From a virus: a DNA stretch of 29,582 nt. The notes below the pieces were generated by a model. That model was not told the DNA's origin and ran no database searches. It saw only the letters and a list, made by a program, of their open reading frames with translations. The first letter of the stretch is position 1. Each line of letters starts with the position of its first letter. The DNA lies in the IMG/VR virus record IMGVR_UViG_3300022200_005884, positions 1 to 29,582 of that record, one strand, 5' to 3'. Made by a program: the position numbers and the translations under genes. Below, piece by piece: positions 1 through 29,582 of the stretch.

Positions 1-394
1 GAAGCACACAGACATCACCGGGGCCAACAACAGGCCCCTTGGCGGTGTTGTCAACGACATAGTCATCGGAGTCACACCTGACGAAAGTGCTGTCGCAGGC
101 GATCTCGTAGCCCACGCTGCTGAACGGGTTGTCGATGCTGCCGTCACCCAGGCCAGCAGGAGCGTTAGGATCGAAGTAGTACTTCGTGGCCCCACTAAAA
201 TCGACAGTAGGCGTCCAGTAAGCACCAGCAATCAGGTCTGCGCCAAGAGTGGAGGTGTTAACGTCAGTCCAGCCAGAAGATATAAATCCGCCAGTCCCGC
301 CCCACATGTCGCCCAAGTGACCAACGGGATCTTCACCATATCCTGTAAGTAGAAGTATAAACAGTAGCGGCACAAAGGCCAGGAACTTGCGCAT
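1..394 (-). CDS. Secreted beta-helix/pectate-lyase-like protein, 3' end missing
   Basis: The reading frame is open from an ATG at 392-394 to the window edge, giving 131 residues without a stop. An AGAGGG ribosome site sits five bases upstream of the ATG. Residues 1-18 form a signal peptide or N-terminal membrane anchor (MRKF followed by a leucine-rich core), with no lipobox cysteine. From about residue 75 the sequence reads YYFDPNAPAGLGDGSIDNPF. This matches the YYVdP..G.DGS..NPF opening of right-handed parallel beta-helix proteins (pectate-lyase superfamily), where the helix starts just after this motif. It is the last visible gene of the virion operon, 14 bases after another signal-peptide gene. 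The catalytic part is not in the window, so enzyme activity is inference. It may instead be a non-enzymatic adhesin or spike. Confidence 0.6.
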   Translation of the reverse strand, partial: MRKFLAFVPLLFILLLTGYGEDPVGHLGDMWGGTGGFISSGWTDVNTSTLGADLIAGAYWTPTVDFSGATKYYFDPNAPAGLGDGSIDNPFSSVGYEIACDSTFVRCDSDDYVVDNTAKGPVVGPGDVCVL

Positions 395-408
395 GATACC
401 CTCTATCT

Positions 409-795
409 TTACTGATTCAGATAAAGCTGATAGGCGATGGAGGCATTGCCCGTTGCGGTTTTCACCACCAAGAAATCAAACTTTCCATCAATTCGCATAA
501 AGCTATTCGCCAGGGCACCAGCGGCTCCAGTGTCCGCTGCAGCCGGGCTTAGCAGCGCAAAGGAAGACCCATTGTATTTCCATGCCAGTACCTGAAAACT
601 GTCGTCAGCACAGGACACGAAAGCGGAATACTCGGGGCCATTAGGTGCAATACCAGAAGTAATGGTATTGAAAGAGAGCTTAACCCCGGACGTAGTGCCG
701 GTAGCTACACCCGCACGAAGGGGGCCAGTGACGGCCAGCGCACTAGAGGCAACAATGGCGAGGGCCGCAGTCAGAAGAATAAATCGTTTCAGCAT
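409..795 (-). CDS. Small secreted protein, unknown function
   Basis: The gene encodes 128 aa and has a GGAGGT ribosome site nine bases before the ATG. The N-terminus is a textbook Sec signal peptide: MLKR, a hydrophobic core LLTAALAIVASSALA, and an ALA-V cleavage site near residue 21. The mature part of about 107 residues is rich in Ala, Gly, Ser and Thr with alternating hydrophobics, which suggests a small beta-rich fold, and it has only one cysteine. I do not recognise the family. It lies between the large ejection-type protein and another signal-peptide protein, so it is expressed with the virion genes but built for export. Possible roles are a periplasmic or cell-surface factor made late in infection, or an exported virion accessory. 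Confidence 0.7.
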   Translation of the reverse strand: MLKRFILLTAALAIVASSALAVTGPLRAGVATGTTSGVKLSFNTITSGIAPNGPEYSAFVSCADDSFQVLAWKYNGSSFALLSPAAADTGAAGALANSFMRIDGKFDFLVVKTATGNASIAYQLYLNQ

Positions 796-798
796 TGT

Positions 799-3700
799 TT
801 AGTTACCTCCAGTAACCTTTGAACGTAGGTACTTCGCGTACTCAGCTTCAGCTGGAGTACTCAGATTTGTTTCCCTTATCTTAGTAACCATGTTAGCCGC
901 ATAGGTTACTTTTGTGTACCGATCTTTTAGATCATCTATGTTTTTATAGTTAATACCAAGCCCTCGCAACTCAGTAATCATTTTATTGACAGTGACAGGA
1001 TCATACCTTCCCGTGCGCACTTCATCCCAAATCTTCTCAGTTAGCGCGGCCTGCCTACTCCTGATTTGTTGATTACGAAGATACATGTTTGTGCCAATTT
1101 TTCTTTCAATGGCACCCTTGACAGACTGCATCCCAGTAAAAATTGAGGCAAAATCTTCCTGAGAAGTATTATACTTTTTCTCCCCATACTTATGCTCAGT
1201 AAAAGATCCCGGCTTAAATAGAGCGGAAAGTCCAGCTTCTAGGTTAGTCTTCCGCTTAGTTCGCACGGCGACCTGCTCTCCCTTTTGGAAAGCCGCAGCC
1301 TGCTGAACAGCGCGGAACCTCTGTTCAATGCCAACTACGCCGGGAATGGTCATCTCAAGAGAATCGAAAAAGGCTTTCTTTGCCTCATATACTTCAGCAT
1401 AGTCTAGTCCGTCAACAGCCTTGGGTAACGTCCCAAGAAACTTGCTCATGTTAATCAAAGCCTGAACAGGAATGGACTTCCGTTCCCCTGAGGCCATCTT
1501 GGGGAAGTCCTTCATGTACTCTATGCCAACATATTCTTTAATATCAATATTCTGGTCATGCGCTGCGGCAAACTGCATCTTACCGGCGATGCGCAGGTAG
1601 TCAACAAAGGCCCCGCTGTTCTCCATGCCGATGCCAAGCAGCGTTTCAGTCTGTTTAAAAGGAAAACTAAAGAACTGTGTAACGGTAGACGACCCAGTAG
1701 CGGACAGCCTGTTAAACCACACTGGCTTACCAACGGCACCAAAGACATGGTTTAGCTCTTCGGTAGCCCTAGCAGCGTTAGCTATAACTCCGCGCCGCAC
1801 CCCCTCATCTGTAATATCATCCAGAGTTTTTACACCCAGCTTTACAAGTTCGTCATCTACAGCAGCGTGATAAGTAAGGCCACGAATAAAGAACTCGGTT
1901 TCAGAGATAGCAGGAGTTCCCGGCATTTTCAGCCGTCCAGCCCAAGAGCTAAGTCCATGATAAATTTGTGTAATTTCACTGTCAATACCAGCGGCCTTTG
2001 CTACAGCACGGTGCTCACTACTCATCATCTTAGCAAGCCCCTTCATGGCACGAAGAGGGCCGTATTCCGCAGCAGTTGTATTGAGGGCCTGAAGGACGGA
2101 CATGACTGGGTAACGAATATTGCCGGTAAGCGCAGCGGAATACCCTGTAGAGGCCACAAACTTTGCCATCCCACGAAGGCGACTCGCTGCCTCTGGCCCC
2201 AGCCTTTTGTCCGCCTGAGAGTTCAGCCAGGAAGCTTCCCCCCGCAGATTTTTAATTAAGTCATCAGTATACCCAACAATAAAACTTCGCTTTGGATCTG
2301 CCGTTGCAACCTTTGCGGACATATACTTTAGGTCTTCTAGCATAGGCTCAATATACGCCTTACGCCCAGCTCCCCTAGTATATACATCCATAATATGCCC
2401 GATATCAGTAATCTCATACTCAGTGCCGGTACGCTCCAACAGGTTACCAAAGAAAACTCTGGTCTTAGCTGGCAGGCCCTCCATGTCCGGCGGTAGGTTA
2501 CCGTCTTTAAACCAATTTGTGTCTAAAAATCTAGCCCCGTAATCACTCAGATGCGGCACGTACCCTTCTATATAATCCTCCGGCTTCATCTGTAGTTTAA
2601 TAGACATCGTATCAAACAGTGCCCGCATATCATCATGGGCTTCCCGCATCTCTGGAGTAGCCGCGTCCCACAGCTCTTGAAATTTAGCGTTAGCCTTGGC
2701 AATGCTGTCCTCAGTTGGATTAGCCCCAGCGTACTTAGCATTAAGAAGCTCAACAAATTGCTTAGACTTTTCTTTATTCATGGTGCCACCCGGCTCATGA
2801 ATAAATTTGCTGAGAACTCTAGTCCTTGCGTTATTCCTCTCAAGAATACCGGCCTTCTCCATAATCTTTAAGGACTCTTCCCTGGTATAATTTACAAAGT
2901 AATTATACTCGGACAGGCCATTCATCAAGCGGGTGCGCATCTCCGGGGCATAGTCAGCATATACCCGTGTAGGCTCACGAAAGGTACTACTCAGCCAAGA
3001 GGGCGGCATCGGCATAAAGCTTTTAGGGCTGAGGCTTAGCCCAACCATACGGCCCACTTGAGTGCCGAACTGGTCCTTGGCGTACTCTCCGCTTTCCAGG
3101 GGGGACCGCCGCATACTATTCGGCAGCGTTTCCTTTGAATAGTTAGAGTCAATAATAGGCTCACCAGTTTCTTGAATTTTCTTCTTGGACTTCTCCATTT
3201 TCTTTAGCTGCTGCTCTAACTGATACCGGGACTTTACTTCCTTACTGGCCTTCTTTCCAGGCTTTTTAGCCCCCTTAGGGAGCTTGCCCGCCTCACCCAT
3301 TTCCGCCAACTGCTTTTTAGTTCTGGCAATATGTTCGTCAAAACTCTTTAACTGCTTGGCAGCATCCAAGGAGCGCACATACTTGGAAGAACTAAGACCA
3401 TTAGGGCTGACGTTTAGGTTGCCGTAGTAGTGGCTGATACGATCCAATCTTGTGCGAATATTTTTTGGGTCAGTGCCAATAATAATATGGGCCAGCGCAT
3501 CAGAAAAATTTTCTGTATTAGTAGGGCCAAGATTCATGCGGTTATGTAACTCCACACCGTCTTCGATATGCAGCTCTTTATCAATTATTTCTCTGGCCTT
3601 ATCGTACTCTTTAGCAAAAGCCTTTCTGTCCGCTTCCGACCACTCTTTGCCCAGGGCCTTAGCCGCCTGCGCCCCAGTCTTCGGGACCACACTTTTAGTG

Positions 3701-4569
3701 AGCATAATATCATCAATGCTCTTGGCCATAGTGGCGACTTCTTTAGATTCCTCCATCATAGCCAAATGCTTTTGTGCATTTCGCAGCCTTCCAGCCAGAG
3801 TCTCCCCAACTACCTCCAGCCCTCCGGCTTCTGCAACTTCAGACTCCAATGCCTTTACATACTTTTGCGCCACAGAGTGTGCTTCTGTTAGGTAATTCAG
3901 CTTCATCGTTTTTCTGGCCAGCCTACCAGAAACTTCGGCCTGCACACTTAAAGGCAAGGACTTAGACATGCCCTTAACCACTTGTGCCACTGGAACATAA
4001 GTAAGTGGATCGGTGAAAACGTCACCCATAAATGTAGTGGCTTTAAGTAAAAACTCCCCAGCCATATTACCGATGCCGGGCTTTTTATACCATTCTTCTA
4101 ACCTATCATCACTAAGGTCATTGACAATATCTGCCATTGTAATAACTTCGTGGTGGGCCCCTTCCTGCGCCCAGGAGTCCGGTGCCAAGTATTCAGGAAT
4201 AGCCTTGCGCCAGTCCCCTCTAGTAAGAAGCTGATATCCTATCTGCTGTGGTATTGCAAAAAGATCAAAGACATTTTTTGCCCCGCCCCATAGCTTTCCT
4301 AAAAAGCCTTGGGGGTCTACCATTTTTTCTCCAGCCCCGTAATAAGCGGCCATTAGGCCGGGGTCAACATCGTTGTTAGACATATACTGGCTAACCGATG
4401 CGGGCTTTCCATTACCAAACTTTGCGCCACCAGCGATACTATTAGATGCCAGCTGGTCGGCCAGCTCTCCACCGCTGATCGTCATAGATGGGGCATAAAA
4501 AGTATTGGTCCCTGAAAAATGATTAATCAGATCCGCAGATCGACGGGCCTCATCAATATTTCTGGGCAT
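799..4569 (-). CDS. Very large internal virion/ejection-type protein (1256 aa)
   Basis: This is the longest gene in the window. Its ATG overlaps the upstream stop by one base (TAATG), with GAGGA nine bases upstream. The protein is charged, largely helical and without a signal peptide. Residues about 80-200 contain mixed hydrophobic/aromatic stretches (GFLGKLWGGAKNVFDLFAIP and MAGEFLLKATTFMGDVFTDP), and a long Lys/Glu-rich, probably coiled-coil region lies around residues 420-470. Size, helical character and position at the end of the tail module fit the large ejected proteins of podoviruses, such as T7 gp16 or analogous internal virion proteins, which build a DNA-translocation channel. I see no lytic transglycosylase motif, so a peptidoglycan-cutting activity is not supported. 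The assignment rests on context rather than on a family motif. Confidence 0.6.
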   Translation of the reverse strand: MPRNIDEARRSADLINHFSGTNTFYAPSMTISGGELADQLASNSIAGGAKFGNGKPASVSQYMSNNDVDPGLMAAYYGAGEKMVDPQGFLGKLWGGAKNVFDLFAIPQQIGYQLLTRGDWRKAIPEYLAPDSWAQEGAHHEVITMADIVNDLSDDRLEEWYKKPGIGNMAGEFLLKATTFMGDVFTDPLTYVPVAQVVKGMSKSLPLSVQAEVSGRLARKTMKLNYLTEAHSVAQKYVKALESEVAEAGGLEVVGETLAGRLRNAQKHLAMMEESKEVATMAKSIDDIMLTKSVVPKTGAQAAKALGKEWSEADRKAFAKEYDKAREIIDKELHIEDGVELHNRMNLGPTNTENFSDALAHIIIGTDPKNIRTRLDRISHYYGNLNVSPNGLSSSKYVRSLDAAKQLKSFDEHIARTKKQLAEMGEAGKLPKGAKKPGKKASKEVKSRYQLEQQLKKMEKSKKKIQETGEPIIDSNYSKETLPNSMRRSPLESGEYAKDQFGTQVGRMVGLSLSPKSFMPMPPSWLSSTFREPTRVYADYAPEMRTRLMNGLSEYNYFVNYTREESLKIMEKAGILERNNARTRVLSKFIHEPGGTMNKEKSKQFVELLNAKYAGANPTEDSIAKANAKFQELWDAATPEMREAHDDMRALFDTMSIKLQMKPEDYIEGYVPHLSDYGARFLDTNWFKDGNLPPDMEGLPAKTRVFFGNLLERTGTEYEITDIGHIMDVYTRGAGRKAYIEPMLEDLKYMSAKVATADPKRSFIVGYTDDLIKNLRGEASWLNSQADKRLGPEAASRLRGMAKFVASTGYSAALTGNIRYPVMSVLQALNTTAAEYGPLRAMKGLAKMMSSEHRAVAKAAGIDSEITQIYHGLSSWAGRLKMPGTPAISETEFFIRGLTYHAAVDDELVKLGVKTLDDITDEGVRRGVIANAARATEELNHVFGAVGKPVWFNRLSATGSSTVTQFFSFPFKQTETLLGIGMENSGAFVDYLRIAGKMQFAAAHDQNIDIKEYVGIEYMKDFPKMASGERKSIPVQALINMSKFLGTLPKAVDGLDYAEVYEAKKAFFDSLEMTIPGVVGIEQRFRAVQQAAAFQKGEQVAVRTKRKTNLEAGLSALFKPGSFTEHKYGEKKYNTSQEDFASIFTGMQSVKGAIERKIGTNMYLRNQQIRSRQAALTEKIWDEVRTGRYDPVTVNKMITELRGLGINYKNIDDLKDRYTKVTYAANMVTKIRETNLSTPAEAEYAKYLRSKVTGGN

Positions 4570-6863
4570 TACTTACGTCCTCGCTTTTTTTCTTTTTCGA
4601 TCTCTTTGACCGCGCTTTCAACCAAACTCTTTTGCAAGAAAGTGCTGTCAGACCCCTTAAGGTCAAAATCATAAAACTTAGTTTTAAGAGAAGCTTTAAT
4701 TAATGTAGCAAAGTTGTTGACAGTCTCTTTAAAGAAACTCAAGTCATTAGGATCATATGCATCGATAAGCGTAGTAACTTGGTCATGGTAAAACTTCTCT
4801 GCTTCAGCCTTAGTAGTTCCAGGCGGGAGTGCCTGCATCCAGTACTCCACCAGCTGAATAGCCGCTTCCTCGTTGAAGCGAGCATCCGCCTCTCTCAGCG
4901 TGTCGATGGCCCATACCCGCGCATTGTCAAGCATTGGCCCAATTTCCTTGGCAGCGTACTCTTGCCTCATAATAGTTTTATTAGAGATAGCTGCCTTCGC
5001 GGCCATTTTGTTGCGCTCTTCCGGCTCGGCTTCCTCGTAATCGCTAGACCCCTTTAGCATCATATGCGCGTTAACTATATCCTGCTGCATTTCATTGTAA
5101 TCATTGGTGCGGAGGTATACCATGATATCTCCAAGCTTTTGGTTGTTCACCAGAAAACTCATGTCTTCCGCGCCAATCGTCTTTTCAATGAAATTCTTTA
5201 CATCAGATTCTGTTTCAAAGTTCCACGTTCCCACTTCACCGGCTGCGGCTATAATACTTGAGTACAGCTCTTCGGCCTTTTCAATATTTTTAAACCCTAT
5301 TTGGTTAGGATCATACTTGGGCATCAGCAGGTCGATTGCACCAGCAAAATCATTTGGATTTGCTCCCAGATGTTTTCCTGCTAAAGCCTTGCTTTCATAA
5401 GTCATATCCTGAAGCATATTGTAATATAGTTTTTCCAAAGACCTATCATCAAAATTCTTGGTTATTGCCGCCATAACATCTGGCTCAATTCTATCGGCCA
5501 GCCCCATGCTATACAAGGCGACCTTTAGCCCTTCCGCGTTTTCCTGCATAAAGGCTTCACGGGCCATGTCACTAAAGAGTTCAAAAGATGTCGTGTCCAG
5601 CCTATACTCTTTCGCAGCGGCGGACACCTTCTCTGCTGATACGCCAACAGCCTGCTCAAAAAGCGGATTGTCGGGAAATATTTGGCCAGCTAACGCCGTG
5701 TTGCTCAGAAGGAATTGTCTATAAAAGGACTTAGCGGCCTGTGCATCTGCCTCATCAAAGCCCATACGCATGAGTTCTTTTTCTATTTCGGCATCAAGCT
5801 TCCGCATATAGATTCCATTTTGGAAACTCCTGGCCTGCGTTTCTCTCTGGAAAATCTGTTCCCCAACCTGCAATAGCTGCTGCTGGGCATGTTCATTACC
5901 CTGTAGCTCCCGCTTCAATTCCCTTTCCAGAGCATTTATGAACGTATCATGCTCTAGCCGCTGCCCCTGCAAGTTGCTTTCATGCGCACGGCGGAAAGCG
6001 TTTTCTGCCCCCTGGAACTCTTGGTCGTTTAGTTGCAGTTCCTCCTGCGCCGCCTTTTGAAACTCAGCCATAGACATGCTGTTTTCAAAATTAACATCAA
6101 TCTTATCTAAGTCATACTCCTGCGCCAGAGCCATTTGCTCTTCTGTAATATCTCCAGAAACGCGCAGCTTTTCTAGTTCATATCCTTGCAGAGTAGCATC
6201 TCTGTCCACGCCGAATTTTCTGGCCAAGGCATTTTCTTCGGCGGTAAAAGCCATTTGGGCAGCATCGGTTCCCATCTCGTTTATTGAGCGAAGAACCCCC
6301 ATAGCAACATCGTTCTTTTGGCCGGTCAGGGCCACATACATATTAGAGATCGTTCCCATTTCGCCAAGACTAGCCTGGATAGACGCTTGGCGGGCGGCAA
6401 GTTCTTGGTCCCTAGACTTGGACACCTGCTCCTGCCGGTACTTGTTCTCAAAGTCTGCCCTATTTGCGGCGGCGTTCAGCCCACTTACAGCGAGCTTGCC
6501 AGCCAGCGGAGCCTGCCCACTGGCGAGTGCACCAAGAGCCGCGACACCAGCGATAATACCTTTGGGGCTTTTAACCTCGTCCCAAAAAGTAGTATCCCTT
6601 TGCGCCTTTAGCTCTTCGCGTTCGGCCTTAGTTTCCTCAGCAACCTGCTGAGTGGCGTTCACCTGCTCACGCAAATTCTTTTGAATCTCGGGGCTAACTG
6701 TAGCCATTTCCTTGAGCAGCGCGATCTTGTCTTCGTCTGTTGACACAGAATCAAGAATCTTAGTCACTAGACCCGCATTAACTTCCGCCCTCCTCTTGGC
6801 AATGTTGCCGCCAGTTTCATAGGCTTCAGTAGCAGATGCTCTCTTTTGGTTTTTATCAGCCAT
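4569..6863 (-). CDS. Internal virion/ejection-type protein (764 aa, helical)
   Basis: This is the second of three consecutive ejection-type genes, with AGGAT six bases before the ATG. The protein is rich in Gln, Glu and Ala and predicted helical almost throughout. It has coiled-coil-like segments at about residues 60-90 and 250-350, and one hydrophobic Gly/Ala stretch at about residues 102-133 (KGIIAGVAALGALASG) that could insert into or cross a membrane. Cysteine is absent or nearly so, as is common in ejected proteins. The position between a 194-aa and a 1256-aa protein resembles the gp14-gp15-gp16 set of T7-like phages, here after the tail spike. There is no sequence motif, so function is inferred from size, composition and order. 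Confidence 0.55.
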   Translation of the reverse strand: MADKNQKRASATEAYETGGNIAKRRAEVNAGLVTKILDSVSTDEDKIALLKEMATVSPEIQKNLREQVNATQQVAEETKAEREELKAQRDTTFWDEVKSPKGIIAGVAALGALASGQAPLAGKLAVSGLNAAANRADFENKYRQEQVSKSRDQELAARQASIQASLGEMGTISNMYVALTGQKNDVAMGVLRSINEMGTDAAQMAFTAEENALARKFGVDRDATLQGYELEKLRVSGDITEEQMALAQEYDLDKIDVNFENSMSMAEFQKAAQEELQLNDQEFQGAENAFRRAHESNLQGQRLEHDTFINALERELKRELQGNEHAQQQLLQVGEQIFQRETQARSFQNGIYMRKLDAEIEKELMRMGFDEADAQAAKSFYRQFLLSNTALAGQIFPDNPLFEQAVGVSAEKVSAAAKEYRLDTTSFELFSDMAREAFMQENAEGLKVALYSMGLADRIEPDVMAAITKNFDDRSLEKLYYNMLQDMTYESKALAGKHLGANPNDFAGAIDLLMPKYDPNQIGFKNIEKAEELYSSIIAAAGEVGTWNFETESDVKNFIEKTIGAEDMSFLVNNQKLGDIMVYLRTNDYNEMQQDIVNAHMMLKGSSDYEEAEPEERNKMAAKAAISNKTIMRQEYAAKEIGPMLDNARVWAIDTLREADARFNEEAAIQLVEYWMQALPPGTTKAEAEKFYHDQVTTLIDAYDPNDLSFFKETVNNFATLIKASLKTKFYDFDLKGSDSTFLQKSLVESAVKEIEKEKKRGRK

Positions 6864-6872
6864 ATTAATATC

Positions 6873-7457
6873 CTAACCGATACCAATGTCAGGGACAAAA
6901 CTAGCCGCAGTGCCCCACGGGTCTTTAGTTTCGGCGCGAGTAGTAAAATTACCCAAAGCGAACTGGTTAGCAATACCCATAGACGCGGGAGCCATCCCAG
7001 TAAGCGCGGCCAGTAACTGCTGATTAGCAGAGAGCCTGCTCTGCACCCCCTGATTAGACAGATTAATCAGTGCCTCTGCTCCACCAGACATTCGCTGTGA
7101 TTCAATATTAGCCAGCTGCCGCAGGGTTTCCTGCCCTAGCGTAGCTTGGCTAATGCCCTCATAGCTGGAATCTGTCTGCCCCCGTTTGGCCAGATTAGCC
7201 CGCAGCAATCTCTCTTGGTCAGCCTGACTAGCCAGCAGATTTCGCTTGGCGACATCGGCCTGTCCCCCCACAGCCTGATTGACCAGAGCTTCCATGTCCT
7301 CGGTAATACGGAAGTCGCCACCAGTAGAAGCCAAATCACCAAGGGTAAGCTGGTCACCATACTTCATCGCTTGGTCACGCACCCACTGCTCAAAGGCTCG
7401 TTCCTCTGGCTTCTTTTGAAAGGTCCGCTGCTTTTGTTCTTCTTTCTTAGACCCCAT
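6873..7457 (-). CDS. Small internal virion/ejection-type protein (194 aa)
   Basis: The ATG at 7455-7457 follows GGAGAT with good spacing. The first codons overlap the end of the GNAT gene by 11 bases. The N-terminus is strongly charged (MGSKKEEQKQR). The centre, at about residues 75-130, is helical and Gln/Ala/Leu-rich (LLASQADQERLLRANLAKRG), and the C-terminal third is Gly/Ala-rich with hydrophobic patches (LLAALTGMAPASMGIANQFA). A small, helical, partly hydrophobic protein directly ahead of two giant helical proteins is the usual order of podovirus ejection proteins, in which the smallest forms the outer-membrane part of the channel. The role is inferred from context, since no family signature was recognised. 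Confidence 0.5.
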   Translation of the reverse strand: MGSKKEEQKQRTFQKKPEERAFEQWVRDQAMKYGDQLTLGDLASTGGDFRITEDMEALVNQAVGGQADVAKRNLLASQADQERLLRANLAKRGQTDSSYEGISQATLGQETLRQLANIESQRMSGGAEALINLSNQGVQSRLSANQQLLAALTGMAPASMGIANQFALGNFTTRAETKDPWGTAASFVPDIGIG

Positions 7458-7848
7458 GGGTATCTCCTATGATGTACGCGCCAAGTACATAGTTTTCTTC
7501 TAGCAAACTGCCAAACTTTTCGTGCATCTTTAAAGCCTCGGCATTGGCTCGGTGCACCCAAAACTTTATTACCCGGACTCCCAGTTCTTTCAACACACGG
7601 CGTAATCTAATCTGCAAATAGATTCCTACGCCAGTGTGCGTGTACTCCCTACTCACCGCTAAGTAATCACAGAAAGCAATCTCTCCAGATATCGCACACC
7701 ATATACATGCTACAATCTTACCATTATCCTCGGCCACTAAAGTCAAGCCACCAAGTCTTCCAACATCAACGGGCAGGTAATATCCTGAACTTGCAATACA
7801 CTGGTTGACCGCCTCTTCCTCCCCAGTGCGCATCAGCCTATAATTCAT
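7447..7848 (-). CDS. GNAT-family N-acetyltransferase
   Basis: The 133-aa length matches a single GNAT domain. The acetyl-CoA binding motif A is visible at about residues 61-90: strand DYLAVS, then REYTHTGVGIYL with the G-x-G turn (G73, G75), then a helix. Motif B follows at about 99-113 (HRANAEALKMHEKFG). The N-terminal strand/helix region is also typical. The substrate cannot be read from sequence. The start is coupled to the tail-spike stop (TAATG) and the separate ribosome site is weak, so translation probably depends on the upstream gene. An acetyltransferase between the tail spike and the ejection proteins is unusual. It might modify a virion protein, a host surface glycan or a host target. 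Confidence 0.82.
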   Translation of the reverse strand: MNYRLMRTGEEEAVNQCIASSGYYLPVDVGRLGGLTLVAEDNGKIVACIWCAISGEIAFCDYLAVSREYTHTGVGIYLQIRLRRVLKELGVRVIKFWVHRANAEALKMHEKFGSLLEENYVLGAYIIGDTHGV

Positions 7849-9062
7849 TACGTACTCGTTCCTGGGTTCCCGAAGAAGTTGGCATCAGTAACATCAATGG
7901 TAGTGCCATCAGGAACACCGGACACGCCCGACACAGAGGCCAATAGGCCAGTAGTTGCGCCGTAAAAGTAATTGCCCATACAAACGTATACGTCAGAAGC
8001 ATTGAAATCTGATGCGCCAATAATGGCGTTATTAGAGAACATTTGTGTAGCTACCGAAGATCCCAGCTCAAAAGTACCTTCAACAGTATTGTCAGAAATT
8101 ACACAAGTCGAGGAAGTGCCATCTACTAGCATATCTCCGCCAACTCTATTGTCAACAATTCGTGCACCATCGCAGGACGTTGCTGTAAAATCAGTAGTAA
8201 AATTATTGTCACTGATAATAAAATCGTCAAGCTGCTCACCAAGAAAAGTTCGAAAGTTATTTCCAGTGATGCTGCATCCAGTAACACCAAGGCCACTATT
8301 AAAATTAATACTCATGTCTTGATCATAACCAACATTATCAGCAATTTTTAGTCCATTAGTATCAGTAGTAATAGTGGCTTTAAGCGCGGACAATGCACTA
8401 AATCCATCAAAAATATTTCCACAAACAACGGCATTATCAGCATTTTTAATACTAAGCCCGTAGTCCGTTGAAGTTACTCCACCATTAAAGATATTATTTT
8501 TAATCACTATATATTCAGTAGTATAGTCAATAACTAAAAGATTACCTACACCATTAAAATAACAATTTTCAACAATAGTATTATTTGATCCATAAATATC
8601 AACAATGTCCGCCGCAGCTAGCGCAGAGGTCACCTGCAAATTGGCCATACGAAAGTTGTCGCCCGTAACATTAATCCCATATGTAGCCGTATTTGGCACA
8701 TTAATTACTGAAGAATGGCCATACCCCAAGATAGTAATATTACTAAGACTAACATCAATGTCTTCAGCAGTGGCAGTATATCCAGGCTCAATAAGAATAA
8801 CCCTACCACTAGATGCTGCGTTAGCAATGGCAGTATCCAAAGACAATGAGCTATTAACAACCTGAACTTTATTCAAAGAAGAAAAGTTGTTCAGGCTATA
8901 GCCATTCATGTCGATGTCGCCCTGCATAACCAGAGGATCGGCTATGTTAGCCCCGATAATTCCAGCAGCAAATGCCGCCTGCACCGCACTAATGATCTCG
9001 TTTAGTTTGGTGTCAGCAGGAGTCTCGCCGTCTGAATACGTACTAAGCGTTGGAAAAGCCAT
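7848..9062 (-). CDS. Tail spike/fibre with right-handed beta-helix
   Basis: The protein has 404 aa. A helical N-terminus and a PLVMQGDIDMNGYSLNNF segment at about residues 43-60 match the short repeat often found at the virion-binding end of phage tail fibres. From about residue 85 to 345 there are regularly spaced N-x-I/V-x-x-N-x-F style turns (NITILGYG, NNTIVENCYF, YIVIKNNIFNGG, NAVVCGNIFDGF), the pattern of parallel beta-helix (PbH1) repeats in tail spikes. The middle of the gene, about 8200-8900, is clearly more AT-rich than its neighbours, as is common for exchanged receptor-binding regions. No catalytic residues can be assigned. The role would be receptor binding, perhaps with glycan degradation. 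The start is coupled to the upstream stop by TAATG. Confidence 0.78.
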   Translation of the reverse strand: MAFPTLSTYSDGETPADTKLNEIISAVQAAFAAGIIGANIADPLVMQGDIDMNGYSLNNFSSLNKVQVVNSSLSLDTAIANAASSGRVILIEPGYTATAEDIDVSLSNITILGYGHSSVINVPNTATYGINVTGDNFRMANLQVTSALAAADIVDIYGSNNTIVENCYFNGVGNLLVIDYTTEYIVIKNNIFNGGVTSTDYGLSIKNADNAVVCGNIFDGFSALSALKATITTDTNGLKIADNVGYDQDMSINFNSGLGVTGCSITGNNFRTFLGEQLDDFIISDNNFTTDFTATSCDGARIVDNRVGGDMLVDGTSSTCVISDNTVEGTFELGSSVATQMFSNNAIIGASDFNASDVYVCMGNYFYGATTGLLASVSGVSGVPDGTTIDVTDANFFGNPGTST

Positions 9063-11293
9063 TAATCTACCTCATTACCGGAAACGATGTGGTCAATCTC
9101 CCACCCAATTAATCCGATGCTGGCATCACTAAATTCCAGCTTGAACTTTATTTCGCGCCCCCGACAATCCAGGGGGAACTCTGCAACACAGGTTGTGTAT
9201 TCGCTAGGCACTACAGAGTCTGCTACCTCCCAGTCATCCCCGATAGCGTCTAGCTCAGAGGGTAGCAGAGTGATACTCCTAGACTTCCATGGATCATGGT
9301 CAACGCGCCAATACACCGTCATGTCCCATTTGCCCCTAGGGGTATGCAGGATGCGCATGGTGGACCAGCGTTTCTTCATAGACATAATCTTAGGGTCAAT
9401 GCTGCGCCCGTTAATATGAGCAGACTCCAGTGAGATAGTAGCAGTATCATCCTCAAAGAAAGCATCATAAAAGATTTGGCCACTACTATTACCTATCATC
9501 AAAGCACGTTCAAAAGGGAACCCGACTGCTGCCATGGCCATGCACGTATGATTAATCTCCCACGGCCCATACCACTTCTGCCCATCTGGCGTAGTTACAA
9601 AGAGCCGACTACTATATCCAGTATCATCGGTATCAGAAAAGGATAGGTATACCAGCCCCTTAGCGGGATTATATGTTAGGCCAACATAGTCCGGCTCAGT
9701 ATTAACATCTGCCGTATCCCGACCAAGGTTAGTAAACAGACCCTGAATAGGCAGCGAAACCTTGGCGTACAACAAGTCGCCGTACTGGTCAGTTGCCGTT
9801 AGCGCACTGATACCATCAGGGCCGCAAGCCCACAGGTCATTGGCTACCGGGGATACCGTTCTTTGCGAGTATGCTCCGATGTTCTCTTTGAACATGGCGC
9901 GGCTGTACTCGGTGACACCTCCCGCACCTGAAATTCGCCAAATGTTAGCCAGAGTAGTATAAACAATAAGCTCACCAGTAAATGAACGTGCAGCGGTAAC
10001 ATGCTCCCCATCAGCAAGTGGAATATCAATGAAACCAGCATCCAGAGGATCGTCTTCCATCCAGATACTCGCATTTCTATCGCCACTAAAGTAGAGCCTC
10101 CCAGGCTTTTCATAATCTCCGAACCCCCACACTCTCGCGTCATGCTCTAGTCCAAACCTAATATTTGGTGCGGTAGTTAGTTCTTGCAAACCATCGGTAG
10201 TGATTTTAAAAAGTCTAGTATCAGTATCCTGTTCGGCCTTATTAATTAAAAAGAGGTCACCACGAAATGAGAATAATTGACTTTGGTTGTAAATAAGGTC
10301 ATCAAAACGTACCCACAAATTACTGTACGTATGGTCAATCCACAAATTCTTATCCGTCACAGCAAGCAATCGTCTACGTATATCAAAAGAATTAGGAACA
10401 AGGTTATCAAAAGTATGAATATCATTGACTTTTTCCGCCACTATTCCATCATCAAACTCCTCGTCACGAATGATGATGTTACCGATCTTCATGGTCATAT
10501 AGTCGCCAGAAGCCATACCGGCATTGCCCGCTCTCACCATGGCAAGATACGTAGTAGAAAGAAAGAGTCCTCCATAATAATCAGTCCAAGTAAACTGGTC
10601 AACCTGAGCACCATCTACAGTAATAGTCGCCAGCTCATTTGTGTCAATAGAGATAGCCAGAGTATGCGGAGCTGAATCATCTAGTGTTACGCCCAAGTCC
10701 CGCTCAGTCGGGGTGCCACCACTATTAAAGTACCACAGCGAAGAGCTGGTTAGCGCGAACATGCGCGGCTTATTGGAATTAGCCTGGAAAGCAAACATTA
10801 TTCCGCTACCCAATGTTGGATCTGCCGCCTTAGTTAAACTAGACGACTGAAACGACATCAAGAAAGTAAGCTTCTTCCTAGTAGCAGATAGCTCTTGGTT
10901 GGAAGGAATACCAATAAACATACTAGAGTGAATATTGTTTTCTTCCGTGGAATAGTAGGCGTAGGCTTTGACATAGCCATAGTTTTCTTGATATGCATAC
11001 GCGCCACCATCATTCGAATCTGGATTAGTTATATTGTCATCATTAACTGCTAGTTGATACGCCACACTCTGCGCTGGTGAATCCGATTTATCAATCTGTG
11101 TGGGAGAATATAACGTCTGGCCCCACTGAACAAATTCTGGCCGCTTGCGCAGAATACCCTTAAGATCACAATACGCATCAGTAGTCTTGCTCAGTACATT
11201 TTCCGGCATAATAGACGGAGATGCCGTCATGTTTATACCAGTAGAGGCAAAATCACCACGAATAGTCAGCTTGCTTTCGGATCTGCGGGACAT
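9062..11293 (-). CDS. Tail nozzle/hub-like protein with LamG-like insertion
   Basis: The protein has 743 aa. The opening residues 1-60 (basic start, then PEFVQWGQ) and the beta-propeller-like repeats from about residue 300 onward (LLAVTDKNLWI, GDLFLINKAE, ELIVYTTLANIWRI, PDGISALTATDQYG) resemble tail tubular protein B/nozzle proteins of podoviruses. These form the tube tip and carry side fibres. Residues about 95-280 look like a concanavalin/LamG beta-sandwich: LTFLMSFQSSS, then PHTLAISIDTNELATITVDG, then IGNIIIRDEEFDDG. That is an unusual insertion near the N-terminus. The gene follows the adaptor and precedes the spike, the normal order. The main alternative is another beta-propeller tail hub such as a P22 gp10 analogue. 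Confidence 0.62.
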   Translation of the reverse strand: MSRRSESKLTIRGDFASTGINMTASPSIMPENVLSKTTDAYCDLKGILRKRPEFVQWGQTLYSPTQIDKSDSPAQSVAYQLAVNDDNITNPDSNDGGAYAYQENYGYVKAYAYYSTEENNIHSSMFIGIPSNQELSATRKKLTFLMSFQSSSLTKAADPTLGSGIMFAFQANSNKPRMFALTSSSLWYFNSGGTPTERDLGVTLDDSAPHTLAISIDTNELATITVDGAQVDQFTWTDYYGGLFLSTTYLAMVRAGNAGMASGDYMTMKIGNIIIRDEEFDDGIVAEKVNDIHTFDNLVPNSFDIRRRLLAVTDKNLWIDHTYSNLWVRFDDLIYNQSQLFSFRGDLFLINKAEQDTDTRLFKITTDGLQELTTAPNIRFGLEHDARVWGFGDYEKPGRLYFSGDRNASIWMEDDPLDAGFIDIPLADGEHVTAARSFTGELIVYTTLANIWRISGAGGVTEYSRAMFKENIGAYSQRTVSPVANDLWACGPDGISALTATDQYGDLLYAKVSLPIQGLFTNLGRDTADVNTEPDYVGLTYNPAKGLVYLSFSDTDDTGYSSRLFVTTPDGQKWYGPWEINHTCMAMAAVGFPFERALMIGNSSGQIFYDAFFEDDTATISLESAHINGRSIDPKIMSMKKRWSTMRILHTPRGKWDMTVYWRVDHDPWKSRSITLLPSELDAIGDDWEVADSVVPSEYTTCVAEFPLDCRGREIKFKLEFSDASIGLIGWEIDHIVSGNEVD

Positions 11294-12195
11294 TACCGCC
11301 TCCGATACTTGCCGCGTGTACGCAGCGCGGGTTTAAATGCCAGTTTATCTTGTCCATTCAGGTTAGACTTACGGGCGTTGGCCATTTCTCGCGCCGCATC
11401 TTGCATTAATTGGCCAGATGTCTGGGCTTGTTCATGATCTCGCATAACTCGGGCGATGATGTTGTCCGTTATGGCCAAGAACATGTGCTCAGGATAGAAA
11501 ACTTCCGTATCATCAGCCGTTAACTTAGCGTGTTTAGCCTCATATTCGTACTCCAGCGCGTAAATCTGGCCGCAGAAGCAGTCAATGTGGGCCAAGCGCA
11601 CAGAATTATCCGTAGCTTTGCCGTGAATAGTAATATAATACGGCTCTCGTCCATCAATAGTCAAGCCATACGCCAGCTTTTTTGCCCGCATTTCCGTTGG
11701 ATCAATCTCCTCTACCTCAGTTCCAGTGACAAGATTAATCATTCGCTTGCTTAAAAGCTCATTAAAGTCAGACGGCAGTTCGTAAGTATCCTGGCCCATG
11801 AACAAAGTAGTGTCCGCGTCAGTGTCGCCCAAGTATGCACGGTCCAGAGTAATCTGGCTAGCACTAGTAAAGGCCCCGATTCTATAATGTACAGTATCAC
11901 TGCCAAATTGAATGGCCCGCCCAACCATAGCTGCCGTAAATGGATTGTCGGAGCTAGTTACTGCGGTGCTGCCGTAGGTCACGCCAGCCTGATATTCGTC
12001 AGTAATGGCCGATAAAGACAGTACCCCCTGCTTCCGTAGCTCGGGAACATGGCCACTATTGCTCACGCTACCAAGTACAGCGTCACACACGCGAATCAGT
12101 TTGCGCACTTCATCGGGCAAAGTACCCTCGATAGTGGACACTGCACCCCAGCCCAGTGCGTCAGATAGATAGTTGACAAACTCCAGGGCCTGCAT
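11293..12195 (-). CDS. Head-tail adaptor / tail tubular protein A-like
   Basis: The protein has 300 aa, immediately downstream of the portal and coupled to it by TAATG. The helical N-terminus (VNYLSDALGW, PDEVRKLIRVCDAVL) and C-terminus surround a small beta domain at about residues 65-135 (VTYGSTAVTSSDNPFTAAM, VHYRIGAFTSASQITLDRAY). I recognise this arrangement from podovirus adaptor/gatekeeper proteins, where the helical part docks on the portal dodecamer and the beta domain faces the nozzle. The basic C-terminus (RTRGKYRRR) could touch DNA or the portal clip. Position and fold pattern support the call, although no catalytic motif is expected for such a protein. Confidence 0.65.
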   Translation of the reverse strand: MQALEFVNYLSDALGWGAVSTIEGTLPDEVRKLIRVCDAVLGSVSNSGHVPELRKQGVLSLSAITDEYQAGVTYGSTAVTSSDNPFTAAMVGRAIQFGSDTVHYRIGAFTSASQITLDRAYLGDTDADTTLFMGQDTYELPSDFNELLSKRMINLVTGTEVEEIDPTEMRAKKLAYGLTIDGREPYYITIHGKATDNSVRLAHIDCFCGQIYALEYEYEAKHAKLTADDTEVFYPEHMFLAITDNIIARVMRDHEQAQTSGQLMQDAAREMANARKSNLNGQDKLAFKPALRTRGKYRRR

Positions 12196-14501
12196 TACAC
12201 AGCACCTCCTTCAAGTGCGCTAAGTTCCCCTCCCATAGCAGGATTACCCTGTTGGGGAACCCCCGGTGTGGGGGCCTGATTTGGCGAGGTACCGCCCTGC
12301 ATCTGCTGTCCCTGCTGGGCCATGGCCATCTGCTGCCTGAGCAGTGCTTCGTGCTGATTTCTATGTTGCGCGATAAGGGCCACAGTATGCTGAGGCAACT
12401 CCTCAAAAGCAGCGGATTTTGTGAACGCATCAATTTTTGCCAGATGCTCTTGGTGATTGTCAATAGGCAGCACATCAATCGGCTTGTTCATGCGCATGGC
12501 CTGAATCTCATGCTCCTGCTGCATCGGGGGATGGGAATACCCGCCCTCGCCAGGAAGCTTCGGAATCAGATGGTCAACATTCTGATTATCTGACATGTAC
12601 GTGAGATAGTCCCTGAGCCTCGCCTGAGCGGCGTGGGGATCAGACTGGTACAGGGCGTCATTTGACGTATTCATGTACCTCTGCGCAGCCAGGGCGCGTT
12701 GCTGGTCACGATTAACACTAGTCAGCGACCCGGTGAACTCATACAGATAATTATTGCGCAGATCCTTGGGACTCACTCGGCGGGGGGCATCCTCACCAGT
12801 GACGCTATACCACTTGTCAATACTCACGAAACGGCCATAAAGTGGGACTACCTGGGCAATCATTTCTTTCCAAGCATTGGCTTGCAACTGCTCAACAATG
12901 GTGGACAAATGCTCCTCAGCCGCATCCATCAAAGCCATAGTTCCCCTCGCAGTACGCGGAGCATTACGGTAGTTGCTACTGCCTCCAATGCTCGGGCTGA
13001 AGGTCAGCCTGTCAGCATATCCTAGCAGGGTCTGGAAAGATGTATGGAAATTGGCCAGCGGCTCTTGGGCAAAGGCGGGGAAGACGACACTGTTTGGGTC
13101 AGCAATAGCAACTCCCATACCTGGAGCAATGCCATCTAGTAGCTGATCGTTACTGGCCAAGCCAAGATTGCTGTAGAGGAACCAGGGATTCGTCTTGATA
13201 GCCATGGCATTGGCCGTGTTGTTCATGACGTTATCAACTTCAAGGTTAATAGCGTACAGAATTTCAGCCATGCCAATGCCGTAGAAGCGGTCGGGAACCG
13301 GGATATACACAGAACTGATGAAGGGCCTCTTGCCATGCGGGAAGGTTTCGTCGTGATACTCTACTCCTGCGATCTTTCGGATTTCATCTGGCAAGAAGTA
13401 AATAACATCAATAGGCTCATCATCGCCATCCACATAATCCCGAACATAGATTTCCCAAACCATAATCTGGTTGGGGTCAATCTTTCCATCCTTAGTTGTA
13501 AGCTCAGTCCCCGTGTTGCCGGTTTCACCGATGACCTTATCTCGTAATGCGGCGGACTTGCTCTCGGGGTCAGCATTACGCTTCAGCCCCTTGAGAGCAT
13601 TTAGCTCGGCCTTCGTCAGCTTCCAGTCACCATTATCGACCAGCGTTTTAATTTCATCATAAGTGTACCACGTTCTGTGCGCAACCCAATCAGCGGACTG
13701 TAAACACGCAGAGCGATACGGCAGATAAATGTCTTCTAGCTCGACAAGTTCAATGACGGGGCTATCCCGTTCAATGACGTTTCGGAATACCTTAATGTCT
13801 ACCTCGTCGATTTTGTCGCTCTCTTGGAATTGTGCCCTCGCCTTGAGCTTGCGCCGGTCCTCAGTGAACTCAACTGCATACTCGTCCTCTCCAAGTTGTT
13901 TGACATCAATGACGGTATTCTTGTAGTCGCCAAGTCCAAAAATCTCCGACAGCATTTCCTCTGGAGACTTTGGGGTTAGGGCCTGGATCTGCTCACCCAG
14001 CAGATTAATGTCTCCCGGCATATACATGCTACGGAGGGTGTGCACCTCAATAGCCCTGCGCCATGTCCGCTCCCACCGGATCTTGCCCACGCTAGTCCCG
14101 TCAATGAACATATTGCGCAGATAGTTTTCAAGAGTACGGTAGAAACCAGGAATATCATTACGGAACGCCCAAGAGACGAACCGCTCGATATTCTTGATAG
14201 ATTTCATGTCTACATCTACGCCACCAGGGGCAGTGATCTGCACAAAAGGATCGGCCCTCCACAAGGCCGACATCACTTTTGGCACAGCCATCTCTACCTT
14301 TTCCATGATAACGGGTAAATGTATATCCGCTGCGCCCTTCCAAGGTACCGTTGCGTCATACCCGCCGGGATCTTTATAGTACATCTCGCGCAAGTCTTCG
14401 CGCTTATCGAACAGGGCACCACGATCAGCCTCAGACTTTTTAATCTGATGCCAGAAGTATTCTCCACGTTCTTTAAGAAATGCCGGTTTAGTTTTTACCA
14501 T
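12195..14501 (-). CDS. Portal protein
   Basis: The gene encodes 768 aa, within the range of large podovirus portals. It begins seven bases before the terminase stop and ends in a one-base overlap with the adaptor gene, the classic terminase-portal-adaptor order. The N-terminal region (residues about 1-110, with FWHQIKKSEADRGALFDKRE and VPWKGAADIHLPVIMEKVEM) has the helical, Trp-containing character of portal proteins in which many copies contact the terminase. Residues about 400-470 (VPVPDRFYGIGMAEILYAI, then EVDNVMNNTANAMA) match the wing/stem region, with the typical F/Y-G-x-G-x-x-E turn. The last 60 residues are Gln/Pro/Gly-rich and probably disordered. It should form the DNA-entry dodecamer of the capsid. 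Confidence 0.85.
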   Translation of the reverse strand: MVKTKPAFLKERGEYFWHQIKKSEADRGALFDKREDLREMYYKDPGGYDATVPWKGAADIHLPVIMEKVEMAVPKVMSALWRADPFVQITAPGGVDVDMKSIKNIERFVSWAFRNDIPGFYRTLENYLRNMFIDGTSVGKIRWERTWRRAIEVHTLRSMYMPGDINLLGEQIQALTPKSPEEMLSEIFGLGDYKNTVIDVKQLGEDEYAVEFTEDRRKLKARAQFQESDKIDEVDIKVFRNVIERDSPVIELVELEDIYLPYRSACLQSADWVAHRTWYTYDEIKTLVDNGDWKLTKAELNALKGLKRNADPESKSAALRDKVIGETGNTGTELTTKDGKIDPNQIMVWEIYVRDYVDGDDEPIDVIYFLPDEIRKIAGVEYHDETFPHGKRPFISSVYIPVPDRFYGIGMAEILYAINLEVDNVMNNTANAMAIKTNPWFLYSNLGLASNDQLLDGIAPGMGVAIADPNSVVFPAFAQEPLANFHTSFQTLLGYADRLTFSPSIGGSSNYRNAPRTARGTMALMDAAEEHLSTIVEQLQANAWKEMIAQVVPLYGRFVSIDKWYSVTGEDAPRRVSPKDLRNNYLYEFTGSLTSVNRDQQRALAAQRYMNTSNDALYQSDPHAAQARLRDYLTYMSDNQNVDHLIPKLPGEGGYSHPPMQQEHEIQAMRMNKPIDVLPIDNHQEHLAKIDAFTKSAAFEELPQHTVALIAQHRNQHEALLRQQMAMAQQGQQMQGGTSPNQAPTPGVPQQGNPAMGGELSALEGGAV

Positions 14502-16018
14502 ACGTCCCGTCCTTGCCGCAACATTCGGGCTAATGAATGATACTTGGCATTGGTCATGACCATGTATCTAATGCAATCTACGCAATCATCATTAGTCTTG
14601 AGGGGCTTCTCCATAGGATCAGCACCAGTAGCCTTATGTTGCGCGGACTCTGGTTGCCATACAAAGTTCAAAAATTCGTGGACTACCCTGGGGCAGTTGT
14701 TGAAGATTACTAGCTGCGGCCCAGTACTCCACTCAAACGTTTCATCGACCATAATCATTTCATTGATCTTGTCGATGCTGGCCATGTATCCCATCTTGTA
14801 CGCGGACATTAGGGATATGCCGTGTTGGCCAAAGGCCATTCTCGTTGTAGCGTTGCCCACCCGCTCAAAGGTATTAGCAGAAGTGTCAATTAGACGGAGA
14901 ACTACTGGCTCTGAGTCGGCCCCTTGGTACCATGTCCCATCAGCTCGGCGTGTCCATCCCTCAACCTCTTTGATGTATTCGCTGAACTGCTTGATAGTGA
15001 TAAGCGAGTCAGTATATACGTCCCGGTATATGTACCATGTGTTGTCGGGGCTAATAGCGATCCATACAGCGGCGAGAGGCTTGCGCGGCGAAGGATCAAT
15101 CGCCATCATTCGGGGCCAGCTCTCCGGTATATCGAAAGGATCTACCAAGAAAGGGGGCCTAGGTTCCCACGCCTTGAATACGGCTCCCGCCAAGTGAGCG
15201 GGCTTCCCGTGCAAGCGGGACTGTAGTTCATCGGGGCGCAGCGAACGAATAAACTCGTCTACTGCTTTATCCTCAAGATGCCCCCCACGGGATTTGCGGT
15301 TGTCGTCAATGCTGATGGAGATTAATTCTGTGCTGCTGCCTGGGGTGTTCGCCTCGGCCATTAGTTCGGCCATGAAGTGAGATGCCTTGATCGGCGTTGC
15401 TGCGATCCACGCCCGGCCTGAAAAGTCAATCAATCCTCGGGTGAGCGCAATCCACTTGTCCCGTGTGGGGGGTTCATCGCTGACAACAAAATGGCCAGAA
15501 GCACCTTCTAATGCCGTTGTGGCTTGCTCCTGGCTTAGTACATGAATCACCGATCCGTTGTTAAATTCAACAGCTACAGGGTGTCCTTGATTATTCTTTT
15601 TTATTTTGGCTACACCTTTTGGTAGCCACTCTTCCATTTTCGGAAGAAATACTTGCGTCCCGGCAACCTTCAAGTTCTCCAGCAGATGATACCCGCGATT
15701 AGGAACAGGGATTGGGTTCCCATCGTCAAGCCGCACAATGCGGTCAGGGTGATCTTCTGGTAGCCAGGGCCGATATCCTAGGGAGTGTGCAATCTCCTCG
15801 ACAGTTGAACACACAGATTTCCCGCTCCGGTTAGACCCAAATAGCAACCTTGTGCGGGCGTTAGAGCCAAAAAAATTTACTTGGTTTCCAACAGGTTTAA
15901 ATGTTACAATCTTGTTATCTCGATAGTATCGCTCTAAGGCTTGTACGTCACGCGCAATCTTCTGCAAAGCGGAAAGTGCTTCCGCCTTATTATCAATTTT
16001 TGCCTCAGAGTCCTTCAT
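14495..16018 (-). CDS. terL: Terminase large subunit (TerL)
   Basis: This is the packaging ATPase and nuclease. The ATG at 16016-16018 is preferred over an in-frame GTG at 16022-16024, because AGGGAG lies five bases before the ATG but abuts the GTG. That gives 507 aa. Walker A is GSNRSGKS (about residues 61-68). Walker B is FVVSDE (about 177-182), with the catalytic Glu. The C-terminal RNase-H-like nuclease shows its three acidic sites: MMAIDPSP (D308), LRLIDTS (D378) and NDDCVDC (D481, with D477/D478 nearby). The ATPase coupling region WIAATPIKAS is also present. All key residues are intact, so the enzyme should be active. It lies between capsid and portal rather than next to the putative small subunit, which is seven genes upstream. 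Confidence 0.95.
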   Translation of the reverse strand: MKDSEAKIDNKAEALSALQKIARDVQALERYYRDNKIVTFKPVGNQVNFFGSNARTRLLFGSNRSGKSVCSTVEEIAHSLGYRPWLPEDHPDRIVRLDDGNPIPVPNRGYHLLENLKVAGTQVFLPKMEEWLPKGVAKIKKNNQGHPVAVEFNNGSVIHVLSQEQATTALEGASGHFVVSDEPPTRDKWIALTRGLIDFSGRAWIAATPIKASHFMAELMAEANTPGSSTELISISIDDNRKSRGGHLEDKAVDEFIRSLRPDELQSRLHGKPAHLAGAVFKAWEPRPPFLVDPFDIPESWPRMMAIDPSPRKPLAAVWIAISPDNTWYIYRDVYTDSLITIKQFSEYIKEVEGWTRRADGTWYQGADSEPVVLRLIDTSANTFERVGNATTRMAFGQHGISLMSAYKMGYMASIDKINEMIMVDETFEWSTGPQLVIFNNCPRVVHEFLNFVWQPESAQHKATGADPMEKPLKTNDDCVDCIRYMVMTNAKYHSLARMLRQGRDVW

Positions 16019-16035
16019 GCACACTCCCTAATTGC

Positions 16036-16058
16036 GGGGGCCGGGTATCCCGACCCCC
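16036..16058 (-). terminator. GC-rich hairpin between capsid and terL
   Basis: In the minus-strand RNA this forms five G:C pairs, one G.U wobble, four more pairs and a three-base ATA loop, giving a continuous 10-bp stem. On the plus strand the wobble would be a C.A mismatch, so the structure belongs to the virion transcript. It lies 13 bases after the capsid stop and about 17 bases before the terL start. No U-run follows it, so it is not a canonical intrinsic terminator. A partial attenuator or an RNA-stability/processing element is more likely. It could keep capsid mRNA more abundant than terL mRNA. Confidence 0.55.
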
Positions 16059-16071
16059 ACATATTGCATTA

Positions 16072-16980
16072 CTAGACGTTAGCACCAACAATACCACGCC
16101 AGTCCCAGGCCGCAGTAGCGCAACGGAAGCGGGAGCCAATACGGACACCAGACTTCACGTAGTCCACTTCGGACCAGTTCTCGGGGGTAATGCGCCAGTA
16201 CCAATCCAGCATATGATCATCACTCAGCAGGAACCAGTCAACATCACTGGTCATGAACTGCGAAGCCACAACGGCCAGACCCTCGCGGGACACGGCGTTG
16301 ATCTCATTGCTGTAATAGTTACTGGACGGAGAAGCAGTCTCCATCGTGCTGTCCAACACCTGCGCGGTCGTAAACCGCAGAGCGTTGGGAATAACGATCT
16401 TGGCAGCCTTCTGGAAAACGGGGATACCACGGTCATCCACCTGACCTTCCAGGGCCAAGATAGCTTCCTCGACTCCAGCAATAGACATGGCGGTGGTAAT
16501 AATGTTATCACCAGTGGTGCCATTCAGCGTGGAGTGAGAGGCACTAACCAGGGCCACACCATCAGGCGTGGTAACACTGGTCTGTGCACTGTTAAGGACA
16601 TCGTGCCCCAGGACTTCCTGAGTAGCACGGCCAGCCCTGAGCATCAGAGGCATGCGGGCGGCAACGATCTTGTTGCCTTCCTTATCCTCAATGGCCTCCT
16701 GCGACACCAGATGCTGCTTAGCATAGGTGACCACAGTGGCACGAGCAGTCGGACCCTGGATCATGTCATCCGAAGCGGCATCAACCAGCTCGGGCTTACT
16801 CTGGAACAGAGTGAAGCCACTGACAGTAGCCCCATCAATCCAGCCAGTATCGGTGGACTTGACATTCAGGAACTCGGCAAACTTCATAGGATGTTCCTTG
16901 AAGTCGTGGCCGACGATTTCTTCAAGATAAGGTTTTACGTTAGCGTAAAAATTATCAAGAGCAGTGCGGTTAAGAGCCAT
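16072..16980 (-). CDS. Major capsid protein (HK97-fold, Mu gpT-like)
   Basis: The protein has 302 aa and the strongest ribosome site of the operon (AAGGAGGTGA, about eight bases from ATG), as expected for the most abundant virion protein. The N-terminal helix (LDNFYANVKPYLEEI), the central P-domain helix region (VEEAILALEGQVDDRGIP) and the HSTLNGTTGDN and VDWFLLSDDHMLDWYW segments resemble the gpT-like branch of HK97-fold major capsid proteins. There is no long N-terminal delta domain, so a separate scaffold is expected, and the acidic 184-aa protein upstream is a candidate. The C-terminal IGSRFRCATAAWDWRGIVG also fits the family. I am confident it is the capsid protein, less so of the exact subfamily. 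Confidence 0.85.
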   Translation of the reverse strand: MALNRTALDNFYANVKPYLEEIVGHDFKEHPMKFAEFLNVKSTDTGWIDGATVSGFTLFQSKPELVDAASDDMIQGPTARATVVTYAKQHLVSQEAIEDKEGNKIVAARMPLMLRAGRATQEVLGHDVLNSAQTSVTTPDGVALVSASHSTLNGTTGDNIITTAMSIAGVEEAILALEGQVDDRGIPVFQKAAKIVIPNALRFTTAQVLDSTMETASPSSNYYSNEINAVSREGLAVVASQFMTSDVDWFLLSDDHMLDWYWRITPENWSEVDYVKSGVRIGSRFRCATAAWDWRGIVGANV

Positions 16981-16994
16981 TAGTAGTCACCTCC

Positions 16995-17522
16995 TTAAGT
17001 ATCAGTATCAACCATGTGGTCGAAGTTAACGAGTTTGACGCGAACAATAGGAGTCTTGTTGGCAACGTAGGTACTCGCGTTGTTCGGAATTTCCGTAGCC
17101 AGACCCTGAACCTGCACAACTACAGTAGCCGTAGAGGGGAAAGTCGCAACAAGCGCGCTTTCGTCAACAACGCCCTCACTATGGTCGGCAGCTTCGCCAC
17201 CAGCAGTAACCAGAGGCCCCCAACGATTAACATCGGACGACAAGGTAAACGCACCATCCATCAGGGCGTAGAACTCCATATCATAGTCGTCAGTAATGAT
17301 CAGCTCAGTCTCGACACCGGGAGTGGCATCAACATGATGGCACGCCACGCCTTCGGCCTTGAGTCCAAGAACCCACGGGATTGCATACCCGCTGGAGATA
17401 GACACAGGCCAGCCCTTATAAATCTTATCACTAGCATCAGGAGCAACACGCAACTTGCGGTACTTTTTGCACTCGGACGCGGGCTGAAGACCAAAGGGGC
17501 CATCGAAAATAGAAACAGCCAT
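16995..17522 (-). CDS. Probable head decoration/capsid-stabilising protein
   Basis: The protein has 175 aa and is preceded by AAGGAGGG, one of the best ribosome sites in the window, which implies high expression. It is mostly beta-rich, acidic, has only two cysteines and lacks helical or catalytic motifs. The N-terminal segment (VAPDASDKIYKGWPVSISSG) resembles the small beta-sandwich decoration proteins encoded directly upstream of many major capsid genes, which bind the outside of the expanded shell. The gene order (scaffold candidate, small protein, this gene, major capsid) supports that. The family assignment is by context and general fold only. Confidence 0.5.
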   Translation of the reverse strand: MAVSIFDGPFGLQPASECKKYRKLRVAPDASDKIYKGWPVSISSGYAIPWVLGLKAEGVACHHVDATPGVETELIITDDYDMEFYALMDGAFTLSSDVNRWGPLVTAGGEAADHSEGVVDESALVATFPSTATVVVQVQGLATEIPNNASTYVANKTPIVRVKLVNFDHMVDTDT

Positions 17523-17597
17523 TTAACTACCCTCCTTCTAGGGTGTAAATTTTAAAGCAAAACAAACACAGGCGGGTAGCAATCGACTGCCCAATAA

Positions 17598-17609
17598 AAG
17601 TGTACACTT
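17598..17609. repeat. 12-bp perfect palindrome in an 85-bp intergenic gap
   Basis: AAGTGTACACTT is a perfect palindrome overlapping the stop codon of the 132-aa gene. The following gap to the decoration-protein gene is AT-rich and contains TAAAAT but no matched -35 element. It may be an operator or a weak hairpin, or chance. Confidence 0.3.
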
Positions 17610-18006
17610 AGTCTTTGCGGCCAGGGAAGTCAGTAATGCGTGTGTGCCGAATCTCGGCACCAGTCTCGACCATCTTAAGCTGGGCATCGGCCTTAGCTTG
17701 CTTTTCGGCCTGTCGCGCATCATATCGTTCTTGACTGGCAAATGACAGCATACAGTCGCGGCCCTTCATGAAATAATCAGTCTGTTCATTCAGGCCCTGA
17801 AACTTGTCGAACAGGTCACCAAGTTGCTTTTCAACCTGCTGGCCTAGCTCGGAATCTCGGCGCACTGGTTCCCAGATACGCCATCCAAGTTTCTCATTGG
17901 CATACGGGTTCTGCCAGGAAAAGATCAGACCGGCCACCACTGGCAGATCCTCCTTTACCTTACGCATCACTTCCTGATCGTACACCTGTCGAACTTTCTT
18001 AGCCAT
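17608..18006 (-). CDS. Small head-region protein, unknown function
   Basis: The protein has 132 aa and its start overlaps the upstream stop by one base (TAATG). It is charged and mixed helical, with a central WQNPYANEKLGWRIWEPVRR segment and a Lys/Gln/Ala-rich helix near the C-terminus (about residues 93-115). I recognise no family. Its place between the scaffold candidate and the decoration protein suggests a head-assembly role such as a scaffold partner, maturation factor or minor head component. No protease motif (Ser-His or Ser-Lys context) is visible, so a prohead protease role is not supported. Confidence 0.6.
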   Translation of the reverse strand: MAKKVRQVYDQEVMRKVKEDLPVVAGLIFSWQNPYANEKLGWRIWEPVRRDSELGQQVEKQLGDLFDKFQGLNEQTDYFMKGRDCMLSFASQERYDARQAEKQAKADAQLKMVETGAEIRHTRITDFPGRKD

Positions 18007-18560
18007 TATTCCTCCCCTTGGTCAGCCTCTGCTCGGGCGGCGACACGTTCCAAAAAGTCTTCGTCACCAACCGGGATCAAGTTCGCCAAGTCTCGCCGCA
18101 CATCGGCAGTCTTGGACAAGAACTCGTCTTCTACCTTCTTGGTCGCACCAGTAGGTTTAGCGGGTTTAATCTTTCCCATGGGACCGCCACCAGCGTCCCT
18201 ACGGCCAGCAGGCTGAAGGCCCATGTCCAGGCCGACAGCGTTTGCCGCAGCAAGCAGAGAGTCTTCACGATCAAGGCCATGCTCCCCCATGTACGTGTCC
18301 ACGGCCTTGTAGAACTCGGACTCCTCATCCTTAAGCTCAGGCCAGTTTTTATACGCCTGCTCGTCCATCTGCTTGGCCTTGGCCTTTTTCTCCTGAGCAG
18401 TGGTGAGCTTGGTGTACTTCTCCTCCACAGCCCGCTCGATAATCAGATCGTCCAGAGCCTCAAGCTGAGACTCCGTGACTTCCTCCAGATTCAGCGTTCG
18501 CTTGAACTGGCGCAATTCAGCCGCCGTGGCGGACTGAAAAAATTTCTCATCATACTGCAT
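18006..18560 (-). CDS. Acidic helical protein, scaffold candidate
   Basis: The protein has 184 aa, is very acidic overall and mostly helical. A Glu/Leu-rich N-terminal half (LRQFKRTLNLEEVTESQLEA) and a Lys/Glu segment (about residues 53-70) suggest a coiled coil. A Gly/Pro-rich, low-complexity hinge follows at about 115-140, and the C-terminus is charged. Podovirus scaffolds are typically acidic, helical, of low complexity and encoded a few genes upstream of the capsid protein. The capsid protein here lacks its own scaffold domain, which makes this the best candidate. A capsid-vertex or minor head protein is possible instead. Confidence 0.45.
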   Translation of the reverse strand: MQYDEKFFQSATAAELRQFKRTLNLEEVTESQLEALDDLIIERAVEEKYTKLTTAQEKKAKAKQMDEQAYKNWPELKDEESEFYKAVDTYMGEHGLDREDSLLAAANAVGLDMGLQPAGRRDAGGGPMGKIKPAKPTGATKKVEDEFLSKTADVRRDLANLIPVGDEDFLERVAARAEADQGEE

Positions 18561-18563
18561 AGT

Positions 18564-18761
18564 TTAAAAATCCTCCCATCTGACGATCATTTCGTACACT
18601 GCGGAAATTCCGGCGATTACGCCTTTTGCGTAACCCATGGCTTCCTTGGCTTCGTGCAATGTCTCGGCCTTATCTAGTTCGGTCATTGTCTGGTTCTGCA
18701 CGTTAGCCGCCACGGTTTCCTTGAGCTTTTTGAGTTCGGCCAAAATTTCTTTCTTTGTCAT
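18564..18761 (-). CDS. Small helical protein, unknown function
   Basis: The protein has 65 aa. Two ATG codons are adjacent. The second (18759-18761) is preferred because GGGAGG sits about five bases from it but only two from the first. The sequence is a Lys/Glu/Leu-rich amphipathic helix (residues about 2-20), then an Ala/Glu helix and a short hydrophobic stretch (GVIAGISAVYEMIV). There is no known family. It lies between the terminase-small-subunit-like gene and the scaffold candidate, so a packaging or head-assembly accessory is plausible. Confidence 0.5.
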   Translation of the reverse strand: MTKKEILAELKKLKETVAANVQNQTMTELDKAETLHEAKEAMGYAKGVIAGISAVYEMIVRWEDF

Positions 18762-18809
18762 CATTACCTCCCGTAAGGCAAGGGGCAGAGGGAAGGCCGG
18801 GAGGAAACC

Positions 18810-19463
18810 TTACTGATCCTCCGACCCCTCGCCTTCGTCCATAACTTCGTAATCAGCTTCTAGCCGATCTCCCAGCTCGGCCACACGATCCTGAAGCGAA
18901 CTAAGACCTTCTATGTCCACATTCAAGAACTGGAGCCGTTTGATCGAGCCGCCAACACTTTCGACAAGCTGGCGCAGGTTAGCGGGATTCAAGTCTCCGC
19001 CGATGTCACGATCATTCAGCCGGTCCGCCCGATCCTGAAGCTTGCTGGCTTGGTCGAGCAGAATACCGGCGGTCACCGCAATTTGCTGGCCGGTCGGCCC
19101 ACTATGCTGCACAGAAACCAGATTGCCCTCAGCGTCCCTACGTTCCACGCGATCATGGGTGAGCGAATCCGGGGTGATCTTGTCGAGTGCCTGCTGGGCC
19201 TTCTCGGTGATCTGGCCGGCCATTTCCTCATACGCCTTGGCCCGTGCACGTTTGATGACATCATCTTCATGCTTGGCCCTGCGCAATTGATATTCAACAG
19301 TCTGGTAGGAACACCCTACCTTAGCTGCTATTTCATTATATGTAGTACCTAATGCACGTAATTTAATAATCTCTTCTCTTTTACTGAGAGATAAATTATG
19401 TCTATGCTTCTTAGGTAATCTCTTTGTCTTTCTTTTATATTTATTATTATTATTAGTACTCAT
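18810..19463 (-). CDS. Putative terminase small subunit (HTH DNA-binding)
   Basis: The protein has 217 aa. The N-terminus is very basic (NKYKRKTKRLPKKHRH), followed by a helix-turn-helix at about residues 28-62 (KREEIIKLRALGTTYNEIAA, then KVGCSYQTVEYQLRR). Helical, coiled-coil-like regions cover about 65-105 and 135-205, and the tail is acidic. This is the usual plan of a terminase small subunit: a DNA-binding HTH that recognises the pac/cos site plus an oligomerisation region. It is the first gene of the virion operon, about 53 bases after the predicted transcription start. The alternative is a transcriptional regulator of the divergent control region. The run of Asn codons (AAT repeats) at the start is an odd low-complexity feature. 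Confidence 0.6.
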   Translation of the reverse strand: MSTNNNNKYKRKTKRLPKKHRHNLSLSKREEIIKLRALGTTYNEIAAKVGCSYQTVEYQLRRAKHEDDVIKRARAKAYEEMAGQITEKAQQALDKITPDSLTHDRVERRDAEGNLVSVQHSGPTGQQIAVTAGILLDQASKLQDRADRLNDRDIGGDLNPANLRQLVESVGGSIKRLQFLNVDIEGLSSLQDRVAELGDRLEADYEVMDEGEGSEDQ

Positions 19464-19522
19464 ATCTTTCCTTTACCTCCCTTAATAAATACTAATAGTA
19501 ATTAAGGTCTTCTTTCATTATT

Positions 19523-19573
19523 AGTATACCATGTATTTACTATACTTTCAAGACTATTTTAAAAATAATTTAT
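19523..19573 (-). promoter_or_regulatory. Strong sigma70 promoter with UP element for the virion operon
   Basis: Reading leftward: -35 TTGAAA (19546-19551), a 17-base spacer, -10 TATACT (19523-19528), with TGG before it making an extended -10. Directly upstream of the -35 (19552-19573) is an AT-rich tract (AAATTATTTTTAAAATA) that closely follows the known UP-element consensus bound by the RNA polymerase alpha subunit. Predicted transcription start is near 19516, about 53 bases before the first gene. All elements are of host type, so host RNA polymerase should transcribe the structural genes strongly without a phage polymerase. Confidence 0.85.
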
Positions 19574-19668
19574 AAGTTATTATATATCAATAGAATAAAA
19601 TTTACCTGTTTCACCAGATATAGTGCTTTTTACCCTGCCGGAAAGTTTAGAAATTATATGTTCAGATG

Positions 19669-19681
19669 GTGTGTTACACAC
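19669..19681. repeat. Palindrome GTGTG-TTA-CACAC
   Basis: Perfect 5-bp arms with a three-base centre, between the AT-rich promoter region and the GC-richer repeats. An operator for a dimeric regulator is plausible. No regulator gene of this kind is identified in the window. Confidence 0.4.
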
Positions 19682-19701
19682 GTGTAGAACATATTGAGGC
19701 A

Positions 19702-19760
19702 GTCCCCCACACATAACACAACATCTAGTGGTCCCCCACGCTCCGCATAACTACATATAG
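19702..19760. repeat. Two imperfect 29-32 bp direct repeats
   Basis: GTCCCCCAC occurs at 19702-19710 and 19731-19739. Each copy is followed by CATAAC (19712-19717 and 19746-19751) and then TAGTG, so the whole unit is repeated imperfectly. No ORF with a ribosome site covers it. A protein-binding array is the likely explanation. Confidence 0.5.
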
Positions 19761-19778
19761 TGGCTAGATACTTACCAT

Positions 19779-19790
19779 GCCTAATTAGGC
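19779..19790. repeat. 12-bp palindrome GCCTAATTAGGC with nearby half-site
   Basis: This is a perfect palindrome. A half-site GCCTAATT recurs at 19824-19831. The pattern is operator-like: one full site plus one half-site 45 bases away. Confidence 0.45.
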
Positions 19791-19863
19791 AAAGGGCCTT
19801 TTGGCTGCCGAAGCAGTCACACCGCCTAATTGTTGGGGGGAATCGGCGCGTGGACCCCTGTGC

Positions 19864-19970
19864 CCCTGGCAAATCGGACAACAAGGTATTAATACTACTG
19901 TATCCATATGTCCACAATGTTGGAGCTCCCTGGCGAACTGGACAACAAGGTATTAATACTCTTTTATCCA
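19864..19970. repeat. Pair of 43-bp direct repeats
   Basis: Copies lie at 19864-19906 and 19928-19970, 64 bases apart, matching at about 37 of 43 positions. Both contain CCCTGGC, then GGACAACAAGGTATTAATAC and then, four bases on, TATCCA. The perfect 10-bp palindrome GTATTAATAC is inside each copy. They could be binding sites for a phage regulator or replication initiator, or paired phage-specific promoters. TAATACTACT has a loose resemblance to T7-type promoters, but no single-subunit RNA polymerase is in the window. Confidence 0.75.
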
Positions 19971-20028
19971 GTACCCGTGGCCCAGGGATTGTGTACAAAT
20001 GGACACATGACGTTTTGGCAATGTGGGT

Positions 20029-20118
20029 ATGTCACTATGTCATACCTGTCAGCAGCCCCGGTAGCCTGTCACCTTGTCATGTCACTATGTCATACCTGCT
20101 ATGGCCATCGGTAGCCTG
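20029..20118. repeat. Pair of 40-bp direct repeats, 50-bp period, TGTCA iterons
   Basis: Copies at 20029-20068 and 20079-20118 share an identical first 20 bases (ATGTCACTATGTCATACCTG) and an identical last 10 (CGGTAGCCTG), with a variable centre of about ten bases. TGTCA occurs six times in this stretch. Conserved ends with a variable middle, and short iterated words, fit origin iterons or a cooperative operator. Confidence 0.7.
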
Positions 20119-20204
20119 CTCACATCCTATTGCCCCCCCCAACAACTTGCCATTTTGTCTCAAACCTGCCCATCCTAACCGCTTGCCCGCCAACAACTTA
20201 TGAT

Positions 20205-20269
20205 CCGGTTGACAGAATGTCTGCAGATATCCCGTAGTTTTTGTACAATCTGTCATAAATTGCCGGTTG
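20205..20269. promoter_or_regulatory. Operator-like paired sites, possible promoter
   Basis: CCGGTTG occurs at 20205-20211 and 20263-20269. TGACAGA (20210-20216) and its inverse TCTGTCA (20249-20255) lie between. TTGACA (20209-20214) is a perfect -35 hexamer but has only a weak -10 (CGTAGT) at normal spacing. TACAAT at 20244-20249 is a good -10 without a -35. A regulated rightward promoter feeding the downstream structured region is possible but not proven. Confidence 0.35.
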
Positions 20270-20303
20270 GCACAGATCTTTCTGCTGATGGGGCGCTGTC
20301 TCT

Positions 20304-20338
20304 AAGTTGTTGCCATGACGCAACTTACAACTTTTTTT
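20304..20338 (+). terminator. Weak hairpin followed by a T-run
   Basis: AAGTTG (20304-20309) and CAACTT (20321-20326) form a 6-bp stem with an 11-base loop. Five bases later there is a run of seven T. The stem is short and the T-run offset, so it is at best a weak rightward terminator. It marks the left edge of the dense hairpin region. Confidence 0.25.
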
Positions 20339-20340
20339 CT

Positions 20341-20940
20341 GGAATTTGGCATTGTGGCATCGGACATGCTAGTCTTGGGCAGACCCGAAGGGGTGGACGC
20401 CGATGGACCCTACGGACCCGGAGCCCCTTCAACGGAAGGTCTGATCTGGTGGCTAAACTGGCGAGCATACCAAGGCGAAAGCCGAGATTGCACAGACCCT
20501 AGTCCCTTGCACACTAGCAGATTCCGTCAAATGGTCTAGGTTGGACTGGACGCCAGCAGCCGATCCGGTGCTACAGGCAATGAGCCGCCGCCCCATAGGT
20601 GGACATGGGCCTACCGGGAAACGGGATAACCAGACCCGTCAAAAACTGTGTACAGGTGCCTGGACTACCGTACCAAATAGCCCACCAACCCAATGCAGGG
20701 GAGATAAAAACCCCTGAGCTTGCACCGTCAGTGAAACGGGACTGAAAGCCGGATGGGACGCTAATACCTTGAGTCTTAAGGGATACCTTAAGCCGGGGTG
20801 ACCGTCGATTGAGTTGCGTGGAAGGCCCATAAGACACTGGGTATTGCATGAGGTAATATTGTGTGTAATCGGGTACCAGTACCGCCGAACTGGGAACCTA
20901 GTATAACAGTATCCTGCTATGCTAGTCACCTTAACTTTTC
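20341..20940 (+). ncRNA. Candidate large structured non-coding RNA
   Basis: About 600 bases without a ribosome-site-backed ORF but with closely packed, nested inverted repeats. CAGACC (20380-20385) pairs GGTCTG (20438-20443), enclosing GAAGGGG/CCCCTTC (20387-20393 with 20424-20430). GGC-GAAA-GCC, a GNRA tetraloop, is at 20474-20483. GTAC-a-GGT/ACCGTAC is at 20650-20673. CAGGGG/CCCCTG is at 20696-20716. CTTAAGG-GATA-CCTTAAG is at 20775-20792, enclosed by ACC/GGT and GACG/CGTC (20757-20806). CCAGT/ACTGG is at 20876-20893 and an interrupted stem at 20898-20925. The GNRA loop favours the plus strand. Size and phage context recall ornate RNAs such as GOLLD and ROOL, but I cannot match either. Short stems also arise by chance, so covariation is needed. 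Ends are approximate. Confidence 0.45.
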
Positions 20941-20964
20941 ACTTTAATCTAATGAGGTAATGCC

Positions 20965-21177
20965 ATGTACGGTAACCTCCTAAATGTTTTGGTGACGGAC
21001 GGCAAATCCAGCCCCAAGCAAAACGTCAAGGTACGCAGCAACGTTCATAGCAATAGGCTACCACTTCCCGGTGAAGGTGATGATCCCGCCTTCCACTGGA
21101 AGGGCAAGGCCCGACAGGCTCCCAAGGCTAGTTGGGTTCGCAAGGGCGTAGTCCTCAAGGTTCAGGAGGTTAAGTAA
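20965..21177 (+). CDS. Small basic protein, unknown function
   Basis: The protein has 70 aa and is the first gene of the rightward operon. GAGGT lies nine bases before the ATG. It is basic (many Lys/Arg), with a Gly/Pro turn in the middle (LPLPGEGDDPAFHWKGKARQ) and a beta-like C-terminus (WVRKGVVLKVQEVK). No family is recognised. Basic character and first position in an early operon would fit a small nucleic-acid-binding or host-takeover protein, but that is inference. It is separated by one base from the next gene. Confidence 0.6.
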   Translation: MYGNLLNVLVTDGKSSPKQNVKVRSNVHSNRLPLPGEGDDPAFHWKGKARQAPKASWVRKGVVLKVQEVK

Positions 21178-21178
21178 C

Positions 21179-21367
21179 ATGGCAACCCGATACTCTGCTC
21201 TAGTTGCCAAGCTGGACAGTCTGAGGGCTGAAGCTTGGCGTGACATTGCGGCAAGGGAAAAGGAATTGCTTGAGGAAGGAAAGCCTTTCAATGGCGACCA
21301 GATCAGACGGCGGGCAATTTCCCGATGGGCCTTGCTGGATGAAATCCTCAACCAGGAAAGGGCTTGA
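21179..21367 (+). CDS. Small helical protein, source of a truncated duplicate
   Basis: The protein has 62 aa, with CAGGAGGT about nine bases before the ATG. It is highly charged and helical (WRDIAAREKELLEEGKPF, then DQIRRRAISRWALLDEILNQ), with no known family. Its first 13 and last 8 codons reappear as a miniature ORF at 23122-23187. It ends two bases before the next ATG, within the same run of small genes. Confidence 0.65.
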   Translation: MATRYSALVAKLDSLRAEAWRDIAAREKELLEEGKPFNGDQIRRRAISRWALLDEILNQERA

Positions 21368-21369
21368 CA

Positions 21370-21564
21370 ATGAAGCGGAACATGGCGATTACTGAGTTTT
21401 GCAAACTGACGGAACTGGTCGGATGCATGGTGTTCAAGAACAAGAAAGCGTATGACTGTCTCTGCAATGACCGCAGTGGGATGCACCAACGAACCCATGA
21501 AGACATAATCACCTACATTCGTGAAGCGGTAGAAGCCAGAATGGAAAGTGAGGGGCTGCTGTGA
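21370..21564 (+). CDS. Small protein, unknown function
   Basis: The protein has 64 aa. The ATG at 21370 is preferred over an in-frame TTG at 21364, since an AAAGGG site is well placed for it. The sequence is mixed (ITEFCKLTELVGCMVF, then HEDIITYIREAVEARME), with four cysteines. I do not recognise it. The last codons (RMESEGLL and stop) lie in an exact 29-bp repeat that recurs at 21765, and the stop overlaps the next start (GTGATG). Confidence 0.6.
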   Translation: MKRNMAITEFCKLTELVGCMVFKNKKAYDCLCNDRSGMHQRTHEDIITYIREAVEARMESEGLL

Positions 21565-21758
21565 TGGATGCCAAAGACAGGAAGATAGCCGAGCTTGAGG
21601 CCAAGTTGGCGATGGTGGCTGCGTGGTTGCGTGACCATTCATTGCTTGGCCCACGGGGCAGATGTATGACCTCTCTTGGGGGCCCAGAAGAAATGTATAC
21701 GACTCTCGACGCCATCCTCTCCGACACCAGCAGGCCGAAGGAGGCCGACAATGGCTAA
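21564..21758 (+). CDS. Small coiled-coil-like protein, unknown function
   Basis: The protein has 64 aa. The ATG overlaps the preceding stop, and a GTG three bases earlier is a possible alternative start. A helical N-terminus (KIAELEAKLAMVAAWLRDH) is followed by a Gly-rich turn and a C-terminal TLDAILSDT segment. That tail and the charged helix resemble the 92-aa protein at 29280 (DILSDT near its end), so the two may be distant paralogues. Function unknown. Confidence 0.6.
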   Translation: MDAKDRKIAELEAKLAMVAAWLRDHSLLGPRGRCMTSLGGPEEMYTTLDAILSDTSRPKEADNG

Positions 21759-21792
21759 CACAGGCAGAATGGAAAGTGAGGGGCTGCTGTGA
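21751..21792 (+). pseudogene. 13-codon mini-ORF, probable gene remnant
   Basis: This ORF (MANTGRMESEGLL) has a strong AAGGAGG ribosome site six bases before its ATG, yet codes only 13 residues. Its last eight codons are those of the 64-aa gene ending at 21564, within the exact 29-bp repeat. The simplest reading is a duplicated small gene that lost its middle while keeping its ribosome site, tail and coupling to the next start. It may still be translated as a short peptide. Confidence 0.5.
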
Positions 21793-21893
21793 TACGCAAG
21801 CTCTGCCTCTTGTTCGCCCAGGATCACGTTTTCTATCCTACTGTGATCGGCATTGTTCTGGTTGCGCTGGCAATTGCCTGTGGCACAATCTAA
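21789..21893 (+). CDS. Small single-span membrane protein (34 aa)
   Basis: A GTG start at 21789-21791 overlaps the TGA of the mini-ORF (GTGA), with GAGGGG well placed upstream. The product starts MIRKLC, has a polar middle (FAQDHVFYP) and ends in a hydrophobic helix of about 16 residues (VIGIVLVALAIACGTI). This is the layout of a tiny inner-membrane protein of unknown role. It is followed 11 bases later by the next gene, whose ribosome site overlaps its stop. Confidence 0.5.
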   Translation: MIRKLCLLFAQDHVFYPTVIGIVLVALAIACGTI

Positions 21894-21904
21894 GGAGTAA
21901 TAAA

Positions 21905-22153
21905 ATGAGCCTGAAAGATCTTGAAAACTACCTTAACGGTAGGATTCAACCACCGATATGCAATGTAAGCATTAGCACGGAAATCGGTGCTTGTGCCGAC
22001 ATAATCCAAAGTGACTTTGGCGAGTCAGTCGAGATTAAGTCTGGTGGGTACGTTTGGGATGTGAACTCTCTTGAGGAATTGATCGGTGCACTAAGCATGG
22101 TTCGGGACGTATTGCAGGAGCAGCACAAGTACCTAGACGAATGGGGGGATTAA
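21905..22153 (+). CDS. Small acidic protein, unknown function
   Basis: The protein has 82 aa. The ATG at 21905 is chosen because AAGGAG lies seven bases upstream. A longer in-frame extension to 21662 overlaps two other genes and is not supported. The N-terminal helix (SLKDLENYLNG), an acidic centre and a C-terminal helix (LEELIGALSMVRDVLQEQHK) give an alpha/beta look. No family is known. It is part of the early cluster of small genes. Confidence 0.6.
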   Translation: MSLKDLENYLNGRIQPPICNVSISTEIGACADIIQSDFGESVEIKSGGYVWDVNSLEELIGALSMVRDVLQEQHKYLDEWGD

Positions 22154-22155
22154 TC

Positions 22156-22425
22156 ATGGGTGAATACATATCCAAAACAGTCGGACAAATCAGAGTAAAT
22201 GTGGATTGTTATTGTCAAGATCAAGATATTTGGGATGTCAACATATTCGTGGAAAGTGATTCTTGGGACGAAATTTACACTGCCACAATGCAAGCAAACT
22301 CGACACAAGATTTGGATAATACAATAGAGCGGCTTAAATGTATGGCCCTGCTGCACTTGCTGAAGCGAGATAGGGCACTGGATCTCCTCTCCAAGCTGTT
22401 CAACGTTGAAATAGAAATGGGGTGA
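22156..22425 (+). CDS. Small protein, unknown function
   Basis: The protein has 89 aa. The ATG at 22156 is preferred over an in-frame ATG at 22141, because GGGGGA is spaced for it and it starts just after the preceding stop. A beta-rich N-terminal half (QIRVNVDCYCQDQDIWDVNI) is followed by helices (LDNTIERLKCMALLHLLKRD). No recognised family. The stop comes two bases before the ATG of the Gp88-like gene. Confidence 0.6.
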   Translation: MGEYISKTVGQIRVNVDCYCQDQDIWDVNIFVESDSWDEIYTATMQANSTQDLDNTIERLKCMALLHLLKRDRALDLLSKLFNVEIEMG

Positions 22426-22427
22426 CC

Positions 22428-23117
22428 ATGAACATCAAAGACCTAGAACAAGAGACAGGTACACTGTCCCAACCAGGGAAGATGCCAGCCTTTAGCTATA
22501 GCACCCCAGCAACCAAGTGTAAGATTGGCAGTGCACTGCGCAAAGTTGAGGGTAGCGTATGCGCTGATTGTACAGCTTGCAAGGGACGGTATAGATTCGG
22601 CAACGTACAGACTGCGCTGGAAACTAGGTTCAACAAAATGGCACAGCCAACGTGGCCAGTGTATATGGTGCGCCACCTACGTAAGAAATATTCCAAGATG
22701 CCCAGGGAAAAGCATTATCACCGATGGTTTGATAGCGGGGACTTGCAAGGAGAGCGTGATCTTGATAATCTAATCTATATTGCTAGGGAATTGCCTTGGA
22801 TCAGTTTCTGGATACCGACTAAAGAATACCTGCTATTGCAAAAATATAAGCCGGAGAATATGCCAGACAATCTTAATATACGGGTGTCAGCACCGATGGT
22901 TGGAACTTGGAATGGCCTTGAGAATGTATACTCCGAAAAAGAAAATGTGCAATACTTACTTGACAATTTTCACGCCTGTGTTAACATGGGCTGGACAATC
23001 TCTACGGTTAACGGAAAGGGGGTAAGGTGCCCATCCAAACAGCAAGGACACAAGTGCTTGGACTGTCGCCAATGTTGGGACAAAACCATTCACGAAATCT
23101 CTTACGACAAGGGGTAA
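22428..23117 (+). CDS. Gp88-like cysteine-rich phage protein
   Basis: The protein has 229 aa. The ATG at 22428 (GGGG five bases upstream) is preferred over a GTG six bases earlier. An N-terminal cysteine cluster (about C31, C45, C48, C51) is followed by the conserved-looking RWFDSGD (about 99-105), a WIPTKEY segment (about 128-134), VSAPM, and a C-terminal cluster (about C201, C210, C213, C216). This layout matches my knowledge of the phage gene-product-88 family, named after a mycobacteriophage protein and found in many lytic phages. It has conserved cysteines that probably bind metal or an Fe-S cluster, but its function is not established. All clusters appear intact. Confidence 0.7.
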   Translation: MNIKDLEQETGTLSQPGKMPAFSYSTPATKCKIGSALRKVEGSVCADCTACKGRYRFGNVQTALETRFNKMAQPTWPVYMVRHLRKKYSKMPREKHYHRWFDSGDLQGERDLDNLIYIARELPWISFWIPTKEYLLLQKYKPENMPDNLNIRVSAPMVGTWNGLENVYSEKENVQYLLDNFHACVNMGWTISTVNGKGVRCPSKQQGHKCLDCRQCWDKTIHEISYDKG

Positions 23118-23121
23118 TATC

Positions 23122-23187
23122 ATGGCAACCCGATACTCTGCTCTCGTTGCCAAGCTGGATGAAATCCTCAACCAGGAAAGGGCTTGA
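23122..23187 (+). pseudogene. Miniature in-frame deletion copy of the 62-aa gene
   Basis: This 21-codon ORF consists of the first 13 and last 8 codons of the gene at 21179, nearly identical at DNA level. The junction is at GCTGGA, which occurs twice in the parent (21211-21216 and 21334-21339). The 123-bp difference equals exactly 41 codons, so it is an in-frame deletion between microhomologies. An AAGGGG site precedes the ATG, so a short peptide could still be made. Confidence 0.75.
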
Positions 23188-23222
23188 CATCGCCTGTGCC
23201 GCAATTTGAAGGAGGAAGAACA

Positions 23223-24404
23223 GTGAGTGATTTTCTTATAGTAAAGGACCAGCACAATATGCTCTGCCATATGTTGACAGAGACAGAGTCTATTATCGCC
23301 CCTAGAGCGATGCCGGACCTGAATAGGTTGCGTAATGACCTCACTAGTTCGGGAAGGCATACTTACTTCAATCACACGGACGGGAAGCCAACTCTGTATG
23401 ATCTGCGGGCCGGACTCTCTGCCGAAGAAACCTGGCCCATGGTTTCTGTGGGAAAGCCGGATAAAGAGGATCCCTTTAACGATGCCCAAATTCTGGGGAA
23501 AAGGGTGAAGATGAAGTTTGGTCGACTTGTCCGGCAACGCTTCCCGGATATGGAAGATTGGGCCATTGCAGATATCTGCGATGCATGTAATGCCGTAGCT
23601 ACCACAGAGTTTGTGGTGGAAGAGCTTGTGGGCAAGGACATTGTGAAAGCATACCAGGGGTGCTTAGGAGGCAGGTCATGCATGACAGGAGGGTCAGCAC
23701 AATACACTCAAGTGTACGCCGACAATCCCTCCACTGTGTCTCTGCTTTTGGTCAGAAATGAGGACAGAGTTTTGGGAAGGGCACTATGCTGGTCCCTGGA
23801 CAGTGGGCGTAGGTTTATTGATAGGGTTTATGGGGGATTTACTGCGGAAAGTGCGCTTAAAAAGTATGCGCTCCAGCACGGCGCATATACCCAGTTGACG
23901 GCCCCGGCAGAGGAGCTAGTGGTTACAGTAAACCCATCTAGTAATGGGTATTGGCCCTATATGGACACGTTCGCCTATATGGTGGAAGATGGTAGCAAAT
24001 GTCGGCTGTCGTGCAATTGCCCGGATGGGTTCCATGTATGGGAACTGGATTGTACAGATGGCGGGCCGATAAATGGGGACTATGCTTACGAGTGCCATAA
24101 TTGTGGAGCCGGATTAACTGAAGATACCTTGTACAGTACCGATGATGGTTTGTACTGTGAGTGTTGTTACGATGAAATGTTTGCCCATTGCTATGATTGC
24201 GGGACCACAGTTTTCAGGGACGATGCATACCTTACCAACGATAGCAGAGAGGTATGCCCGGAATGCCGGGCTGATAACTATACTGTCTGTGACGATTGTG
24301 GGGAGTTATTTGCTGATAGAGAAGTGACAGAAGGAAATGATGGGAAATGTTACTGCGATGATTGCTTGCCAGAGGAGGAAGAAGATGATACGGAAGAAAA
24401 GTAA
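23223..24404 (+). CDS. Multi-zinc-finger phage protein
   Basis: The protein has 393 aa. A GTG start at 23223 is chosen for its AAGGAGG seven bases upstream, since in-frame upstream codons lack one. The N-terminal two-thirds carries RSCMTGG (about 151-157), VGKDIV and GRALCW...DSGRRFIDRVY (about 185-203), a combination I recognise from phage proteins of unknown function. The C-terminal third (about 260-381) holds repeated cysteine pairs: C260/C264/C266, C291/C294, C312/C315, C323/C326, C345/C348, C356/C359, C376/C378/C381, enough for at least three zinc sites resembling ribbon or LIM-like knuckles. The tail is poly-acidic. It overlaps the next gene by 20 bases. A nucleic-acid- or protein-binding role is inferred. 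Confidence 0.75.
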   Translation: MSDFLIVKDQHNMLCHMLTETESIIAPRAMPDLNRLRNDLTSSGRHTYFNHTDGKPTLYDLRAGLSAEETWPMVSVGKPDKEDPFNDAQILGKRVKMKFGRLVRQRFPDMEDWAIADICDACNAVATTEFVVEELVGKDIVKAYQGCLGGRSCMTGGSAQYTQVYADNPSTVSLLLVRNEDRVLGRALCWSLDSGRRFIDRVYGGFTAESALKKYALQHGAYTQLTAPAEELVVTVNPSSNGYWPYMDTFAYMVEDGSKCRLSCNCPDGFHVWELDCTDGGPINGDYAYECHNCGAGLTEDTLYSTDDGLYCECCYDEMFAHCYDCGTTVFRDDAYLTNDSREVCPECRADNYTVCDDCGELFADREVTEGNDGKCYCDDCLPEEEEDDTEEK

Positions 24405-25257
24405 GAAAGCCCATGCACAGGGGATTGCAAGATACTGTGCCATGACAAGGGAAGAATTGATTGGACTGTGTGACTATTACACTGTAAACGATAGGGGATC
24501 TTACCTTGGATTCAAGGACAACGGCGGTAATATTCTGGCCGTGGCGCATATAGATCACCATTGTTCCGGCAAGGTACACAGTGTTTCTAAGGACAAAGTA
24601 ATATCCTCTGCTTTGGATGATAGGGCTGGGTGTTACATAGCTATGAATATGCTGAAGGAATATGGAATTACAGCAGATGTTCTATTAACGGATGATGAGG
24701 AGATAGGGCACAGCACAATAGATATGCTTGGGCAGGCTAATCTGTATAAGTATAACTGGATAGTAGAGTTAGATAGACGGGGTACTGGCTGTGTTTTGTA
24801 CGGATTTGGTGAAATGTACCAGCACGTTACAAAATATTTTACGGTAGAAATGGGAAGCTATTCTGATATTGTAGAGCTAGAGGAAGTGTCCCCAGTGGGA
24901 GCCTTTAATATGGGAGTTGGGTATCACAGAGAGCATACTGAGGGGTGCTATTTAATCATGGATGAATTAATATCGCAGCTAAAGAGCTTGTCGAAAATGT
25001 ATAAAGATATGGGGGACACTAAGGTTGAGCGGGAGCACACTCCCTGTGAAGTTAATGACATAAAATATGTAGACTACGATGACGAATTCTATAATATGTA
25101 TGTAGACTATGATGATGATGAGTTCTATAATATGCATGTAGACACAGAACATGAGTATGATATAGATTGGAGGTTGGATGATCCAAATGAGAGGTTCGAT
25201 GACCCTAATGATGTTGAGGGTATGCTGTGGTCAAAATTTGAAAGGTGGGTAGACTAA
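24385..25257 (+). CDS. M42/M28-like zinc metallopeptidase
   Basis: The protein has 290 aa. The ATG at 24385 follows GAGGAGG with good spacing. The binuclear-zinc aminopeptidase motifs appear in order: AHIDHH (H55, D57), SALDDRAG (D78, D79), TDDEEIG (E105 catalytic, E106 metal), VELDRRG (D130), and YHREH (H181/H184) near the domain end. LDDRxG is most like family M42, while M28 and M20 share the fold. The core ends at about 205. Residues about 228-252 contain a tandem repeat of YVDYDDDEFYNM, followed by an acidic Asp-rich tail that is probably disordered. At about 205 residues the core is short for the family, lacking a full PDZ-like insertion. The gene is AT-richer than its neighbours. Cleavage of host peptides or proteins is inferred. 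Confidence 0.72.
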   Translation: MIRKKSKKAHAQGIARYCAMTREELIGLCDYYTVNDRGSYLGFKDNGGNILAVAHIDHHCSGKVHSVSKDKVISSALDDRAGCYIAMNMLKEYGITADVLLTDDEEIGHSTIDMLGQANLYKYNWIVELDRRGTGCVLYGFGEMYQHVTKYFTVEMGSYSDIVELEEVSPVGAFNMGVGYHREHTEGCYLIMDELISQLKSLSKMYKDMGDTKVEREHTPCEVNDIKYVDYDDEFYNMYVDYDDDEFYNMHVDTEHEYDIDWRLDDPNERFDDPNDVEGMLWSKFERWVD

Positions 25258-26063
25258 TGGCAAGAGCAAAGTATATTACTGACTGGGAGCAGGTGGCCAC
25301 TGTCAAGGCCAAGACAGTTCCCCTGGATATCAGGGATGAGGAACACACTCCGTTCCGGTTCAATGGGATTGTTGATCAGTTCGGAACCCAGCTTGGTGCT
25401 GTGTCTGATCGTCACGCATTGGTCCAGAATGTTACTGTGGTAAGGGCTACGGCTGACGCACTGTTTGATCTGGGGCACACGCCCAATGATCTGCGCAGAG
25501 GCAAGGCGATGTATGCCAATGGCAAATCATCCATTGATATCCTGTTGCCGGGAGAGGCTTTCCGTGCACCGGGTGATCCGTCCGATTTGATTCCAAGTAT
25601 GAAAATTAAGAACCACTATGCGGGCCTGGGGTCACTGGAGTTCTGGCTTGGCCTGATGCGGGTGGTGTGTACCAATGGCATGACGGTGATCATCCGAGGC
25701 GAGTCGATTAAGCTGCGCCATGTCGGGGAGATCGGATACGATAGGGTGTATGAGATGGTGCGCCCCATCATTGCCAAGGTAATGCAACAGGTGGAGGATC
25801 AAAAGGAGGTGGTGCAACTACTGGCAGGTATCCCCGCACCGATGGGATTTGTTGATCAGTTGCTGGAGGAAGTCGGGGACAGGTACCGCAGCCGGTTGCT
25901 GGGTAGTATTCAAAGTAATATTACCCAGCTTGGTGACACTGGCTGGGCTGTGGCGCAGGGTATTACCGAACACGCAACGCATGACCGTCCGATTGGATGG
26001 GCTACCCAGGATTGGGAAGCCAATGCTACGAAGGAACTTATCTCACTGGCCCGGACTTTCTAA
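25257..26063 (+). CDS. DUF932-like phage/plasmid protein
   Basis: The protein has 268 aa. Its ATG overlaps the peptidase stop by one base (TAATG). Features I associate with the DUF932 (phage/plasmid-related, LGC-type) family are an N-terminal beta region with FNGIVDQFG and SDRHALVQN, a central region around GEAFRAPGDP, and RVVCTNGMTV (about 135-144), which corresponds to the family's RVVC.N signature. A helical C-terminus follows (IIAKVMQQVEDQKEVVQLLA). The function of the family is not settled, although members occur widely on phages and plasmids near replication or recombination genes. Confidence in the exact family is moderate. Confidence 0.6.
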   Translation: MARAKYITDWEQVATVKAKTVPLDIRDEEHTPFRFNGIVDQFGTQLGAVSDRHALVQNVTVVRATADALFDLGHTPNDLRRGKAMYANGKSSIDILLPGEAFRAPGDPSDLIPSMKIKNHYAGLGSLEFWLGLMRVVCTNGMTVIIRGESIKLRHVGEIGYDRVYEMVRPIIAKVMQQVEDQKEVVQLLAGIPAPMGFVDQLLEEVGDRYRSRLLGSIQSNITQLGDTGWAVAQGITEHATHDRPIGWATQDWEANATKELISLARTF

Positions 26064-26070
26064 TCACGGA

Positions 26071-26082
26071 AGTAATATTACT
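26071..26082. repeat. 12-bp palindrome AGTAATATTACT
   Basis: A perfect palindrome in the only noncoding gap (36 bases) of this stretch of the operon. The core GTAATATTAC also occurs at 25915-25924 inside the preceding gene. It may be an operator, or chance in AT-rich DNA. Confidence 0.3.
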
Positions 26083-26099
26083 ATTGAAAGTAAAGTAAC

Positions 26100-26630
26100 A
26101 TGGAATACTTAGAAAGACTAACTGCCTTTATTGAAAGCCCCGTAGGCTTAAGCGGAGAGGTTCGCACTATACATGGGGCGCATATCAAAGTATACGAGTC
26201 CAAGCATAAAGATGTACGAGTAACCATTGATGGATATTACTTTGTGCAGCGTGACTTGAGGCAGGGCGCTGAACTATTTAATGCTTTGGCCGATGCTATG
26301 GATAAAAAGTACGGTAAGGAGGGCCCACCAATGATTGGGTATAAGCTGATGCGCCAGCGCAAGGACGGCACCCTTGGCTCGCTGTTTATTAACACAACGC
26401 AACGGGTGCCCATTGGCAAGTGGGTGTGGGCGGGTGACCATCCAACCAAGGGGTTCGCCCATCGCCCAGGCTGGCATATCATGCCCAAGCCAGAGGCACC
26501 GCACCTGTCCGAACGTGGCAGAGTGTGGGTGAAGGTGGAGTTCAACCATTACACTGAGCACCGCAGACCTGACGCACAAGGTGGGCTGTGGTATTTGGCC
26601 AAGCGCATGAAAGTGGTGGAGGTGCTGTAA
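26100..26630 (+). CDS. Two-part phage protein with possible internal start
   Basis: The protein has 176 aa from a weak ribosome site. Residues 1-77 form an alpha/beta N-terminal part (FIESPVGLSGEVRTIHGA). Residues 78-176 (from MIGYKLMRQRKDGTLGS to GGLWYLAKRMKV) match a small domain I recognise from many phages as a stand-alone protein of unknown function, with conserved HPTKGFAHRPGWH and PHLS..GRVWVKVE segments. An AAGGAGG lies eight bases before the in-frame ATG at 26331, so a 99-aa short form is likely made as well. It is either a fusion of two genes or one gene with two products. The stop overlaps the next ATG. Confidence 0.65.
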   Translation: MEYLERLTAFIESPVGLSGEVRTIHGAHIKVYESKHKDVRVTIDGYYFVQRDLRQGAELFNALADAMDKKYGKEGPPMIGYKLMRQRKDGTLGSLFINTTQRVPIGKWVWAGDHPTKGFAHRPGWHIMPKPEAPHLSERGRVWVKVEFNHYTEHRRPDAQGGLWYLAKRMKVVEVL

Positions 26631-26809
26631 TGGTAGTGGACATTAAGGTAGTAGCCAGAGAAGTTTTCTATAGGATAGGATGGGGAACACCGGGACATGT
26701 TCCCCTGGAGTTCAGCTATACACTCCTTGATGTATTGGAAGAGTTCTACGGATTAGAAAAAGCAGTGGTTGCTGAGATTGAGGCGGGAATGAAACGGGAG
26801 GAAGTATAA
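26630..26809 (+). CDS. Small protein, unknown function (59 aa)
   Basis: The ATG at 26630 overlaps the previous stop (TAATG) and follows GGAGGT. The product has an N-terminal helix (VDIKVVAREVFYRIG), a short loop and a C-terminal acidic helix (LLDVLEEFYGLEKAVVAEIE). It belongs to the coupled run of small early genes. No family recognised. Confidence 0.6.
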   Translation: MVVDIKVVAREVFYRIGWGTPGHVPLEFSYTLLDVLEEFYGLEKAVVAEIEAGMKREEV

Positions 26810-27000
26810 TGGAACTGTTCGATGATCGCTGGTATTATGAGGAGCCTGAGGAGCCGACATTTTGGGAAGATTGTGGCCGTGAATGGGATGGTGAGGATGA
26901 AGAATACCGGGCCAGCATTGAGCCTATGTGGCCTGGGTGGGAATGGAATGAGGAGATCCAGATGTATGAGTTCAAGGGGGATGACGATGGCGAAAGATAA
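26809..27000 (+). CDS. Very acidic, Trp-rich small protein
   Basis: The protein has 63 aa with a GGGAGG site and one-base overlap with the preceding stop. It is extremely acidic, with about one third Asp/Glu, and it contains seven Trp and five Tyr (for example WYYEEPEEPTFWEDCGREW and MWPGWEWNEEIQMY). Such strongly acidic small phage proteins sometimes mimic DNA or block host enzymes. That is only a compositional argument here. It overlaps the next gene by 14 bases. Confidence 0.6.
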   Translation: MELFDDRWYYEEPEEPTFWEDCGREWDGEDEEYRASIEPMWPGWEWNEEIQMYEFKGDDDGER

Positions 27001-27196
27001 CCAACCACACATGATAGACGACGACGATGATCTGAAATACATGGAGCGCAGCACCCTATCCACCTTTGTCGATGAGTCACAGAGAGCAGTGCTATTAACT
27101 CTCTGGCAGATGCAAGAGACAGCGGACAACAACGCCTTCATGGCTACGTTTGTTGATTCTGTTCTTTCAGAAGACGGGGAGGACGACGATGGTTAG
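26987..27196 (+). CDS. Small acidic protein, unknown function (69 aa)
   Basis: The ATG at 26987 follows GGGGGA with normal spacing, and a longer in-frame extension upstream only shadows the preceding gene. An IDDDDD tract and an EDGEDDD tail flank a helical centre (FVDESQRAVLLTLWQMQETA). It overlaps both neighbours, as is usual in this coupled cluster. No family recognised. Confidence 0.55.
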   Translation: MAKDNQPHMIDDDDDLKYMERSTLSTFVDESQRAVLLTLWQMQETADNNAFMATFVDSVLSEDGEDDDG

Positions 27197-27296
27197 GGGG
27201 ATAGGGTACAGCATTTTGTTTTGGGTCGGGCTGTTTAACCCCCCATTGTTAATACTGTTAGCGGCCTGGGTTATATATGACATCAAGCGAAAATAG
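27189..27296 (+). CDS. Small membrane protein (35 aa)
   Basis: The ATG at 27189 follows GGGGAGG six bases upstream and overlaps the preceding stop. The product is one hydrophobic hairpin or long helix (YSILFWVGLFNPPLLILLAA, then WVIY) with a basic DIKRK end, so a C-in or N-out membrane peptide is predicted. A Pro-Pro in the middle may break it into two short spans. A tiny membrane protein at the end of a transcription unit could be a holin-like or superinfection factor, but nothing proves that. Confidence 0.55.
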   Translation: MVRGIGYSILFWVGLFNPPLLILLAAWVIYDIKRK

Positions 27297-27299
27297 TTC

Positions 27300-27328
27300 T
27301 TGACAATGGATACCAAATATGGTATACT
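27300..27328 (+). promoter_or_regulatory. Sigma70 promoter of the internal two-gene cassette
   Basis: A perfect -35 TTGACA (27300-27305), 17-base spacer and -10 TATACT (27323-27328) preceded by TGG (extended -10). The 11-mer ATGGTATACTA is shared exactly with the leftward virion promoter. Predicted start is near 27335, exactly at the AGGAGG ribosome site (27335-27340), so the leader would be only about 14 bases. The promoter begins four bases after the preceding gene's stop. Confidence 0.88.
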
Positions 27329-27348
27329 AAAAGTAGGAGGTTAGAATT

Positions 27349-27618
27349 ATGAGGATTTCATTTGAGTTCACAGGACCAGACAGGCACGAAAAAATGCAAC
27401 GACAATTAGCAGTGTATAAACTGGTTGAAGTTATTGAGGAACATCTACGGCATCTTAGGCAAGGACTGAATGACAAGAGTTTTGATTCAGCGGATGCTAG
27501 TTATTGGGCACGGATGAACTTAATTAATAATCTTCTACAAAGAGGGATTGGTGTTGATGATGGAGGAAAACTTATCTTCGATAGAGGAAACAATAAAGTC
27601 GCAGATGATGACTCTTAA
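27349..27618 (+). CDS. Small early protein, unknown function (89 aa)
   Basis: This is the first gene of the internal cassette, with AGGAGG eight bases before the ATG and its own promoter. An N-terminal beta strand (MRISFEFTGPDRHE) is followed by helices (LAVYKLVEVIEEHLRHLRQG, then ARMNLINNLLQRG) and an acidic end. Similarly sized, similarly patterned early proteins occur in many phages, without known function. The gene is AT-rich relative to its neighbours. It shares about 60 bases with the next gene in another frame. Confidence 0.6.
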   Translation: MRISFEFTGPDRHEKMQRQLAVYKLVEVIEEHLRHLRQGLNDKSFDSADASYWARMNLINNLLQRGIGVDDGGKLIFDRGNNKVADDDS

Positions 27619-27751
27619 AGATTTATTGAGGAGGTCACAGTGGTATCTTGGCTTGGATAAACAATCATCTTCCCCTACTATAGAGGAGACAGCAAACTTT
27701 TTAGCTGAGGTACAAAATTATCTAAAGGATTTAAACAATGAAAACTCCTAG
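27557..27751 (+). CDS. Small helical protein, unknown function (64 aa)
   Basis: It begins inside the previous gene. The ATG at 27557 lies ten bases after GAGGG, an adjacent ATG at 27560 is equally possible, and an upstream TTG is unlikely. The product is Ser/Glu/Leu-rich and helical (MEENLSSIEETIKSQMMTLK, then NFLAEVQNYLKDLNNE). It ends 14 bases inside the exonuclease gene, so the cassette is translationally tied to it. Long overlaps on both sides reduce certainty that it is real. Confidence 0.45.
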   Translation: MMEENLSSIEETIKSQMMTLKDLLRRSQWYLGLDKQSSSPTIEETANFLAEVQNYLKDLNNENS

Positions 27752-28526
27752 GATTCTAGTGCTGGACATTGAGACTGCCCCTACTATGGCTTATGTATGG
27801 GGCCTGTTCAAACAGTTCATCAACACTGACATGATAGTAACGGACTGGTACGTGCTGTGCTGGTGTGCCAAATGGTTGGGCGAGGATGAAGTCATGACCT
27901 GTGCACTGCCAGACTACGACACGTACAAAGATGACAAGGAAAATGACTACGCTGTAATGGAGGAACTGGCTGGCCTGCTGGATAGGGCAGACATTGTGAT
28001 CACCCATAATGGAGATGCTTTCGATCTGCCCAGGATCAACACACGCATGGTCTATCATGGCATTGAACCCTACAGTCCAGTGCGTAGCATAGATACCTTA
28101 AAGGTAGCCAAGAAAGAGTTCGCCTTCAGTAGTAATAAACTGGACTACATCGCTCAGTTCTTGGGTGTGGGAGGTAAGATTAAGCATGACGGGTTCCCAT
28201 TGTGGGAAGGGTGTATGTCTGGTGACAAGGCATCATGGAAGAACATGGTAGACTACTGCGCCAATGATGTTCAGATTCTTGAGGACGTTTACTTGAAGAT
28301 GCGGGCATGGCATCATGGACACCCGAACCTTGGAGTGTATATGGATGACAGGTATGGTGAACTTGCCTGTCCCAAATGTGGCAGTGACTGGGTAGTGAAG
28401 GACGGAACCAGGGTACACGCCACTAACCTATCCAAGTTCCAACGGTATCGTTGCAAGAACTGTGGTGGGTATAGCAGAGGACGCAAGAACTTGGCGGATA
28501 GGAAGGGCCTATCACCATCAGTATAA
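27738..28526 (+). CDS. DEDDy 3'-5' exonuclease with C-terminal zinc ribbon
   Basis: The protein has 262 aa, with AAAGGA eight bases before the ATG. The RNase-H-like exonuclease motifs are complete. ExoI is VLDIET (D10, E12), ExoII is THNGDAFDLPRI (N91, D96), D119 is in SIDTLK, and ExoIII is YCANDVQILED (Y173, D177), which makes it DEDDy type, like the proofreading domain of family B polymerases. Residues about 211-242 form a zinc ribbon (CPKC, then CKNC). It probably trims or proofreads DNA as a stand-alone enzyme in the replication module, directly before the primase. The zinc ribbon could guide it to DNA or RNA. Catalytic residues are intact. Confidence 0.88.
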   Translation: MKTPRILVLDIETAPTMAYVWGLFKQFINTDMIVTDWYVLCWCAKWLGEDEVMTCALPDYDTYKDDKENDYAVMEELAGLLDRADIVITHNGDAFDLPRINTRMVYHGIEPYSPVRSIDTLKVAKKEFAFSSNKLDYIAQFLGVGGKIKHDGFPLWEGCMSGDKASWKNMVDYCANDVQILEDVYLKMRAWHHGHPNLGVYMDDRYGELACPKCGSDWVVKDGTRVHATNLSKFQRYRCKNCGGYSRGRKNLADRKGLSPSV

Positions 28527-28537
28527 CGGAGGCCGTT

Positions 28538-29296
28538 ATGGTTGAACCGCATGGTGAGTATAAGATGTCCGGTAATCAGCGTGTATATGAACGCTGCCCG
28601 TCATGCGGCAAGGCGTGGAAGTGTTACCAGAGTGAAGACAACGGGGCGTGGCTATGCTTTTCTTGTGGGGCTAAGGGCAGGGTGCCCGTGCAACTGAGTG
28701 ATGCCAGTAAACTGCTGGCGAAGTTCCGCCCAGCCGAGCCGACGACATGGTACCCCAGGGATTTGCCAGAGTGGAAACCATTGGGCAACATGGCCCGCCG
28801 CTGGCTGGCTGGTCGTGGGGTACACAAGCCCGAACAGTTCGGCATCGTAGAGATGGAGGGTGCTCCAAGGGTAATCATTCCTTACTACGATAAGCATGGA
28901 GAAATAATCTATTGGAATACACGGGCATATCGTGACGATGGCAGGCCCAAGTATCTCACTGCGCCGGGCAGGCACCCGTTGTACGTGTTGCCAGATTGGG
29001 AGAAGCGTGATGAAGTTGTTATTGTGGAGGGCGTGTTCGACGCTATTGTTCATTGGCTGTATACTGGTATTGCCACCGTTGCATTGGGTGGCAAAAGTCT
29101 GCCTGATTATAACCGCCGCGACTTGGATAACATGGCCAACGGCAGACGAGTTGTGATGTTTGACAATGACGGGACCGCTGTGGCTGATGCGTGGCGGGTG
29201 GCCAAGAGTTTAGGGGCTACGTTATCCTGGGTTCCTCATGGGCAAGACCCAGCCGAATTTTTTGGGAGGATAATAAATAATGAATCATTACGATGA
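28538..29296 (+). CDS. DNA primase (zinc finger + TOPRIM), no helicase domain
   Basis: The protein has 252 aa, with GGAGG five bases before the ATG. The N-terminal zinc finger is CPSC...CFSC (C20, C23, C40, C43). The TOPRIM domain has VIVEGVFDA (E164, with D168) and VMFDNDGT (D209, D211), the catalytic acidic residues that bind Mg2+ for primer synthesis. This is the primase half of a T7-gp4-like protein without the RecA-like helicase, so a separate helicase is expected to the right of the window. It should make RNA primers for lagging-strand synthesis. It overlaps the next gene by 17 bases. Confidence 0.9.
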   Translation: MVEPHGEYKMSGNQRVYERCPSCGKAWKCYQSEDNGAWLCFSCGAKGRVPVQLSDASKLLAKFRPAEPTTWYPRDLPEWKPLGNMARRWLAGRGVHKPEQFGIVEMEGAPRVIIPYYDKHGEIIYWNTRAYRDDGRPKYLTAPGRHPLYVLPDWEKRDEVVIVEGVFDAIVHWLYTGIATVALGGKSLPDYNRRDLDNMANGRRVVMFDNDGTAVADAWRVAKSLGATLSWVPHGQDPAEFFGRIINNESLR

Positions 29297-29558
29297 CCAC
29301 GGAGTTGGCGACCTGAAGGCCCGCCTCGCAGAGCTTGAGGCTCTTGTCCACATCGAGCGAGGCAAGCGCGACAAATGGCAAGCCAGGGCCATTGCCGCCG
29401 AGACGGAGCTGGCGAGGGTGGCCGATCTGCGGAAGCGATGGGAAGCCCTGCTGTCTGCGGCAAGAGGTCTATCAGTGGTGGATGCTGCATCTGACATAGA
29501 TGACATCACGAACACAATAGAGGACATCCTATCCGATACCCCTACGGAGGAGGAGTGA
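29280..29558 (+). CDS. Small coiled-coil protein, unknown function (92 aa)
   Basis: GGGAGG precedes the ATG at 29280 by about ten bases, within the primase end. Residues about 10-55 are a long charged heptad-like helix (DLKARLAELEALVHIERGKR). The C-terminus (NTIEDILSDTPTEEE) resembles the end of the 64-aa protein at 21564, so the two may be paralogous. It ends in a TGATG overlap with the next start. Function unknown. Confidence 0.6.
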   Translation: MNHYDDHGVGDLKARLAELEALVHIERGKRDKWQARAIAAETELARVADLRKRWEALLSAARGLSVVDAASDIDDITNTIEDILSDTPTEEE

Positions 29559-29582
29559 TGCTGGAACGTGAGCCACAATACC
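29558..29582 (+). CDS. Start of a gene cut by the window edge
   Basis: An ATG at 29558 overlaps the previous stop (TGATG) and follows GGAGGAGG. Only the first eight codons (MLEREPQY) are visible, so the product cannot be identified. Confidence 0.5.

Follow-up and report, generated by a model that had tools for sequence, protein, structure and literature searches.

The window, i.e. the whole stretch of DNA analysed (29,582 nt), is a 29.6-kb genome fragment of an uncultured tailed phage, in which the minus strand carries the structural genes as far as the gene of a TerS-like HTH protein at 19463, and the plus strand carries the early and replication genes from position 20965 onwards. The TerS-like gene is separated from the early genes by 1.5 kb without clear genes, the right part of which is the stretch studied here (20341–20940). 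Between the divergent operons lies a control region (19552–20303, no strand assigned) with direct repeats of 43 nt and 40 nt and TGTCA-type repeats. At the 43-nt direct repeat (19864–19970, spacing 64), the near-identical contig L006 appears to have an altered copy number or an assembly break, and the L006 SNPs at 19850–19964 were rejected as mostly misalignment across a deleted repeat copy.

The first early ORF, 70 aa in length (20965–21177, plus strand), is preceded by a GAGG site at 20954–20957. This ribosome site (20953–20958) can pair with ACCTTA at 20928–20933 at a mean probability of 0.71, a predicted pairing that is possibly a form of translational control. Among the early genes, one of 62 aa (21179–21367) has its start and its end repeated, joined together, at 23118–23189 (42 nt at 95% and 36 nt at 100%), resembling a deleted duplicate, and a repeat around AGAATGGAAAGTGAGGGGCTGCTGTGAT was identified in the same cluster at 21538–21565 and 21767–21794.

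Relatives of the phage were few. Single-protein searches returned near-identical contigs only, and a TerL alignment widened with 30–39% relatives added L029 (TerL 71%) and three near-identical contigs, L030–L032 (65%). The TerS-to-tail gene order is common to L029 and L032. In L029, about 680 untranslated nt (4200–3521, minus strand) precede a small ORF (3518–3300), the C-terminal half of which resembles the first early ORF of the window to a degree equalled by 5 of 1000 shuffles. The L029 stretch is syntenic with that of the window, as it lies between the TerS homologue and the probable homologue of the first early ORF, and both phages follow one order: the divergent late promoter with TerS, then the control region, a terminator or terminator-like hairpin, promoter sites of one type, the untranslated stretch, and a small early ORF. 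In L030–L032, only the control region was found at this place, with no untranslated stretch before the early genes. With gaps allowed, the control region of the window aligned with the intergenic region of L032 better than any of 200 shuffles, a result that was not upheld with strict gap costs (30 of 500 shuffles). TGTCA/TGACA pairs, which may be operator sites, are repeated in the control regions of the window (20029–20118) and L032 (5128–6347) and not in that of L029. Near TerS, all three phage types seem to share a CCCTGC(C)GG element that has T/A runs close by (window 19625–19647, L029 5758–5790, L032 6090–6125).

The untranslated stretches of the window and L029 showed no significant similarity by strict local alignment, and with lenient gaps 25 of 200 shuffles scored as well; covariance models of two window domains had no match in any relative. 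The two stretches are therefore described here as counterparts by position rather than as homologues. In wider searches, blastn of the stretch and its L029 counterpart against 50,697 phages gave no long match, three motifs scanned across IMG/VR returned only L005, a near-identical strain, and a profile search of genome contigs with two TerL alignments yielded no relative. A region ahead of TerL that is conserved in some 40 distant phages, considered as a possible second RNA, proved to be TerS. Many contigs of distant TerL relatives (L034–L075) begin about 600–800 nt before TerL, two of which read with CACCCGACACATATATA, and this suggests a fixed genome end.

The promoter scan combined TTGACA (5 of 6 positions) and the extended −10 TGnTAnnnT at a spacer of 16–18. 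It returned five sites in the window where 0.6 would be expected, a count that is not independent because the pattern was devised after viewing the L029 and window sites. One site is at the left end of the stretch (20346–20375, plus strand), and another at 19551 (minus strand) in front of TerS; the same scan of the L029 contig gave three tandem sites before its stretch and one before TerS. The latter window site belongs to the probable promoter of the late (TerS-to-tail) operon (19523–19551, minus strand; TTGAAA-17-TATACT, extended −10), a counterpart of which stands in front of TerS in L029 (L101 +13933). The former is a probable early promoter of sigma-70 type (TTGGCA-18-TAGTCT, with TGC before the −10), and it resembles the L029 unit TTGACATTGTGCCGACGATGTGCTAGTGT, although the best direct alignment of the window and L029 promoter regions was not significant alone (54 of 500 shuffles). 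Just upstream, a weak terminator-like hairpin with a T run after it (AAGTTGT...ACAACTTTTTTT; 20304–20338, plus strand; fold −7.0 kcal/mol) was missed by the consensus terminator scan; in L029 the corresponding position, immediately ahead of the promoters, holds a strong terminator (−24.4). No terminator-like site was found by the consensus scan between 20940 and the ORF at 20965. The earlier note had described a plus-strand RNA upstream of the early genes, and the promoter and the shared L029 layout agree with that direction; its left boundary at 20341 needs shifting, as 20346–20375 is promoter-like and transcription would probably start near 20382.

Each helix listed in the earlier note was located in the sequence: CAGACC/GGTCTG (20380–20385/20438–20443) with GAAGGGG/CCCCTTC (20387–20393/20424–20430), a GGC-GAAA-GCC hairpin (20474–20483), a bulged hairpin (20650–20673), a CAGGGG/CCCCTG hairpin (20696–20716), and a CTTAAGG/CCTTAAG hairpin (20775–20792) enclosed by TACCTTG/CGGGGTG and GACG/CGTC. 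Their abundance, however, was that expected by chance: perfect hairpins with loops up to about 40 nt numbered 6 at 6 bp, where dinucleotide shuffles have 5.5, and 2 at 7 bp, where they have 1.3. Likewise, the minimum free energy of the 600 nt (20341–20940) showed no excess on the plus strand (z −1.43, with 9 of 100 shuffles equally good; −1.97 in a second estimate) or the minus strand (z −0.08). These values fall inside the range of other 600-nt segments of the same phage, coding segments included (z +1.8 to −2.5), and 160-nt plus-strand windows within the stretch ranged from +1.1 to −1.4, never beyond. An A-rich strand skew was dropped as a sign of RNA, since the coding TerS regions of distant relatives share it.

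The L029 counterpart folds far more strongly, with z −6.15 on the early-gene strand, surpassing all 20 shuffles, and −4.43 on the other strand (20 shuffles each). A 600-nt part of it reached z −5.3, against −0.3 to −3.7 in other L029 segments. Folding was strongest at 3501–3820, where a row of long, nearly perfect hairpins precedes the first early ORF, both strands giving z of about −3 to −5. The tetranucleotide CTAG is over-represented in L029, about 3.5-fold in the untranslated stretch and about 4-fold in the control region.

Strain variation offered a further view of the fold. L005 covers positions 12719–20819 (8.1 kb) at 99.8% identity, and 10 of its 15 differences, all ten being transitions, are within 93 nt (20720–20812), in a predicted plus-strand 3′ domain (20682–20821, model R1) with a closing helix of about 12 pairs. 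A predicted variable hairpin (20718–20749, plus strand) holds the pair changes: 20720/20747 and 20728/20736 go from U-A to C-G by changes on both sides. C.A mismatches become U-A at 20723/20741, U.G at 20729/20735, and C-G at 20690/20812, and no pair of the structure favoured by L005 is broken by SNPs. The L005 variant is 11 kcal/mol more stable, a gain reached by 1.8% of composition-matched random mutants, and among random transition sets two double changes alone arose in 10%, and together with an equal alifold energy in 1.3% (152 of 11,579). The structure was, however, picked after viewing L005, the SNPs are less than 100 nt from the end of the contig, and when the window sequence is folded alone, pairing in the hairpin has a probability of only about 0.1. 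The simulation gave a comparable result for the minus strand (p 0.019), and therefore the SNP pattern does not decide the strand. The material for covariation is thus one near-identical strain with two double-sided pairs, at p of about 0.01–0.02, or 10% for the double changes alone. The earlier proposal of a structured RNA is weakly favoured by these SNPs and by the L029 counterpart (z −6.2), and disfavoured by the window fold, which is not below shuffles.

We consider the stretch a plausible long leader RNA rather than a demonstrated new giant RNA. On this reading, to which we give about an even chance, it is an untranslated 5′ leader of the early operon of about 580 nt (predicted at 20382–20964, plus strand), partly structured and acting in cis; the L029 positions corresponding to it are about 4190–3519. 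Right after infection, host RNA polymerase with its housekeeping sigma factor would initiate at the extended −10 promoter 20346–20375, produce the leader from about 20382 onwards, and read through unterminated into the small early ORFs that begin at 20965. The leader would probably fold in part, most clearly in the 3′ domain, and would most likely act in cis on elongation (attenuation or antitermination) or on translation of the first genes. The upstream promoter and the lack of coding are inferred from the sequence, while the syntenic layout with L029 is directly observed; the fold is weakly suggested by the SNPs and the L029 energies, and any regulatory action is our conjecture. The leader reading is preferred because it covers the promoter, the direction, the non-coding character, the missing terminator and the synteny, and the lack of conservation may be accounted for by a proposed rapid turnover. 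In its favour are also the folding in L029, the rarity of extended −10 sites, and the L005 SNPs; against it are the window fold, which equals that of shuffles and other segments, the lack of sequence or structure similarity to the L029 stretch, the missing stretch in L030–L032, and the minus-strand, double-change and contig-end properties of the SNP data.

The main rival takes the stretch as regulatory or filler DNA (operators, a replication origin or spacer), with a functionless RNA and chance helices, a view we hold possible but rather doubtful. Hairpin counts and fold energies that match shuffles, the repeats of the adjoining control region, and the lack of sequence conservation in relatives all suit it, but the strongly structured L029 counterpart, a promoter placed upstream and not downstream of the stretch, and the L005 SNP pattern do not. 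Should it hold, the case would serve as a caution, since long hairpin lists are expected by chance at such composition. Overlooked short genes are highly improbable occupants: minus-strand ORFs of 92 and 96 aa do exist, but neither has a GGAG-type site, strain SNPs would alter 7 and 5 of their residues within a short span, and the L029 stretch has no SD-backed long ORF resembling them. The only ORF of at least 25 aa with a GGAG-type site inside the stretch is one of 28 aa, largely in line with the earlier statement that the stretch has no ribosome-site-backed ORF.

The earlier suggestion of a large ornate RNA in the manner of GOLLD and ROOL fared less well. A new class of stand-alone, trans-acting ornate phage RNA would fit the untranslated length of about 580–680 nt, the absence of any Rfam match above threshold and the strong folding in L029, but the window has no folding excess and no tRNA, no terminator separates the stretch from the early ORF, and neither sequence nor structure is kept between phages sharing 71% of TerL, homologues being found only in near-identical contigs. 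Such an RNA is possible but unsupported, as no result argues for it specifically, and we regard it as quite unlikely. We also think it unlikely that this phage group has a new, fast-evolving type of large structured RNA that is transcribed before anything else and works in trans or as an RNA machine, with the strongly folded region of L029 as a second member diverged beyond recognition in sequence. If the leader is functional, an uncultured phage group devotes about 600 nt of a compact genome to RNA ahead of its early genes, and holds the layout while the sequence turns over completely; L029 and the window would then be a tractable pair for probing the role of the leader.

The earlier note could not match the RNA to a known family, and this was borne out by Rfam scans of the window (gathering score) and of 19464–20980 (E≤10), in which no family matched the stretch, the GOLLD and ROOL models included; in L029, nothing exceeded threshold, weak hits being mostly microRNA models that matched long hairpins. 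Many GOLLD members exceed 800 nt and often, though not universally, lie near tRNA islands, with a conserved 3′ region, and ROOL has a conserved pseudoknotted structure and occurs in phages and prophages (PMC12286853). The stretch would be like GOLLD in giving an untranslated phage RNA several hundred nt long that has no known function, and like ROOL in giving an untranslated phage RNA of such length. It differs from the former by having no covariance-model match, no conserved region and no tRNA elsewhere in the window, and from the latter by having no model match and no structure conserved between the window and its relatives. The lambda nut and HK022 put sites are phage early leader RNA elements of under about 100 nt, in contrast to the predicted leader of about 580 nt. 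The leader would resemble them in lying close to the promoter of an early operon, where its RNA could act on RNA polymerase in cis.
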